Under the pieces are notes generated by a model that was not told where the DNA came from, did no database searches, and saw only the letters and a program-made list of their open reading frames with translations. From a bacterium (GTDB lineage: Bacteria > Bacillota > Clostridia > Lachnospirales > Lachnospiraceae), in NCBI GenBank assembly GCA_030535455.1, contig JAUNJY010000001.1, positions 147,431-211,430 on the forward strand: a DNA stretch of 64,000 bases. Direction: 5' to 3'. Below, one piece after another: positions 1-64,000 of the stretch (the stretch's first letter is position 1; each line of letters opens with the position of its first letter). Made by a program: the position numbers and the translations under genes.

Positions 1-543
1 AGTAGAAAAGTTCTCGATATATTGCTTGCAAATGGAGAGTACGCGGATCATATTATCGTAAGGCGTTAACCCGGTAAGTTCATTTACTATGTCTTTTGAG
101 TAGTACCCTAGACGGAACTTAGAAAAATTCTCATCTTTAATGATTTCTCTAACGGTATCTTGCGAGAAAAGCATATTTACAATTGCCTGTTTAAAGCAGT
201 GGCATTTCTCGTTATTAATGTAACCAGTGTCCTTACAGTCTGAACAAGTGTAAATAGGAGAAAGGTAATCGGCAGGATAACCATTGCTGACTAACAGTTC
301 TTTTTTACACTGGGATAATTCTTCATTTCTATTCTTTAAAGTCTGGATCGCAGAATCATCCCCCATAATTGACAGCTTGGCTGCCTCTACGGAGTAGGTG
401 ATGAGTGAGTCGTCCAATTCTTTGAGGGCAGGAATTTTCATAAACACTTCCTGCTCTCTCTCTTTTAAAATTCGTTTATTATGTGATCGTTTCAGATCAT
501 AATCTCGTTGTATGGCATTGTACTGCCAGTTATTAAGAACCAT
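1..543 (-). CDS. dnaC: DnaC-like replicative helicase loader, 3' end outside window
   Basis: Partial gene read on the minus strand from ATG at 543. The first 181 codons are present and the frame is open to the window edge. The product begins MVLNNWQYNA, has a charged helical N-terminus and a four-Cys cluster (C100, C103, C114, C116) of the kind found just before the AAA+ domain in Firmicutes DnaC/IstB-type loaders. The Walker motifs would lie outside the window, so the ATPase assignment rests on this N-terminal region and the partner gene. A good AGGAGG site precedes the start, 12 bases after the dnaD-like stop, so the two are co-transcribed. Expected role: loading DnaB helicase at origins or restart sites. 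An IstB-type transposition helper is less likely given the neighbour. Confidence 0.75.
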   Translation of the reverse strand, partial: MVLNNWQYNAIQRDYDLKRSHNKRILKEREQEVFMKIPALKELDDSLITYSVEAAKLSIMGDDSAIQTLKNRNEELSQCKKELLVSNGYPADYLSPIYTCSDCKDTGYINNEKCHCFKQAIVNMLFSQDTVREIIKDENFSKFRLGYYSKDIVNELTGLTPYDNMIRVLSICKQYIENFST

Positions 544-555
544 TAAATAGTCCTC

Positions 556-1671
556 CTATTGTTTGTTTAATAAGAGTTGTTCCATTTTTCGAAAATCTTC
601 TTTGGAATAATTTCGTTGCGCAAAATTATTAAACTTATTATTAGCATTTGGTTTAGCTGTAGTCTGTTTCTGGGCATTATAAGCAGGTTTAGCCTGTTTA
701 GCATGATTTTCATCTAGTTTTGTTACGTCAGCAAGAGACTTAACATTGTGCTGTGCCCAGCTGGTAATGATCTTGTCTGCATAATTGAAATCTGGTTTTC
801 CAGTCCGCAAAAGTGTGCGATTGCATGCTTCAATAATAAGTTCAAGTGGAAGATTTAAGTGATTTACCCACTTGTTTATAAATTTTATTTCTATTTCACC
901 AGGTGTTCTATTCAGCCCAAATGCCTTGTTAATAGCTTGGTAGGTTTTATTATATTTATTCGTATATTGTTTTGCTTTTTCCTCTGAGTCGATGCCTTCT
1001 TTGGCCCAGCCCAGAGCAACTGCTTCAACATAGCTTGCACTCTTTTTATTGATGGAGATGCAATACTCAAATAAGAATAAGATTAAGTCTGAAGAGAAGC
1101 CTATATTTTCATATAAATATAGAATTAATTGTTGGTCAGCTGACTTTAGCGGGCGAGCCATATAGCTTTCGACTGCAGCTAAAAGAAGCTGAACATTATC
1201 ATCTTTGCTTAACAGCTCAATTTGAGCTTTTGTATAGGTCGGTTTGATAATTACATCATTTGACATTGGACTCTCTTTTGCTGAAGTTGTCTGAGAGACA
1301 GTATCCGGATGAATAGCAGCTTTATTCTCCTCAATATTTGTTGCATACGGAGGATAGTTCTCTGTCAATGGCGTTGTTGGATTGTTAAATGTAATATTTG
1401 TAATTTGATTGTTTTCGTCTCTAGTTACAAGAATTAGATTTACTTTTTCCCAGTATGCAATGGCGCGCATAATATCTTTTTCGGTGTCTTCTAATTGATC
1501 TGCAATGGTAGAGATAGATAAATCGAATGTATTACTACTTAGACATCGGAGTAAATAAAGATAAACTTTTACATAAGCACCATTTGCAGTTGGCATATAG
1601 CTATCAATGAATATATTCGAAATGATAGTAACGTCGTTGTTATGGTTTGTTCTTAATGATATGGTACTCAT
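556..1671 (-). CDS. DnaD-domain primosomal/replication initiation protein
   Basis: 371 residues. Residues 1-90 look like a winged-helix region, followed by a low-complexity polar linker (about 95-145) and two helical DnaD/DnaB-type C-terminal modules (about 155-230 and 245-315). Each module ends in a Tyr-x3-hydrophobic-x3-Trp pattern (YVEAVALGW and YADKIITSW), the signature that contributes to DNA binding in DnaD. The C-terminus is a basic, Asn/Gln-rich tail. In Firmicutes such proteins remodel the origin and recruit the DnaC-like loader, and the loader gene follows directly. The start at 1671 has GGAGG upstream. Upstream lies a DnaA-box-rich region, which suggests DnaA-linked control. Whether to call it dnaD or dnaB is uncertain because Clostridia often carry a single hybrid protein. 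Confidence 0.85.
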   Translation of the reverse strand: MSTISLRTNHNNDVTIISNIFIDSYMPTANGAYVKVYLYLLRCLSSNTFDLSISTIADQLEDTEKDIMRAIAYWEKVNLILVTRDENNQITNITFNNPTTPLTENYPPYATNIEENKAAIHPDTVSQTTSAKESPMSNDVIIKPTYTKAQIELLSKDDNVQLLLAAVESYMARPLKSADQQLILYLYENIGFSSDLILFLFEYCISINKKSASYVEAVALGWAKEGIDSEEKAKQYTNKYNKTYQAINKAFGLNRTPGEIEIKFINKWVNHLNLPLELIIEACNRTLLRTGKPDFNYADKIITSWAQHNVKSLADVTKLDENHAKQAKPAYNAQKQTTAKPNANNKFNNFAQRNYSKEDFRKMEQLLLNKQ

Positions 1672-1698
1672 ATACCCTCCTGATTAGACAATAAAAAA

Positions 1699-1727
1699 TA
1701 GTATAAAAACATGGATGCTTTATACTA
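1699..1727 (-). promoter_or_regulatory. Inverted repeat just upstream of the dnaD-like gene
   Basis: Perfect 9-bp arms (1699-1707 and 1719-1727, core AGTATAAA/TTTATACT) separated by 11 bases, about 28 bases before the dnaD-like start codon. It may be an operator or a leader stem. The arms contain TATACT-like hexamers, so it could also be part of the promoter. No protein is assigned. Confidence 0.35.
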
Positions 1728-1813
1728 CTTTGTTGATAGTTACGATTATTATATCACAGAAAAAAAATTAAGAAAATAGCGTAATTATAGATGGTTTTCC
1801 ATAAAAACTCTTC

Positions 1814-2002
1814 TGTGGATAATGTGGACAAAGTGGATAAAAAATACTTGTATTTTGTAGTAAAAAGAAAAATAACCTGTAAACGTTATTTTTGCTGAAA
1901 AAAATACGGTGTTTCTTATCAAAAATAGTTTATGCAAAAATAAAAATATCCACAACCTTTTTTCAAAAATAATGTTGATAAGATTGTGGATATTGTGGAT
2001 AA
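1814..2002. promoter_or_regulatory. Cluster of DnaA-box-like 9-mers between murC and dnaD-like gene
   Basis: Two perfect DnaA boxes (TGTGGATAA at 1814-1822 and 1994-2002) and five single-mismatch boxes (1823-1831, 1832-1840, 1946-1954, 1973-1981, 1985-1993) lie in 189 bp. Six read in the same direction and the 1946 copy is inverted. The three at 1814-1840 are nearly head to tail, as are the three at 1973-2002. Between them is an A/T-rich stretch. DnaA binds TTATCCACA and related 9-mers. This is the only gene-free interval (1672-2002) next to the replication genes. It could be a DnaA-controlled promoter for dnaD-dnaC, a DnaA titration or reactivation site, or part of an origin. The sequence alone cannot decide. 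Confidence 0.65.
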
Positions 2003-3385
2003 CTATTTTCCGAGTAAAGATTCACCGATAGAAACTACATCTCCGGCACCCATTGTTATCAACAGATCACCGTTACCGCATTTTTCTAAAATAATGTTTT
2101 CAATCTCATCAAAGCTTGGGAAGTAGTAAGCATCTTTCCCTTTTTCTTGTAAAAGATTAAGAATATCTTTTGAAGAGATGTCTCCTGGGTTTACTTCACG
2201 AGCTGCATAGATATCTGTTAAAATGATATGGTCTGCAGCTGAAAGTGCATCAGAAAATTCAGGAAGAAATGCTTTAGTTCTTGTATACGTATGAGGCTGG
2301 AAGACAACCCAGATGCTTTTTGCAGGGTAACGTCTAGCAGCTTCCAATGTTGCTTTGATTTCCGTAGGATGATGTGCATAATCATCTATGATAGTGAGTT
2401 CGCCGATCTTTCCTTTATATTGGAAGCGACGGTCTGTTCCACAGAATTCTTGTAAGCCTTGTTCAGCAACTGCAAATGGAATTTTTGTAATGTAACCAAC
2501 TGCTAATGCAGCTAATGAGTTAGAAATGTTATGTCTTCCTACTACCGATAAGTGCATACGGTGTTTGAATTCTCCATTTACATATAAGTCATAACAGCCA
2601 TAGCCATTTTCATCATACTCAATATTGTCTGCTGCAAAGAAATCTTTTTCTTTGTCAAAACCATATGTGATCACGTTGCAAGTTAAATCACTAGTGATTT
2701 CTTCATATTGATCGATTTCCCCATTAATAATTAGGGTTCCGTCTTCAGGAAGTCTATGTGCAAATTCTTTGAATGATGCACGAATGTCATTAATGTCTTT
2801 AAAGAAGTCCATATGATCTTCTTCAATATTAAGGATAACGCTGATTTTTGGATTGAAGTGCAAGAAGCTGTTTGTGTATTCACATGCTTCTGTTATGAAA
2901 TTACTGCTTTTTCCGATTCTTAAGTTTCCGTTGATTGCTTTTAAGATACCACCAACAGAGATTGTTGGGTCTTTTTCACCAGCAAGAAAGATGTGAGATA
3001 CCATACTAGTCGTTGTTGTTTTTCCGTGAGTTCCAGCGATCGCGATTGGTGTTTCGTAATTTGTCATTACCTGGCCAACCATTTCAGCTCTAGGCATCAT
3101 AGGGATTCCAAGTTCTTCTGCAGCCATAAATTCTGGATTATTTTTGCTAATTGCTGCTGTGTAAACAACTAAATCGATATTTTTAGTAATATTTTGAGCT
3201 CTTTGACCATATAATATACTAATGCCCATTGTTTCAAGGTGTTTTGTAATGTTGCTTTCTTTCGCATCAGAACCGCTAATAGTAAAACCAGCACTATGTA
3301 ACAGTTCGGCGAAACCACTCATACTAATTCCTCCTATGCCCATAAAATAAATATGGCAAGGATGTTTAAAATCAATTTTATACAT
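2003..3385 (-). CDS. murC: UDP-N-acetylmuramate--L-alanine ligase
   Basis: Mur ligase that adds L-Ala to UDP-MurNAc in cytoplasmic peptidoglycan precursor synthesis, using ATP. From the ATG at 3385 it is 460 residues. Visible marks: N-terminal Rossmann GIGGISMSG that binds the UDP sugar, ATP P-loop AGTHGKTTT (about residues 117-125), NIEEDHMDFF, and DDYAHHPTEI and QPHTYTRT in the C-terminal Mur domain. A GTG four codons further upstream (3397) is in frame but directly abuts the AGGAC ribosome site, so ATG 3385, 12 bases from AGGAC, is preferred; the choice is not certain. It ends exactly next to a perfect DnaA box and precedes the dnaD-like gene in the same direction. Confidence 0.96.
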   Translation of the reverse strand: MYKIDFKHPCHIYFMGIGGISMSGFAELLHSAGFTISGSDAKESNITKHLETMGISILYGQRAQNITKNIDLVVYTAAISKNNPEFMAAEELGIPMMPRAEMVGQVMTNYETPIAIAGTHGKTTTTSMVSHIFLAGEKDPTISVGGILKAINGNLRIGKSSNFITEACEYTNSFLHFNPKISVILNIEEDHMDFFKDINDIRASFKEFAHRLPEDGTLIINGEIDQYEEITSDLTCNVITYGFDKEKDFFAADNIEYDENGYGCYDLYVNGEFKHRMHLSVVGRHNISNSLAALAVGYITKIPFAVAEQGLQEFCGTDRRFQYKGKIGELTIIDDYAHHPTEIKATLEAARRYPAKSIWVVFQPHTYTRTKAFLPEFSDALSAADHIILTDIYAAREVNPGDISSKDILNLLQEKGKDAYYFPSFDEIENIILEKCGNGDLLITMGAGDVVSIGESLLGK

Positions 3386-3435
3386 AATAGAGTACACGTC
3401 CTATTCTTATATTTTATATATGATATTATATTGTT

Positions 3436-3463
3436 ATTATAACCATTTGTGTTTAAATTACAA
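3436..3463 (-). promoter_or_regulatory. Promoter for murC
   Basis: Read on the minus strand: -35 TTGTAA (3458-3463), 16-base spacer, -10 TATAAT (3436-3441), about 50 bases before the murC start. It is divergent from the glgC promoter. Apart from these two promoters, the 322-bp murC-glgC interval is A/T-rich sequence in which I see nothing else. Confidence 0.55.
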
Positions 3464-3649
3464 TATTATTTCTTTATATAAATGGATAAGGATTACATAT
3501 CTGTGGAAAATAATATAAAATTGCTTGTTAATAGGAAGAAAACCCCAAAGCATATAAATATTCTGAATAAAAAAAAAGTCAGAAAGTTACTGTTTTTAGA
3601 TGTTTTGACGGTGAGAATTGACAAATGAGTAAAATTTTAGCAATTTTTA

Positions 3650-3678
3650 TTCACATTTTAGAATAATGATGGTATAAT
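3650..3678 (+). promoter_or_regulatory. Promoter for glgC-glgD
   Basis: -35 TTCACA (3650-3655, five of six consensus), 17-base spacer, -10 TATAAT (3673-3678). This puts the transcription start around 3685, giving a leader of roughly 23 bases that carries the CAAGAGGTG ribosome site of glgC. Confidence 0.7.
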
Positions 3679-3707
3679 AAAATTATTAAACAACAAGAGG
3701 TGATTGC

Positions 3708-4979
3708 ATGATTAAGAAAGAAATGATAGCAATGCTGCTTGCGGGGGGACAAGGCTCAAGACTGGGTGTCTTGACAGCTCATGTTGCAAAACCTGCAGTC
3801 GCTTTTGGTGGAAAGTACAGAATTATCGATTTTCCTTTAAGTAATTGTATCAACTCAGGAGTTGATACCGTAGGAGTCTTAACGCAGTATCAGCCATTAA
3901 GGCTTAATACACACATAGGAATAGGTATTCCTTGGGATCTTGATCGCAATATTGGCGGTGTATCGATCCTTCCACCATATGAAAAGAGTACAAGTAGTGA
4001 ATGGTACACTGGTACAGCAAACGCAATTTATCAAAATCTTGAATTTATGGAGTACTATAATCCAGAATATGTGTTAATATTAGGTGGGGACCATATTTAT
4101 AAAATGGATTATGAGGTAATGTTGGAATTCCATAAAGCTAACAAGGCAGATGTTACTTTGGCAACAATTCCGGTACCTATGGAAGAAGCATCAAGATTTG
4201 GTGTGGTAATTACAGATGAGAATAAGAGAATACAAGAATTTGAAGAAAAGCCAGAAAAGCCTAGAAGTAACTTGGCATCAATGGGAATTTACATATTTAG
4301 TTGGAAAGTGCTTAAAGAAGCACTAATCACATTAAAAGATCAAAAGGGCTGTGACTTTGGTAAGCATATCATTCCATATTGTCATGAGCGCGGAGATCGA
4401 ATTTTTGCATATGAGTATAATGGATATTGGAAAGATGTTGGAACACTTGGTTCCTACTGGGAGTCTAATATGGAACTTATTGATTTGGTTCCTGTATTTA
4501 ATTTATATGAAGAATTTTGGAAAATCTATACGAAGAGTGATATTATACCACCACAATATATATCCAAGGATGCTGTAATTGATAAAGTAATCATTGGTGA
4601 AGGAACCGAAGTGTATGGAAAAGTTATTAATTCTGTCGTTGGTTCAGGTGTTGTAATTGAAGAAGGCGTAGAGATTCGTGACTCTATTGTAATGAATGGA
4701 GTAAAAATTGGTAAGAATAGTGTTATCAATAAGTCAATTATAGCCGATAATGTAATTGTCGGTGAAAATGTGGAGATGGGAATTGGAGAAGAATTGCCTA
4801 ATAAACTTCGTCCAGACATCTATGCATTTGGTCTTGTAACAATCGGTGAGAATTCAATAATTCCATCGGGTGTTAAGATTGGTAAGAATACTGCAATCTC
4901 AGGAAAAACAACTCTTGATGATTATAATGAGAAAACATTAGATAGCGGTGAAACACTAATAAAGGCAGGTGATCGATAA
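3708..4979 (+). CDS. glgC: Glucose-1-phosphate adenylyltransferase (ADP-glucose pyrophosphorylase)
   Basis: Makes ADP-glucose and pyrophosphate from ATP and glucose-1-phosphate, the committed step of glycogen synthesis. 423 residues, normal for the family. The N-terminal nucleotidyltransferase fold carries [10 protein letters not shown] near residue 11, the GDHIYKMDY loop with its metal-binding Asp, and EFEEKPEKP with the sugar-phosphate Lys. The C-terminal third (about 290-400) is a left-handed beta helix made of I-G-x-x-hexapeptides (for example [16 protein letters not shown]). Its stop codon shares one base with the glgD start (ATAATG), so translation is coupled. The product probably works with GlgD as a hetero-oligomer, as described for Firmicutes. 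Confidence 0.96.
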
Positions 4980-6100
4980 TGCGAGCAATAGGAATTATTT
5001 TAGCAGGTGGTAATAGTAACAGAATGGGGAAGTTAACAACCAGGAGAGCCGTTGCGGCAATGCCAATTGCAGGAGGATATCGTAGTATCGATTTTGCTCT
5101 TAGTAATATGTCTAATTCCCATATTCAAAAAGTTGCAGTATTTACTCAATACAATGCCAAATCTTTAAATGAGCATTTGAATTCATCTAAATGGTGGGAT
5201 TTTGGTCGTAAACAAGGTGGATTATTTGTATTTAATCCTACGATTACTGCAGATAATGGTTTCTGGTATAGAGGAACTGCAGATGCGATTGCTCAAAACA
5301 TTAGCTTTTTGAAGAATAGTCATGAACCATATGTTGTTATTGCATCTGGTGATGGAATTTATAAACTGGACTACAACAAGGTTTTGGAATATCATATCAA
5401 TAAAAAAGCTGATATTACAATTGTTACAAAGCGTGTTTCAGCAACAGAGGATTCAACACGATTTGGTTGTGTACGTGTTGATGTAGACAATCGCATTACT
5501 GATTTTGAAGAGAAGCCAATTGTTTCTAATGGAAATTTAGTTTCCTGTGGAATTTATATAATTCGAAGAAGACAATTAATTGAATTCTTAGAACGAGCAC
5601 AAGAAGAGGAAAGATATGATTTCGTTCAGGATATTATTGCGCGTTATAAGAATGCAAAGAGAATATTCTCTTATGAATTTACTGAATATTGGAGCAATAT
5701 TGCTACCATTGAATCATATTTTAAGACAAACATGGATTTCTTGAATAAGGATATTAGAGATTATTTCTTTAAACAGTATCCAGATGTATATTCAAGAGTT
5801 GAGGATCTTCCACCAGCAAAATATAATTTAGGAAGCAAAGTCCAGAATAGCTTAATTTCAAGTGGATGTATTGTAAACGGTGAAGTTTCGGATTCCATCT
5901 TGTTTAAGAAAGCATACATAGGCAATAACACAGTTATCAAGAACTCTATCATCTTAAATGATGTATTTATAGGGGATAACGCTTACATTGAAAATTGTAT
6001 TGTGGAAAGTAGAGATACCATTCGAGCTAATTCGAGCTACATAGGCGAACCAGAACATATTCGTATTGTTGTGGAGCACAATGAACGGTTTATTCTATAA
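4979..6100 (+). CDS. glgD: Glycogen biosynthesis protein GlgD (ADP-glucose pyrophosphorylase-like subunit)
   Basis: 373-residue paralogue of GlgC with the same nucleotidyltransferase plus beta-helix plan but with eroded active-site motifs. The N-terminal loop reads LAGGNSNRM instead of GGQGSRL, and the metal loop reads GDGIYKLDY where GlgC has GDH. The C-terminal helix is shorter (about 280-370). In Firmicutes GlgD has little activity alone and raises the activity of GlgC; that role is inferred here from the pairing and the motif changes. It overlaps glgC by one base, and no separate promoter is visible. Confidence 0.93.
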   Translation: MRAIGIILAGGNSNRMGKLTTRRAVAAMPIAGGYRSIDFALSNMSNSHIQKVAVFTQYNAKSLNEHLNSSKWWDFGRKQGGLFVFNPTITADNGFWYRGTADAIAQNISFLKNSHEPYVVIASGDGIYKLDYNKVLEYHINKKADITIVTKRVSATEDSTRFGCVRVDVDNRITDFEEKPIVSNGNLVSCGIYIIRRRQLIEFLERAQEEERYDFVQDIIARYKNAKRIFSYEFTEYWSNIATIESYFKTNMDFLNKDIRDYFFKQYPDVYSRVEDLPPAKYNLGSKVQNSLISSGCIVNGEVSDSILFKKAYIGNNTVIKNSIILNDVFIGDNAYIENCIVESRDTIRANSSYIGEPEHIRIVVEHNERFIL

Positions 6101-6158
6101 TTTACAATATAATATATATAAACAATAAGATACTATATCGCTAAAGGGGGTACCAATA

Positions 6159-6437
6159 ATGCAGATTACTGACGTTAGAGTACGAAAGGTTGCCAAAGAA
6201 GGTAAAATGAAAGCCGTAGTTTCAATTACACTAGATAATGAATTTGTAGTTCATGATATCAAGGTTATTGAAGGTGAAAAAGGATTATTTATTGCTATGC
6301 CAAGTAGAAGAGCTGGAGATGGGGAATATCGTGATATTGCTCACCCAATTAATTCAGAAACTCGTGAGAAAATCCAAAAGATTATTATTGAGAAGTATGA
6401 AATTGCATTAGCAGAAAATGATTCTGAAGAAGAATAA
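6159..6437 (+). CDS. spoVG: Septation/sporulation regulator SpoVG
   Basis: 92-residue cytoplasmic nucleic-acid-binding protein of the SpoVG family. The conserved core [11 protein letters not shown] at the N-terminus and [19 protein letters not shown] in the middle are clear, and the C-terminus is acidic (ENDSEEE). In Bacillus and Clostridium it affects asymmetric septation and several other regulons. A strong AAGGGGG site precedes the ATG. It lies 58 bases after glgD, with a TATAAT-like hexamer at 6108-6113 but no good -35, so independent transcription is possible but unproven. A terminator follows. Confidence 0.95.
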
Positions 6438-6504
6438 TAATCATTGTTTAGTTAATAGATTTCGCATCTAGAGAACTAACTATGGTGGACAAGCAATTCT
6501 AGGA

Positions 6505-6544
6505 GAAGAGGACGTTCAATTATGAACATCCTCTTTTCTTTTTC
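6505..6544 (+). terminator. Rho-independent terminator after spoVG
   Basis: Stem AAGAGGACGTTC / GAACATCCTCTT (6506-6517 and 6524-6535) with a six-base loop, followed by a T-rich tract. Confidence 0.8.
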
Positions 6545-6638
6545 TAGGAGATTGTTCAAATGTTCTTTCACGTGCAGAACGTTAAATACATATGAAAGAT
6601 TTTAGGCTAGATCATTTTTATATATGTTAGGAGGAGCT

Positions 6639-7499
6639 ATGAAAACTCTTGGTAAAATTGCAGTGTTGCTTGGGACAATTGCACTTCTTACTTATATATT
6701 AATTGATAAATATCATGTGAATATGTATTTTACAAGCATGACTCAGGAAGAAAAACAGGATAACGATGAGAAATTTATTGAACAGTTGCGGGAAGGCATG
6801 CTAAAAAGGGAGAAAACCATAGAGCTATCTTATAAGGGTGATGCCGATAAGGTGCATGAATTCGTTGGTGATGCAATTAATAAGGTATTTGAAATTGATG
6901 ATGACAGTACGACTAGTGATTATGATTATTTAAGATATTGCTATTTAGGAACAGAAATTAAGATTAAGGGATTTCTTGATACCTATAGTGTAACCTATAC
7001 ATTTGAATATAATGAAACCAAGGAGCAGACAGAAATAGTAGATAAGAATATTGCATCTGCACTTAAAGTATTAGATATAGAAGATAAGACAGATTATGAA
7101 AAAATAAAAGCAATCCATAATTATATTATAAAGAATACATCATATGATGTTAGAGTGGAGAAGAACTCGGCATATGATAATTTAATTAATCGGAGTTCAG
7201 TTTGTCAGGGGTATGCATTGCTTACCTATAAGATGATGAAAGAAGCAGGAATAGATTGTAGGATAATAACTGGTCAGGGGAAGGGCGTCAGTCATGCCTG
7301 GAATATAGTTAAGCTGGATGGCAATTGGTATAATATTGATTGTACCTGGGACGATCCGGTCTCATCAGACAAGAAGGAGCATTTGGAATATACTTATTTT
7401 TTAAAATCGAATAATGATTTTGGAGATCATGTTAGAGATAAAGAATTTAATTCTGAGGCATTTAATAAGAGATATAAAATGGCAGATATCTCTTATTGA
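6639..7499 (+). CDS. Membrane-anchored transglutaminase-like protein
   Basis: 286 residues from ATG 6639, chosen because TAGGAGGAG sits directly before it; an ATG 15 bases upstream (6624) would place that site inside the gene. One hydrophobic segment (about residues 5-25) acts as a signal anchor, so the rest is probably extracellular. Residues about 140-240 match the transglutaminase-like fold with a visible Cys-His-Asp triad: C189 in SSVCQGYA, H219 in SHAWN and D234 in NIDCTWDD. This fold occurs in cysteine proteases and peptidoglycan-associated proteins. The substrate is unknown, and a wall-related role is only an inference. It stands alone between two terminators. Confidence 0.8.
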   Translation: MKTLGKIAVLLGTIALLTYILIDKYHVNMYFTSMTQEEKQDNDEKFIEQLREGMLKREKTIELSYKGDADKVHEFVGDAINKVFEIDDDSTTSDYDYLRYCYLGTEIKIKGFLDTYSVTYTFEYNETKEQTEIVDKNIASALKVLDIEDKTDYEKIKAIHNYIIKNTSYDVRVEKNSAYDNLINRSSVCQGYALLTYKMMKEAGIDCRIITGQGKGVSHAWNIVKLDGNWYNIDCTWDDPVSSDKKEHLEYTYFLKSNNDFGDHVRDKEFNSEAFNKRYKMADISY

Positions 7500-7561
7500 T
7501 AAAGTGCTACTAATTATGTATTATAAGTAAGGATATTGTTTATTATCTAACAATTAAATAG

Positions 7562-7597
7562 AAAGAGCATCATTCTAATAGAACGATGCTCTTTTTA
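7562..7597 (+). terminator. Terminator after the transglutaminase-like gene
   Basis: Stem AAAGAGCATC / GATGCTCTTT with an inner extension, followed by a T5 run. Confidence 0.85.
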
Positions 7598-7701
7598 CGT
7601 ACATTTAGAGAATTTAACATAAAAATGTAAAACTATATTCTTATAGGAAGTGATTTTGTCAAGTGTATGAGAATTAATTCAAGGAAATGATTGAAAAATA
7701 A

Positions 7702-7730
7702 TAGAAATTATTGCGTTTCTGTGATAAAAT
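7702..7730 (+). promoter_or_regulatory. Candidate extended -10 promoter for rnfCDGEAB
   Basis: A TGA-TAAAAT extended -10 (TG at 7722, hexamer 7725-7730) with a weak -35 TAGAAA (7702-7707) 17 bases upstream. Predicted start is around 7737, about 105 bases before rnfC. A weak -35 with an extended -10 fits an activated or regulated promoter, but this is inference. Confidence 0.4.
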
Positions 7731-7747
7731 TAACTTTGTGACCAAAT

Positions 7748-7798
7748 AATAGACAAAATTCTCTATTTTTTGGGTGGTTTAATCAAAGAATGATTAAA
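7748..7798 (+). promoter_or_regulatory. Two inverted repeats in the rnf leader
   Basis: First, AATAGA / TCTATT (7748-7753, 7762-7767) running into a T-tract, which resembles a weak attenuator. Second, TTTAATCA / TGATTAAA (7778-7785, 7791-7798) with a five-base gap, a palindrome of operator type. Neither matches a Rex site that I recognise. The remaining 7598-7842 sequence is A/T-rich without a gene. Confidence 0.4.
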
Positions 7799-7842
7799 AC
7801 TGCCAATATAAAATAATATTTAAGAAAGAAAGAGGGATTACA

Positions 7843-9168
7843 ATGCGAAGGGCAACTTTTAAAGGCGGCGTGCGTCCTAATAATGGCAAGGACATTACAA
7901 AGGATCAAGCGATTCAAGTAATTATGCCAAAAGGTGATTTAGTGTATCCTTTATCACAACATATTGGTGCGCCATCAACTCCTGTAGTAGCTGTAGGTGA
8001 CCAAGTTTTAGTAGGTCAAGTTATTGCTGAAGCTTCTAGTGCTGTATCAGCTAATATTTGCTGTTCCGTATCAGGTAAAGTAAAAGCAATCGAAAAACGT
8101 TTAACAAATAGTGGAAGTATGGTTGAAGCTATTGTTGTTGAAAATGACGGTGAATATAAAACAATTGATGGTCTTGGCGAAAAACGTGATTACACAAAAT
8201 TAAGCAAAGAAGAGATTCGTAAAATTGTAAAAGATGCAGGTATCGTTGGTTTAGGCGGTGCTGGTTTCCCAACAAGCCTTAAAATTACACCAGGAGATGA
8301 TGACAAAATTGAATATGTTATCGTTAATGGTGCAGAATGCGAGCCTTACTTAACAACAGATTATCGATTAATGCTTGAAGAAACTGATAAATTAATCGGT
8401 GGTCTTAAGGTTGTATTATCATTATTCCCAAATGCTAAAGGTATTATCGGAATTGAAGATAATAAAGCTGAAGCAATTGATGTAATTAAAAAAGCAACTG
8501 AAAATGATGCAAACATTGAAGTGGTATCATTAAAAGCAAAATATCCTCAAGGTGGAGAACGTACTTTAATTTATGCGACAACAGGTCGTAAGATTAATTC
8601 AGCTATGCACCCTGCAGAAGCTGGATGTATCGTAAATAACGTATTCACATTAATTTCTATCTACGATGCAGTATGTGAAAGCACACCATTAATTCGTAGA
8701 GTTGTAACTATGACTGGTGACTGTGTTGCAAATCCAGGTAACTTCAGTGTAAGAACTGGTGTAAGCTGTGATGAAATCATCGAAGCTGCTGGTGGATTTA
8801 CTGAACAACCTGAAAAAATCATTTCTGGTGGTCCTATGATGGGATTTGCATTAGTAAACACTAATGTTCCTGTTACAAAGACTACATCTGGAATGGTAGC
8901 ATTCAAGAAAGATATCGTTGCAGAAGTTGAAACAAGCAACTGTATCCACTGCGGTAAATGTGTAAGCGCTTGTCCAAGTGGCTTAGTTCCTGCAATGCTT
9001 AACCAAGCTGTAAAACGTAACGATATGGAACGTTTTGAAGCATTAAATGGTTTAGAATGTACAGAATGTGGATCTTGTAGTTATACATGTCCAGCAAAAA
9101 TCCAACTTACTCAAGCATTTAAAGGTGCTAAGAGAAAAGTTATGGATGCTAAGAAAAAAGAGAAATAA
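7843..9168 (+). CDS. rnfC: Rnf electron transport complex subunit C
   Basis: 441 residues. Peripheral cytoplasmic subunit that passes electrons to NAD+ in the ferredoxin:NAD+ oxidoreductase. The glycine-rich VGLGGAGFPTS (about 143-153) is the flavin/NADH-binding region shared with NuoF-type proteins. Two 4Fe-4S clusters are shown by CIHCGKCVSACP starting at C367 and CTECGSCSYTCP starting at C406. The C-terminus is Lys-rich. First gene of the rnfCDGEAB order usual for Clostridia. AAAGAGGG precedes the ATG. Codon use shows the T/A-ending pattern of highly expressed genes, as in the ribosomal blocks. Confidence 0.96.
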   Translation: MRRATFKGGVRPNNGKDITKDQAIQVIMPKGDLVYPLSQHIGAPSTPVVAVGDQVLVGQVIAEASSAVSANICCSVSGKVKAIEKRLTNSGSMVEAIVVENDGEYKTIDGLGEKRDYTKLSKEEIRKIVKDAGIVGLGGAGFPTSLKITPGDDDKIEYVIVNGAECEPYLTTDYRLMLEETDKLIGGLKVVLSLFPNAKGIIGIEDNKAEAIDVIKKATENDANIEVVSLKAKYPQGGERTLIYATTGRKINSAMHPAEAGCIVNNVFTLISIYDAVCESTPLIRRVVTMTGDCVANPGNFSVRTGVSCDEIIEAAGGFTEQPEKIISGGPMMGFALVNTNVPVTKTTSGMVAFKKDIVAEVETSNCIHCGKCVSACPSGLVPAMLNQAVKRNDMERFEALNGLECTECGSCSYTCPAKIQLTQAFKGAKRKVMDAKKKEK

Positions 9169-9187
9169 TTAGAGAGAGGTGCAAACT

Positions 9188-10165
9188 GTGAGCAATTTAT
9201 TACATGTGTCTTCATCCCCTCATGTTAGAAGTCAAAGTTCTACAACAACAATTATGGCTGATGTTGTAATCGCTTTAATTCCTGCAACTGCGTGGGGTGT
9301 ATATAGAAATGGATGGCATGCATTCTGGTTAGTTATGGCATGTATCCTAACATCTGTAGCAACAGAATATGTATATCAAAAATTAATGAAAAAACCAGTA
9401 ACTATTCATGACTTAAGTGCAATGGTAACAGGTATCTTATTAGCACTTAACCTTCCTCAAACGTTCCCAATCTGGATGGCGGTTGTAGGTAGTGTATTTG
9501 CTGTATTAGTAGTAAAACAAGTATTTGGTGGTATTGGCCAAAACTTTATGAACCCTGCATTAGCAGCTAGATGTTTCTTATTAATCTCATTTGGTTCCCA
9601 AATGACAAATTATGCAGTTGATACTATTTCAGGTGCAACTCCACTTGCATTAATTAAAAACGGTGCAGCAGATGCTTCCGTTCAAACAATTCTTGCTGGT
9701 GACAAATTAACATTAACAGATTTATTTGTTGGTAACATCGATGGATGTATCGGTGAAGTAAGTACTCTTATGATCTTAATCGGTGCTGCTTACCTTTTAA
9801 TCCGTAAAGTAATCTCTTGGAGAACTCCTGTTATGTACTTATTAACATTTACAGTTTTCATGGGATTATTCGCAGGTCGTGGATTTGACATGACTTACCT
9901 TGCTGCTGAACTTTGCACAGGTGGTATCATGTTAGGTGCATTCTTCATGGCAACTGATTATACAACAAGCCCAATCACTCCAAATGGTAAATTAGTTTAC
10001 GGTATTGTTCTTGGTCTTGTAACTGGTATCTTCAGAATTTGGAGCGGTTCTGCAGAAGGCGTTTCTTATGCAATCATCTTCTGTAACTTATTAGTTCCAT
10101 TAATCGAAAAAGTAACAGTTCCTACTGCATTTGGAAAGGGGAGAGTTAAGAATGTCAGCAAATAA
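9188..10165 (+). CDS. rnfD: Rnf electron transport complex subunit D
   Basis: 325-residue integral membrane subunit with about eight to ten hydrophobic segments. The covalent FMN site SGATPLA is present, with the flavinylated Thr at about residue 151. GTG at 9188 is chosen because AGAGAGG ends eight bases before it; a GTG at 9179 lies inside that site. The gene begins 19 bases after rnfC and its 3' end overlaps the rnfG start by 14 bases, so the two are translationally coupled. RnfD with RnfG and RnfE carries electrons across the membrane and is tied to ion pumping. Confidence 0.94.
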   Translation: MSNLLHVSSSPHVRSQSSTTTIMADVVIALIPATAWGVYRNGWHAFWLVMACILTSVATEYVYQKLMKKPVTIHDLSAMVTGILLALNLPQTFPIWMAVVGSVFAVLVVKQVFGGIGQNFMNPALAARCFLLISFGSQMTNYAVDTISGATPLALIKNGAADASVQTILAGDKLTLTDLFVGNIDGCIGEVSTLMILIGAAYLLIRKVISWRTPVMYLLTFTVFMGLFAGRGFDMTYLAAELCTGGIMLGAFFMATDYTTSPITPNGKLVYGIVLGLVTGIFRIWSGSAEGVSYAIIFCNLLVPLIEKVTVPTAFGKGRVKNVSK

Positions 10166-10772
10166 TCAAAACACAACTATGAAAGATACAATTGCCTTAT
10201 TCTTAATTACCTTAGTAGCAGGTTTAGCATTAGGTTTTGTATTTAAAATTACAGAAGGGCCAATTCAAGCCCTTAAAGATGCTGAAAAAGCAGAAGCTTA
10301 TCAAGCAGTATATTCTGAAGCAGACAGATTTGTTGAAATCGATGGTTTCACAGATGTTGCTGAAACTTCAAAAGCAATCTTAGAAGGTCAAGGCCTTACA
10401 AACACTGTAATCAACGAAGTATTAGAAGCTCGTTCTTCTAGTGACGAAGTATTAGGATACGTATTCAACGTAACTAATGGTGAAGGTTACGGTGGTGAAG
10501 TTCCTATTACAATCGGTGTTGCAAAAGATGGTACAATCAATGCAATCGAAGTATTAGCAAACTCTGAAACTTCAGGTTTCGGTTCTAGAGCTAGTGAACC
10601 AGAATTCAAAGATCAATTCAAAGGTATCAAAGCAGAACAAATCCAGTTCACAAAAACAGGTAAATCTGCAGATAACGAAATTGATGCAGTTTCTGGTGCA
10701 ACTAAAACAACTACAGCTGTAACAAAAGATGTAAACGCAGCATTATACTACGTTTATAACGAATTACAATAA
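10152..10772 (+). CDS. rnfG: Rnf electron transport complex subunit G
   Basis: 206 residues from ATG 10152, which has AAGGGGAGAG upstream; an upstream GTG at 10131 would extend it without such a site. One N-terminal transmembrane helix (about 14-34) anchors an extracytoplasmic FMN-binding domain. The covalent flavin motif SGATKTT is at the C-terminal end, with the acceptor Thr at about 184. ApbE would attach the FMN; no apbE gene is in the window. Confidence 0.94.
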   Translation: MSANNQNTTMKDTIALFLITLVAGLALGFVFKITEGPIQALKDAEKAEAYQAVYSEADRFVEIDGFTDVAETSKAILEGQGLTNTVINEVLEARSSSDEVLGYVFNVTNGEGYGGEVPITIGVAKDGTINAIEVLANSETSGFGSRASEPEFKDQFKGIKAEQIQFTKTGKSADNEIDAVSGATKTTTAVTKDVNAALYYVYNELQ

Positions 10773-10787
10773 TAAGGAGGTAATAAA

Positions 10788-11600
10788 ATGACAAAGAATA
10801 TTGAACGTTTATTTAATGGTATTATCAAAGAAAACCCAACCTTTGTCCTAATGTTAGGTATGTGTCCTACATTAGCGGTTACTTCCTCAGCAAGTAATGG
10901 TTTAGGTATGGGTCTTACGACTACAGCAGTATTAATTATGTCCAACTTCGTAATTTCTGCTATGCGTAATATTATCCCAACAAAAGTTAGAATTCCAGCA
11001 TTTATCGTAATCGTTGCAACATTAGTTACAATGGTGCAATTATTATTACAAGCATATATCCCAGCTTTAAATGACAGTTTAGGTATTTATATCCCATTAA
11101 TCGTAGTTAACTGTATTATCTTAGGTCGTGCGGAATCTTACGCATCTAAAAATGGTCCAGTAAACTCCATCTTCGATGGTATCGGTATGGGTCTTGGTTT
11201 CACATTAGGTTTAACTGCAATCGGTATCTTCCGTGAGTTGATCGGTAATGGTGCAATCTTTGGTTATACAATCTCTGCAATCCAAGATTACAAAATCGGT
11301 ATCTTTACAGCAGCTCCCGGTGCGTTCTTCGTATTAGCTGCATTAACAGCACTTCAAAATAAATTTAAAGCACCTAGTGCTACAAATAAAAACGGCGGAA
11401 GCGAAATCGCTTGTGGCGGTAACTGTGGTTCTTGTTCCGGAGATACTTGCAAAGGTAACAAGGATTTAATCGAAGCTGAGCAAATTGCTGCTCAAGCAGA
11501 AAAAGTTAGATTAGCAAAAGAAGCTGCAGCTGCAAAAGCGAAAGCAAAAGCAGAAGCAGAAGCAAAAGCGCAAGCTGAAGCAGAAGGAGGACAAAACTAG
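10788..11600 (+). CDS. rnfE: Rnf electron transport complex subunit E with Cys-rich, Ala/Lys/Glu-rich C-terminal extension
   Basis: 270 residues. Residues 1 to about 200 are the standard six-helix RnfE membrane core (NPTFVLMLGMCP, NCIILGRAE, GIFRELIGNG). The family core ends near here. This protein adds about 65 residues: a Gly/Ser-rich segment with four cysteines (C209, C213, C216, C221; spacing 3-2-4), then about 45 residues dominated by Ala, Lys and Glu that should form a charged helix. The frame is continuous and runs directly into rnfA with no gap, so the tail is not an obvious frameshift product. The Cys cluster could bind a metal or Fe-S centre on the cytoplasmic face, but this is unproven. 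Confidence 0.94.
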   Translation: MTKNIERLFNGIIKENPTFVLMLGMCPTLAVTSSASNGLGMGLTTTAVLIMSNFVISAMRNIIPTKVRIPAFIVIVATLVTMVQLLLQAYIPALNDSLGIYIPLIVVNCIILGRAESYASKNGPVNSIFDGIGMGLGFTLGLTAIGIFRELIGNGAIFGYTISAIQDYKIGIFTAAPGAFFVLAALTALQNKFKAPSATNKNGGSEIACGGNCGSCSGDTCKGNKDLIEAEQIAAQAEKVRLAKEAAAAKAKAKAEAEAKAQAEAEGGQN

Positions 11601-12179
11601 ATGAAAACACTTATTCTGTTAATTATAACAACATCATTAGTTAATAACGTTGTACTAAGTCAATTCTTAGGTTTATGTCCATTCTTAGGTGTATCTAAGA
11701 AGACTTCAACAGCAGCTGGTATGGGTGGAGCAGTAATCTTCGTTATTACGATTGCATCTGCTGTAACTAGCCTTATTAACACATTCATTTTAGAAAAATT
11801 AGATGTAACATTCCTACAAACAATTGTATTTATCTTGGTTATTGCAACATTAGTACAGTTAGTTGAAATGTTCTTAAAAAAATCTAGTCCTGCATTATAC
11901 AACTCTTTAGGTGTGTTCTTACCACTGATCACTACTAACTGTGCAGTATTAGGTACGGCTCTTACAAACGTTCAAAATAGTTACGGTGTATTAGAAAGTA
12001 CAATCGCTGGTTTAGGTACAGCAGTTGGTTTCTTTATCTCTATCGTAATCATGGCTGGCGTTCGTGAAAAAATCGAGTATAACGATGTTTCTGAATCTTT
12101 CAAAGGTTCACCAATCGTTTTAATTACAGCAGGACTTATGGCGATCGCGTTCTATGGTTTTGCGTCATTAACTTTTTAA
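11601..12179 (+). CDS. rnfA: Rnf electron transport complex subunit A
   Basis: 192-residue six-helix membrane protein, homologous to RnfE in its core (SQFLGLCPFLGVS, TTNCAVLGTAL, AGVREKIEYND). RnfA and RnfE form the pseudo-symmetric membrane pair that holds an Fe-S centre through conserved cysteines near the middle of the membrane; the expected Cys residues (in GLCPF and TNCAV) are present. The start codon immediately follows the rnfE stop, and its ribosome site GAAGGAGG lies inside the rnfE tail coding sequence. Confidence 0.95.
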   Translation: MKTLILLIITTSLVNNVVLSQFLGLCPFLGVSKKTSTAAGMGGAVIFVITIASAVTSLINTFILEKLDVTFLQTIVFILVIATLVQLVEMFLKKSSPALYNSLGVFLPLITTNCAVLGTALTNVQNSYGVLESTIAGLGTAVGFFISIVIMAGVREKIEYNDVSESFKGSPIVLITAGLMAIAFYGFASLTF

Positions 12180-12196
12180 TTTAAGGAGGAGACAAG

Positions 12197-13000
12197 ATGG
12201 AATTTATCTTTGGTATAGTTTTAGCTGCCGTAATCGTCGGTGTTACGGGATTATTAATCGGTCTACTTCTTGGATTTGCTGGTGAGAAATTCAAAGTTGA
12301 AGTTGACGAAAAAGAACTTTTAGTTCGTGATGTATTACCAGGTAATAACTGTGGTGGTTGTGGATATGCTGGTTGTGATGCTTTAGCAAAAGCAATCGCA
12401 GCTGGTGAAGCACCAGTTAATGGTTGTCCTGTAGGTGGTAGCCCAGTAAGTGAACAAATCGGTGAAATTATGGGTGTATCCGCAGACGCGTCTGCAAAAA
12501 AAGTTGCATTTGTAAAATGTGCAGGTACTTGTGAACAAGCAAAAGACAAAGATGTATACTACGGTATCCAAGATTGTAATGCTGCTATGAGTGTTCCTGG
12601 TACTGGAAGCAAATCTTGTTCTTATGGTTGTTTAGGATATGGTTCTTGTGTTAAAGCATGTCCATTCGATGCAATCCATATTGTAGAAGGTATTGCTAAA
12701 GTAGATAAAGAAAAATGTGTTGCTTGTGGTAAATGTGTTGTTACATGTCCTAAGCAATTAATCGAGTTAACAGCTTACGATTCAGAGTATTTAGTACGTT
12801 GTAACTCAAACGACAAAGGTAAAGCGGTAAAAGATAATTGTGCTGCTGGATGTATCGGATGTGGTATGTGTCAACGTGCTTGTGAATTCGATGCAGTTAA
12901 AGTAGTAAACAACTTAGCTCACATTGATCAAGACAAATGTCAAAAATGTGGTGCTTGTGCTGCTAAATGTCCTACTAAAGTTATTCGCGATATGCTTTAA
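12197..13000 (+). CDS. rnfB: Rnf electron transport complex subunit B (ferredoxin-accepting)
   Basis: 267 residues. An N-terminal transmembrane helix (about 3-25) is followed by the 4Fe-4S domain with NNCGGCGYAGC and then NGCPVGG, and by ferredoxin-like modules toward the C-terminus: CSYGCLGYGSCVKACP, CVACGKCVVTCP, CIGCGMCQRACE and CQKCGACAAKCP. This subunit takes electrons from reduced ferredoxin. It is last in the operon, 17 bases after rnfA, with AAGGAGGAGA upstream. A strong terminator follows. Confidence 0.96.
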   Translation: MEFIFGIVLAAVIVGVTGLLIGLLLGFAGEKFKVEVDEKELLVRDVLPGNNCGGCGYAGCDALAKAIAAGEAPVNGCPVGGSPVSEQIGEIMGVSADASAKKVAFVKCAGTCEQAKDKDVYYGIQDCNAAMSVPGTGSKSCSYGCLGYGSCVKACPFDAIHIVEGIAKVDKEKCVACGKCVVTCPKQLIELTAYDSEYLVRCNSNDKGKAVKDNCAAGCIGCGMCQRACEFDAVKVVNNLAHIDQDKCQKCGACAAKCPTKVIRDML

Positions 13001-13006
13001 TTTTAT

Positions 13007-13045
13007 AAGCGGTATTGGAAAAGAAATTTTCCGGTACCGCTTTTT
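13007..13045 (+). terminator. Terminator of the rnf operon
   Basis: Stem AAGCGGTATTGGAAAA / TTTTCCGGTACCGCTT followed by a T5 run, seven bases after the rnfB stop. Confidence 0.9.
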
Positions 13046-13183
13046 GATTCCTAGAATAGATCAATGGATCTTTAGAGAGCAATTAGAAAAAGGTGTCTGA
13101 ATTACCTTATTTTCATATCTGTATTTTCTGATGGTATCGGAGACAATACTAGTAAAAGACTGTATGGAGATCGAGGTGAAAAG

Positions 13184-13606
13184 ATGAAGTTTCAAAGTCA
13201 GATTACAAAGAATATATTTCTGTTTCTGTTAGGCGGATTTTGCTATGGCTGTATTGAGATGCTTTATAAAGGAAGTACTCATATTTCTATGATTATTGCC
13301 GGTGGGATTTGTTTTTTTGTAATTGGGCGATTAAATCGATGGAAGGGAAATCCTTCGTTGTTAGGCGAGATGGTAGTTTCGGCTATGGTGATTACCTTGG
13401 TTGAGTTTGTGACGGGATTAATTGTAAATGTATGGCTTGGCTTATATGTATGGGATTATTCAGGACTGCCATATAACTTTATGGGGCAGATTTGTTTATT
13501 GTTTTCGGTGTTTTGGTTATTTCTATCTTTGGTTGCCATTTTATTTGATGACGCCATACGCTATTTTTTATTAGGTGAGGCAAAACGTCATTATCATTTA
13601 CTATAA
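13184..13606 (+). CDS. Small multi-pass membrane protein (putative ABC-transporter type IV permease family)
   Basis: 140 residues with four hydrophobic segments (about 9-28, 32-50, 62-85, 100-125). The sequence (FCYGCIEMLYKG near the N-terminus, WDYSGLPYNFMGQICL in the second half) resembles the short CmpB/DUF-type putative permease family common in Clostridia. No ATPase partner is nearby, so a transport role is not supported by context. GAGGTG precedes the ATG. Single-gene unit between the rnf terminator and a LacI-type gene. Confidence 0.7.
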   Translation: MKFQSQITKNIFLFLLGGFCYGCIEMLYKGSTHISMIIAGGICFFVIGRLNRWKGNPSLLGEMVVSAMVITLVEFVTGLIVNVWLGLYVWDYSGLPYNFMGQICLLFSVFWLFLSLVAILFDDAIRYFLLGEAKRHYHLL

Positions 13607-13675
13607 GAAAAATATGTATCAAAGGGAAAATAAAAATGCATATAGTAAATTATTATAATTATTTGGAATATTATA

Positions 13676-13704
13676 TTGAATCATAGGTGTTTCAGCTATA
13701 TAAT
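13676..13704 (+). promoter_or_regulatory. Promoter for the first LacI-family gene
   Basis: -35 TTGAAT (13676-13681), 17-base spacer, -10 TATAAT (13699-13704). About 45 bases separate it from the gene's ribosome site. Confidence 0.65.
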
Positions 13705-13754
13705 AATTTAAGATTAGGTAAATTGAGACAATATGGGAAAAGGTGGTGTTTTGG

Positions 13755-14765
13755 TTGGCTACAATTAAAGAGCTCTCTTTGAAATGTGGTGTTTCTATTT
13801 CTACAGTCAGCAAGGCGTTAAATGGTTACCGTGATATCAGTGAGGAAACGAAACAACGTGTTTTGAAGACTGCAATGGAAATTGGCTATTTATCGGATAG
13901 TAGTATAAAGATGTTGAAAAAGAAGAAAACATGTAATATTGGGGTATTATACAGGGATTCATCAAACCAGGATTTACGAAATGAATATTTTGCATACATA
14001 TTAGCTTCCTTTAAGGAAAAGGCAGCAAAAGAGGGATATGATATTACTTTCATAGAACATAACATAGGAAATAAAAAAATGACATATTTGGAGCATTGCA
14101 GAAGCCGTAATTTTGATGGAGTGTGTATTGTCTGCGCTGAGTTTAATGATCCTGAGGTACTTGAGCTGGTAAATAGCGACTTTCCTGTGGTTACGGTAGA
14201 CCATGTCTTTAATGAAGCGATTTCGATTATGTCTGATAATATACAGGGGATGACACAATTGATTGAGTACATTGTTGGGCAGGGCCATGAGAAGATAGCA
14301 TATATATATGGAACTAAGTCAAGCGTTACTCATAATCGTTTAGTGAGTTTTAATAACGTGCTGAGTGAGTATCAAATTCATATCCCAGAAGAGTATTATA
14401 AAGAAGGAATTTACCGAAGTGTGACAAAGACGGAAGAGTTGACTGAGGAGCTGCTCAGACTGCCATCCCCTCCAACATGCATTATTGTACCGGATGATTA
14501 TTCTGCATTTGGAGCGATGAATGCAATCCATCGTCTTGGGCTTGAAATTCCTGAAGATGTATCAATTGCAGCGTATGATGGAATATTAGCAGGACAAGCT
14601 TTGGAGCCTAAACTAACAACTATAAAACAAGATGTGGACAGGATTGGTGCTGAAGCTGCAAAACAGTTGATTAATTTAATTGAAAATCCAATGGGAACCT
14701 CCTTAGATAACATTTATTTAAAAGGCCAGCTTGTTAAAGGTGGATCTGTTAAGAACTTAAAATAA
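13755..14765 (+). CDS. LacI/GalR-family transcriptional regulator
   Basis: 336 residues from a TTG at 13755, eight bases after AAAAGGTGG; a GTG at 13743 overlaps that site. The N-terminal helix-turn-helix reads ATIKELSLKCGVSISTVSKA, followed by the hinge region. Residues 60-330 form the periplasmic-binding-protein-like effector domain (RNFDGVCIVC, GHEKIAYIYG, DDYSAFGAMNAI, VSIAAYDG). No sugar operon is adjacent, so the ligand and targets are unknown; it may regulate itself. Codon use is more varied than in the Rnf genes upstream. Confidence 0.9.
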   Translation: MATIKELSLKCGVSISTVSKALNGYRDISEETKQRVLKTAMEIGYLSDSSIKMLKKKKTCNIGVLYRDSSNQDLRNEYFAYILASFKEKAAKEGYDITFIEHNIGNKKMTYLEHCRSRNFDGVCIVCAEFNDPEVLELVNSDFPVVTVDHVFNEAISIMSDNIQGMTQLIEYIVGQGHEKIAYIYGTKSSVTHNRLVSFNNVLSEYQIHIPEEYYKEGIYRSVTKTEELTEELLRLPSPPTCIIVPDDYSAFGAMNAIHRLGLEIPEDVSIAAYDGILAGQALEPKLTTIKQDVDRIGAEAAKQLINLIENPMGTSLDNIYLKGQLVKGGSVKNLK

Positions 14766-14880
14766 CACCGGTTTATATGGGACTATTATAATATTGATGA
14801 TATAATTCGTCTATGCTATCATAGGTTTATGTTATAGGTAAAATTTTGGGTAATAAGTGGATTTGGGAGGACTGGCAATA

Positions 14881-15960
14881 ATGAGGCTTGTTTCGACATC
14901 GATGTTAAGCGCTGATATGATTTTGGCAAAATCCATTTATCATAATGATTGTCTGATATTGAAAGCTGGACAGAAGGACTTAATGAGATATATCAATCAT
15001 CTCAATAATATGGGAATTGAATATCTATATATAGATGATAAAAAGAGTGAGGGAATAGAGGTCCCGGATGTAATATCGGAAAAGACCAGGGTAAAATGTA
15101 AGCGGGTATTACGCGATACCATTGGAAAAGTGTCCAATGGAGCGCTAGGTGATACTGGAGAAATCGGCGGTATCATTAATACCATACTAGATGAAATCTT
15201 ATATAATAAGGATGTGCAAATCAGTCTTAATGACATATGTGCAACGGATGATTACACTTTTTCGCATTCTGTCAGTACAACGGTATATTCACTTCTTTTG
15301 GCAAGCAGACTTAATTATAGCAGGAGTATGCTGGAGAAGCTGGCGATAGGAACGTTGCTGCATGATGTGGGAAAGGTTTTGTTGGATAAAGAGATTTTAT
15401 TTAAGGAAGAGACACTTACAGAAGAAGAATTTGAATATGTAAAACAACATACTGTATTAGGATACGACACATTGAAAAAATGTACATGTATTACAGAGTT
15501 ATCAAGGATTATTGCGTTATCTCATCATGAACGTCTAGATGGAAGTGGATATCCAAAAGGAGTAAGAGAAGCGGAAATTCATGAGTTTGTGCGAATTGTG
15601 GCAATTGCAGATGTATATGATGCATTGACATCGGACCGCTGTTATCGTAAAAAATGGTCTAATGAAAAGGCAGTCAATTATTTGATTGAGTATGCAGGGA
15701 CGATGTTTGATACGGAACTGGTTCGTACATTCATACAGGTTATTACTATTTATCCAAATGGATCCATTGTTCATCTGTCCAATGGATTTTATGGTATCGT
15801 TAAGTGTCAGAATAAGAATATGTCTGGACGCCCGGTTGTTCGCGTATTCGCAGATAGTCAACGAAGAGAAATCGATATGTACGAAATTGATTTGTTACAA
15901 AACCTATCGATTACAATTCTAGAGGGTGAAGTGGAACTTAATAGTGATGTATCCTTTTAA
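14881..15960 (+). CDS. HD-GYP domain protein (probable cyclic dinucleotide phosphodiesterase)
   Basis: 359 residues from ATG 14881, which has TGGGAGGA upstream; an in-frame GTG at 14857 lies before that site. Residues about 100-290 are an HD-GYP domain: H161-D162 in LLHDVGKV, H215-H216 in SHHERLDGSGYPKG with G223-Y224-P225, and DVYDALTSDRCYR. The metal ligands look intact, so hydrolysis of c-di-GMP or a related dinucleotide is plausible. The N-terminal 100 residues and the C-terminal beta-rich part (about 295-359) are of the type found in Clostridial HD-GYP proteins without a receiver. The AraC-type regulator gene starts 34 bases later and is probably co-transcribed. Confidence 0.88.
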   Translation: MRLVSTSMLSADMILAKSIYHNDCLILKAGQKDLMRYINHLNNMGIEYLYIDDKKSEGIEVPDVISEKTRVKCKRVLRDTIGKVSNGALGDTGEIGGIINTILDEILYNKDVQISLNDICATDDYTFSHSVSTTVYSLLLASRLNYSRSMLEKLAIGTLLHDVGKVLLDKEILFKEETLTEEEFEYVKQHTVLGYDTLKKCTCITELSRIIALSHHERLDGSGYPKGVREAEIHEFVRIVAIADVYDALTSDRCYRKKWSNEKAVNYLIEYAGTMFDTELVRTFIQVITIYPNGSIVHLSNGFYGIVKCQNKNMSGRPVVRVFADSQRREIDMYEIDLLQNLSITILEGEVELNSDVSF

Positions 15961-15993
15961 AGAAATAAACAGTATTTGAGGATGAGGTATTGC

Positions 15994-17562
15994 ATGTATA
16001 AAGTATTAGTGGCAGAGAAAGATGCTGTTTCAGCAGAAGAAATAACGTCACTTATTGAAACAAAGATTCAGAATGCTAAAGTAGTAGCAGTTACCAATAG
16101 TGGTAATGATACAATTGTAGATACAATTAATAGTGAGCCCGATTTGATCCTGATTGGAATCGAGATTGCAGGCATGAATGGAATTGAGACGGTAAGAAAG
16201 ATCAGAAGGTTTAATAAAAGTGTTCGCATTATCATTGTATCAGCATATGATTATTTTGAGTTTGCAAGAGAGGCTATGATCCTTGGAGTAAACGATTATA
16301 TTTTAAAACCGATTAATCAAATGGAATTGGTTAAGGCAATTGAGCGAGAATTGCAGGCAGTAAAAGAAGAAGATGATATTGAGAGAGAATATAAAGATGA
16401 GGAAAATCAGTATTCCAATGCACTCCGTTATGTTGAGCAGCATTTTATATTTTCGGTCTCATATAATATGAATGTAGATGCTGAGATACATCAGTATCAG
16501 AAATTGTTAGGTATTGGATCAAAAGGCTATATTATGAGCGTTTCTGTAGAGCCGAACGTATTGAACAAGCATTGGAATATGGAAAAGGCGGCTGGCAGGA
16601 TTTATCGTAGGCTGAAGGAAGTGGTAAATGCACATTCCAGCTGTGCGGTTGGTCCAAGAATGTTAAACCGTTATACGATCTATGTGACTTCAGATAAAGA
16701 ACGTGAGAGTAAAGAAGCTCAGTTGGAGTCAATCACATTGGCGAAAGAAATACTGAGAGTACTTAAGGAAACGTTTGATTTAGAAGTTAAGATTGCAATT
16801 GGCGGAATACGAACGATTGTGAATATTCATGATAGTTATTTAGAAATGCTTCGAAGCTGTCGTTATGATGTTGAGAGTCCTATCGTACATTATAAAGAGG
16901 TTCGATATAAATACAATATGAAGGAATCCTATATGGAGCTTACAGACCAGCTGATCGATAGTATAAAGTATAATAGATACAATGCAGAAGAAGGTTTGTC
17001 AAACATCCTGGAACTTCTTCGCCCGATGGAGGTTACAGAACGGCTTACAAGTATGATTGAAGTATTAACATGTATCTCATATGCATTTCGTAAAGAACTT
17101 AAGAATCAGGATATATATTATGATTATGTTAAACAGTGCGACAAGCTGTTGTACTTATCGTTAGAAGAGCAGGAAGCTTGGGTATATCGCAGGCTACATA
17201 CAATGGTTAAGCTAATGCGTTCTGGAAAGAAGGCAAGAAGGTCGAATGTGGTTACGATTGCTATGGAATATATTCAGAAAAATTATACGCAGGAGATATC
17301 ATTGAATGAGATTTCTCAGTATGTGGGACTGAGTCCGCAACATTTTAGTAAGATATTTAAAGAGACTACCAATTACAGTTATGTAGAATGGGTAAATGAT
17401 CTGAGGATTGGTAAGGCTCAAGAGATAATGAAGCAGGAGGATTGCACAATCAAAGAGGTATGCTTTTTGGTTGGATTTCAGGATCCGAATTATTTTAGCC
17501 GTATATTTAAGAAACGTGTTGGGATTTCTCCAACAGAATATGCGAAGGAACGAGCTATATAA
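15994..17562 (+). CDS. AraC-type response-regulator-like protein with degenerate receiver domain
   Basis: 522 residues from ATG 15994 (GATGAGG upstream); TTG 15976 and ATG 15982 are in-frame alternatives. Residues 1-120 are a receiver fold of the YesN type, ending with the conserved switch Ser (IIIVSAYDYFEFA) and Lys (YILKPI). At the phospho-acceptor position, however, the sequence is LILIGIEIAGMNG, with Gly55 where the family has Asp, and the usual acidic pair is AEKD. Residues about 130-400 are an uncharacterised middle region. Residues about 420-520 carry two AraC helix-turn-helix motifs (LNEISQYVGLSPQHFSKIF; IKEVCFLVGFQDPNYFSRIF). No histidine kinase gene is adjacent. It probably does not need phosphorylation and may respond through protein or ligand contact. 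Confidence 0.88.
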   Translation: MYKVLVAEKDAVSAEEITSLIETKIQNAKVVAVTNSGNDTIVDTINSEPDLILIGIEIAGMNGIETVRKIRRFNKSVRIIIVSAYDYFEFAREAMILGVNDYILKPINQMELVKAIERELQAVKEEDDIEREYKDEENQYSNALRYVEQHFIFSVSYNMNVDAEIHQYQKLLGIGSKGYIMSVSVEPNVLNKHWNMEKAAGRIYRRLKEVVNAHSSCAVGPRMLNRYTIYVTSDKERESKEAQLESITLAKEILRVLKETFDLEVKIAIGGIRTIVNIHDSYLEMLRSCRYDVESPIVHYKEVRYKYNMKESYMELTDQLIDSIKYNRYNAEEGLSNILELLRPMEVTERLTSMIEVLTCISYAFRKELKNQDIYYDYVKQCDKLLYLSLEEQEAWVYRRLHTMVKLMRSGKKARRSNVVTIAMEYIQKNYTQEISLNEISQYVGLSPQHFSKIFKETTNYSYVEWVNDLRIGKAQEIMKQEDCTIKEVCFLVGFQDPNYFSRIFKKRVGISPTEYAKERAI

Positions 17563-17767
17563 CCATGACTTGTCTAATAAATATGACTAGTTATGGTTAT
17601 ATTTATATGTATAAAATTTGATATGTTGGAAATAATAATATATTGGTATTTTTACAAGGATATTGTATAGTAAATAGGAACATAATACGAAGAAAAAAGA
17701 ATTAAAACTTTTTAGCTCTTTATGTGGTATATCTTATGTAAAATACTTGAAAAACAGATAAAAGATA
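17563..17767 (+). other. Gene-free A/T-rich stretch before the rpmG promoter
   Basis: The 335-base interval 17563-17897 has no gene. Just after the AraC-type stop, ATGACTTGTCTAATAAATATGACTAG has short repeated ATGACT motifs but no clear terminator. The only strong signal is the promoter at 17768-17796. Confidence 0.5.
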
Positions 17768-17796
17768 TTGACGTGTTAGGCAGATTATGATATTCT
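17768..17796 (+). promoter_or_regulatory. Promoter for rpmG-secE-nusG-rplK-rplA
   Basis: -35 TTGACG (17768-17773), 17-base spacer, -10 TATTCT (17791-17796). Start predicted near 17803. A T8-rich stretch follows at 17819-17826 after a weak AGAC/GTCT stem, which could cause early pausing but is not a convincing terminator. Confidence 0.65.
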
Positions 17797-17897
17797 AGAC
17801 TAGCGATGGAAGAGGTCTTTTTTTTTATGCCTAAAAATCAATATTAACACGAGAAAAAGCAATAACACAATAAGAATTTATAGCGGAGGTGGAAGCT

Positions 17898-18047
17898 GTG
17901 CGCGTAAAAATTACATTAGCTTGTACAGAATGTAAACAACGTAACTACAATATGACTAAAGAGAAGAAAGCTCATCCAGATAGAATGGAAACTAAGAAAT
18001 ATTGTAAATTCTGTAAATCACACACTTTACACAAGGAAACTAAATAG
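17898..18047 (+). CDS. rpmG: 50S ribosomal protein L33 (zinc-binding form)
   Basis: 49 residues from GTG 17898 with GCGGAGGTGG upstream. It has two Cys pairs, CTEC (near residue 9) and CKFC (near residue 37), which form the zinc ribbon of the C+ L33 type. The position directly ahead of secE-nusG is the classic arrangement in Firmicutes. Confidence 0.95.
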
Positions 18048-18142
18048 TTAGATTTGTATAGGCAATAGGTAATTCTATTGAACATTGTGAGCGGATATAC
18101 GCGATAAAAGCTGTATAGAAGCGGGAAGGAATGTGAAAAGAT

Positions 18143-18355
18143 ATGGGAGATACTGTCAATAAAATGGACGCTACACAAAAACAAAGTTTTTGGAAATCCT
18201 TAAAGTCTGAATTTAAGAAGATTACTTGGCCTGATAGACAATCACTAGTTAAACAAACAGTCGCAGTATGTGTAATTACTGTAATACTTGGAGCACTAAT
18301 AGCAGGAGTTGATACGGTTTATAAAATCGGAATTAACTGGCTGCTAAACTTATAG
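18143..18355 (+). CDS. secE: Preprotein translocase subunit SecE
   Basis: 70 residues. An N-terminal amphipathic segment with KSEFKKITWP, the conserved cytoplasmic motif, is followed by one transmembrane helix (about 40-62). It clamps SecY in the SecYEG channel; secY is encoded about 38 kb downstream in the spc operon. Eight bases separate it from nusG. Confidence 0.95.
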   Translation: MGDTVNKMDATQKQSFWKSLKSEFKKITWPDRQSLVKQTVAVCVITVILGALIAGVDTVYKIGINWLLNL

Positions 18356-18363
18356 GTGATAAG

Positions 18364-18882
18364 ATGGCAGAAGCAAATTGGTATGTTGTGCATACTTATT
18401 CCGGATACGAGAATAAAGTAAAAGCAAACATCGAAAAGACAATAGAAAACAGAAAACTTCAAGATCAAATTTTAGAGGTATCTGTACCTATGCAAGATGT
18501 TGTAGAGGTGAAAAATGGAACAAAGAAGAAAGTAAGTAAGAAAATGTTTCCTGCTTACGTTCTTATTAACATGGTAATGAACGATGACACTTGGTATGTT
18601 GTTCGCAACACTAGAGGTGTTACTGGATTTGTCGGTCCTGGTTCAAAACCAGTTCCATTATCAGAAGCTGAGATGAATGCAATGGGTCTTAAGAACTCCA
18701 GCGAACTTGACATTGACTTGGAAGTTGGCGATGCAATCGTTGTTGTTTCAGGTGCTTGGGAAGAAACAAGCGGAATTATTACTCATATTAACACTCATAA
18801 ACAGGCAGTAACGATTAACGTAGATATGTTTGGTCGTGAAACACCTGTTGAAATTAGTTTCACAGATATTAAAAAATTGTAA
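18364..18882 (+). CDS. nusG: Transcription termination/antitermination factor NusG
   Basis: 172 residues. The NGN domain (about 4-110, beginning ANWYVVHTYSGYE) binds the RNA polymerase clamp. The KOW domain (about 120-172) includes VGDAIVVVSGAWEE and is expected to contact ribosomal protein S10 or Rho. The GATAAG-ATG start follows secE closely. Two hairpin regions just after its stop probably control the next two genes rather than terminate. Confidence 0.96.
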   Translation: MAEANWYVVHTYSGYENKVKANIEKTIENRKLQDQILEVSVPMQDVVEVKNGTKKKVSKKMFPAYVLINMVMNDDTWYVVRNTRGVTGFVGPGSKPVPLSEAEMNAMGLKNSSELDIDLEVGDAIVVVSGAWEETSGIITHINTHKQAVTINVDMFGRETPVEISFTDIKKL

Positions 18883-18884
18883 TA

Positions 18885-18905
18885 CATCTAGTAAAATACT
18901 AGATG
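18885..18905 (+). promoter_or_regulatory. Perfect hairpin between nusG and rplK, adjoining the L1 site
   Basis: Nine-base perfect arms CATCTAGTA / TACTAGATG with loop AAA, starting two bases after the nusG stop. Its last base is the first base of the L1-site-like element, so the two structures abut or compete. It lacks a T-tract and is not a classical terminator. Confidence 0.55.
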
Positions 18906-18934
18906 GTGGGAGGGAACACTCCCGATAACACCAC
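18905..18934 (+). promoter_or_regulatory. Probable ribosomal protein L1 binding site in the rplK leader
   Basis: GGTGGGAG, an inner CTCCC-pairing GGGAG stem, then GATAACACCAC. The GGUGGGAG...GAUA-ACCACC arrangement mimics helices 76-78 of 23S rRNA, where L1 binds and which L1 uses for autoregulation of L11-L1 operons. A second copy precedes rplA. The rplK ribosome site CAGGAGG begins seven bases later, so L1 binding could block translation. Function is inferred from rRNA similarity and position. Confidence 0.7.
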
Positions 18935-18956
18935 ATAATTCAGGAGGTATGCTATA

Positions 18957-19382
18957 ATGGCAAAGAAAGTTACAGGTTATATCAAATTACAAATTCCAGC
19001 TGGAAAGGCTACACCAGCACCACCAGTTGGTCCTGCACTTGGTCAACACGGTGTTAACATTGTACAATTCACAAAAGAATTCAATGCTAGAACTGCTAAC
19101 CAAGACGGCATGATTATTCCAGTTGTAATTACTGTATATCAAGATAGAAGTTTTAGTTTCATCACTAAAACTCCACCAGCAGCAGTATTATTAAAGAAAG
19201 CTGCTAAAATTCAATCTGGTTCAGGAGTACCTAACAAAAATAAGGTAGCTACTATTACTAAAGCGGATGTTCAACAAATCGCTGAATTAAAAATGCCAGA
19301 TTTAAACGCTGCTAGCCTTGAAAGTGCAATGAGCATGATCGCTGGTACAGCAAGAAGTATGGGTATCGTAGTAGAAGACTAA
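18957..19382 (+). CDS. rplK: 50S ribosomal protein L11
   Basis: 141 residues, normal length. The proline-rich linker [15 protein letters not shown] (residues about 18-32) that binds thiopeptides next to 23S rRNA is intact. L11 forms the GTPase-associated region at the stalk base and is needed for RelA activation. It is separated from rplA by 137 bases carrying a second L1-site-like structure. Confidence 0.97.
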
Positions 19383-19475
19383 TTCTACTCGAACCAATAA
19401 TTAGACACTATTAAACATCGTAAATATTGATTTAGCATATAAATAAAGATTTCAGCCGGTAACGGTCGTAATCAC

Positions 19476-19504
19476 GTGGGAGGGACAACTCCCGATACTA
19501 CCAC
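19476..19504 (+). promoter_or_regulatory. Second L1-binding-site-like element, before rplA
   Basis: GTGGGAGGGA, loop, ACTCCCGATACTACCAC: near-copy of the element at 18905-18934, with 23S-like GUGGGAG...GAUAC-ACCAC pairing. It sits directly upstream of the rplA ribosome site (TAGGAGG, about 19506-19512). Two copies would let L1 repress rplK and rplA separately. Confidence 0.68.
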
Positions 19505-19519
19505 TAGGAGGTTAATAGA

Positions 19520-20212
19520 ATGAAAAGAGGAAAGAAATACGTAGAAGCTGCTAAGCTTGTTGATAGATCTATGGTTTATGATGCAGCAGAAGCGTGTAGT
19601 TTAGTTAAAAAAGCAGCTGTTGCAAAATTCGATGAAACAGTTGAAGCGCATATCAGACTTGGTGTTGATGGACGTCATGCAGATCAACAAGTTCGTGGTG
19701 CGGTTGTATTACCACACGGAACTGGTAAAACTGTAAAAGTTCTTGTATTCGCTAAAGGCGATAAAGTAGCAGAAGCAGAAGCTGCTGGTGCTGATTTCGT
19801 TGGTGGTGATGAATTAATCCCAAGAATCCAAAACGATGGATGGTTTGACTTCGATGTAGTTGTTGCAACTCCTGATATGATGGGTGTTGTTGGTCGTCTT
19901 GGCCGTGTACTTGGACCAAAAGGCTTAATGCCAAACCCTAAAGCTGGTACTGTTACAATGGATGTTACAAAAGCTGTTAATGATATTAAAGCTGGTAAGA
20001 TCGAATATAGATTGGATAAAACAAACATTATCCACGTACCTGTTGGAAAAGTATCTTTCACTGAAGAACAACTTTCCGAAAACTTCAACACACTTATGGG
20101 AGCTATCATGAAAGCTAAACCAGCTGCTGCTAAAGGTCAATACCTTAAGAGCGTAACTGTAACTAGCACAATGGGCCCTGGTGTAAGAGTTAACACAGCT
20201 AAAATTGGCTAA
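19520..20212 (+). CDS. rplA: 50S ribosomal protein L1
   Basis: 230 residues. Two-domain RNA-binding protein of the mobile L1 stalk, which helps release deacylated tRNA. Conserved features include VLPHGTGKT near residue 62, [20 protein letters not shown] (about 122-141) and the C-terminal [11 protein letters not shown]. It is the likely autogenous repressor acting on the two mimic sites just upstream. A strong terminator follows. Confidence 0.97.
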
Positions 20213-20239
20213 TTAATACTTTTAAGTATTTTAATAGAA

Positions 20240-20275
20240 GACGATCTGCTCCCTTGGGAGTAGGTCGTTTTTTTT
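20240..20275 (+). terminator. Terminator after rplA
   Basis: Stem GACGATCTGCTCCC / GGGAGTAGGTCGTT (with two G-U pairs) and a run of eight or more T. Confidence 0.92.
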
Positions 20276-20520
20276 ACGCCGGGCGCTGCAGAGCGCCATC
20301 GACTTCGGATGAAATGAAATTTCATCCGGTTTAAAAGAGTTCAGATCTAAAAAACAAAAGGAGTAAAGTCTGGTTCCTCGTGCAAGTCTGCTTTGCGGAC
20401 CTAGAACCAGACTTTCCAACTCGTAAAAGCGTCGTTTCAGAAGTTGGATTTTAATGAGAAACTGCGTTTCTCATGCTCTTCCTTAAAATCCTAAAAGACA
20501 TTAGAGTGTTTAGGATAAGA
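20276..20520. repeat. Dense array of short palindromes in the rplA-rplJ gap
   Basis: Successive inverted repeats: GGCGCTGCAGAGCGCC (20282-20297), GGATGAAAT/ATTTCATCC (near 20308-20327), AAAGTCTGGTTC/GAACCAGACTTT (about 20365-20415, enclosing an inner AAGTCTGC/GCGGAC stem), and GAGAAACTGCGTTTCTC (about 20454-20471). The first part is more GC-rich than its surroundings. No coding frame of interest. It looks like remnant repeat or structured non-coding sequence, not a recognised family. The remaining 20521-20605 is plain A/T-rich. Confidence 0.5.
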
Positions 20521-20605
20521 GAGACAAAAATGAGCAAAATAGTAAAAGAAAGAATTTTGTAGTAGAAATAGAAAATATTATATTGAAAAATATCGTAAAT
20601 GATTG

Positions 20606-20634
20606 TTGACACTAGGGAATTCTTTTGTTATACT
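20606..20634 (+). promoter_or_regulatory. Promoter for rplJ-rplL
   Basis: -35 TTGACA (20606-20611), 17-base spacer, -10 TATACT (20629-20634). It starts the transcript just before the L10 leader. Confidence 0.85.
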
Positions 20635-20640
20635 CAAGAA

Positions 20641-20752
20641 GGTCAAGCGCTTACGCTTGATTATCATATAGCTGCCGAAGACAGTAGGTGCCGCAAGGCA
20701 TAAGTTGAACACGCCTACCGAGGAAATATAAGATATTCTTAGATGAACTTAT
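20641..20752 (+). ncRNA. L10 ribosomal protein leader
   Basis: Core near 20671-20725 with CTGCCGAAGACAGTAGGTGC, GCAAGGC and CGCCTACCGAGG. The AGTAGGTG/CGCCTACC pairing and kink-turn-like unpaired purines match the well-known L10(L12)4-binding leader found ahead of rplJ in many bacteria. It runs from the promoter to an attenuator hairpin, consistent with L10-L12 feedback on transcription. Recognised by eye; a covariance search was not run. Confidence 0.85.
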
Positions 20753-20788
20753 AGAACCTTTATTGTCTTACAGTAAGGTTCTTTTTTT
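20753..20788 (+). terminator. Attenuator terminator in the rplJ leader
   Basis: Stem AGAACCTT / AAGGTTCT followed by T7, about 85 bases before the rplJ start and directly after the L10 leader core. Likely conditional. Confidence 0.82.
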
Positions 20789-20870
20789 AATCAAAGAAAC
20801 TTTGTTTCAAAGATTACGGCGGTGCCTTGATTGAGCAATCAATCATTATTCTATAAGGAGGTACAGCATA

Positions 20871-21359
20871 ATGGCAAAAGTTGAATTAAAACAACCTGTT
20901 GTTGAAGAAATCAAAGGATTCGTAGCACAAGCTCAATCTGCAGTAATCGTTGACTACCGTGGTTTAACAGTAGAACAAGATACTCAATTACGTAAAGCTT
21001 GTAGAGAAGCTGGTGTTGTATACAAAGTATACAAAAACACTATGTTAAAACGTGCATTTGAAGGAACTGATTACGCTCAGTTAAATGAATTATTAGAAGG
21101 ACCTACAGCTATCGCATTTGGCATCGAAGATGCAACTGCTCCAGCTCGTGTTCTTGCTGGTTCTATGAAAACTGCAGACAAATTAGAATTCAAAGGCGCA
21201 GTAGTGGAAGGAAACTTCTATGATGAAAACGGATGTAAAGCACTTGCAAGCATTCCTTCAAGAGAAGTTCTTATTTCCAAATTACTTGGAAGTATCCAAT
21301 CACCTATTACAAACTTTGCTCGTGTTATTAAACAAATCGCAGAGCAAAAAGAAGCTTAG
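20871..21359 (+). CDS. rplJ: 50S ribosomal protein L10
   Basis: 162 residues. The N-terminal domain binds 23S rRNA at the stalk base (VIVDYRGLTVEQD, KVYKNTMLKRA); the C-terminal helix (about 135-162) holds L7/L12 dimers. It is also the regulator that binds its own leader upstream. ATAAGGAGG precedes the ATG. rplL follows after 72 bases. Confidence 0.97.
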   Translation: MAKVELKQPVVEEIKGFVAQAQSAVIVDYRGLTVEQDTQLRKACREAGVVYKVYKNTMLKRAFEGTDYAQLNELLEGPTAIAFGIEDATAPARVLAGSMKTADKLEFKGAVVEGNFYDENGCKALASIPSREVLISKLLGSIQSPITNFARVIKQIAEQKEA

Positions 21360-21431
21360 GCTTCAGGTAGCATAGCTATCAATTAAAAAAATAAAAAATA
21401 ATTATTCAAAAATTATCGGAGGTAATTAATA

Positions 21432-21794
21432 ATGACAACTCAAGAATTTATCGAAGCTATTAAAAGCTTAACAGTATTAGAATTAAATGATTTAGTAAAA
21501 GCATGTGAAGAAGAATTTGGTGTTTCTGCTGCTGCTGGTGTAGTAGTTGCTGCTGCTGAAGGTGGTGCTGCTGCTGAAGAAAAAACTGAATTTGATGTAG
21601 AATTAACTGAAGTTGGTCCTAACAAAGTTAAAGTTATCAAAGTAGTTCGTGAATTAACTGGCTTAGGCTTAAAAGAAGCTAAAGAAGTAGTTGATAACGC
21701 TCCTAAAACAGTTAAAGAAGCTGCATCTAAAGAAGAAGCTGAAGAAATCAAAGCTAAACTTGAAGCTGAAGGTGCTAAAGTTACTCTTAAATAA
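21432..21794 (+). CDS. rplL: 50S ribosomal protein L7/L12
   Basis: 120 residues: N-terminal dimerisation domain (1-35), flexible Ala/Gly/Val hinge ([16 protein letters not shown]) and the C-terminal factor-binding domain (about 52-120) with [15 protein letters not shown]. This stalk protein recruits the elongation factors encoded downstream (fusA, tuf). A 9-bp hairpin (21833-21859) lies between the gene and its terminator. Confidence 0.97.
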
Positions 21795-21876
21795 TTATAG
21801 CCTAACTCGTTTAGATTATAATATGAGTAATCCTCAAGTAGTTCTTGTAGCTGCTTGAGACACACTTATAGAATAT

Positions 21877-21919
21877 AAAAAGTCTGCTAATAGCCGCAAG
21901 GTTGCTAGCGGACTTTTTT
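21877..21919 (+). terminator. Terminator after rplL
   Basis: Stem AAAAAGTCTGCTAATAGC / GTTGCTAGCGGACTTTTT with a T6 run. Confidence 0.9.
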
Positions 21920-22018
21920 AAATTTTAGGAAGAACCTTATTAGAGTAAAGCATTAAAGCTGGTTTCTACTATAATAAGAACCAATTTTGTTTAGGATCGA
22001 TAATAAAGGGCATAAAAA

Positions 22019-22050
22019 ATACCACATCTTCGTAAGAGGTGGTAGGGGTA
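22019..22050 (-). terminator. Hairpin with T-tract on the minus strand, upstream of rpoB
   Basis: ACCACATCTT / AAGAGGTGGT arms with a short loop. On the minus strand the stem is followed by a T-rich TATTTTTTAT, so it would terminate leftward transcription. No leftward gene is seen here, so its purpose is unclear. The rest of 21920-22219 is A/T-rich with no gene. Confidence 0.4.
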
Positions 22051-22219
22051 GGCTTTTATTTGGTTTTACAGGGATAAATTCATGATTAAATAAAATTATC
22101 GAATAATATATGTAGGATACGTTAAGAATAAAAGATATGATATTTTTGCCGATTATGGCAAAAGACCGAAAAAAAGGTAAAAAAATGCTTGACAAATAAA
22201 AAAAGACGTCTTTTTACCA

Positions 22220-22248
22220 TTGACATCTTGACAAAATTATGTTAACAT
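22220..22248 (+). promoter_or_regulatory. Promoter for rpoB-rpoC
   Basis: -35 TTGACA (22220-22225), 17-base spacer, -10 TAACAT (22243-22248). A second TTGACA begins at 22190. Predicted leader is about 200 bases. Confidence 0.7.
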
Positions 22249-22272
22249 GAAAAATGCACTATTGTGGTGTGG

Positions 22273-22317
22273 TATGCTATTCTCTCTGTTTTAGTAGATT
22301 ATAGCATATTTGAGAGA
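22273..22317 (+). promoter_or_regulatory. Possible H-type pseudoknot in the rpoB leader
   Basis: Two interlocking perfect pairings in order A-B-A'-B': TATGCTAT (22273-22280) with ATAGCATA (22301-22308), and TCTCTC (22281-22286) with GAGAGA (22312-22317). It sits about 20 bases after the predicted start of the rpoBC transcript. It matches no leader that I recognise. Confidence 0.45.
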
Positions 22318-22457
22318 AAAAGAAAAGACTTTTTCATTGAAAATGCAACATGCATACATAGATGAATAAAAGTTAGTTTCTATGTGTCAGAGGTTTCTAA
22401 GTTGAAAAGCTTAATAAACTCAATAAATTACAATAAATTCAAGGGGTGAAAACGTTA

Positions 22458-25400
22458 ATGGAAAAGAACAGAATACGTCCCATCAAGGTCGGCAAAGGTG
22501 TAAGAATGAGCTTCTCTAAACGTAAAGAAGTTTTGGATATGCCAAATCTTATCGAAATACAGACTGATTCTTATAAGTGGTTCTTAGATGAAGGACTCAA
22601 TGAAGTTTTTGATGACATCTCTCCAATAGAGGATTACAACGGCCATCTTAGTTTACGTTTTGTAGGTTTTACTTTATGTACTGATGAAGTAAAGTATTCT
22701 ATTGAAGAATGTAAAGAAAGGGATGCAACATTTGCTGCTCCACTTAAAGTGAAGGTTAGACTTCACAACAAGGAAAATGATGAAATTAACGAACATGATA
22801 TATTCATGGGCGAGTTACCGTTAATGACAGATACAGGTACCTTTGTGATCAATGGTGCTGAGAGAGTTATTGTAAGCCAATTAGTACGTTCCCCTGGTAT
22901 TTATTATGCTATAGATCGTGATAAAATTGGTAAACAAATGTTCTTCGCAACTGTCATTCCTAACAGAGGTGCATGGTTAGAATATGAAACTGATAGTAAT
23001 GATATCTTCTACGTACGTGTAGATAGAAATCGTAAACTTCCTGTTTCCGTATTAATGCGTGCGTTTGATAATTGTAAATTCGATTACAATGCAGATCCTG
23101 ATAAAGGATGGAACATCGACGAAGAGATTAGAAGTGCTTCTAATCAAGAAATTATTGACTTCTTTGGTGAAGAACCAAAAATCTTAGCTACACTTCAAAA
23201 AGATATTTCTACAAACTACCAAGAAGGTTTATTTGAATTATACAAAAAACTTCGTCCAGGCGAACCTTTAAGCGTTGAAAGTGCAGAAGCGTTAATCCGT
23301 TCTATGTTCTTCGATGCAAGAAGATATGATCTTGCTAAAGTTGGTAGATATAAATTCAATAAGAAGTTAGCTCTTAAAAACAGAATCACTCATTTCACAT
23401 TAGCAGAAGATGTTGTTGATGAAATGACTGGTGAAATCGTTGCAGAAGCTGGTACTAAGATCAGTGATGAATTAGCAACACAAATCCAAAACACTGGTGT
23501 AGGCCATGTTTGGGTTGAAGCAGAAGAAAGAAAAGTTAAAGTAATTTCTAACCGTATGGTTGATCTTGCTGCTTTTGGCATTGATAAAGATGAAGTTGGC
23601 ATTAAAGATGATGTTTACTACTTCGCATTAAAATATCTATTAGATAGATATGAAGGTGAAGAATTAAATGAACAAATCAAAGCTAACGTTCATAAATTAG
23701 TTCCTAAATTCATTACAGTTTGGGATATTTTTGCGTCAATTAACTACAACATGCATTTAGAATATGAAGTAGGAACAAAAGACGATATCGATCATTTAGG
23801 TAACAGACGTATTCGTGCAGTTGGTGAATTATTACAAAACCAATATAGAATCGGTCTTTCCAGAATGGAACGTGTTGTTCGTGAAAGAATGACAACTCAA
23901 GATTTAGAAGGAATCTCTCCTCAATCTTTAATTAACATTAAACCTGTAACTGCAGCTGTTAAAGAATTCTTCGGAAGTTCACAGTTATCACAGTTCATGG
24001 ATCAAAACAACCCTCTTTCTGAGTTAACTCATAAGAGACGTTTATCCGCACTTGGACCTGGTGGTTTATCCAGAGACCGTGCCGGATTCGAAGTTCGAGA
24101 TGTTCACTATACTCACTATGGTAGAATGTGTCCTATCGAAACTCCTGAAGGTCCAAACATCGGTTTAATTAACTCCCTTGCATCTTATGCAAGAATTAAT
24201 GACTACGGATTCATTGAAGCTCCATACAGAGTTATCGACAAAGCTGATCCAAAGAACCCTCGTGTAACTGATGAGGTTGTTTACTTAACAGCAGATGAAG
24301 AAGATAAGTATGTAGTAGCTCAAGCGAATGAAGAAGTAGATGAAAATGGATACTTTGTAAGTAATTCAGTTTCTGGTCGTTATAGAGAAGAAACTACAGA
24401 ATTCCCTAAAGCTAAAATCGACTTAATGGACGTATCTCCAAAGATGTTATTCTCAGTTGCGACTGCGATCATTCCTTTCCTTGAAAACGATGATCCTACT
24501 CGTGCCTTAATGGGATCTAACATGCAGCGTCAGGCAGTTCCATTATTAATGACAGAAGCTCCTGTTGTTGGTACTGGTATGGAACAAAAAGTTGCAGTTG
24601 ACTCAGGTGACTGTGTTGTTGCTACAGCTGATGGTGTTGTTGAAAAATCTACATCTGCAGAAATCGTTATTAAAGAAGACGAAACTGGCCTTAAGAAATC
24701 TTATAAATTAGATAAATTTGTTCGTAGTAACCAAGGTAACTCCATGAACCAAAGACCAATCGTTGATCGTGGACAAAGAGTAAAAGCTGGTCAAGTTATT
24801 GCTGATGGTCCATGTACTCAAAACGGTGAAATCGCTCTTGGTAAGAACCCATTAATCGGTTTCATGACATGGGAAGGTTACAACTACGAAGATGCCGTAC
24901 TTCTTAGTGAAAGATTAGTTCAAGAAGATGTTTACACTTCCGTTCATATCAATGAATATGAAGCAGAAGCTCGTGATACAAAGCTTGGACCTGAAGAAAT
25001 CACAAGAGACGTACCAGGCGTTGGTGATGATGCTCTTAAAGATCTTGATGAAAGAGGTATTATCAGAATTGGTGCAGAAGTTCGCGCTGGAGATATCTTA
25101 GTTGGTAAAGTAACACCTAAGGGTGAAACTGAATTAACAGCTGAAGAAAGATTACTTCGTGCAATCTTCGGTGAAAAAGCTCGTGAAGTAAGAGATACTT
25201 CTTTACGTGTTCCTCATGGTGAATTTGGTATCATCATTGATGCTAAAGTATTCACTAGAGAAAATGGAGATGAATTATCTCCAGGTGTAAACCAAACAGT
25301 TCGTATCTATATCGCTCAAAAGAGAAAAATCCAAGTAGGTGATAAGATGGCTGGTCGTCATGGTAACAAGGGTGTTGTTTCCCGCGTATTACCAGTAGAA

Positions 25401-26435
25401 GATATGCCATTCTTACCAAACGGTCGTCCTTTAGACATCGTTCTTAACCCACTGGGCGTACCATCTCGTATGAACATTGGACAGGTACTTGAAATCCATT
25501 TATCACTTGCTTCTAAAGCATTAGGATTTAACGTAGCAACTCCAGTATTCGATGGTGCTAACGAGTACGATATCATGGATACATTAGAACTTGCTAATGA
25601 CTATGTAAATACGCCTCTTGATGAATTTGAGGCTAAATATAAAGATACTTTAGACCCAGAAGTTATGGATTATCTTGTAACTAACGAAGATTACCGTAAA
25701 CAATGGGAAGGTGTTCCTATCAGACGTGATGGTAAAGTTGAATTACGTGATGGTAGAACTGGTGATTACTTCGATGGCGCTGTTACAGTAGGTTTCATGC
25801 ACTACTTAAAACTTCACCATTTAGTAGACGATAAGATCCATGCTCGTTCCACTGGTCCTTACTCATTAGTAACGCAACAACCTTTAGGTGGTAAAGCACA
25901 ATTCGGTGGACAGAGATTTGGTGAAATGGAAGTTTGGGCACTTGAAGCTTATGGTGCTGCTTACACATTACAAGAAATATTAACAGTTAAATCTGATGAT
26001 GTTGTTGGACGTGTTAAGACATACGAAGCAATTATCAAGGGTGAAAATATTTCTGAACCAGGTATTCCTGAATCATTCAAAGTATTATTAAAAGAACTTC
26101 AATCTCTTGCATTAGATGTTACTGTACTTGATGAAAACGGTAATGAAATCAAGATGACTGAAAACATCGATTATGGTGATGAAGACTTAACTCCATTAAT
26201 CGAAGGAGAAGATAATAAATTTGGCTTCGATGACAATCAATTTACTCAAGCTGGTTTCAGTGAAGTAAAGGATGAAAAGCACGAAGAAAACAATACAATG
26301 AGCTTCGATATCTTTGAAGCAGACGAACCAGACTTAGAGCCTGAAGAAGCTGATTTAGAAGACGAAGACAGCTTGACTATCAACGTTGATGATAGTGAAG
26401 AATTAAACTTTGACAACTTTGATTTAGAAGACTAA
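22458..26435 (+). CDS. rpoB: RNA polymerase beta subunit
   Basis: 1325 residues from ATG 22458, preceded by AAGGGGTG; the in-frame GTG at 22446 lies inside that site. All RpoB blocks are present. The rifampicin region reads [20 protein letters not shown] then [19 protein letters not shown], with the Asp, His and Ser positions linked to resistance in wild-type form. [12 protein letters not shown] and [17 protein letters not shown] mark the 3' conserved regions. The body ends near residue 1215; about 100 further residues form an acidic tail rich in Asp and Glu (for example [15 protein letters not shown]). It is followed after 22 bases by rpoC. Confidence 0.98.
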
Positions 26436-26457
26436 AAAACAGAAGGGAGTGCCATAA

Positions 26458-29400
26458 ATGCCAGAAGTTACTAATGTTGCACCAGAACAACAACAATTAA
26501 CGTATGATGCAATCAAAATCGGTTTAGCATCACCTGAAAAGATCAGAGAATGGTCCCGTGGTGAAGTTAAAAAACCTGAGACAATTAACTACAGAACATT
26601 AAAGCCTGAGAAGGATGGTCTTTTCTGTGAGAAAATCTTTGGACCAAACAAAGATTGGGAATGTCACTGTGGAAAATATAAAAAGATTCGTTATAAAGGC
26701 GTAGTTTGTGATAGATGTGGTGTTGAAGTTACTAAGGCCAGCGTTCGTAGAGAACGCATGGGCCACATCGAACTTGCTGCTCCAGTTTCTCATATATGGT
26801 ATTTCAAAGGAATTCCTAGTAGAATGGGTCTAATTTTAGACCTTTCTCCTAGAACTCTTGAGAAAGTATTATACTTTGCTTCTTATATCGTATTAGATAA
26901 AGGTGAATCCGATCTTCAATACAAACAAGTTCTTTCTGAAAAAGAATTTAGAGAAGCATATGACAAATTCGGTAACAAGTTTAGAGTAGGAATGGGTGCG
27001 GAAGCAATCCAAGAACTACTTCAAGCGATTGATCTTGAAAAAGAATCTGTTGAATTAAAACGTGGTCTTAAAGACTCAACAGGACAAAAGAGAGCTAGAA
27101 TCATTAAAAGACTTGAAGTTGTAGAATCTTTCAGAGAATCTGAAAACAAGCCTGAATGGATGATCCTTTCTGTAATTCCTGTAATCCCACCAGATATCCG
27201 TCCAATGGTACAATTAGATGGTGGACGTTTTGCAACAAGTGATATGAATGACTTATATCGTCGTATCATCAACAGAAACAATCGTCTTAAGAGATTACTT
27301 GAACTTGGAGCTCCAGACATTATCGTAAGAAATGAAAAGAGAATGCTTCAAGAAGCAGTAGATGCTCTTATCGATAACGGTAGAAGAGGTCGTCCAGTTA
27401 CTGGTCCTGGTAACCGTGCACTTAAATCTCTTTCTGATATGTTAAAAGGTAAGCAAGGACGTTTCCGTCAGAACTTACTTGGTAAACGTGTTGACTACTC
27501 CGGTCGTTCCGTAATCGTAGTTGGTCCAGAACTTAAGATTTACCAATGTGGTTTACCAAAAGAAATGGCTATCGAGTTATTCAAACCTTTCGTTATGAAA
27601 GAATTAGTAGCAAAAGGTACAGCTCACAATATCAAATCTGCTAAGAAGATGGTTGAAAGACTTCAACCTGAAGTATGGGATGTATTAGAAGAAGTTATTC
27701 GTGAACATCCAGTAATGCTTAACCGTGCTCCTACTCTTCATAGACTTGGTATCCAAGCATTCGAGCCTACATTAGTTGAAGGTAAAGCTATTAAGCTTCA
27801 CCCATTAGTATGTACAGCATTCAATGCCGATTTCGATGGTGATCAGATGGCTGTCCATTTACCACTTTCTGTAGAAGCTCAAGCAGAATGTCGTTTCTTA
27901 TTACTTTCACCAAACAACTTATTAAAACCATCTGATGGTGGTCCTGTAGCCGTTCCTTCACAGGATATGGTACTTGGTATCTACTACTTAACTCAGTTAA
28001 GAGAAGGTTACCCAGGAGAAGGAAGTTGCTATAAGAGTGAAAATGAAGCAATCTTAGCTTACGAAAATAAAGCAGTTGATTTACATGCTCGTATTAAAGT
28101 ACGTAGAACAACAGCTGATGGACGTTCTAAGATGGTTGAGACTACTGTAGGTAGAATCATCTTCAATGAAATTATTCCTCAAGATTTAGGATTCGTTGAT
28201 CGTACAAATCCTGAAAATGAGTTATTATATGAAATTGATTTCTTAGCTGGTAAGAAACAATTAAAACAAATTCTTGAAAAATGTATCAATACTCATGGTG
28301 CTACTATGACTGCTGAAACATTAGATAATGTTAAAGCACTTGGTTACAAGTTCTCTACAAGAGCTGCTATGACAGTTTCTATTTCTGATATGACTGTACC
28401 AGAAAAGAAAAAGACAATCTTAGCAGATGCTGAAAACCATGTAGAAGCAATCAGCCGTAACTTCCGTCGTGGTCTTATCACAGACGAAGAAAGATACAAA
28501 GAAGTTATCGATGTTTGGAAGAAAGCCGATGATGATATCACTACAGCTCTTCTTACAGGCCTTGATAAATACAACAACATCTACATGATGGCGGATTCCG
28601 GTGCCCGTGGTTCTGACAAACAGATCAAACAGTTAGCTGGTATGCGTGGTCTTATGGCCGATACATCAGGTAGAACAATCGAACTTCCTATCAAGTCCAA
28701 CTTCCGTGAAGGTCTTGATGTACTTGAATACTTCATCTCTGCACATGGTGCTCGTAAAGGTCTTTCCGATACAGCTCTTCGTACAGCCGATTCAGGATAC
28801 TTAACTCGTCGTCTTGTAGACGTATCTCAAGATTTAATTATCCGTGAAGTTGACTGTCAGCCAGGTAAAGAAATCCCAGGTATGTGGATTAAAGCATTCA
28901 TGGACGGTAAAGAAGTTATCGAAAGCTTAGAAGAAAGAATTACAGGAAGATATTCTTGTGAATCTATCTATGATGATAACGGTGAAGTTATCGTTAAAGC
29001 AAACCATATGATCACTCCAAAACGTGCTGCTCAAATTGTGAAAACAAAAGCAATTGTTGAAGCTGGCGATCATGCACAACTTAAGATCCGTACTATCTTA
29101 ACTTGTAAGTCACACATCGGTGTATGTGCTAAATGTTACGGTGCTAACATGGCTACAGGTGAAGCAGTACAAGTTGGTGAAGCAGTAGGTATTATTGCTG
29201 CCCAATCTATCGGTGAACCAGGTACACAGTTAACAATGCGTACTTTCCATACAGGTGGTGTAGCCGGTGATGATATCACTCAAGGTCTTCCTCGTGTCGA
29301 AGAACTTTTCGAAGCACGTAAACCAAAAGGTTTAGCAATCATTGCTGAATTTGGTGGCGTTGTTGAAATCAGTGATACTAAGAAGAAACGTGAAGTTATC

Positions 29401-30117
29401 ATTACAAATACTGAAACTGGTGAAACAAAAGCTTACCTTATCCCTTACGGATCAAGAATTAAGGTTTCTGACGGTCAAGTACTTGAAGCTGGTGATGAGT
29501 TAACAGAAGGTTCTGTAAACCCACATGATATCCTTAAGATTAAGGGTGTTCGTGCCGTTCAAGATTACATGATCCAAGAAGTACAACGTGTTTACCGTTT
29601 ACAAGGTGTAGAAATCAATGATAAGCATATCGAAGTTATCGTTAGACAGATGCTTAAGAAAGTTAAAGTTGAAAATAACGGAGATAGCGAATTATTACCT
29701 GGTACAATGGCAGATATCCTTGAATTTGACGAGTTAAATGAAAGACTTGAAGCTGAAGGTAAAGAACTTGCAGAAGGAAAACGTGTAATGCTTGGTATTA
29801 CAAAAGCTTCCTTAGCTACAAATTCCTTCTTATCAGCTGCATCCTTCCAGGAAACTACTAAAGTTCTTACTGAAGCTGCAATTAAGGGTAAAGTGGATCC
29901 ATTAATCGGTCTTAAAGAAAACGTAATTATCGGTAAGTTAATTCCAGCTGGTACTGGTATGAAGAGATATCGTAACGTTAAGTTAGATACTGATCATGCA
30001 ATTGAAGCTCAAGCTGGGGAAGAAATTGAAGAATTTGAAATGCCAACATTCCAAGAATTCAATGAAGATTCAGATGATACAATCAATTTTTCTGAATTAA
30101 ACGATACTGATTTTTAA
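26458..30117 (+). CDS. rpoC: RNA polymerase beta' subunit
   Basis: 1219 residues. The N-terminal zinc ribbon reads [20 protein letters not shown], and the active-site NADFDGD coordinates Mg2+ with D458, D460 and D462. The bridge/trigger regions ([21 protein letters not shown]) and the second zinc site ([13 protein letters not shown]) are intact. The C-terminus is again acidic ([11 protein letters not shown], then an Asp/Ser-rich end). ATG at 26458 with AGAAGGGAG upstream. A terminator lies four bases after the stop. Confidence 0.98.
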
Positions 30118-30120
30118 TAG

Positions 30121-30155
30121 AAAGCCCTCTCTTACTTAAATAGGAGAGGGCTTTT
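30121..30155 (+). terminator. Terminator of rpoB-rpoC
   Basis: Stem AAAGCCCTCTC / GAGAGGGCTTT with loop and T4. Confidence 0.88.
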
Positions 30156-30352
30156 ATATGAAAATATAGTATATTAACTGTTGTTTTGTCGTTTGAAAAA
30201 TAGTCGTTTTTACAAAAAACACCTATATACAACAAAACTCACAGGTAATATAATATATTAAGTGTTTAAAAACACGATCATATGGGCATACTAATTCAGT
30301 AAAAACAATGAGTATGCTGATTATGCGATAAAAATGATTTATCATGGTGTAC
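30156..30352 (+). other. Gene-free A/T-rich stretch with weak stems before the str promoter
   Basis: No gene. Two weak structures: GTGTT/AACAC (30262-30275) and GCATACT/AGTATGC (30286-30292 and 30311-30317). Nothing else is recognised here. Confidence 0.4.
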
Positions 30353-30381
30353 TTGACAAATCATGAGTTTCTTCGTATAAT
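30353..30381 (+). promoter_or_regulatory. Promoter for the str operon
   Basis: Consensus -35 TTGACA (30353-30358), 17-base spacer, consensus -10 TATAAT (30376-30381). A perfect small hairpin TGCGTA/TACGCA (30389-30404) lies at the predicted 5' end of the transcript and could protect it. Confidence 0.92.
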
Positions 30382-30458
30382 AGTCAAGTGCGTAAAAATA
30401 CGCATCATTAAGCTGAACTTAAACAGCAACCACACAATATCACAGGAGGTGAAAATTA

Positions 30459-30878
30459 ATGCCAACTTTTAACCAATTAGTAAGAAAAGGTAGAAAGACA
30501 GTAGAAAAGAAATCTACTTCTCCAGCTCTTTTAGTAGGATACAATTCTTTAAACAAGAAAACTACAGGTGGAGCTGCTCCACAAAAGAGAGGTGTATGTA
30601 CAGCAGTTCGTACAGCTACTCCTAAAAAACCTAACTCAGCACTTAGAAAAATTGCCAGAGTTCGTCTTTCTAATGGTATCGAAGTAACTAGTTATATCCC
30701 AGGTGAAGGCCATAACTTACAAGAACATAGTGTTGTTCTTATCCGTGGTGGTCGTGTAAAGGATTTACCAGGTACTCGTTACCATATCGTCAGAGGTACA
30801 CTTGATACTGCAGGTGTTGCTAAGAGAAGACAAGCGCGTTCTAAATACGGTGCTAAGAGACCTAAAGACGCAAAATAA
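30459..30878 (+). CDS. rpsL: 30S ribosomal protein S12
   Basis: 139 residues. Decoding-centre protein. [11 protein letters not shown] and [10 protein letters not shown] retain the Lys residues whose changes give streptomycin resistance, so it reads as wild type. CACAGGAGGTG precedes the ATG. First gene of rpsL-rpsG-fusA. Confidence 0.97.
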
Positions 30879-31074
30879 AACCTAGGATTCAATAGTAGAA
30901 TTCACTAATTCAGTTATAAGTGCCGGATTAATTTTTAAAGTCCTGTCGGTTGCAGGTTTTTATATATTAAATCGGGCGCGAACACAACTTGAAATTGTGA
31001 GTACCTAAGAATCAATATCATTATGAACATAGTTTTAGAGCTTTTGTTCATATAGAGCTTAGCAATAAGACTAA

Positions 31075-31584
<510 letters not shown>

Positions 31585-31711
31585 TCATCGGCTAGTAATT
31601 AGCTATATCTTACAAACTAAAAAACAATGGGCATCAGCCAAGTGGGTTTTTCTAAAAGAAGGGCTCAGTTGGCTTGTTCATAAAATACAAATTGACGGTG
31701 TTCTATCACTT

Positions 31712-31731
31712 GTGTGGTAGATACACCACAC
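31712..31731 (+). promoter_or_regulatory. Hairpin just before the fusA ribosome site
   Basis: Perfect seven-base arms GTGTGGT / ACCACAC with loop AGATAC, ending about six bases before TAAGGAGGA. A candidate translational control stem in the 168-base rpsG-fusA gap. Confidence 0.4.
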
Positions 31732-31752
31732 TAATTTAAGGAGGAATTATCC

Positions 31753-33870
31753 TTGGCTGGAAGAGAATATCCGTTAGAACTTACCAGAAATATTGGTATC
31801 ATGGCTCATATTGATGCAGGTAAAACTACATTAACTGAACGTATCCTTTATTACACTGGTGTTAACTATAAAATCGGTGATACTCATGAAGGAACTGCTA
31901 CCATGGACTGGATGGAACAGGAACAAGAAAGAGGTATCACAATTACTTCAGCTGCAACTACATGTCACTGGACTCCTCAATTTGAGACTAAAGTGGCTGC
32001 AGGAGCTAAAGAACACCGTATTAACATCATCGATACTCCAGGACACGTTGACTTCACTGTTGAAGTAGAACGTTCTTTACGTGTACTTGATGGTGCAGTA
32101 GGTGTATTCTGTGCTAAAGGTGGCGTTGAACCACAATCTGAAAACGTATGGCGTCAAGCTGACACATACAATGTACCACGTATGGCATTCATCAACAAGA
32201 TGGATATCCTTGGTGCAGATTTCTACAATGCTGTAGAACAAATCAAAACTCGTTTAGGTAAAAATGCAATCGTTCTTCAATTACCAATCGGTAAAGAAGA
32301 TGATTTCCAAGGTATTATCGATTTATTCGAAATGCAAGCATACATCTATAACGATGACAAGGGTGAAGATATCACTATCTGTGAAATCCCTGAAGATATG
32401 AAAGATGATGCTGAATTATATCGTTCTGAATTAGTAGAAAAAATCTGCGAATTAGATGACGAATTAATGATGGCTTATCTTGAAGGTGAAGAACCTACAA
32501 ACGAAGAACTTAAAAAAGTTCTTAGAACAGCTACATGTGAATGTACTGCAGTACCAGTTTGTTGTGGATCTGCTTACAGAAACAAAGGTGTTCAAAAATT
32601 ACTTGATGCTATCTTAGCATTCATGCCAGCTCCAACTGACATCCCTTCAATCAAGGGTGTTGATTTAGATGGTAACGAAGTTGAAAGACATTCTTCTGAT
32701 GAAGAACCTTTCTCTGCATTAGCATTCAAGATCATGGCGGATCCATTCGTAGGAAAATTAGCGTTCTTCAGAGTTTACTCTGGATCAATCGGTTCTGGTT
32801 CTTACGTATTAAACGCTACAAAAGACAAAAAAGAACGTGTAGGACGTATCCTTCAAATGCACGCTAACAAGAGAGAAGAATTAGATAGAGTTTACGCTGG
32901 TGATATCGCTGCTGCTGTAGGTTTCAAAAACACTACAACAGGTGATACTATCTGTGATGAACAACATCCAGTTATCTTAGAATCCATGGAATTCCCTGAA
33001 CCAGTTATTGAATTAGCAATTGAGCCTAAGACAAAAGCTTCTCAAGGAAAAATGGGTGAAGCTCTTGCTAAACTTGCTGAAGAAGATCCAACATTCAGAG
33101 CTCACACTGACCAAGAAACAGGTCAAACAATCATCGCTGGTATGGGTGAACTTCACCTTGAAATCATCGTAGATCGTTTACTTCGTGAATTTAAAGTAGA
33201 AGCTAACGTTGGTGCTCCTCAAGTTGCATACAAAGAAACATTCACTAAATCAGTGGATATCGATTCTAAATATGCAAAACAATCCGGTGGTCGTGGTCAA
33301 TACGGACACTGTAAAGTTAAATTCGAGCCTATGGATGCGAATGCTGAAGAAACATTCAAATTCGAATCTACAGTTGTTGGTGGTTCTATTCCTAAAGAAT
33401 ACATCCCAGCAGTTGGTGAAGGTATCGAAGAAGCAGCTAAAGCTGGTATATTAGGTGGATTCCCAGTATTAGGTGTTAAAGCTACTGTATATGATGGTTC
33501 TTACCATGATGTCGATTCATCTGAAATGGCATTCAAGATTGCTGGTTCTATGGCATTCAAAGAAGCTATGCAAAAAGGTGGAGCTACATTAATCGAGCCA
33601 ATCATGAAAGTAGAAGTTTCTATGCCAGAAGAGTACATGGGTGATGTTATCGGTGATATCAACTCCCGTCGTGGTCGTGTTGAAGGTATGGAAGATGTAG
33701 GTGGCGGTAAAATGGTTAAAGGTTATGTGCCTCTAGCTGAAATGTTCGGTTACTCTACAGATTTACGTTCTAAGACTCAAGGTCGTGGTAACTACTCTAT
33801 GTTCTTCGATCATTATGAACCAGTTCCAAAGAACGTTGCTGAAAAAGTACTTGCTTCTAAAGCTAAATAG
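31753..33870 (+). CDS. fusA: Elongation factor G
   Basis: 705 residues from TTG 31753 ([12 protein letters not shown]) with AAGGAGGA upstream. Translocation GTPase: P-loop AHIDAGKTT, switch motif DTPGHVDF and NKMD are in place, followed by domains II-V with GGRGQYGH and the C-terminal GYSTDLRS. The rare TTG start in such a heavily expressed gene is notable and is offset by a strong ribosome site. tuf follows after 231 bases with its own promoter. Confidence 0.97.
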
Positions 33871-33941
33871 TATTTTTTATAATAATATGATATTCTAGCA
33901 GAATTTCCCTTGTGTCTATTGACAGTAAAGTGAATTTATGC

Positions 33942-33970
33942 TTGAAAATAATTCTAATGTGAAATATAAT
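33942..33970 (+). promoter_or_regulatory. Promoter for tuf
   Basis: -35 TTGAAA (33942-33947), 17-base spacer, -10 TATAAT (33965-33970). It gives tuf an independent transcript in addition to read-through from fusA, since no terminator separates them. Confidence 0.75.
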
Positions 33971-33981
33971 TAGGAATATAC

Positions 33982-34010
33982 GGCAATACTCTCAATATGG
34001 GAGTATTGCC
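33982..34010 (+). promoter_or_regulatory. Hairpin at the 5' end of the tuf leader
   Basis: GGCAATACTCTC / GGGAGTATTGCC, 11 of 12 paired, five-base loop, no T-tract. It lies about five bases after the predicted start site, so it is either an mRNA-stabilising stem or a regulatory structure. Confidence 0.5.
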
Positions 34011-34101
34011 ATACAATAGGACTGGAATTAATCCATAGCTATTGGACAAAAAAATATAAACATTGCCCCAAAGATGGGCTTAATAAAGGAGGACATTACA
34101 A

Positions 34102-35289
34102 ATGGCTAAAGCTAAGTTTGAAAGAACTAAACCACATTGTAATATTGGTACTATTGGTCACGTAGATCATGGTAAAACTACTTTAACTGCTGCTATCACT
34201 AAAACTCTTTCTGAAAGAGTAGAAGGTAACGCTGCTGTTGATTTCGAAAATATCGATAAAGCTCCAGAAGAAAGAGAACGTGGTATCACAATCTCTACTG
34301 CTCACGTTGAGTACGAAACTGAAAATCGTCACTACGCTCACGTTGACTGTCCTGGACATGCTGATTACGTTAAAAACATGATCACTGGTGCTGCTCAAAT
34401 GGATGGTGCTATCCTTGTTGTTGCTGCAACTGATGGTGTTATGGCTCAAACTAAAGAACACATTTTATTATCTCGTCAGGTTGGTGTACCTTACATCGTT
34501 GTTTTCATGAACAAATGTGACATGGTAGAAGATGAAGAATTATTAGAATTAGTTGAAATGGAAATCACTGAACAATTAGAAGAATATGAATTCACTGATT
34601 GCCCAATCATCAAAGGTTCTGCATTAAAAGCTCTTGAAGATCCAATGGGTCCTTGGGGAGATAAAATCATGGAACTTATGACTACAATCGACGAATACGT
34701 TCCAGATCCACAACGTGCTACTGATCAACCATTCTTAATGCCAATCGAAGATGTATTCTCTATCACAGGTCGTGGTACAGTTGCTACTGGTCGTGTTGAA
34801 CGTGGTGTTCTTCATGTATCTGAAGAAGTTGAAATCGTTGGTATTCACGAAGAAGTTCGTAAAGTAGTTGTTACTGGTATCGAAATGTTCCGTAAACTTC
34901 TTGATGAAGCTCAAGCTGGTGATAACATCGGTGCTTTATTACGTGGTGTTCAAAGAGATGAAATCGAAAGAGGTCAAGTTCTTTGTAAACCAGGCAGCAT
35001 CACTTGCCATACAAAATTCACAGCTCAAGTTTACGTATTAACTAAAGATGAAGGTGGTCGTCATACTCCATTCTTCAACAACTACCGTCCACAGTTCTAC
35101 TTCAGAACAACTGACGTTACAGGTGTTATCAACTTACCAGAAGGTACAGAAATGTGCATGCCTGGTGATAACGTAGAAATGTCTATCGAATTAATTCACC
35201 CAATCGCTATGCAACAAGGTTTATCTTTCGCAATCCGTGAAGGTGGCCGTACAGTAGGTTCAGGCCGTGTTGCTACAATCATTGAGTAA
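34102..35289 (+). CDS. tuf: Elongation factor Tu
   Basis: 395 residues. It brings aminoacyl-tRNA to the ribosome as a GTP complex. [19 protein letters not shown] and NKCDMVED are the GTPase motifs; domains II and III follow (about 210-395). Codon use is extremely biased, as expected for the most abundant protein. AAAGGAGGA precedes the ATG. A very strong terminator follows, and rpsJ is not the next gene, unlike in many Firmicutes. Confidence 0.98.
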
Positions 35290-35308
35290 TTAATATCGCC
35301 TGATATAT

Positions 35309-35341
35309 AAAAAAGGTTCCTGCTTGCAGGAACCTTTTTTT
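35309..35341 (+). terminator. Terminator after tuf
   Basis: Perfect stem AAAAAAGGTTCCTGC / GCAGGAACCTTTTTT with loop TT, ending in a T7 run. The A-rich left side makes it potentially bidirectional. Confidence 0.95.
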
Positions 35342-35480
35342 AATTGATAAGAAACTTCTCTTCAAGAAGCCTCCTATCAATTAAAAAACGCTTTCTAAAA
35401 ACCAGAAAGCCAAGATGCGCACTTACACGGACGGTGTTTATCACTTCGTGATCGCGTTCGGCGCGGAGTATTATGCAAGC
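35342..35480. repeat. Hairpin-rich intergenic segment after tuf
   Basis: AATTGATA/TATCAATT closing arms (about 35342-35381) enclosing CTTC/GAAG, then CTTTCT/AGAAAG (about 35391-35409), then ATCAC/GTGAT (about 35440-35452) and CGCG/CGCG. Like 20276-20520 it follows a terminator and is more GC-rich in its second half than the surroundings. No gene. 35481-35627 is A/T-rich with nothing recognised. Confidence 0.45.
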
Positions 35481-35627
35481 AAAACACTTTTTTATTAACG
35501 AGATATATCTTTTGATAAGTCTTTATTTATCTGCTATATGTGATTGTATGAGATATTACATGGATGTTTCCTGTATTCTATGGTAAGGTAGGAAAAATAA
35601 TACCCCATTATTATAAGGAGGAGTTCT

Positions 35628-36098
35628 ATGAAGTTTTTAAAAGCAACACTGGATGATATAGATCAGCTAGTACAAATGAGAGTTAATTATTTACTTGATG
35701 ATATGGGATATTTATCTGAACTACAGGAAAAAGCAATAAGAGAGCAATTACCTTCCTACTATAAAAGACATTTAAATAAAGATATGTATGCTTATTTAGC
35801 AGTAGATAATGAAAAAATTATTGCAACAGCATACCTGCTTATTCATGAGAAGCCTGCAAATCCAAATTTTATTCAGGGTAAGATAGGTGAAGTTTTAAGT
35901 GTTTTGACTCTTGAAGAATATCGGCGTCAAGGAATATCTAAGAAGTTACTGGAACAATTACTTAATGATGCTAAACAGCTGGGATTGGATTATGTTGAGC
36001 TGGATGCGACAGAGGATGGATATCCATTATACAAACAGGTTGGGTTTGTTGAAAATATCTCATGTGATGTTCCGATGAAATATAGAATTTTGCAATGA
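35628..36098 (+). CDS. GNAT-family N-acetyltransferase
   Basis: 156 residues. The acetyl-CoA-binding motif of the GNAT fold is seen as VLTLEEYRRQGISKKLLEQL (about 88-107), followed by the conserved strand DYVELDATEDGYPLYKQVGF. The substrate is unknown. ATAAGGAGGAG precedes the ATG. It precedes a small orphan gene by 64 bases. Confidence 0.85.
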   Translation: MKFLKATLDDIDQLVQMRVNYLLDDMGYLSELQEKAIREQLPSYYKRHLNKDMYAYLAVDNEKIIATAYLLIHEKPANPNFIQGKIGEVLSVLTLEEYRRQGISKKLLEQLLNDAKQLGLDYVELDATEDGYPLYKQVGFVENISCDVPMKYRILQ

Positions 36099-36162
36099 AT
36101 GAATACATAACGTTTGCGCATAATAAAAGGGAACCAAGTTTTTGACTTTAAGGAGAAATTAA

Positions 36163-36354
36163 ATGGACATCTATTCTATTGGTGCGCTTCCAATTGGTTT
36201 TAGTATGAAGCTATCACAGGACCTTGCAGCGATGGAGAAGTTTGCTGCATTGCCAGATACAGAAAAAGAGAACTTGATTGCCTACATTCAAGGAGGAAGC
36301 ACAGGGGAAGAGGCAGAGCAACGTGTAGAAGAGGCACTTATGCGATTGCATTAG
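36163..36354 (+). CDS. Small hypothetical protein
   Basis: 63 residues, function not recognised. It has AAGGAGAAATTAA before its ATG, a short hydrophobic N-terminal part (YSIGALPIGFSM) and a helical, acidic C-terminal half (TEKENLIAYIQGG, EEAEQRVEEAL). No signal peptide or membrane helix is convincing. It lies 22 bases before the ROK regulator, so it may be co-transcribed with it. The ribosome site and composition support a real gene. Confidence 0.65.
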   Translation: MDIYSIGALPIGFSMKLSQDLAAMEKFAALPDTEKENLIAYIQGGSTGEEAEQRVEEALMRLH

Positions 36355-36376
36355 AAAATACAGAGGAGAAAAATAA

Positions 36377-37525
36377 GTGGGCGCAGGAAAGAACCTAAGA
36401 ACGATAGGAAAGCAGAACATCCATAATGTTATTAAACTGCTTATTATGGAGAAGTCACTTTCTAGAAAAGAACTTTCAGACCGGCTAGGGCTTACAAAGA
36501 TGACAGTCGGAAATATTGTCAATCATTTAAAAGAAGAAGGGTATGTAACAGAGACACGAGACACGGGTGAGAATCATACTATAGGACCAAAGCCAACAGC
36601 AATAACAATTGTTCCGAAGAGGATATTAGCTGTTGGTGTACATATATCATCAACTAAAATAACCACAATGTTAATTGATATTGTGGATGGAATACTAATC
36701 CAGAAAGAGGAGTCTGTGGATAACTTAGAAAGTAACCAGCAGCTTGCCAGTGTTATTAAGCAAATGGTTGGAGATCTGTTATCTGACAGTAATGACCTGG
36801 ATTTATATGTGGTGGCAATAGGAGTTACATTTGATGGGGCAGTGGATTTAAAGACCGGTAAGATTACAGTAAGTATGGATCGCCTTGAAAAAGAGGTAAT
36901 AGCAATAAAGTCTATCTTAGAGAAGAAATTTAGACTTCCAACAATCGTAGGAAATGATATTGAGGGAGCGTCTATTGCTGAGTTGATATATGGTGCCAAT
37001 AGGGGACCTGTCGGGACTTATTATCTAAATATGGGAGAGACAATACGAGGAGCATATATCACTGACTATACGATTCTTTATGGGGATACTTCTAGATGTG
37101 GAGAGGTTGGCCATATGTCTGTAAAATATGATGGACCGCTTTGTTTATGTGGGTCTAGAGGCTGCTATCATCTATATGCTTCTACTGAACTTTTACTTAA
37201 AAATAGTAACAGTCATTCCATCGATGAGATAAACCTAAAGCTTCAGGATCGTGATCCATTGGTATTACGGACGCTTGAAGACTTTATTCAGATTAGCAGC
37301 GTGGTATTTTCCAATATTGTTCATTTGTATAGTCCAAACTATATACTAGTTGGAGGTGAGCTGGCAAAACTCGATTATGCTATTTATAAAAAAATCGAGC
37401 GTCTTTTAAACGAACGTATTTTATTTAAAAGAGAAAGATATGTAAAGGTTGTAATTAGTGATGTTAAGACAAAGGCAAACACTATGGGAGCAGCCTTGAT
37501 CATTTTAAGAGAGTTGTTTACATAA
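36377..37525 (+). CDS. ROK-family transcriptional regulator
   Basis: 382 residues from GTG 36377 (AGAGGAGAA upstream). N-terminal winged helix (about 12-65; SRKELSDRLGLTKMTVGNIV) binds DNA, followed by a sugar-kinase-like ROK domain. The ROK zinc motif is present in full as CGEVGHMSV followed by CLCGSRGCYH, and GNDIEGASIAE is at the usual position of the catalytic Asp. NagC/XylR-type proteins of this family sense sugars; no sugar operon is next door, so the ligand is unknown. Convergent with rpoD. Confidence 0.9.
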   Translation: MGAGKNLRTIGKQNIHNVIKLLIMEKSLSRKELSDRLGLTKMTVGNIVNHLKEEGYVTETRDTGENHTIGPKPTAITIVPKRILAVGVHISSTKITTMLIDIVDGILIQKEESVDNLESNQQLASVIKQMVGDLLSDSNDLDLYVVAIGVTFDGAVDLKTGKITVSMDRLEKEVIAIKSILEKKFRLPTIVGNDIEGASIAELIYGANRGPVGTYYLNMGETIRGAYITDYTILYGDTSRCGEVGHMSVKYDGPLCLCGSRGCYHLYASTELLLKNSNSHSIDEINLKLQDRDPLVLRTLEDFIQISSVVFSNIVHLYSPNYILVGGELAKLDYAIYKKIERLLNERILFKRERYVKVVISDVKTKANTMGAALIILRELFT

Positions 37526-37566
37526 AAAAAGAGTATTCACATTGGTATTGTGAATACTCTTTTTTC
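37524..37566. terminator. Bidirectional terminator between the ROK gene and rpoD
   Basis: Symmetric stem AAAAAAAGAGTATTCAC / GTGAATACTCTTTTTT with loop, with A and T runs on both flanks. Serves both convergent genes. Confidence 0.93.
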
Positions 37567-37582
37567 TTATAATCAGAGTTGA

Positions 37583-38692
37583 TTACATAATATCGTAGCC
37601 TTTAAGCATACGAGCGCGGCTTGGATGACGTAATTTGCGTAACGCTTTCGCTTCAATCTGACGAATACGTTCACGAGTTACATTGAATTCCTTACCTACT
37701 TCTTCAAGAGTTCTTGTTCTTCCATCTTTTAAGCCAAAACGAAGGATTAAGACTCTTTGTTCACGTTCTGTTAATGTATCAAGTAATTTAGAAATTTGAT
37801 CTTGTAATACAGAGTAAGCAGCTGCTTCTTCTGGACCAACGATAGATTCATCTTTGATGAAATCGCCTAAATGACTGTCGTCCTCTTCACCGATTGGGGT
37901 ATCAAGTGAGATAGGATCCGCAGATACTTTAAGAATTTCACGAATTTTTTCGATTGGAAGATTCATAGCATCAGCTAACTCTTGCTCAGATGGTTCACGA
38001 CCTAATTCTTGTAACAGGTTACGAGATACGCGATATGTTTTGTTGATTACTTCTGACATGTGAACAGGGATACGGATTGTTCTAGATTGATCAGCAATAG
38101 AACGAGTAATTGCCTGACGTATCCACCAAGTTGCATACGTACTGAATTTGTATCCTTTTGTATAGTCGAACTTGTCAACAGCTTTAATTAAACCTAAGTT
38201 ACCTTCTTGAATTAAATCAAGGAAGGAAAGGCCTCTTCCGACATAACGTTTTGCAATACTAACTACAAGACGTAAGTTGGATTCTGCTAAAATCTTTTTC
38301 GCCATCTCGTCACCGGCTTCAATTTTTTTTGCCAGTTCAATCTCTTCACTGATAGATAATAATGGATAACTACCAATTTCTTTTAAATAGAGTTTAACAG
38401 GATCATCGGACATAGCAGAGGTTGCAGTTGAGAGGTCCTCTAGAGCTGCAGAATCATCTTCGTGTTCGATTTCTAAGAGAAGATTGTCATCAGGCTCATC
38501 ATCACTTAGATTAAGAACTACGATATTATGGGATTCCAAATATTCATATATCTTGTCAATCTGATTTACATTTAGGTTCATTTCCTTAAAGAAATCATTA
38601 ACATATTCAACCTCGATAACACCTTTGTTTTTCTTAGCGATATTAACTAATTCTTTAAGTTTCTCTTCGAATTTTATAACTTGTTCACTCAT
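37583..38692 (-). CDS. rpoD: Primary RNA polymerase sigma factor (SigA/RpoD)
   Basis: 369 residues, close to the 371 of Bacillus SigA and much shorter than proteobacterial sigma-70. Regions: 1.1-like acidic N-terminus (1-90), [11 protein letters not shown] (1.2), region 2 with [20 protein letters not shown] and the -10-recognition ATWWIRQAI, region 3, and region 4.2 with [20 protein letters not shown] for -35 recognition. It should read the TTGACA/TATAAT promoters listed in this window. ATATGGAGG precedes the ATG. No dnaG is adjacent, unlike in many Firmicutes. Confidence 0.97.
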
Positions 38693-38749
38693 ATTTATCC
38701 TCCATATGGTCAGTACCTCATTCTCTAGGCAAAAATACCACTAACTAAC

Positions 38750-38758
38750 AGTATACCA
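38750..38758 (-). promoter_or_regulatory. Extended -10 promoter for rpoD
   Basis: On the minus strand TGG-TATACT (TATACT at 38750-38755), an extended -10 about 58 bases before the rpoD start, with no good -35. Confidence 0.45.
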
Positions 38759-38862
38759 CAGAATGCGCTATATTACTAGATTTTTTTCGTCATATACGTA
38801 TATTTAAAAATATATTCAGCATAGTAGTAAAGTATGTAAGAAACCAGGAAAATAGGCGAGTA

Positions 38863-38891
38863 TTGACAGCCTTATTTTATTAACTTATAAT
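38863..38891 (+). promoter_or_regulatory. Consensus promoter for mrp
   Basis: -35 TTGACA (38863-38868), 17-base spacer, -10 TATAAT (38886-38891): perfect consensus. Start near 38898, leader about 48 bases. Confidence 0.9.
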
Positions 38892-38945
38892 TCATTTTAA
38901 TAGTAATTAAGAAAAACTTACTATTTAGAATAGGAGATTAATAAT

Positions 38946-40115
38946 ATGAGTTGTTCAGGTGAATGTAACAGCTGCTCTAGCACATGTTCTTCGGATACAA
39001 GAAAGAGTATGTTAGAGCCAGTTAATCAATTTAGTAATGTAAAAAAAGTAATCGGTGTTGTAAGCGGTAAAGGCGGAGTTGGTAAATCACTTACAACGTC
39101 ATATTTATCGGTTCTTATGAACCGTAAAGGATATAAGACAGCCATTTTAGATGCGGATATTACTGGACCAAGTATTCCAAAATCATTTGGTATTCATGGA
39201 AAAGCACAAGGAAACGACCTAGGTATCTTCCCTGCTGTTTCAGAGCAAGGGGTTAAAGTAATGTCTGTTAACTTATTGTTAGATTCAGAAGAAGTTCCTG
39301 TTGTATGGAGAGGTCCTGTAATCGCAGGAACTGTAAAACAATTCTGGACAGATGTATTATGGGAAGATGTTGACTATATGTTCGTTGACATGCCTCCAGG
39401 AACTGGCGATGTACCTTTAACTGTGTTCCAAAGCCTTCCTGTAGACGGTATCATCATTGTAACAAGTCCTCAAGAGCTTGTTTCTATGATCGTTGGCAAG
39501 GCTGTAAATATGGCAAAGGCAATGAATATTCCAATCTTAGGTTTAGTAGAAAACTACAGCTACATTGAATGTGGAAGCTGTGGAGAACGTATCAGTGTAT
39601 TTGGTGAAAGCCATGTACATGAAGTTGCTGAGAAATATAATCTTAAGGTATTAAACCAAGTTCCAATCGATCCTAAGGTAGCAGCTGCAGTTGATAAAGG
39701 ATTAGTAGAGGAACTAGAAGTGAACTACTTAGATGCGACTGCTGATTACATCGAGCAGACTTGTGTTGTAGAAAAAGAGGAAGAAGACGCACCGGGTACA
39801 GAAAGAATTGCTGTAATTGTAACAGATAACAGTGAAATCGACAGCCATTTTGCAAAATCCAAAAAGATTAAGCTATATACATTGGCATCTGGAAGTCTTG
39901 TGAAATCAGAAATATTAGAACACAATGCAACCGATGCAGATGGAATTGTAAGATATCTTTTAATGAAGAAAGCCAATACTGTAATTTGTGGTGGTGTTGC
40001 ACAGACTGCATTAGAGCAATTAATGGGTAACAAGGTCATGGTATATCCAGGCTGTACTGGTGATGCGGATGTAATCGTTGCGACATATCTTGATAATGGA
40101 TTATGTTCACAATAG
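38946..40115 (+). CDS. mrp: Mrp/NBP35 family Fe-S carrier ATPase fused to a NifX-like domain
   Basis: 389 residues in three parts. The N-terminus is a Cys-rich leader (CSGECNSCSSTC). Then comes a Mrp P-loop ATPase (about 36-280) with the deviant Walker motif VSGKGGVGKS, DMPPGTGDVPLT and a C-terminal CGSCG metal motif. The C-terminal domain (about 286-389; IAVIVTDNSEIDSHF, VICGGVAQTALEQL) is of the dinitrogenase iron-molybdenum cofactor/NifX type. Family role: binding and delivering Fe-S clusters in the cytoplasm. The NifX-type fusion is seen in some anaerobes and need not imply nitrogen fixation. Confidence 0.92.
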   Translation: MSCSGECNSCSSTCSSDTRKSMLEPVNQFSNVKKVIGVVSGKGGVGKSLTTSYLSVLMNRKGYKTAILDADITGPSIPKSFGIHGKAQGNDLGIFPAVSEQGVKVMSVNLLLDSEEVPVVWRGPVIAGTVKQFWTDVLWEDVDYMFVDMPPGTGDVPLTVFQSLPVDGIIIVTSPQELVSMIVGKAVNMAKAMNIPILGLVENYSYIECGSCGERISVFGESHVHEVAEKYNLKVLNQVPIDPKVAAAVDKGLVEELEVNYLDATADYIEQTCVVEKEEEDAPGTERIAVIVTDNSEIDSHFAKSKKIKLYTLASGSLVKSEILEHNATDADGIVRYLLMKKANTVICGGVAQTALEQLMGNKVMVYPGCTGDADVIVATYLDNGLCSQ

Positions 40116-40249
40116 TAGTTTAATAATAAGGAAAATCAATTTGTAAATATACTGAAGTGCCCTTGAAATAATTGTTTTAATTTGAATGCAAATCATGTAT
40201 AATACAGATGGATATAGATATTAAAGGTAAACCGTGAGGTTCTTTTGAT

Positions 40250-40265
40250 AGTTATACGTATAACT
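40250..40265. promoter_or_regulatory. Perfect 16-bp palindrome in the fba upstream region
   Basis: AGTTATACGTATAACT, fully self-complementary without a spacer, 62 bases before the fba ribosome region and about 46 bases after a TATAAT hexamer (40198-40203). It looks like a dimeric repressor operator. No cognate regulator is identified. Confidence 0.5.
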
Positions 40266-40327
40266 TAGGTAGTATGTGAAAGTATTGCTTTAAGTTATAA
40301 ATAAAAGGATAAAATGGAGGTCGTACT

Positions 40328-41194
40328 ATGTTAGTATCAGCAAAGGAAATGCTTACAAAAGCAAAAGCAGGTCATTATGCAGTAGGTCAATTCAATATCA
40401 ACAACCTAGAATGGACAAAAGCAGTTTTATTAACTGCACAAGAACTCAATTCACCAGTAATTCTTGGTGTATCTGAAGGTGCAGGAAAATATATGTGTGG
40501 TTACAAAACAATTGTAGGTATGGTAAATGGGATGCTTGAAGAACTTAACATTACAGTACCAGTAGCTCTTCACTTAGATCACGGTAGCTATGAAGGCGCT
40601 AAGAAATGTATTGAAGCAGGTTTCTCTTCAGTAATGTTTGATGGTTCTCATTATCCAATTGAAGAAAATATTGAAAAAACTAAGGAATTAGTTTCAATTT
40701 GTAATGAAAAAGGTCTTTCTATCGAAGCAGAAGTAGGTTCTATCGGCGGAGAGGAAGATGGCGTTATCGGAAGAGGCGAATGTGCTGATCCTGATGAATG
40801 TAAACAAATTGCAGATCTTGGTGTAACAATGCTTGCAGCTGGTATTGGTAACATTCATGGTAAATACCCAGCTAACTGGGAAGGTTTAAGCTTCGAGACA
40901 TTAGACGCAGTACAACAAAAGACAGGCGATATGCCATTAGTTCTTCATGGTGGTACTGGAATTCCAGAAGACATGATTAAAAAAGCAATCTCTTTAGGTG
41001 TTGCTAAGATCAATGTTAATACAGAATGTCAATTATCTTTTGCGGCAGCAACAAGAAAATATGTTGAAGCTGGTAAAGACCTTGAAGGTAAAGGTTTCGA
41101 CCCACGTAAATTGTTAGCTCCTGGTTTTGAAGCAATCAAAGCTACAGTAAAAGAAAAAATGGAACTTTTCGGTTCTGTTGATAAAGCTAACTAA
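40328..41194 (+). CDS. fba: Class II fructose-1,6-bisphosphate aldolase
   Basis: 288 residues. Zinc-dependent cleavage of fructose-1,6-bisphosphate in glycolysis. The metal/substrate motifs HLDHGSYEG (with the second zinc-site region ALHLDHG), GTVGG-like AEVGSIGGEEDG, and GGTGIPEDMIKKAI are present. Length is normal for the class IIB group of Firmicutes. ATGGAGGTC precedes the ATG. A single-gene unit with a terminator. Confidence 0.96.
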   Translation: MLVSAKEMLTKAKAGHYAVGQFNINNLEWTKAVLLTAQELNSPVILGVSEGAGKYMCGYKTIVGMVNGMLEELNITVPVALHLDHGSYEGAKKCIEAGFSSVMFDGSHYPIEENIEKTKELVSICNEKGLSIEAEVGSIGGEEDGVIGRGECADPDECKQIADLGVTMLAAGIGNIHGKYPANWEGLSFETLDAVQQKTGDMPLVLHGGTGIPEDMIKKAISLGVAKINVNTECQLSFAAATRKYVEAGKDLEGKGFDPRKLLAPGFEAIKATVKEKMELFGSVDKAN

Positions 41195-41210
41195 TTTATT
41201 TGATATAAAT

Positions 41211-41257
41211 AAAGACCGCAGTGTTTTCAAATGAGAAGACTGCGGTCTTCTTTTTCA
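41211..41257 (+). terminator. Terminator after fba
   Basis: Stem AAGACCGCAGT / ACTGCGGTCTT with a 16-base loop, then a T-rich run. It is followed at about 41261-41280 by a GAGAGAAACTGTTTTCTCTC palindrome. Confidence 0.88.
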
Positions 41258-41416
41258 ACTGAGAGAAACTGTTTTCTCTCCTTATAGGAATAGCTATAAA
41301 AAGTATTTTTTAGAAAGAAAGCGCGCTTAAAAACAAGCAGATTTTATATAAAATTGTATTATATGATAGAAAAAATGTAGATAAATATTCATATGATTGT
41401 ATACGGATAATTCCGG

Positions 41417-41445
41417 TTGAATTTAGGTAAAATTAGTTTTATAAT
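41417..41445 (+). promoter_or_regulatory. Promoter for phosphoglucomutase
   Basis: -35 TTGAAT (41417-41422), 17-base spacer, -10 TATAAT (41440-41445). A long 170-base leader follows. The remaining 41281-41416 is A/T-rich with no gene. Confidence 0.75.
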
Positions 41446-41449
41446 AAAC

Positions 41450-41483
41450 TCAATAGTTTGACATTATTTTGAAAAACTATTGA
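41450..41483 (+). promoter_or_regulatory. Inverted repeat at the phosphoglucomutase start site
   Basis: Perfect ten-base arms TCAATAGTTT / AAACTATTGA separated by 14 bases, beginning at the predicted transcription start. It may be a 5' mRNA stem or an operator. Confidence 0.45.
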
Positions 41484-41620
41484 TGAAAGAACAAAAAAAA
41501 TAAGGACTTACACAGAGTACCTCCGCTAATAAATTGGGGTATATGAACATATTAAGTAGAAATAAAAAATGTAGAGGTTATTTTTAGACTAATACAGTAG
41601 GAAAGAAGGAATAAGGGATC

Positions 41621-43336
41621 ATGACGTATTTAGAAAAGTATGAGTTATGGGCAAATGATAAGGCGTTTGATGAGGCAACTCATAATGAGTTAAAAGCAAT
41701 TGCAAATGATGATAAAGAAATTAAAGATCGTTTTTTTAAGGATTTAGAATTTGGTACAGGTGGTTTACGTGGTGTAATTGGTGCAGGTACTAATCGTATG
41801 AATATTTACACTGTTGGTAAGGCAACTCAAGGCTTAGCTAACTATATCATTAAACAAGGTGGCCAAGACAAAGGCGTAGCAATCGCTTTTGATTCTAGAA
41901 GAATGTCAACTGAGTTCGCTACAGCAGCTGCATTATGTTTAAATGCAAATGGCATTAAAGCATATATCTTTGATTCGTTAAGACCAACACCAGTATTATC
42001 TTATACTGTAAGAAAATTAGGATGTATTGCAGGTATCGTAGTAACGGCTAGCCATAACCCACCAGAATATAATGGTTATAAAGTATACTGGGAAGACGGC
42101 GCTCAGGTTACAGCACCTAAGGATGTCGAAATCATTGGTGAAGTAAATGCTATTACAGATTATACTTCTATTAAGACAATGGATAAGGAAGAAGCTATAA
42201 AAGCTGGTTTATTCAATGTAGTTGGAAAAGAGATCGATGACTCTTATATTGAAGAGCTTAAGAAATTAGTAATTAATCCAATTTCCGAAGAAGGTAAAAA
42301 ACTTAAAATCGTTTATACTCCATTACATGGTACTGGTAATCTTCCAGTTCGCAGAATCTTAAAAGAAATCGGATTTGAAAACGTTTATGTTGTAAAGGAA
42401 CAAGAGTTACCTGATGGTGAGTTCCCAACAGTTTCTTATCCAAATCCTGAAGATCCTAAGGTATTCGTCTTAGCTAAAAAGTTAGCAGATGAAGTTGGTG
42501 CTGACGTTATTCTTGCAACTGACCCAGACGCTGACCGTTTAGGCGTATGTATTCGTGATAACAACAATGAGTGGCAGTTATTAACTGGTAATATGTCAGG
42601 GGCAATCATTGCAGAGTATCAATTCTCTCAAAAAGCTGCTCACAATGAATTACCAGAAAACGCAGCATTGATCAAGACAATCGTAACAGGTAATATGTCA
42701 GATCAGATTGCTAAGAAATACAATGCTCGTTTAATCGAAGTATTAACAGGATTTAAGTTCATTGGTGAACAAATTAAATTATTTGAAGAAACAAAATGTA
42801 ATGAATATGTATTTGGTTATGAAGAAAGTTATGGCTGTTTAATCGGAACCCATGCCAGAGATAAAGATGCATGTGTTGCAGTTATGGCATTCTGTGAAGC
42901 AGCTGCTTATTATAAATCTAAGGGTATTACTTTAGCTGATCAAGTAACGAATATGTATGAGACATATGGTTATTATAGAGAAGGATTAAAAGCAATCACT
43001 CTTAAAGGTATCGAGGGTATGGAAAAAATTAAGAGCATTATGGAAGGCTACCGCACAGAAGTTCCAACATCTATGGGTGGTTACCAAGTTCTTAAGTTCA
43101 GAGATTACCAAGCAGATACAATCACTGACTTAGCTACAAAAGAAGTTACTAAGACAGGCTTACCAAAATCAAACGTTCTTTATTTTGAACTTAATGATGA
43201 TGCATGGTGTGCAATCCGTCCTTCAGGTACAGAACCTAAGATCAAATTCTACTTTGGTGTAAAAGGTACTTCCGGAGAAGATGCACAAGCTAAGCTTGAT
43301 AAATTAACAAATGATCCAGTATTTGATGCTGAATAA
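41621..43336 (+). CDS. Phospho-sugar mutase (phosphoglucomutase type)
   Basis: 571 residues, the length of the large alpha-D-phosphohexomutase group. The catalytic phosphoserine loop TASHNPPEYNGYK (about 143-155), the Mg2+ loop TDPDADRLG (about 305-313), the sugar-binding GYEESYG (about 404-410) and the C-terminal phosphate loop RPSGTEPKIKFY are all visible. It interconverts glucose-6-phosphate and glucose-1-phosphate (or other hexose/pentose phosphates), which would supply GlgC with substrate. Substrate choice between glucose and mannose cannot be told from motifs alone. Confidence 0.93.
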   Translation: MTYLEKYELWANDKAFDEATHNELKAIANDDKEIKDRFFKDLEFGTGGLRGVIGAGTNRMNIYTVGKATQGLANYIIKQGGQDKGVAIAFDSRRMSTEFATAAALCLNANGIKAYIFDSLRPTPVLSYTVRKLGCIAGIVVTASHNPPEYNGYKVYWEDGAQVTAPKDVEIIGEVNAITDYTSIKTMDKEEAIKAGLFNVVGKEIDDSYIEELKKLVINPISEEGKKLKIVYTPLHGTGNLPVRRILKEIGFENVYVVKEQELPDGEFPTVSYPNPEDPKVFVLAKKLADEVGADVILATDPDADRLGVCIRDNNNEWQLLTGNMSGAIIAEYQFSQKAAHNELPENAALIKTIVTGNMSDQIAKKYNARLIEVLTGFKFIGEQIKLFEETKCNEYVFGYEESYGCLIGTHARDKDACVAVMAFCEAAAYYKSKGITLADQVTNMYETYGYYREGLKAITLKGIEGMEKIKSIMEGYRTEVPTSMGGYQVLKFRDYQADTITDLATKEVTKTGLPKSNVLYFELNDDAWCAIRPSGTEPKIKFYFGVKGTSGEDAQAKLDKLTNDPVFDAE

Positions 43337-43345
43337 ATAATAAAC

Positions 43346-43381
43346 AAAGGAGTCCAGATAAATCCTATCTGGACTCCTTTT
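43346..43381 (+). terminator. Terminator after phosphoglucomutase
   Basis: Stem AAAGGAGTCCAGATA / TATCTGGACTCCTTT with loop AATCC and a T4 run; it lies between convergent genes. Confidence 0.9.
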
Positions 43382-43431
43382 GTTTTACGTCAATGCTGAG
43401 ACATAACCAGGCTAATATATGTATTTATTTT

Positions 43432-44109
43432 TTATTCAGGCTTCTTTAGACTAGCTTTAAGTGCTTCCAGTTCATCATCTATATTGGAACTGGTAATATC
43501 GTATTTGGTGGTAAGTTCAGAAATATCGTTGGGGTTCTTATTTAACTCAGACATGGCATTGGCTTTATCTAAAGCTTTATTAGCCTTTTCTTCCATGCGC
43601 TCAAAAGCAGAGATGGAGTTGGCTGCACCTGATAGGGAGGAACCCATGTTGTTAATTCGTTCCTGTGTTCTGGCAACTGCAAGTTTTCCTTTGATCATGT
43701 CTTTGCGGGCATCAAGTTCACTTATATCCTTTACAAGCTTGTCATGCATTTCCCGCATCTTAAGTGCATTCGCACGAGCTAGGTCATATGCCTGTTGTAG
43801 GCCTTCCTTCTTATTAGTAAGTGACTGCTTTTTCTCTAAGAACTTTCTGGCATCTTCTTCGTTATTTGCTTCTAATGCCTTGATTGCATATTTCTGCATC
43901 TTCTCAATTTCTTGCTCGCATTCAGTCAAGATTCGCTTGGTACGCTGTTCTTCTGCCATTATAGAAGCAGTCTCGGATTTTACTTTTGCAAGATCACTAT
44001 TTAGATTGCGTAAGACTTGGTCAATCATTTTCTCTGGATCCTCTGCTTTGTCTAGAAGGGCATTAATGTTACTGGACATAATATCTTTGAAACGTGTTAA
44101 TATTCCCAT
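43432..44109 (-). CDS. pspA: PspA/IM30 family membrane-stress protein
   Basis: 225 residues, almost entirely helical coiled coil. MGILTRFKDIMSSNINALLD at the N-terminus is the amphipathic membrane-binding helix of the family, followed by long heptad stretches (about 25-190). PspA/Vipp1 proteins assemble into ESCRT-III-like rods that support damaged membranes. Located alone on the minus strand, with GGAGGTAAG before the ATG. Confidence 0.9.
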   Translation of the reverse strand: MGILTRFKDIMSSNINALLDKAEDPEKMIDQVLRNLNSDLAKVKSETASIMAEEQRTKRILTECEQEIEKMQKYAIKALEANNEEDARKFLEKKQSLTNKKEGLQQAYDLARANALKMREMHDKLVKDISELDARKDMIKGKLAVARTQERINNMGSSLSGAANSISAFERMEEKANKALDKANAMSELNKNPNDISELTTKYDITSSNIDDELEALKASLKKPE

Positions 44110-44298
44110 AAAACTTACCTCCGTACTATATTATATAAAGTAAACTCATTATAGATAAGTATAAGGAAAAATATGCAATTTATCAAGAAGGAACAGGGAG
44201 TTTACTTACAATTGTCATTAAAACGATAGTATTTGTGTAGAATTCCCTTCATATAAAAAAAGGACGTTTTTCACGAAAATTTTTTGTAATTAGTTACA

Positions 44299-44327
44299 TT
44301 GACATAATATAGCTACTGCGTTATGTT
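44299..44327 (+). promoter_or_regulatory. Promoter for the second LacI-family gene
   Basis: -35 TTGACA (44299-44304), 17-base spacer, -10 TATGTT (44322-44327). Confidence 0.65.
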
Positions 44328-44404
44328 TAGTATAACTATTTAGGGTATTTTATATCGAAAACAAAGCAATGAAGTTAGTAAGAGATAGAGAAAGGGGAGT
44401 ATTC

Positions 44405-45442
44405 GTGAAAAAAGTTACAATTCAAGATGTAGCGAAAGAGTTGAATTTATCTAGAAATACAGTTGCTAAAGCACTTAATAATAGTCCATCGGTCGCATAT
44501 GAGACTCGCTATGTGGTAATTAAGAAAGCATACGAGATGGGATATTCTAAACTGTTGCCAGTAATTCTAAAGGAATTTAAGATTAGCGATCGCTTGAATG
44601 ATACAAAGACAATAGTAGTTTTGGCAAGGCGTGAGCTATCTACGTTTTGGAATCGCATCATTATGGGGATAAGTGATGAACTAAATAAGAAGAACTGTTC
44701 CTTGCGCTTTAATTTTATATGTTTAGAAGAGGAAGAAGAATTGAAACTGCCATCAGATTTTGATAATAGATGTGATGGGGTCATTGTGTTGACAGTATTT
44801 AAACAGAATTACATAGATAAGATTGTAGCACAGGGAGTTCCAATTGTCTTTCTAGATGGACCTGTGAATACTATACAGACTCAAAAAGATGGAGACATCG
44901 TATTATTTGAGGGAATTAACAGTATTGCTCAGATTACAAGCCATATGATTAAAGAGGGAGCAAGAAGAATTGGATTTATAGGAGATATTACATATTGCAG
45001 AACTATCTATGAACGATATAAAGGATACAGCCTTGCAATGTCAGAAGCAGGATTGCCTATAGACAAGGAGATCTGTATGACAGGACAAACAGACAGACAT
45101 TATTACATATATGAAGAAATAGAAGCAGCATTGGATGCGTTACCATATATGCCAGATGGGATAGTCTGTGCCAATGATGATATCGCAAAGGATGTAATTG
45201 CATATTTAAGAGATCGTGGGATTTTAATTCCTAAAGAGGTGATGGTTTCAGGATTTGATAATAAGGATGAGACTGCATTCTTAACACCGTCTCTGACAAC
45301 TGCTTATGTGAGTAATCAGAGGATGGGAAGAAGGCTGGTGCAACAGTTAATGTGGAGAATTGAAAATCCAGAGATGCCGTATGAAACAATAACTGTTAAT
45401 ACAGAGGTGATTTTTCGCGAATCTACGATACGAAATAAATAG
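44405..45442 (+). CDS. LacI/GalR-family transcriptional regulator
   Basis: 345 residues from GTG 44405, preceded by AAAGGGGAG; an ATG at 44369 lies before that site. N-terminal helix-turn-helix VTIQDVAKELNLSRNTVAKA, then an effector-binding domain (about 65-340; RCDGVIVLTVF, GARRIGFIGD, DGIVCANDDIAKD, VMVSGFDN). HTH-region codons and sequence differ from the first LacI gene, so they are not a recent duplicate. No neighbouring sugar operon identifies the ligand. Confidence 0.9.
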   Translation: MKKVTIQDVAKELNLSRNTVAKALNNSPSVAYETRYVVIKKAYEMGYSKLLPVILKEFKISDRLNDTKTIVVLARRELSTFWNRIIMGISDELNKKNCSLRFNFICLEEEEELKLPSDFDNRCDGVIVLTVFKQNYIDKIVAQGVPIVFLDGPVNTIQTQKDGDIVLFEGINSIAQITSHMIKEGARRIGFIGDITYCRTIYERYKGYSLAMSEAGLPIDKEICMTGQTDRHYYIYEEIEAALDALPYMPDGIVCANDDIAKDVIAYLRDRGILIPKEVMVSGFDNKDETAFLTPSLTTAYVSNQRMGRRLVQQLMWRIENPEMPYETITVNTEVIFRESTIRNK

Positions 45443-45487
45443 GGGTATACATACATTGAAAATTGCAAATCATAACAGGTGTAATAC

Positions 45488-45515
45488 TTGACATATTCTA
45501 AAGTCACTATATAAT
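45488..45515 (+). promoter_or_regulatory. Promoter for the methyltransferase gene
   Basis: -35 TTGACA (45488-45493), 16-base spacer, -10 TATAAT (45510-45515). Confidence 0.8.
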
Positions 45516-45590
45516 GAGACTATTGATATATTTTCGAAAAAGATGTTGCTTATGCGACAGTATTAATTACGTAGAAAGAGAGAAGTTAGT

Positions 45591-46451
45591 ATGTGGATAG
45601 CAGACGGTTGGAAAGACTATGAAGTAATAGATTGCTCAACAGGCGAAAAATTAGAACGATGGGGGAATTATCTCCTTGTTCGTCCAGACCCACAGGTTAT
45701 TTGGGATACACCAAAGACAGAAAAGGGATGGAGAAGAAAGAACGGACATTACCATAGAAGCAGCAAAGGCGGCGGAGAATGGGAATTCTTTGATTTACCA
45801 AAGTCATGGACAATCAATTATAAAGATCTGACATTTAACCTTCAACCATTTAGTTTCAAACACACAGGATTATTCCCTGAACAAGCAACAAACTGGGATT
45901 GGTTTGGCAATAAGATCAGAAAGGCAAACCGTCCAATCAAAGTATTAAACCTATTTGCTTATACAGGTGGGGCAACATTAGCTGCAGCAGCTGCGGGAGC
46001 TAACGTTACGCATGTTGATGCATCAAAAGGTATGGTTACATGGGCAAAGGAAAATGCACATTCTTCAGGTCTAGAAGATGCACCAATTCGTTGGATCGTT
46101 GATGATTGTGTGAAATTCGTACAAAGAGAAATCCGAAGAGGAAATAAGTACGATGGTATCATTATGGATCCTCCTTCCTACGGAAGAGGACCAAAGGGCG
46201 AAATCTGGAAGATTGAAGAGAACATCTATGAGTTCGTAAAACTTTGTGCAGAGTTATTATCTGATGAACCATTATTCTATTTAATCAACTCTTACACAAC
46301 AGGCTTACAGCCAGCTGTTTTATCTTATATGCTTAATACTGCAGTGGTAAAAGACCACGGCGGCAGTGTTACTGCAGAAGAGATTGGATTAAGAGTTTCT
46401 AGCAATGGTTTAGTACTTCCATGTGGAGCATCTGGACGTTGGGAACGATAG
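45591..46451 (+). CDS. Class I SAM-dependent methyltransferase (rRNA Rlm-like)
   Basis: 286 residues. AdoMet-binding motif I reads LNLFAYTGGATLAAAAAGA (about 122-140), with THVDASKGMVTWAKEN next. The catalytic-type DPPSYGRGPKGE (about 195-206) is the signature of the RlmI/RlmK-like group acting on nucleic acid bases. The N-terminal 90 residues (PQVIWDTP, FKHTGLFPEQATNWDW) are a small beta domain. Target is probably rRNA, by family; the exact base is unknown. Single gene with terminator. Confidence 0.88.
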   Translation: MWIADGWKDYEVIDCSTGEKLERWGNYLLVRPDPQVIWDTPKTEKGWRRKNGHYHRSSKGGGEWEFFDLPKSWTINYKDLTFNLQPFSFKHTGLFPEQATNWDWFGNKIRKANRPIKVLNLFAYTGGATLAAAAAGANVTHVDASKGMVTWAKENAHSSGLEDAPIRWIVDDCVKFVQREIRRGNKYDGIIMDPPSYGRGPKGEIWKIEENIYEFVKLCAELLSDEPLFYLINSYTTGLQPAVLSYMLNTAVVKDHGGSVTAEEIGLRVSSNGLVLPCGASGRWER

Positions 46452-46496
46452 AAAAACGATTGTGTTTCTTCTATATATAATAGGGTGAAATAATAT

Positions 46497-46541
46497 AAGA
46501 CTATTAAGTTTGTAATTGCTTATGAACTTAATAGTCTTTTC
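46497..46541 (+). terminator. Terminator after the methyltransferase gene
   Basis: Stem AAGACTATTAAGTT / AACTTAATAGTCTT with a T4 run. The next 240 bases (46542-46780) are A/T-rich with no gene. Confidence 0.85.
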
Positions 46542-46780
46542 CTATATATAGGCATATGATTAGAAACTGGCTTTATAATAGCAGCAAAAATAATTAATAT
46601 CAAAAAAATGTATAATCTATACATATTTAGATTAAACTATACAAAGTTCCATAAATGTGCTAATGCTTTTGTCTCTTCTATCTGTTATGATATATTTAAT
46701 GCAAAGGGATAGAAGAAATTACTCTTGCGAATTATATAGAAATACTTAAAAAATGAGAAAAAATGCATGAAAAAAAGTAC

Positions 46781-46809
46781 TTGCATTTAAAAATGTATTG
46801 ATGTATAAT
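46781..46809 (+). promoter_or_regulatory. Promoter for the S10-spc operon
   Basis: -35 TTGCAT (46781-46786), 17-base spacer, -10 TATAAT (46804-46809). The same TTGCAT -35 recurs at the rpmJ promoter. Confidence 0.85.
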
Positions 46810-46820
46810 TACAACTGTTG

Positions 46821-46950
46821 TGACATTGATAGCGTAGAAGCGTGAGGTTGCCACTTAGAGTGGGTTTTCCGTGGAGCGAATGTCAAGTTAGTAAACTGGC
46901 GACAAGTCACTGTACAAATAATTTAAGATTCTGCATATCTATGTGTAGAG
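46821..46950 (+). ncRNA. Candidate structured leader of rpsJ
   Basis: Starts at about the fifth transcribed base. Closing helix TGACATT / AATGTCA (46821-46827, 46879-46885) encloses CCAC/GTGG (46851-46863) and further GC-rich pairing. A later stem TCTGCATA / TGTGTAGA (46931-46950, two G-U pairs) precedes a T5 stretch at 46963-46967. Leaders ahead of rpsJ in Clostridia have been proposed as ribosomal-protein sensors; I cannot confirm membership without a covariance search. Confidence 0.55.
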
Positions 46951-47058
46951 CTCGTGTGAGGTCTTTTTCATTTTAAAGTACCTATGATACACACGGTTGA
47001 GTGTACAGTCACCGCTTGTCGTACTGCAATTAAGTGCGAAAAGGAGGCGACTTTTTTT

Positions 47059-47370
47059 ATGGCAAGTCAAGTAATGAGAATTACACTTAAAGCTTATGAT
47101 CACCAATTAATCGATCAATCAGCTGGAAAAATCATTGAAACAGTTAAGAAAACAGGTTCTAAGGTGAGCGGTCCTGTACCACTACCTACTAAGAAAGAAG
47201 TTGTAACAATCTTAAGAGCTGTTCATAAGTACAAAGATTCCAGAGAACAATTCGAACAAAGAACTCATAAGAGATTAATTGATATCATCATGCCAACACA
47301 AAAAACAGTTGATGCATTATCTAGATTAGAAATGCCTGCTGGTGTTTACATCGATATCAAAATGAAATAA
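47059..47370 (+). CDS. rpsJ: 30S ribosomal protein S10
   Basis: 103 residues from ATG 47059 with AAGGAGGCGA upstream; an ATG at 46984 would place this site inside the gene. [17 protein letters not shown] and the C-terminal GVYIDIKMK are conserved. S10 also binds NusB (NusE role) and the NusG KOW domain. It heads the S10-spc cluster, which in this genome is separated from tuf by about 11.8 kb. Confidence 0.97.
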
Positions 47371-47419
47371 GCATTAAGAAAACAAACAAGTAGTAATCCT
47401 TTAGGGTTTATATATAGAA

Positions 47420-47500
47420 GTTGACCAGATGGTGGTCATGCACTTTTATTTAAGCCATCTAGGATGATCACACCGCTGTTAGCGGGAACGCTGATAAGTG
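47420..47500 (+). promoter_or_regulatory. Structured gap between rpsJ and rplC
   Basis: 165 bases lie between the genes. AGATGG / CCATCT (about 47427 and 47455) and the perfect CCGCT/AGCGG stem (about 47472-47484) are the main pairings. Unusually long and structured for this operon, and a possible internal leader. No known family is recognised. Confidence 0.35.
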
Positions 47501-47535
47501 CGATCCGCTGTAGATTTTATAGGAGGTGCAAAAGC

Positions 47536-48168
47536 ATGAAAAAAGCTATTTTAGCTACTAAAGTCGGAATGACTCAAATCTTCAATGAAGACGGAGTTTT
47601 AACTCCAGTAACTGTATTACAAGCATCACCAAGTGTTGTAACTCAAGTTAAAACAATTGAAAACGATGGCTATGAAGCAGTTCAAGTTGGTTACGGGGAC
47701 ATCAGAGAAGTTCTTGTAAACAAACCAAGAAAAGGACACTTTGCAAAAGCAGGTGTGTCTAATAAGAGATATCTTAAAGAATTCAAGTTTGAAAACGCTA
47801 GTGAATACACAGTAGGACAAGAAATCAAAGTTGACATCTTCGAAGCAGGTGACAAAATTGATGCTACTGCGAAATCAAAAGGTAAAGGTTTCCAAGGTGC
47901 GATTAAGAGACATAATCAATCTAGAGGACCTATGACTCATGGTTCTAAATTCCACAGACATGCAGGTTCTAACGGTTCCGCAACTGATCCAGGTAAAGTA
48001 TTCAAAGGTAAGAAAATGCCAGGTCAAATGGGTGCTGTAAAAGTAACTATTCAAAATCTTGAAATTGTTCGTGTAGACTTAGAAAACAACTTAATCTTAG
48101 TTAAAGGTGCTGTACCAGGACCTAAGAAATCTGTTGTTGTATTAAAAGAGTCAGTTAAAGCAAACTAG
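47536..48168 (+). CDS. rplC: 50S ribosomal protein L3
   Basis: 210 residues from ATG 47536, with TAGGAGGTGC directly upstream. The extended loop [19 protein letters not shown] reaches the peptidyl-transferase centre. It begins with [16 protein letters not shown], typical of the family. Followed after 26 bases by rplD. Confidence 0.97.
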
Positions 48169-48194
48169 AGCTTTAAGAAAGGAGGAATTCACAG

Positions 48195-48815
48195 ATGGCA
48201 AACGTATCTGTTTACAATATGGAAGGTAAAGAAGTTGGAAGTATCGAACTTAACGACTCAATCTTTGCTGTAGAAGTAAATGAACATTTAGTTCACATGG
48301 CAGTTGTAGCTCAACTTGCTAACAAACGTCAAGGAACACAAAGCGCTAAGACACGTTCTGAAGTTTCTGGTGGCGGAAGAAAGCCTTGGAGACAAAAAGG
48401 AACTGGTCATGCTAGACAAGGTTCTACAAGATCTCCACAATGGACTGGCGGTGGTGTAGTATTCGCTCCAAAGCCAAGAGATTATTCTTTCAAAATGAAT
48501 AGAAAAGAAAAAGCACTTGCAATCAAGTCTGCTTTAACTTCTAGAGTTGTAGAAAAGAAAATCTTCGTTCTTGATGAATTAAACTTTGATGAAATCAAAA
48601 CTAAGAAAATGGTAAGCGTTCTTAACGGATTAAACGTTAACAAAGCATTAGTTGTTTTAGGAGACAAGAACGAAAACGTTCAAGCATCCGCTAAAAACAT
48701 CCCTGCTGTAAGAACTGCTTTATCTAGCACAATCAGCGTATATGACTTATTAAAATATGATAACTTAGTTATCACTAAAGACGCTATTGCAAAAATCGAG
48801 GAGGTGTACGCATAA
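48195..48815 (+). CDS. rplD: 50S ribosomal protein L4
   Basis: 206 residues. The tunnel-wall loop [20 protein letters not shown] (about 53-72) is where macrolide-resistance changes occur; it is unaltered. Its stop shares one base with the rplW start. In E. coli L4 also represses this operon; that is not established for Clostridia. Confidence 0.97.
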
Positions 48816-49114
48816 TGGCTAACATTAAATACTATGATGTAATCTTAAAACCAATCGTTACTGAAAAAAGTATGGCTGCTATGGCAGAAAAAAAGTACAC
48901 TTTTTCCGTTCATACAGAAGCTACTAAAGCTCAAATCAAAGAAGCTGTAGAAAAAATGTTCGAAGGCACTAAAGTTGCTAGAGTTAACACTATGAACTTA
49001 GATGGTAAATCTAAACGTCGTGGTGCTACAGTAGGTAAAACTGCTAAAACTAAAAAAGCAATCGTTACATTAACAGCTGATAGTTCTGATATCGAAATCT
49101 TCGAAGGACTATAA
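48815..49114 (+). CDS. rplW: 50S ribosomal protein L23
   Basis: 99 residues, starting on the last base of the rplD stop. It surrounds the tunnel exit and docks SRP and trigger factor. PIVTEKSM near the N-terminus and [15 protein letters not shown] are conserved. Its ribosome site, GAGGAGG, lies within the end of rplD. Confidence 0.96.
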
Positions 49115-49199
49115 GAGCCAGTAACTAAAAAACTTTATGGTTGTTTATAACCGATAAGAATAAATTTTATATGTCGTAAGACATGAAAGGAGTTTGAAA

Positions 49200-50048
49200 A
49201 TGGGAATTAAAAAGTTTAACCCATATACACCTTCCAGAAGACATATGACAAGCTCTGATTTCGCAGAAATCACTACAAGCACACCAGAAAAAAGTCTTGT
49301 AGTTTCCTTTGGTGGAAAAACAGCTGGTCGTAATAATCAAGGTAAAATCACAGTTAGACATCACGGTGGTGGTGCTAAAAGAAAATATAGAATCATCGAC
49401 TTCAAGAGAAATAAGAAAGATGGTATTCCAGCAGTTGTTAAAACTATCGAATACGATCCAAACAGAACAGCTAACATCGCTTTAATCTGCTACGCAGATG
49501 GTGAAAAAGCTTACATCTTAGCTCCTCTTGGTTTAAAAGTTGGTCAAACAGTAATGAATGGTGAAACTGCTGAAGTTGAAGTAGGTAACTGCTTACCATT
49601 AGCAAACATCCCAGTTGGTACACAAGTACACAACATCGAATTATACCCTGGTAAAGGTGGACAGTTAGTTCGTTCCGCTGGTAACAGTGCTCAGTTAATG
49701 GCAAAAGAAGGTAAATTCGCAACATTACGTTTACCATCAGGTGAAATGAGAATGGTTCCAATCATCTGCCGTGCAACAATCGGTTCTGTTGGTAACCCAG
49801 ATCACGGCTTAATCAACATCGGTAAAGCTGGTCGTAAACGTCATATGGGTATCCGCCCAACTGTTCGTGGTTCTGTTATGAACCCTAATGACCATCCACA
49901 CGGTGGTGGTGAAGGTAAGACTGGTATCGGTCGTTCAGGCCCATGTACTCCTTGGGGTAAACCAGCACTTGGCTTAAAGACAAGAAAGAAAAACAAAAAG
50001 TCTAATAAGTTAATCGTTCGTAGAAGAGACGGTAAAGCTATTAAATAA
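49200..50048 (+). CDS. rplB: 50S ribosomal protein L2
   Basis: 282 residues from ATG 49200 (AAAGGAG upstream); a TTG six bases earlier is too close to that site. The C-terminal segment [15 protein letters not shown] holds the conserved His near the peptidyl-transferase centre. [17 protein letters not shown] is also typical. rpsS follows in 14 bases. Confidence 0.97.
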
Positions 50049-50062
50049 GGAGGGTTAAACCT

Positions 50063-50341
50063 ATGGCACGTTCATTGAAAAAAGGACCATTTGCTGACGC
50101 AAGCTTACTTAAAAAAGTAGACGCTCAAAACGCAGCAGGTGACAAAACTGTGATCAAAACTTGGTCACGTCGTTCTACTATTTTCCCTTCATTCGTTGGA
50201 CACACAATCGCTGTTCATGATGGAAGAAAACATGTACCTGTATATGTAACTGAAGATATGGTTGGCCACAAACTTGGCGAATTCGTAGCTACAAGAACTT
50301 ACAGAGGACATGGTAAGGACGAAAAGAAATCTAGAAGATAA
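50063..50341 (+). CDS. rpsS: 30S ribosomal protein S19
   Basis: 92 residues of the 30S head, contacting the A-site finger. [18 protein letters not shown] and [19 protein letters not shown]-type sequence (here [12 protein letters not shown]) are standard. AAGGAGGG precedes the ATG. Confidence 0.97.
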
Positions 50342-50406
50342 TTATTATTACTAGAATATAGATCGTAATTTAAATAAACAAGGTATTTCGAAAGGAGGTT
50401 GCATCC

Positions 50407-50796
50407 ATGGCTAAAGGACATAGATCCCAGATAAAAAGAGAAAGAAACGAAAATCAAAGAGAAACTAGACCAACTGCTAAGTTATCTTACGCAAGAGTTT
50501 CAGTTCAAAAAGCTTGTTTCGTTTTAGATGCAATTCGTGGCAAGGATGTACAATCAGCACTTGGTATTTTAGCATATAATCCAAGATATGCTTCAAGTCT
50601 TATTGAAAAAGTATTAAAATCAGCAATCGCTAACGCTGAAAATAATAACGGAATGAATCCTGAAAATCTTTATGTTGCAGCTTGTTATGCTAACAAAGGA
50701 CCAACAATGAAGAGAATTAAACCAAGAGCACAAGGTAGAGCTTACAGAATCGAAAAGAGAATGAGTCATATCACAATCGTGCTTGATGAAAGATAA
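50407..50796 (+). CDS. rplV: 50S ribosomal protein L22
   Basis: 129 residues. The beta-hairpin that lines the exit tunnel includes [18 protein letters not shown] and shows no insertion of the sort linked to macrolide resistance. AAAGGAGG precedes the ATG. The gene is followed by rpsC after 11 bases. Confidence 0.97.
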
Positions 50797-50807
50797 GGAG
50801 GGCAAAC

Positions 50808-51467
50808 ATGGGACAAAAAGTTAATCCTCATGGTTTGAGAGTCGGAGTTATTAAAGACTGGGACTCAAGATGGTATGCGGAAGCTGATTTTGCTGATAAC
50901 TTAGTTGAAGATCACAAAATTAGAACTTTCCTAAAAGATAGACTTTACAGCGCTCAAGTTTCAAAAATTGAAATCGAGAGAGCTTCTGATAGAATTAAAG
51001 TAATCATCTATACTGGTAAACCTGGTGTTGTAATCGGTAAAGGTGGTTCTGAAATTGAAAAATTAAAAGCAGAATTAGTTAAATTCATTTCTGGTAAAAA
51101 ATTAATGGTAGACATTAAAGAAGTTAAAAGACCAGATACTAATGCTCAATTAGTTGCTGAAAACATTGCTGCACAACTTGAAAATCGTGTTTCTTTCAGA
51201 AGAGCGATGAAATCTTGTATGCAAAGAACAATGAAATCTGGAGCTAAAGGTATTAAAACTGCTGTTTCCGGTCGTTTAGGCGGAGCAGATATGGCTCGTA
51301 CAGAGTTCTATAGCGAAGGTACAATTCCACTACAAACATTACGTGCTGATATCGACTACGGTTTTGCTGAAGCTGATACAACTTACGGTAAAATGGGTAT
51401 CAAAGTGTGGATTTACCACGGAGAAGTTCTTCCAACTAAAGCTAATAAGGAAGGGAGCGCAAAATAA
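50808..51467 (+). CDS. rpsC: 30S ribosomal protein S3
   Basis: 219 residues at the mRNA entry. It contains a KH domain with the [14 protein letters not shown] loop and a C-terminal domain with [12 protein letters not shown] and [12 protein letters not shown]. Stop and rplP start share a base (TAATG). Confidence 0.97.
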
Positions 51468-51904
51468 TGTTAATGCCAAAAAGAGTTAAACGTCGTAAAC
51501 AATTCCGTGGCTCCATGGCCGGAAAAGCTTTACGCGGTAATAAAATTACAAACGGTGAATTTGGTATCGTGGCTTTAGAGCCAGCGTGGATCAGATCAAA
51601 CCAAATCGAAGCAGCTCGTATTGCTATGACTCGTTATATCAAACGTGGTGGTAAAGTTTGGATCAAAATCTTCCCAGATAAACCAGTAACTGCAAAACCA
51701 GCAGAAACTCGTATGGGTTCCGGTAAAGGTTCTTTAGAATACTGGGTAGCTGTAGTAAAACCAGGTCGTGTTATGTTTGAAATCTCAGGCGTTGCTGAAG
51801 AAACTGCTAGAGAAGCATTACGTCTTGCTACTCACAAATTACCAGTAAAATGTAAAGTAGTTTCTCGCGCAGATTTAGAAGGCGGTGACAACAGTGAAAA
51901 TTAG
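51467..51904 (+). CDS. rplP: 50S ribosomal protein L16
   Basis: 145 residues beginning [15 protein letters not shown]; the ATG at 51473 is an alternative. It contacts the A-site tRNA and helps organise 23S rRNA. Conserved [19 protein letters not shown] is present. Overlaps the rpmC start by 11 bases. Confidence 0.97.
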
Positions 51905-52097
51905 AGAATATGTTAAAGATTTAAATACTAAATCAATCGATGAATTAAACGTAGAATTAGTAGCTGCTAAAAAGGAACTTTTTAATTTAAGATTCCAAAA
52001 CGCAACAAACCAATTAGATAATACAAGCAGAATCAAAGAAGTTAGAAAAAACATTGCTAGAATTCAAACTGTAATTTCAGCAAAAGCTAACGCGTAA
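51894..52097 (+). CDS. rpmC: 50S ribosomal protein L29
   Basis: 67 residues from GTG 51894 ([10 protein letters not shown]), inside the end of rplP; GGCGGTG supplies the ribosome site. A GTG at 51885 is the alternative. Helical hairpin at the tunnel exit with [18 protein letters not shown]. Confidence 0.95.
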
Positions 52098-52122
52098 ATT
52101 ATCCTAGAAAGGAGGAATTGTT

Positions 52123-52377
52123 GTGGAAAGAAATTTAAGAAAGACTCGTATCGGTAAAGTTGTAAGTGATAAGATGGACAAAACAATTACAGTTGCTGTA
52201 GTTGATAACGTAAAACATCCTCTTTACAACAAAATCGTTAAAAGAACTTACAAATTAAAAGCTCATGACGAAAACAACGATTGTAAAATCGGTGATAGAG
52301 TAAAAGTAATGGAAACAAGACCTTTATCTAAGGATAAGAGATGGAGACTTGTAGAAGTTATCGAACGTGCAAAATAG
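52123..52377 (+). CDS. rpsQ: 30S ribosomal protein S17
   Basis: 84 residues from GTG 52123 after AAAGGAGGAATT. OB-fold protein that binds 16S helix 11 and stabilises the 30S body. [18 protein letters not shown] is conserved. The 94-base gap to rplN is longer than usual in this operon and contains a GAAGAG...CTCTTTC pairing. Confidence 0.96.
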
Positions 52378-52471
52378 AATTATATATGCAGGATAGTGAA
52401 GAGGGAAATATGGAACATCTGATGCGACATAGCTCATCTCTTTCACGAGTAATGCTGAAAGGAGTAGTATT

Positions 52472-52840
52472 ATGATCCAACAAGAATCAAGACTTAAAGT
52501 TGCCGATAATACTGGAGCTAAAGAATTACTTTGTATCAGAGTATTAGGCGGATCAACAAGAAGATACGCAAATATCGGTGATGTTTTCGTTGCTACAGTT
52601 AAAGATGCAACACCAGGCGGAGTTGTTAAAAAAGGTGATGTAGTTAAAGCTGTATTAGTTCGTTCTGTTAAAGGAGCTCGTCGTAAAGACGGTTCTTATA
52701 TCAAGTTCGATGAAAATGCTGCTGTTATCATTAAAGATGACAAAAATCCAAAAGGAACTCGTATCTTTGGACCAGTAGCTAGAGAATTAAGAGAGAAACA
52801 ATTTATGAAAATCGTTTCCCTAGCACCAGAAGTGTTATAA
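52472..52840 (+). CDS. rplN: 50S ribosomal protein L14
   Basis: 122 residues, the most conserved length in the family. It sits at the subunit interface near L19 and the GTPase factors. Conserved [19 protein letters not shown] and [13 protein letters not shown] are present. GAAAGGAG precedes the ATG. Confidence 0.97.
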
Positions 52841-52854
52841 GGAGGTGTCAACAA

Positions 52855-53160
52855 GTGGCAACTAGTAAAATTAAAAAAGGTGATACTGTTAAAGTAATCA
52901 CTGGTAAAGATAAAAACAAAGAAGGCAAAGTTCTTTCTGTAAAAAATGGTAAAGTACTAGTAGAAGGCGTTAACACTGTAACAAAACACAGCAAACCAAG
53001 TCAAAGCAATCCTCAAGGTGGAATCATTCACCAAGAAGCTGCTATCGACGTATCTAACGTAATGTTAGTAGTTGACGGAAAAGCTACAAGAGTAGGCTTT
53101 GAAGTTAAAGACGGTAAAAAAGTTCGTGTTGCAAAAGCTACTGGAAAAGCTATTGATTAA
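52855..53160 (+). CDS. rplX: 50S ribosomal protein L24
   Basis: 101 residues from GTG 52855 with AAGGAGGTGT upstream. The KOW motif [20 protein letters not shown] (residues 7-26) starts the protein; it is one of the two assembly-initiator L proteins. Confidence 0.96.
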
Positions 53161-53182
53161 TTAAAGAAAGGAGGACCTATCG

Positions 53183-53722
53183 TTGGCTAGATTAAAAGAA
53201 ACTTATAAAAATGAAATTATGGACGGAATGACTAAAAAGTTCGGTTACAAGAACGTTATGGAAATTCCTAAATTAGATAAAATCGTAATTAACATGGGTG
53301 TTGGCGAAGCAAAAGATAACGCTAAAGCTTTAGAAACAGCAATCAAAGATCTTGAAATCATCGCTGGTCAAAAAGTTGTTTCTACTAAAGCTAAGAAATC
53401 TATCGCTAACTTCAAATTAAGAGAAGGTATGCCTATCGGATGTAAAGTTACTTTAAGAGGCGAAAAAATGTATGAATTTGCTGATCGTCTTATCAACTTA
53501 GCTTTACCTCGTGTACGTGACTTTAGAGGTGTTAACCCTAACGCATTTGATGGTAGAGGAAACTACGCTTTAGGTATTAAAGAACAACTTATTTTCCCAG
53601 AAATCGAATATGATAAAGTTGATAAAGTTAGAGGTATGGACATTATTTTCGTTACAACTGCGAAAACTGATGAAGAAGCTCGTGAATTATTAACGCAATT
53701 CGGTATGCCATTCAAAAAATAG
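53183..53722 (+). CDS. rplE: 50S ribosomal protein L5
   Basis: 179 residues from TTG 53183 after AAAGGAGG. Binds 5S rRNA in the central protuberance. [16 protein letters not shown] and [16 protein letters not shown] are conserved. A second TTG-start gene in a heavily expressed context, besides fusA. Confidence 0.96.
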
Positions 53723-53737
53723 TTAGGAGGGAATTTC

Positions 53738-53923
53738 ATGGCTAAAACGTCAATGAAAATTAAGCAACAACGTCCAGCAAAATTCTCTACTAGAGAATAC
53801 AATCGTTGTAGAATTTGTGGTCGTCCACATGCTTATTTAAGAAAATACGGAATCTGCAGAATCTGCTTCCGTGAATTAGCTTACAAAGGTCAAATTCCAG
53901 GTGTTAAAAAAGCAAGCTGGTAA
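53738..53923 (+). CDS. rpsZ: 30S ribosomal protein S14, zinc-binding short form (type Z)
   Basis: 61 residues with two Cys pairs, CRIC-GRPH and CRIC-FREL (near residues 24 and 40), forming the zinc module. The short C+ form is usual in Firmicutes. With L33 and L36 also in C+ form, the translation genes here look zinc-dependent. Confidence 0.96.
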
Positions 53924-53946
53924 GAAGAAGGAAGGAGGCAACTAAA

Positions 53947-54348
53947 ATGACAATGACTGATCCAATTGCAGATATGCTTACAAGAATTCGTAACGCTAAC
54001 ACTGCTAAACATGATACAGTAGATGTACCTGCTTCTAAAATGAAGGTTGCAATCGCTGACATTCTTGTAAAAGAAGGTTACATCAAAAAATATGATATCG
54101 AAGAAATCGGTGGATTCAAAACTATCCGTATCGCATTAAAATACGGTAAAGATAAAAATGAAAAAATTATCACTGGTCTTAAGAGAATTTCTAAACCAGG
54201 TCTTCGTGTATACGCTAACTCAGCTGATCTTCCTAAAGTATTAGGTGGTTTAGGTATCGCAATTATCTCTACAAACAAAGGTGTTATCACTGACAAAGAA
54301 GCTAGAAAAGCTAACGTTGGTGGCGAAGTATTAGCTTTCGTTTGGTAA
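53947..54348 (+). CDS. rpsH: 30S ribosomal protein S8
   Basis: 133 residues, binding 16S helix 21. [16 protein letters not shown] and the C-terminal [18 protein letters not shown] are conserved. AAGGAGGCAA precedes the ATG. In E. coli S8 regulates the spc operon through its mRNA; here its gene is followed by an unusual 158-base inverted-repeat segment. Confidence 0.97.
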
Positions 54349-54353
54349 GATAA

Positions 54354-54482
54354 AAAAGTGAAGAAAATTGGTAGCTAGATTATCTAGTTATTCAAGTAAA
54401 AAAATGTTACAATATAATAGAATCGTGTAGAAAGAGTGAGATTTCACTCGGTGAAAACATTCACTCTTTATTCTTCACTTTT
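54354..54482. repeat. MITE-like inverted-repeat element between rpsH and rplF
   Basis: 12-bp perfect terminal arms AAAAGTGAAGAA (54354-54365) and TTCTTCACTTTT (54471-54482) enclose an inner two-tier hairpin: AAAGAGTGA/TCACTCTTT (54431-54439, 54461-54469) and TTTCAC/GTGAAA (54442-54447, 54451-54456). A TATAAT at 54413-54418 with a poor -35 could be an incidental promoter. The GTGAA-rich ends resemble those of 58133-58233. It may be a small non-autonomous mobile element or a structured leader of rplF. Confidence 0.5.
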
Positions 54483-54506
54483 CGTAATAAATTAGGAGGT
54501 GCCGGC

Positions 54507-55049
54507 ATGTCACGTATAGGAAGAATGCCTATCGCTGTACCAGCAGGAGTTACTGTTGATATTGCAGAAAATAATCAAGTGACTGTAAAAGGACCAAAGG
54601 GAGAACTTTCTAGAGTTTTACCTGCGGAAATGAACATCGCTAAAGACGGTGATACAGTTGTTGTTACTAGACCAAACGATTTAAAGAAAATGAAATCTTT
54701 ACATGGTTTAACTAGAACACTTATCGCTAACATGATCACTGGTGTAACTGAAGGATACCAAAAAGTTCTTGAAATCAACGGTGTTGGTTACAGAGCTCAA
54801 AAACAAGGTAAAACATTAATTTTATCTTTAGGATATTCTCACCCAGTTGAAATGGAAGATCCTGCAGATCTTGAAGTTATCCTTGAAGGACAAAACAAGA
54901 TTACTGTTAAAGGTATAGATAAAGAAAAAGTAGGCCAATACGCTGCTGAAATCAGAGAAAAGAGAAGACCAGAACCTTACAAAGGTAAAGGTATCAAGTA
55001 TGCTGATGAGGTTATCAGACGTAAAGTTGGTAAAACTGGTAAGAAATAA
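54507..55049 (+). CDS. rplF: 50S ribosomal protein L6
   Basis: 180 residues, two repeated domains near the sarcin-ricin loop. [15 protein letters not shown] starts the protein, and [14 protein letters not shown]-type sequence (here [17 protein letters not shown]) ends it. TAGGAGGTG precedes the ATG, after the inverted-repeat element. Confidence 0.97.
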
Positions 55050-55067
55050 TTAAAGGAGTGAAACAAA

Positions 55068-55436
55068 ATGGTTAATAAACAATCAAGAAGTAAAATTCGT
55101 GTTAAAAAACACAGAAGATTACGTAGCCGTTTATCCGGTACTGCTACACATCCACGTTTAGCTGTTTTCAGAAGTAACAACCATATGTACGCTCAAATTA
55201 TTGACGACACAGTTGGTAATACCTTAGTAGCAGCTTCTACTCTTGATAAAGAAGTTAAGGCTGAATTAGAAAAAACTAACGACGTAGATGCAGCGGCTAA
55301 AGTAGGTGCTGTAATCGCTAAAAGAGCGTTAGATAAAGGTATCAAAACTGTTGTTTTCGATAGAGGCGGATACATTTATCAAGGAAAAGTTCAAGCATTA
55401 GCTGACGCAGCTAGAGAAGCTGGCTTAGAATTCTAA
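55068..55436 (+). CDS. rplR: 50S ribosomal protein L18
   Basis: 122 residues, 5S rRNA-binding. The basic N-terminus and [20 protein letters not shown] are typical. Starts 18 bases after rplF with AAAGGAGTG. Confidence 0.97.
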
Positions 55437-55453
55437 GAGAAGGAGGAAAACAG

Positions 55454-55963
55454 ATGAAACGTGAGATTATTGACACTAATTCTTTAGAATTAGAAGATAA
55501 AGTAGTATCAATCAAACGTGTTACTAAAGTAGTAAAAGGTGGTCGTAACTTCAGATTTACTGCATTAGTAGTAGTTGGTGATAAAAACGGACACGTTGGT
55601 GCAGGACTTGGTAAAGCTGCTGAAATCCCAGAAGCAATTCGTAAAGGGAAAGAAGATGCTATCAAAAAGTTAGTAACTGTTCCAATCGACGAAAACGGAA
55701 GTGTTCCACACGATTTCTTAGGAAAATTCGGTAGTGCACACGTATTATTAAAGAACTCTCAAGAAGGTACTGGTATCATCGCTGGTGGTCCTGCTCGTAA
55801 CGTATTAGAGTTAGCTGGATACAAAAATATCCGTACTAAATCTTTAGGTTCTAACAATAAGCAAAACGTTGTTCTTGCAACAATTGAAGGCTTAGCAAAT
55901 TTAAAAACTCCTGAAGAAGTTGCTAGACTTCGTGGCCTTTCTGTAGAAGAAATTTTAGGCTAA
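55454..55963 (+). CDS. rpsE: 30S ribosomal protein S5
   Basis: 169 residues. RNA-binding loop [20 protein letters not shown] and [20 protein letters not shown] are intact; S5 supports decoding accuracy and lies opposite S4. AAGGAGGAAA precedes the ATG. Confidence 0.97.
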
Positions 55964-56011
55964 TAGGAGTCATGGATCGAAAGATCCGCAAATAGTTTAG
56001 GAGGTGTCATC

Positions 56012-56194
56012 GTGGCAAATAAATTAAAAATTACTTTAGTTAAGTCTACAATCGGTGCCGTTCCAAAAAACAGAAAAACTGTTGAAGCTCTTGGTCTTCG
56101 CAAAGTAAACAAAACTGTTGAAATGCCAGACAATGCTGCTGTAAGAGGAATGGTTCAACAAGTTAGACATTTAGTTAAGGTTGAAGAAATCTAA
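56012..56194 (+). CDS. rpmD: 50S ribosomal protein L30
   Basis: 60 residues from GTG 56012 after TTAGGAGGTG. KITLVKSTIGAVPKNRKTV is the family signature. A dispensable protein in some bacteria. Confidence 0.96.
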   Translation: MANKLKITLVKSTIGAVPKNRKTVEALGLRKVNKTVEMPDNAAVRGMVQQVRHLVKVEEI

Positions 56195-56224
56195 TATATA
56201 ATAATAAGTAAGGAGGTGCGCAGG

Positions 56225-56665
56225 ATGAATTTATCACAATTAAGTCCAGCAGAAGGCTCTAAACACAGCGACAACTTTAGAAGAGGTCGTGGTCATGCTT
56301 CAGGTAATGGTAAAACAGCTGGTAAAGGTCATAAAGGTCAAAAAGCTCGTTCAGGAGCTCCTAGAGTAGGTTTTGAAGGTGGACAAATGCCTTTATACAG
56401 AAGATTACCTAAAAGAGGTTTTACAAACAGAAATACTCGTGAAATCGTTGGTATCAACGTTGACATGTTAAATAGATTCGAAGATGGCGCAGTAGTAACT
56501 GTTGAATCTTTAATCGAAATCGGTATTGTAAAAAACCCTAAAGATGGTGTTAAAATCCTTGGAAATGGAGAATTAACTAAGAAGCTTGATGTTAAGGTTA
56601 ATGCTTACAGTGCTGCTGCAGTAGAGAAAATCAAAGCTCTTGGTGGAAATGCTGAGGTGATGTAG
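56225..56665 (+). CDS. rplO: 50S ribosomal protein L15
   Basis: 146 residues from ATG 56225 with AAGGAGGTGCGC upstream; a GTG nine bases earlier overlaps that site. The Gly/Lys/Arg-rich N-terminal arm ([20 protein letters not shown]) threads into 23S rRNA. secY begins one base after its stop. Confidence 0.96.
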
Positions 56666-56666
56666 T

Positions 56667-57992
56667 ATGTTAGAGACGGTCCGAAATGCGTTTAAAGTCA
56701 AAGAAATAAGAAACAAGCTTATGTTTACTTTTATAGCACTTCTCATAGTACGACTTGGATCTCAAATACCACTAAAAGGCGTTGATAAATCCGCTATTGC
56801 CCAATTATTGGGTAATAGCGATACCATCAACTTCTTCGATGCAATGACAGGAGGTTCTTTAATGAACTTCTCTATTTTTGCATTGGGAATCTCACCATAC
56901 ATTACTGCATCGATTATCATGCAGTTATTAACAATTTGTATTCCTAGCTTAGAGGAAATGCAAAAAGATGGTGAAGACGGCCGTAAAAAAATTACTAAGT
57001 ATACAAGATACATGAACATCGGATTATCTATAATCCAAGCAACAGCAATGGTTATTGGTTTCTCTCATTACGATGGGATCCAAATTGATAACGCAACTGG
57101 TTATATTGTAGCGATTACAGCACTTGTTGCTGGTTCTGCATTCTTAATGTGGTTAGGAGATCGTATCTCTGAACACGGTGTTGGTAATGGTATTTCTATT
57201 ATCTTAACGATTAATATTATTTACAAATTACCTCAAGATGCTAGAAACTTATGGACTCAGTTCGTAAGTAGTTCAAGCAATATGGTTAACAGCATTATCG
57301 CAATCGTAGTGATTGTTGGTTTAGTTGTTGGCTTAATCTTCTTTATCAACTTATTAAACGGTGGGGAAAGAAGAATTCCAGTACAATATGCTAAGAAAGT
57401 GCAAGGACGTAAAATGGTTGGAGGACAATCTTCTCATATTCCATTAAAGGTAAATACTGCAGGTGTTATTCCTGTAATCTTTGCTAGTTCCTTAATGCAA
57501 TTCCCAGTATTAATTGCTAGTTTCTTTGGTGTTCAGCCAGGCTCTGGTAGTCTTGGACAAAAGATCTTAAAATTACTTAGTCAAAATTACTGGTTTAAAA
57601 CATCAAGTTTAAGTGAATTTAAATATACATTAGGTTTAGTAATCTATATTGTATTACTAATCTTTTTTGCATATTTCTACACTACGATTACTTTCAATCC
57701 AATGGAAGTATCAAACAATATGAAAAAACAAGGTGGCTTTGTTCCAGGTATTCGTCCTGGTAAGCCAACAACTGACTTCTTAACTAGAATTCTTAATTCT
57801 ATTGTATTAATTGGTGCAGTTGGTCTTGCAATCATTGCCATTATTCCGATCGTATGTTCTGGAATATTTGGTGCATCTGTTAACTTTGGTGGAACTTCAC
57901 TTATCATTATCGCTGGTGTTGTTCTTGAGACGATCAAACAAGTGGAATCACAAATGTTAGTTCGTCATTACAAGGGCTTCCTCAACGAATAA
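56667..57992 (+). CDS. secY: Preprotein translocase subunit SecY
   Basis: 441 residues with about ten transmembrane helices, the protein-conducting channel. SQIPLKGVD in the first segment, GERRIPVQYAKK in the cytoplasmic loop before helix 7, and TFNPMEVSNNMKKQGGFVPGIRPG are hallmarks. Its ribosome site GCTGAGGTGATG lies in the end of rplO. Confidence 0.97.
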   Translation: MLETVRNAFKVKEIRNKLMFTFIALLIVRLGSQIPLKGVDKSAIAQLLGNSDTINFFDAMTGGSLMNFSIFALGISPYITASIIMQLLTICIPSLEEMQKDGEDGRKKITKYTRYMNIGLSIIQATAMVIGFSHYDGIQIDNATGYIVAITALVAGSAFLMWLGDRISEHGVGNGISIILTINIIYKLPQDARNLWTQFVSSSSNMVNSIIAIVVIVGLVVGLIFFINLLNGGERRIPVQYAKKVQGRKMVGGQSSHIPLKVNTAGVIPVIFASSLMQFPVLIASFFGVQPGSGSLGQKILKLLSQNYWFKTSSLSEFKYTLGLVIYIVLLIFFAYFYTTITFNPMEVSNNMKKQGGFVPGIRPGKPTTDFLTRILNSIVLIGAVGLAIIAIIPIVCSGIFGASVNFGGTSLIIIAGVVLETIKQVESQMLVRHYKGFLNE

Positions 57993-58051
57993 ATTTAAAT
58001 ATAGTAGCAATTTGTTTGTATACAGATAATGCGTTACAAGATATTTACATA

Positions 58052-58095
58052 AGAAGACCATCGCTTAATCTAAGCGATGGGTTCTTGTGTTTATA
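58052..58095 (+). terminator. Imperfect terminator-like hairpin after secY
   Basis: Stem with CCATCGCTTA / TAAGCGATGG at its core and flanking AAGAA/TTCTT, loop ATC. Only a broken T-tract follows, so partial termination is likely before adk. Confidence 0.55.
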
Positions 58096-58132
58096 AATAT
58101 AAGTAATAGTGCTGGAACTGTATAAGGTTAAG

Positions 58133-58233
58133 TGAGTAGTGAAAAGTGAATTTACAATATGATGAATATTTATCATATTTCAGACAATAATCTAAAGAAG
58201 TGGATTAACGAGCTGTTCACCTTTCACTATTCA
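58133..58233. repeat. MITE-like imperfect inverted repeat between secY and adk
   Basis: 19-base terminal arms (58133-58151 and 58215-58233) match at 16 of 19 positions when one is reverse-complemented (core AGTGAAAAGTGAA against TTCACCTTTCACT). Inside is the stem AATATGAT/ATCATATT (about 58157-58180). The GTGAA-rich ends resemble the rpsH-rplF element. No coding capacity. Confidence 0.5.
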
Positions 58234-58281
58234 TTTTTCACATAATACATCCCTTACACTATTTTAGATGGAGGATTAGAA

Positions 58282-58926
58282 ATGAAAATTGTTATGCTAG
58301 GTGCTCCTGGAGCAGGAAAAGGTACTCAAGCCAAAAAGATTGCTGAAAAATATCAATTACCTCACATCTCAACAGGCGATATTTTCAGAGCAAATATCAA
58401 AAACGGCACTGAGTTAGGCCAAAAAGCGAAGACTTACATGGATCAAGGATTATTAGTTCCTGATGAATTAGTAGTAGATTTAGTAGTAGATCGTTTAAAA
58501 CAAGAAGATTGTAAAAATGGTTATATCTTAGATGGTTTCCCACGTACGATCCCTCAAGCAGAAGCATTAGATGCTGCTCTTAAGGCAATTGATGAAAAAA
58601 TGGATTATGCAATTAATGTAGAAGTTCCAGATGAAAACATCATTAATCGTATGTCAGGCCGCCGTGCTTGTGTTTCTTGTGGAGCAACATATCATTTACA
58701 ATTCAACCCTACTAAAACAGAAGGCGTTTGTGATGCTTGTGGTTCTGAACTTATCCTTAGAGATGATGATAAGGCAGAAACAGTTAAAAAACGTCTAGAT
58801 GTATATCATGATCAAACACAACCATTAATTGACTATTATAAAAACGCTGGTATTTTAGTTGATGTTGATGGTACAGTAGATATGAATGACGTATTTAATG
58901 CTATCGTTCAAATTCTTGGCGAATAG
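58282..58926 (+). CDS. adk: Adenylate kinase
   Basis: 214 residues. ATP + AMP = 2 ADP. P-loop [10 protein letters not shown] (7-16), AMP-binding [16 protein letters not shown], and a zinc-type LID with C130, C133, C150 and C153. ATGGAGGAT precedes the ATG. Placement between secY and map is the classic spc-alpha junction. Confidence 0.98.
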
Positions 58927-58943
58927 TAAGTGGGAGACGATCA

Positions 58944-59699
58944 ATGTCAGTGACAATCAAATCGAATCATGAAATTGAGTTAATGCGTGAGGCAGGAAGA
59001 ATCCTTGCAATCGTGCATGATGAAATTGAAAAAAATATCCGTCCAGGAATTACCACTTACGAAATCGATAAAATAGGTTATGATGTTATCAAGAGCTATG
59101 ATTGCATTCCATCATTTTTGGATTATCATGGCTACCCAGCTTCCATCTGTGTATCAGTCAATGATGAAGTTGTTCACGGTATTCCATCTAAGAATAGAAT
59201 TATCCGTGAAGGAGACATTGTAAGTGTCGACGCCGGCGTTATTTACAAAGGATATCATTCTGATGCTGCAAGAACACATGCAGTAGGAGAAATTACACCT
59301 GAGGCAAGACGCTTAATTGATGCCACAAAGCAAAGTTTCTTTGAAGGGATCAAGTTTGCGAAAGCGGGAAATCATTTACATGATATCTCAGCAGCCATCG
59401 AGGATTATGTAGTAGCTCAAGGTTATACAGTTGTACGCGATTTAGTAGGACATGGCATAGGTAGAGCTTTACATGAAGAACCTGAAATTCCTAACTTCAG
59501 AGTAAGAAGAAAAGGAATTAAATTAGTACCAGGCATGACGTTAGCCATTGAACCAATGGTGAATGTAGGACGCCCAGACGTTGCATGGTTGGATGATGAA
59601 TGGACTGTCGTAACACATGACGGATCTTTATCGGCTCACTATGAAAACACCGTTCTGATTACTGATGGCGAACCAGAAATTTTAAGCTATCATAAATAA
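58944..59699 (+). CDS. map: Methionine aminopeptidase, type I
   Basis: 251 residues. It removes the N-terminal Met from new proteins using two metal ions; ligands appear in VDAGVIYKGYHSDAAR, GHGIGRALHEEPEIPN and AIEPMVNVG. No N-terminal extension with zinc fingers. It starts 18 bases after adk with GGGAGACG as its ribosome site. Confidence 0.97.
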   Translation: MSVTIKSNHEIELMREAGRILAIVHDEIEKNIRPGITTYEIDKIGYDVIKSYDCIPSFLDYHGYPASICVSVNDEVVHGIPSKNRIIREGDIVSVDAGVIYKGYHSDAARTHAVGEITPEARRLIDATKQSFFEGIKFAKAGNHLHDISAAIEDYVVAQGYTVVRDLVGHGIGRALHEEPEIPNFRVRRKGIKLVPGMTLAIEPMVNVGRPDVAWLDDEWTVVTHDGSLSAHYENTVLITDGEPEILSYHK

Positions 59700-59717
59700 A
59701 CAGGTAAGGAAGAATAC

Positions 59718-59996
59718 ATGAATAATATTATGGTTGGGACTATTGTTAAATCAATAGCTGGACATGATCAAAATAATTTATTTGTAATAGTTAATGTCGA
59801 AAATGAATATGTTTATTTAGTAGATGGAAAAACGCGTCTGTTAAGCAAGCCGAAGAAAAAGAAGCTGAAGCATATTCAAGTTATAAGTAGTGTAAACAAA
59901 ACTTTTGTGGATCAATGGAGTAGTAACCTATTGTTAGATTCACATGTCAAAAAATTAATTCGTAAAGAATTAAAAAAATTAAATGATGTCCATTAA
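59718..59996 (+). CDS. KOW-domain RNA-binding protein (L14e-like)
   Basis: 92 residues. A KOW-type segment (VGTIVKSIAGHDQNNLFVIV, residues about 6-25) is followed by a basic patch (KPKKKKLKH) and a helical C-terminus. A similar small gene sits between map and infA in Bacillus and Clostridia; it is expected to bind rRNA, but the exact role is not established. Confidence 0.85.
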   Translation: MNNIMVGTIVKSIAGHDQNNLFVIVNVENEYVYLVDGKTRLLSKPKKKKLKHIQVISSVNKTFVDQWSSNLLLDSHVKKLIRKELKKLNDVH

Positions 59997-60026
59997 TAAA
60001 AAGTTATGATTTAGGAGGTTAGTAAA

Positions 60027-60245
60027 ATGTCTAAAGCTGACGTATTAGAAGTAGAAGGTACTGTTATTGAAAAATTACCTAATGCAATGTTTCAAGTAGA
60101 ACTTGAAAACGGCCACAAAGTGCTTGCGCATATCAGTGGTAAATTAAGAATGAACTTTATTCGTATTTTACCTGGAGATAAAGTTACAATCGAACTTTCT
60201 CCTTATGATTTAACAAAAGGTAGAATTATTTGGCGTGACAAGTAA
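60027..60245 (+). CDS. infA: Translation initiation factor IF-1
   Basis: 72 residues, single OB fold ([42 protein letters not shown]). It binds the ribosomal A site during initiation. TTAGGAGG precedes the ATG. A strong promoter for the downstream genes starts nine bases after its stop. Confidence 0.98.
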
Positions 60246-60253
60246 AATTTCGC

Positions 60254-60282
60254 TTGCATTATGAAACTTTTTTTGATATAAT
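60254..60282 (+). promoter_or_regulatory. Internal promoter before rpmJ (alpha operon promoter)
   Basis: -35 TTGCAT (60254-60259), 17-base spacer, -10 TATAAT (60277-60282), close to the spacing and sequence of the rpsJ promoter. Confidence 0.85.
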
Positions 60283-60315
60283 AGCAAGTGGACTTTTTGA
60301 AAGGAGAGATTTACT

Positions 60316-60429
60316 GTGAAAGTAAGATCATCAGTCAAACCGATTTGCGAAAAATGCAAAATCATTAAAAGAAAAGGATCTGTCAGAGTAATCTGCGAAA
60401 ATCCAAAACACAAACAAAGACAAGGCTAA
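60316..60429 (+). CDS. rpmJ: 50S ribosomal protein L36
   Basis: 37 residues from GTG 60316 with AAAGGAGAG upstream. Zinc ribbon C-x2-C-x12-C-x4-H: CEKC, VICEN and KHKQ. Begins [10 protein letters not shown], the standard short bacterial form. Confidence 0.97.
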
Positions 60430-60846
60430 TAACAATTCACAGGCTGTGATATTGTTTTAAGTGTCTGAGGCACCTTATATTAATAAGAAGTTTTTCTTTC
60501 AAAGCCTTCTTATTCGGTAAGAAATGTTCAGGCCATATATATTAATAGCCAGTCTTGCTTTCTGTGTTACAATATGTCGTAATGGCGAGCACATGAGTAT
60601 TCATGTTGCTTTGAAGTTTAAGTATGAAACGCTTATTCTTCTCATTGTGATATTATGGATATGCTCAATAAAAGAGTATATTTTAGAGGTAGAATACTGC
60701 CTTCTAGTGCCTTCCGCTGAAGGAACGCATCATAATTTAAAGCGGCTGCCCGCATGAAACACCTGGTTGTGTTGTCATGCAATTAAATTTAAAAGTTTCA
60801 ATTAAAACGATTTAATAATCGATATTTTTATGGAGGTGTAATACAC
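60430..60846 (+). ncRNA. Long, probably structured untranslated segment between rpmJ and rpsM
   Basis: 417 bases without a convincing gene, unusual inside the alpha operon. Visible structures: AATAAGAAG/CTTCTTATT (about 60480-60514), and GCATGA-AACAC / GTGTT-TCATGC (60752-60780). A 77-codon frame at 60524-60757 lacks a good ribosome site. In E. coli the rpsM leader binds S4; the position makes an S4-responsive leader possible, but no known fold was recognised. Confidence 0.45.
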
Positions 60847-61215
60847 ATGGCTCGTATCAGTGGTGTAGATTTACCAAGAGAAAAACGTGTAGAAATCGGA
60901 CTTACTTACATTTATGGTATCGGTAGAGTAAGTTCAAACCGTATTCTTGCTGCAGCTAACGTTAACCCTGACACTCGTGTTAGAGATTTAACTGACGAAG
61001 AAGTATCAAGAATTCGTGACATTATTGACGAAACAACAACTGTTGAAGGTGATTTACGTAGAGAAATCGCTCTTAATATTAAGAGATTACAAGAGATTGG
61101 TTGCTACAGAGGAATTCGTCATAGAAAAGGACTTCCAGTTCGTGGTCAAAAGACTAAGACAAACGCTAGAACAAGAAAAGGTCCGAAACGTACAGTAGCG
61201 AACAAGAAGAAATAA
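60847..61215 (+). CDS. rpsM: 30S ribosomal protein S13
   Basis: 122 residues, in the head contacting P-site tRNA and the 50S bridge. [19 protein letters not shown] and the C-terminal [17 protein letters not shown] are typical. ATGGAGGTG precedes the ATG. Confidence 0.97.
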
Positions 61216-61233
61216 TATTAGGAGGGTTTGTTA

Positions 61234-61629
61234 ATGGCTAAGAAAGTTACAAAAAAAGTGACTAAAAGACGTGTGAAAAAGAACGTAGACCGCGGACAAG
61301 CACACATTCAGTCATCTTTTAATAATACAATTGTTACGCTTACAGATGCAGAAGGTAATGCTCTTTCTTGGGCAAGCGCAGGTGGATTAGGATTTAGAGG
61401 ATCCAAAAAATCTACTCCTTACGCAGCTCAAATGGCAGCTGAAACTGCAGCTAAAGCAGCAATCATTCACGGTTTAAAATCAGTAGAAGTTATGGTAAAA
61501 GGTCCTGGATCAGGTCGTGAAGCAGCAATTCGTGCTCTTCAAGCTTGTGGTATCGAAGTAACAAGCATCAAAGATGTAACTCCAGTTCCACACAATGGAT
61601 GTAGACCACCAAAACGTAGAAGAGTCTAA
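61234..61629 (+). CDS. rpsK: 30S ribosomal protein S11
   Basis: 131 residues from ATG 61234 with TAGGAGGG upstream; a TTG at 61228 is too close to that site. Platform protein near the mRNA exit. [13 protein letters not shown] and [13 protein letters not shown] are conserved. Confidence 0.97.
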
Positions 61630-61644
61630 TTAGGAGGTATAACA

Positions 61645-62241
61645 ATGGCAAGAGACATGAGTCCTGTTCTTAAAAGATGTAGATCACTTGGTTTAGATCC
61701 TGTATTTATGGGATTATCCAAACAATCTAACAGACAATCTGCAAGAGCTGGTAAGAAAACAAGCGAATACGGATTACAATTAAGAGAAAAACAAAAAGCA
61801 AAATTTATCTATGGTGTTTTAGAAAAACCTTTCAGAAATATGTTTGCTAAAGCTAAGAAAATCAAAACTGGAACAACTGGTGAAAACCTTATGATCCTTC
61901 TTGAACTTAGATTAGATAACGTTATTTACAGAATGGGTTATGCTAGAACAAGAAAAGAAGCTAGACAGATCGTAGATCACAAACATGTTTTAGTTAACGG
62001 TAAATTAGTTAACATCCCTAGCTACTCAGTAAAAGCTGGCGATGTTATTGAAATTAAAGAAAAATTCAAGAGCGCTCAAAGATACAAAGATATCTTAGAA
62101 GTAACTGATGCTAAATTAGTTCCTGCTTGGTTAGAAGCTGATCATGAAAACCTTTCTGGTACAGTTAAAGAATTACCAACTAGAGATCAAATTGATGTTC
62201 CAGTTAACGAAGTGCTTATCGTTGAGTTGTATTCTAAATAA
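61645..62241 (+). CDS. rpsD: 30S ribosomal protein S4
   Basis: 198 residues. Only one Cys in the N-terminal part, so it is the zinc-free form. S4 RNA-binding fold (about 88-150; LELRLDNVIYRMG, ARQIVDHKHVLVNGK). It nucleates 30S assembly and is an autoregulator in several bacteria. It lies within the alpha operon next to rpoA, unlike in Bacillus where rpsD is elsewhere. Confidence 0.97.
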   Translation: MARDMSPVLKRCRSLGLDPVFMGLSKQSNRQSARAGKKTSEYGLQLREKQKAKFIYGVLEKPFRNMFAKAKKIKTGTTGENLMILLELRLDNVIYRMGYARTRKEARQIVDHKHVLVNGKLVNIPSYSVKAGDVIEIKEKFKSAQRYKDILEVTDAKLVPAWLEADHENLSGTVKELPTRDQIDVPVNEVLIVELYSK

Positions 62242-62254
62242 TAGGCATATAACC

Positions 62255-62347
62255 TCCCGCTGGCAGCATTTGTTGTCAGCCTGGAGAGTATATATCAGGG
62301 TAGATATGTATCATACTCCGATATATATGCTGTATTATTGATACCCT
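62255..62347 (+). promoter_or_regulatory. Structured gap between rpsD and rpoA
   Basis: GCTGGCAGC/GTTGTCAGC (about 62260-62281, with G-U pairs) and a longer-range AGGGTA / TACCCT pairing (62297-62302, 62342-62347) enclosing AT-rich repeats of GATAT. Possibly a leader RNA for rpoA-rplQ or an S4 target; no family is recognised. Confidence 0.4.
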
Positions 62348-62385
62348 CAATTAATTATAATTTAATTTAAAAGGAGGGTCCTTTC

Positions 62386-63345
62386 GTGTTTGATTTCGAA
62401 AAACCAAAAATTGAGATTGCAGAAATATCTGAAGATAAGAAGTTTGGTCGTTTTGTAGTAGAACCTCTTGAAAGAGGTTATGGTACAACTTTAGGTAATT
62501 CTTTAAGAAGAATCATGCTTTCCTCTTTACCAGGTGCTGCAGTTAGTCAAATTAAGATTGACGGTGTCGTACATGAGTTTAGCTCTATTCCTGGTGTTAA
62601 GGAAGATGTTACTGAAATCATTATGAATATCAAAAGTTTGGCTATCAAAAACAACAGTGAAACTAATGAACCTAAGACAGCATATATAGAATTCGAAGGT
62701 GAAGGAGTTGTAACTGCTCGCGATATTCAAGCTGGACCAGATATCGAAATTTTAAATCCTGACACTGTAATCGCTACATTAAGTGGTGGTTCTGATTGTA
62801 AACTTTACATGGAGCTTACTATCACTAAAGGTAGAGGTTATATTAGTGCGGATAAAAATAAAAATGAAGATTCATTAATTGGTGTTATTCCAATTGATTC
62901 TATCTATACACCAGTTGAACGTGTGAATCTTGCAGTTGAAAATACTCGTGTAGGTCAAATCACAGATTATGATAAACTTACATTAGATGTATGGACAAAT
63001 GGAACTCTCGCTCCTGACGAAGCAGTATCTTTAGCTGCTAAAGTCTTAAGCGAACATTTAAATTCCTTTATCGATCTTTCTGAAAGTGCTAAAACTGTAG
63101 ACGTTATGGTAGAAAAAGAAGATAATGAAAAAGAAAAAGTTCTTGAAATGAGCATTGATGAGTTAGAACTTTCAGTTCGTTCTTATAACTGCTTAAAGAG
63201 AGCTGGTATCAATACTGTAGAGGAATTGACTAACAGAACTTCTGAAGATATGATGAAAGTTCGTAACCTCGGACGTAAATCATTAGAAGAAGTACTTGCT
63301 AAGCTAAAAGAACTTGGATTATCCTTGAATCTAAGTGATGAATAA
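62386..63345 (+). CDS. rpoA: RNA polymerase alpha subunit
   Basis: 319 residues from GTG 62386 ([14 protein letters not shown]) with AAAGGAGGG upstream. N-terminal domain (1-230) dimerises and assembles the polymerase ([16 protein letters not shown]); C-terminal domain (about 245-319) binds UP elements and activators ([27 protein letters not shown]). Confidence 0.98.
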
Positions 63346-63363
63346 TTAAGGAGGTAAGCTAAA

Positions 63364-63900
63364 ATGGCAGGCTATAGAAAACTTGGAAGAACTTCCAGCC
63401 AAAGAAAAGCTTTATTAAGAAACCAAGTAACTAACCTTTTATATCATGGTAAAATCGTTACTACTGAAGCTAAAGCTAAAGAAATCCGTAGAATCGCTGA
63501 GCACATGATTACATTAGCTGTAAGAGAAAAAGATAATTTCGAAACTGTTACAGTTACTGCTAAAGTTGCTCGTAAAGATAAAGATGGTAAAAGAGTTAAA
63601 GAGGTTGTTGACGGTAAGAAAGTAACTGTTTATGATGAAGTTCAAAAAGAAATCAAAAAAGACAGTGCTTCCAGATTACACGCTAGAAGACAAATGCTTA
63701 AAGTTCTTTACCCAGTTAAAGAAGTTCCAGCTGAAGCAGCTGGTAAAAAAGCGAACACTAAATCTGTAGATATGACTGATAAGTTATTCACAGAAATCGC
63801 TCCTAAGTATGCTGACCGTAAAGGTGGTTACACTCGTATCGTTAAGATCGGACCACGTAAAGGTGATGCAGCTATGGAAGTTCTTATTGAATTAGTTTAA
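63364..63900 (+). CDS. rplQ: 50S ribosomal protein L17 with internal expansion
   Basis: 178 residues, against about 112-130 in most bacteria. The L17 core is split: residues 1-58 ([34 protein letters not shown]) and about 138-178 ([19 protein letters not shown]). Between them lie about 60 extra, mostly charged residues (Lys/Val/Asp-rich, [24 protein letters not shown]). The frame is open and composition matches neighbours, so it is a lineage-type insertion rather than an error. Last gene of the alpha operon. Confidence 0.94.
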
Positions 63901-63922
63901 TAACAACTTATATAGAGTGAAA

Positions 63923-63950
63923 AGCCCTAGACTTAATGTCTAGGGCTCAG
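63923..63950. terminator. Hairpin after rplQ
   Basis: Perfect ten-base arms AGCCCTAGAC / GTCTAGGGCT with loop TTAAT. No T-run on the plus strand; on the minus strand it is followed by TTTTC, so it may terminate an oppositely oriented gene beyond the window. Confidence 0.6.
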
Positions 63951-63957
63951 ACCGTAG

Positions 63958-63999
63958 ACAAAATGGTTCTAGGATTAAAAAATCCTAGAACCATTTTGT
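63958..63999. terminator. Second perfect hairpin at the window end
   Basis: 19-base perfect arms (63958-63976, 63981-63999; core TGGTTCTAGGATT) with loop AAAA. Very stable. Continuation and any T-tract lie outside the window, so terminator or repeat element is undecided. Confidence 0.55.
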
Positions 64000-64000
64000 T

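Follow-up and report, generated by a model that had tools for sequence, protein, structure and literature searches.

The window, by which we mean the whole stretch of 64,000 nucleotides analysed here (C122:147431-211430, from a source genome of 4.35 Mb in 126 contigs), opens with a series of three genes that are all read leftward, namely murC, then dnaD and then a gene for a DnaC/DnaI-like ATPase. The last of these ORFs matches NCBIfam PRK06835 ('ATP-binding protein') above the cut-off and, more weakly, the DnaC, DnaI and DnaA models as well as Pfam IstB and Bac_DnaA. A sequence-only reading of this DNA had placed a cluster of DnaA boxes directly upstream of a DnaD-domain gene and a DnaC-like gene, and the profile matches agree with these gene identities and with their order. 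The DnaA protein encoded in the same genome contains NRDHTTVLHG, which we take to be the box-reading motif of DnaA domain IV. The features of the locus, in window coordinates, are:

1..543, (-) strand: dnaC/dnaI-like AAA+ helicase-loader gene, N-terminal part (full ORF C122:146966-147973)
556..1671, (-) strand: dnaD-domain replication-initiation gene, 371 aa (Pfam DnaB_2 5e-38; NCBIfam DnaD_dom 1.1e-23)
1748..1753, (-) strand: -10 element TATAAT of the predicted dnaD promoter, with a TG extension at 1755-1756 and a weak -35, TTTTCT, at 1771-1776
1814..1840, (-) strand: array 2, three abutting direct DnaA boxes, TTATCCACT, TTGTCCACA and TTATCCACA (dnaD sense)
1936..1994, (-) strand: intrinsic terminator of murC, with the 5' arm at 1980-1994, the 3' arm at 1945-1959 and a T-rich tail
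1973..2002, (-) strand: array 1, TTATCCACA-ATATCCACA-atc-TTATCAACA, its first base directly after the murC stop codon
1814-1822 and 1994-2002, both (-) strand: perfect DnaA box TTATCCACA
1823-1831 (-), 1832-1840 (-), 1946-1954 (+), 1973-1981 (-) and 1985-1993 (-): one-mismatch DnaA boxes
2003..3397, (-) strand: murC (Pfam Mur ligase domains)

Scanning the 189 bp at 1814-2002, in the gap between murC and dnaD-dnaC, returned seven DnaA boxes, two of them perfect and five with a single mismatch, all within the span given by the sequence-only reading; the lone perfect box that it had noticed near 36716 was likewise recovered (36715-36723) and is the only other perfect one in the 64-kb window. Boxes with at most one mismatch number 32 in the window, versus 21 +/- 4.4 in shuffles, a rate at which about 0.06 boxes would be expected in 189 bp, where seven were found. 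The densest 250 bp of the whole 211-kb contig coincides with the murC-dnaD cluster (eight boxes, one of them inside murC) and exceeds both sides of oriC, where the best 250 bp hold six boxes (dnaA-rpmH side) and five boxes (dnaA-dnaN side). The genome-wide count that had been proposed as a check gave 72 perfect boxes versus 25 matches to a reversed control pattern.

Conservation of the cluster was followed in two sets of loci. Relatives of dnaD were present in 58 of 61 genomes, and the upstream stretches were taken for all 58 (for 10 relatives, a longer stretch was used in place of the first copy); the named set, obtained in a separate scan, comprises the best 80 loci of a longer list. Among the relatives, gaps of 100-800 bp contain at least two boxes in 40/44 cases and at least three in 34/44; six other gaps are shorter than 100 bp and two are longer than 800 bp, both with at least four boxes, and the six relatives that lack murC in the stretch examined have no boxes within 700 bp (two stretches being short, at contig ends). 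Among the named loci, each of the 74 gaps in the 100-800 bp range has two or more boxes and 72 of them three or more, the remainder being two gaps above 800 bp with boxes, one gap of 14 bp and three loci without murC upstream, two of which are boxed. From the 129 murC-dnaD stretches, after exclusion of 11 gaps outside 100-800 bp and five near-duplicates, we retained a non-redundant set of 113 intergenic regions from Lachnospiraceae and kin (43 relatives and 70 named loci); two intergenic regions are identical letter for letter in both sets. At least two boxes are present in 109 of these 113 gaps, and at least three in 101. The cluster is, thus, conserved at murC-dnaD, and the lack of conservation in close relatives that the sequence-only reading had named as damaging to its case is clearly not what these genomes hold.

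The boxes are also concentrated in the gap, since in the same 74 named loci their density is 16.5/kb inside it versus 0.52/kb in the flanks, with the densest 250 bp inside the gap in 73. They are arranged predominantly in the same orientation (513 direct versus 59 inverted), with spacings of 9 bp (203) or 12 bp (57). When murC and dnaD are separated by at most 60 bp, six of the seven loci have no neighbouring box pair in the 3.5-4 kb upstream of dnaD, and the exception, L075, carries a pair of adjoining boxes at the end of murC. In L087, where murC and dnaD are 1.7 kb apart with another ORF, the boxes stay by murC and none was found within 700 bp of dnaD, and in G046 (L172) two perfect boxes follow murC, the next gene being, by reading, efp and not dnaD. 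Four loci (L064, L069, L078 and L080) have no murC in the approximately 3.3 kb upstream of dnaD and no boxes within 700 bp. These observations (boxes kept with murC in L087 and L075, no dnaD in L172, and boxless dnaD genes away from murC) argue against a strict link to dnaD. An ancestral 'murC site' may be suggested by L087, L075 and L172, but the cases are few.

The first box of array 1 is located 0-3 nt past the murC stop codon in 94/113 intergenic regions. The array overlaps the murC terminator, whose 5' arm contains the box at 1985-1993 and whose 3' arm contains the apparent inverted box at 1946-1954. RNA folding of the hairpin in the window gave -20.1 kcal/mol (z -4.56). A hairpin arm pair was identified in 89/113 intergenic regions, with at least six T within the next 10 positions in 82/89, and the stem extends at least 3 bp past the box in 70/89 species, versus 9.9% with arms mixed between species, a comparison biased toward the 70/89 figure by the choice of the best arm pair per sequence, which was not made in the mixed-species control. 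The array 1 part, therefore, combines a stable hairpin, a T-run and compensatory stem change, the properties by which an intrinsic terminator is recognized; a simple terminator scanner, allowing loops of 3-8, listed no terminator here. Since the segment 1946-1954 pairs, as 3' arm, with the arm that carries 1985-1993, it is not necessarily an independent site, and we replaced its reading as a box of its own by that of a terminator arm; the five one-mismatch boxes of the sequence-only reading all exist, but this one is perhaps not a separate site. With one box of array 1 in a conserved terminator arm, part of the 'cluster' is the murC terminator. The second box of the array is constrained as a terminator arm too, whereas the first box, in the window, is outside the stem except for one base.

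With a terminator-like hairpin behind murC, dnaD is expected to depend on a separate promoter. An extended -10 of the TATGCTATAAT type is assignable in 102/113 intergenic regions, a pattern that can also match by chance; TGCTATAA is present in 37 sequences versus 0.6 expected, and a degenerate TTTNCT occurs at the -35 place of the dnaD promoters across the intergenic regions. A generic promoter scanner did not list the predicted dnaD promoter. The nearest box of array 2 ends 60 bp upstream of the predicted -10; across the intergenic regions, this array typically has 2-4 boxes, mostly abutting as 9-bp direct repeats, and mostly lies upstream of the dnaD -10 at a distance of 49-88 bp. At the level of sequence, several DnaA boxes are, thus, found near a predicted promoter, as expected for a DnaA-regulated promoter. 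The array 2 stretch of the window showed no RNA fold (z +1.08), so that its boxes would act as DNA sites, if at all.

Two other motifs were observed in the intergenic regions. The motif TTTACATA(A) is situated 61-64 or 72-76 nt past the murC stop in 21 of its 33 forward occurrences, and TTTACATA has a density of 1.0/kb in murC-dnaD intergenic regions versus 0.29/kb in other non-coding DNA. The sequence TTCGACA, considered as a Spo0A box, is enriched relative to shuffles, yet its density of 0.58/kb compares with 0.32/kb in other non-coding stretches, and the idea was dropped.

The layout of the boxes relative to the dnaD promoter is conserved in the relatives, with a caveat concerning the 9-bp box register. 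Between the last perfect box and the -10, distances cluster at 49, 59, 69 and 79 bp and, weakly, at 87-88 bp (n=74), and the first-to-first distances between the two arrays are near 88, 100, 108, 120, 132, 144, 155, 166, 177 and 188 bp, apart from four shorter cases of 45-76 bp (n=80), which corresponds to steps of about 10 bp for box-to-promoter and about 11 bp for array-to-array distances. Kinship was allowed for by using path-independent pairs on the dnaD tree, with 2000 smeared sets as nulls. In this paired test, phasing was observed for box to -10 (z 2.94, 33 pairs, 4/2000 nulls as high), perfect box to -10 (z 3.81, 25 pairs, 0/2000) and array 1 to array 2 (z 3.26, 30 pairs, 1/2000). Array 2 thus favours one helical face with respect to the -10, and array 1 one face with respect to array 2. 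Three control distances were unphased: z was 0.10 from the -10 to the dnaD start, 0.54 from the murC stop to the dnaD start and 0.26 from the murC stop to the -10. A fourth control, between array 2 and the dnaD start, was on the borderline (z 2.14, 112/2000). The raw test, which is blind to kinship, also found array 1 to -10 (R 0.52, n=84) and terminator arm to -10 (R 0.66, n=44) periodic near 11 bp, and -10 to dnaD start aperiodic (best R 0.17); given this, raw R alone proves little and we relied on the paired test. The 9-bp box register is a partial confounder of the box-to-promoter phasing, whose best period is 9.25-9.5, as losing one box moves the distance by 9 bp, near one helical turn. 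A fixed 9-bp lattice predicts 49/58/67/76, while the observed modes are 49/59/69/79, and for the array-to-array distances a 9-bp period is unsupported (z -0.27).

Tandem boxes are also present at other loci. The exact 18-mer formed by two abutting boxes occurs 53 times in 27/61 genomes (reversed control, 0): 29 times at murC-dnaD (one of these, in the L087 genome, next to murC alone), 12 times upstream of hpf, twice at an oriC and 10 times elsewhere. In the genome of the window, five sites are at most one mismatch away from it, namely the two arrays, a site in front of hpf and a pair flanking a DUF1540 gene. Class-wide, the 18-mer was found in 27/196 genomes; both matches from the same family are at murC-dnaD, and the other 25, one of which is at a dnaA-dnaN junction, have neither dnaD nor murC in their 3-kb loci, a span that a distant dnaD could escape. 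As these class-wide matches lie elsewhere, the murC-dnaD location is a trait of Lachnospiraceae and near kin.

Regarding hpf, which codes for a ribosome hibernation factor of the S30AE family, at least three boxes occur within 700 bp upstream in 17/30 loci, and these tandem arrays suggest, from sequence, a possible link of DnaA to ribosome hibernation. The loci concerned are:

Upstream of hpf: G000:C29:58918 (L183, L254); L207, L215, L222, L225, L228, L239, L244-L246, L250-L279

Tandem boxes flank the small DUF1540 gene of the window's genome on both sides (G000:C71:105696 and 106156; L184, L185) and are also seen near a gene resembling it in G003 (L247). Seven class-wide 18-mers are just 3' of DnaB-type helicase genes in two other families (L285, L292-L297; by reading, checked by Pfam for L296 and L297), once more next to genes of replication, and in one family of the class three of four loci with tandem boxes have a gene for a sigma-70-type factor nearby (L301-L304; L303 by Pfam, the others by reading). 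In L240 (G019:C132), oriC (the dnaA-rnpA side, by reading) is crowded with tandem and inverted DnaA boxes.

The sequence-only reading had offered three explanations for the cluster: a DnaA-regulated promoter, a DnaA titration or reactivation locus, and an origin separate from dnaA-dnaN. The last would make it a second or ancestral replication origin, in keeping with a box density at least equal to that of oriC, with two box groups separated by AT-rich DNA, which recall a bipartite origin, and with the adjacent helicase-loader genes. However, dnaA (C122:9452-10822) already has an ordinary oriC layout, with dnaN on one side, rpmH/rnpA on the other (by reading) and flanking box clusters, and it is there that the cumulative GC skew of the contig turns. 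The curve climbs on from dnaA to beyond the murC-dnaD cluster, at a distance of 139 kb, interrupted by one small dip near C122:40-45 kb. G003 and G061 (Anaerocolumna sp. MB42-C2, L094), both complete genomes, show negative skew to either side of the dnaD cluster and positive skew past dnaA, 14/14 20-kb stretches being as expected. In all three genomes (these two and G000, that of the window) the skew switches at dnaA, 125-279 kb from the cluster, and no switch was found at murC-dnaD; the cluster is, therefore, no origin, an explanation that these data contradict and to which we give hardly any weight. A strict DnaA-trio was found in 0/113 intergenic regions, and a looser form likewise missed the oriC of the window's own genome. 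The cluster could also be a by-product of the murC terminator, whose hairpin arms would happen to read as DnaA boxes: the second box of array 1 is in the 5' arm, the inverted box is in the 3' arm and their flanks co-vary. Nevertheless, the first box of array 1 is essentially outside the stem, and array 2, which has no hairpin, is conserved and phased, which makes this explanation very improbable, although slightly less so than an origin.

The main rival is a reservoir or activity-control site for DnaA, comparable to the oriC-proximal box clusters of B. subtilis or to datA/DARS of E. coli, that would hold or remodel DnaA, thereby timing initiation at oriC, and for which the place before dnaD would be incidental. 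A DnaA-box cluster at a conserved place outside oriC is what is expected of a titration or reactivation locus, and this explanation is compatible with the proximity to oriC (dnaA and dnaD are on one contig in 6/7 genomes checked, the two genes being co-oriented at a distance of 45-279 kb; one of these six, G008, has only two boxes in the gap). A reservoir role would explain both this proximity and the arrays at other loci, such as those upstream of hpf and the 25/27 class-wide matches away from dnaD and murC, and it agrees with the boxes that remain by murC in L087 and L075. Conversely, it requires neither the helical phasing to the dnaD -10 nor the absence of an array from 6/7 loci where murC and dnaD nearly abut, and the distance to dnaA varies six-fold. 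We consider it rather unlikely.

On balance, we favour a cis-regulatory region by which the initiator DnaA would control the dnaD-dnaC (helicase-loader) operon, with a probability of roughly 0.58. Of the three explanations, a DnaA-regulated promoter is the best supported by the sequences, through the conserved boxes, the conserved extended -10 and the helical phasing, and promoter control would explain both the phasing to the -10 and the usual absence of arrays when dnaD directly follows murC. DnaA would oligomerise on both arrays, whose first boxes are mostly 88-188 bp apart, and the complexes on arrays 1 and 2 may touch through DNA looping, the array 2 end contacting RNA polymerase; the supply of helicase loader would, in this way, track free DnaA. 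The complex could also keep several DnaA molecules near oriC, and promoter control and a reservoir role may both be true. As to the sign of regulation, the upstream and phased position of the array and the weak -35 suggest activation more than repression, which is a guess. More tentatively, and with clearly less confidence than in DnaA control of the operon itself, a Lachnospiraceae-wide feedback circuit can be envisaged, in which DnaA filaments on the two phased arrays would loop and directly switch the helicase-loader operon, so that the initiator sets the supply of its loading partner, DnaD could close the loop, and the same tandem code would serve again at hpf, thereby connecting DnaA with ribosome hibernation.

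To our knowledge, the matching of helicase-loader supply to initiation has been little studied beyond Escherichia coli and Bacillus subtilis. Searches of open-access literature found no DnaA binding or expression data for the species considered here, and DnaA boxes at murC-dnaD appear in no title or abstract opening that they returned, a scope that mostly leaves out subscription papers and does not establish absence from print. From the element one would predict that DnaA directly controls dnaD-dnaC in a large family of gut bacteria, and the murC-dnaD set provides clean natural tandem 9-bp arrays for studies of DnaA oligomer geometry and looping.

In B. subtilis, DnaD reportedly inhibits cooperative DNA binding by DnaA, and multiple DnaA-box clusters are said to exist near but outside oriC (Okumura, 2012), from which the region described here differs in its murC-dnaD position, its tandem 9-bp layout and its coupling to a predicted promoter. 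DnaA also acts in B. subtilis as a transcription factor, activating sda and repressing ywlC, vpr, yyzF-yydD, trmE-noc and ywcI-sacT, and its DNA-binding ability is affected by DnaD, according to PMC4447404. The murC-dnaD region resembles those promoters in having groups of DnaA boxes outside oriC; dnaD is absent from the promoters named in the introduction of PMC4447404, whereas here the helicase-loader operon is the candidate target. The murC-dnaD boxes, moreover, follow one another in a single orientation at 9-bp spacing, forming two phased arrays, one of which is built into the terminator of the upstream gene. With datA, DARS1 and DARS2 of E. coli, through which the chromosome acts on DnaA away from oriC, the likeness is that of a site outside oriC, and B. 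subtilis is described as lacking datA/DARS loci and IHF (PMC13220808). Bipartite oriC regions (B. subtilis, Helicobacter pylori and Clostridioides difficile) have two box clusters thought to be joined by looping (PMC7561715); the murC-dnaD region similarly has two box groups, for which looping is our proposal, but it has no dnaA between them, no skew switch and no demonstrated unwinding element. Judged from sequence, the element would, thus, differ from known DnaA-box control regions by its target operon, its two phased tandem arrays and its overlap with a terminator.
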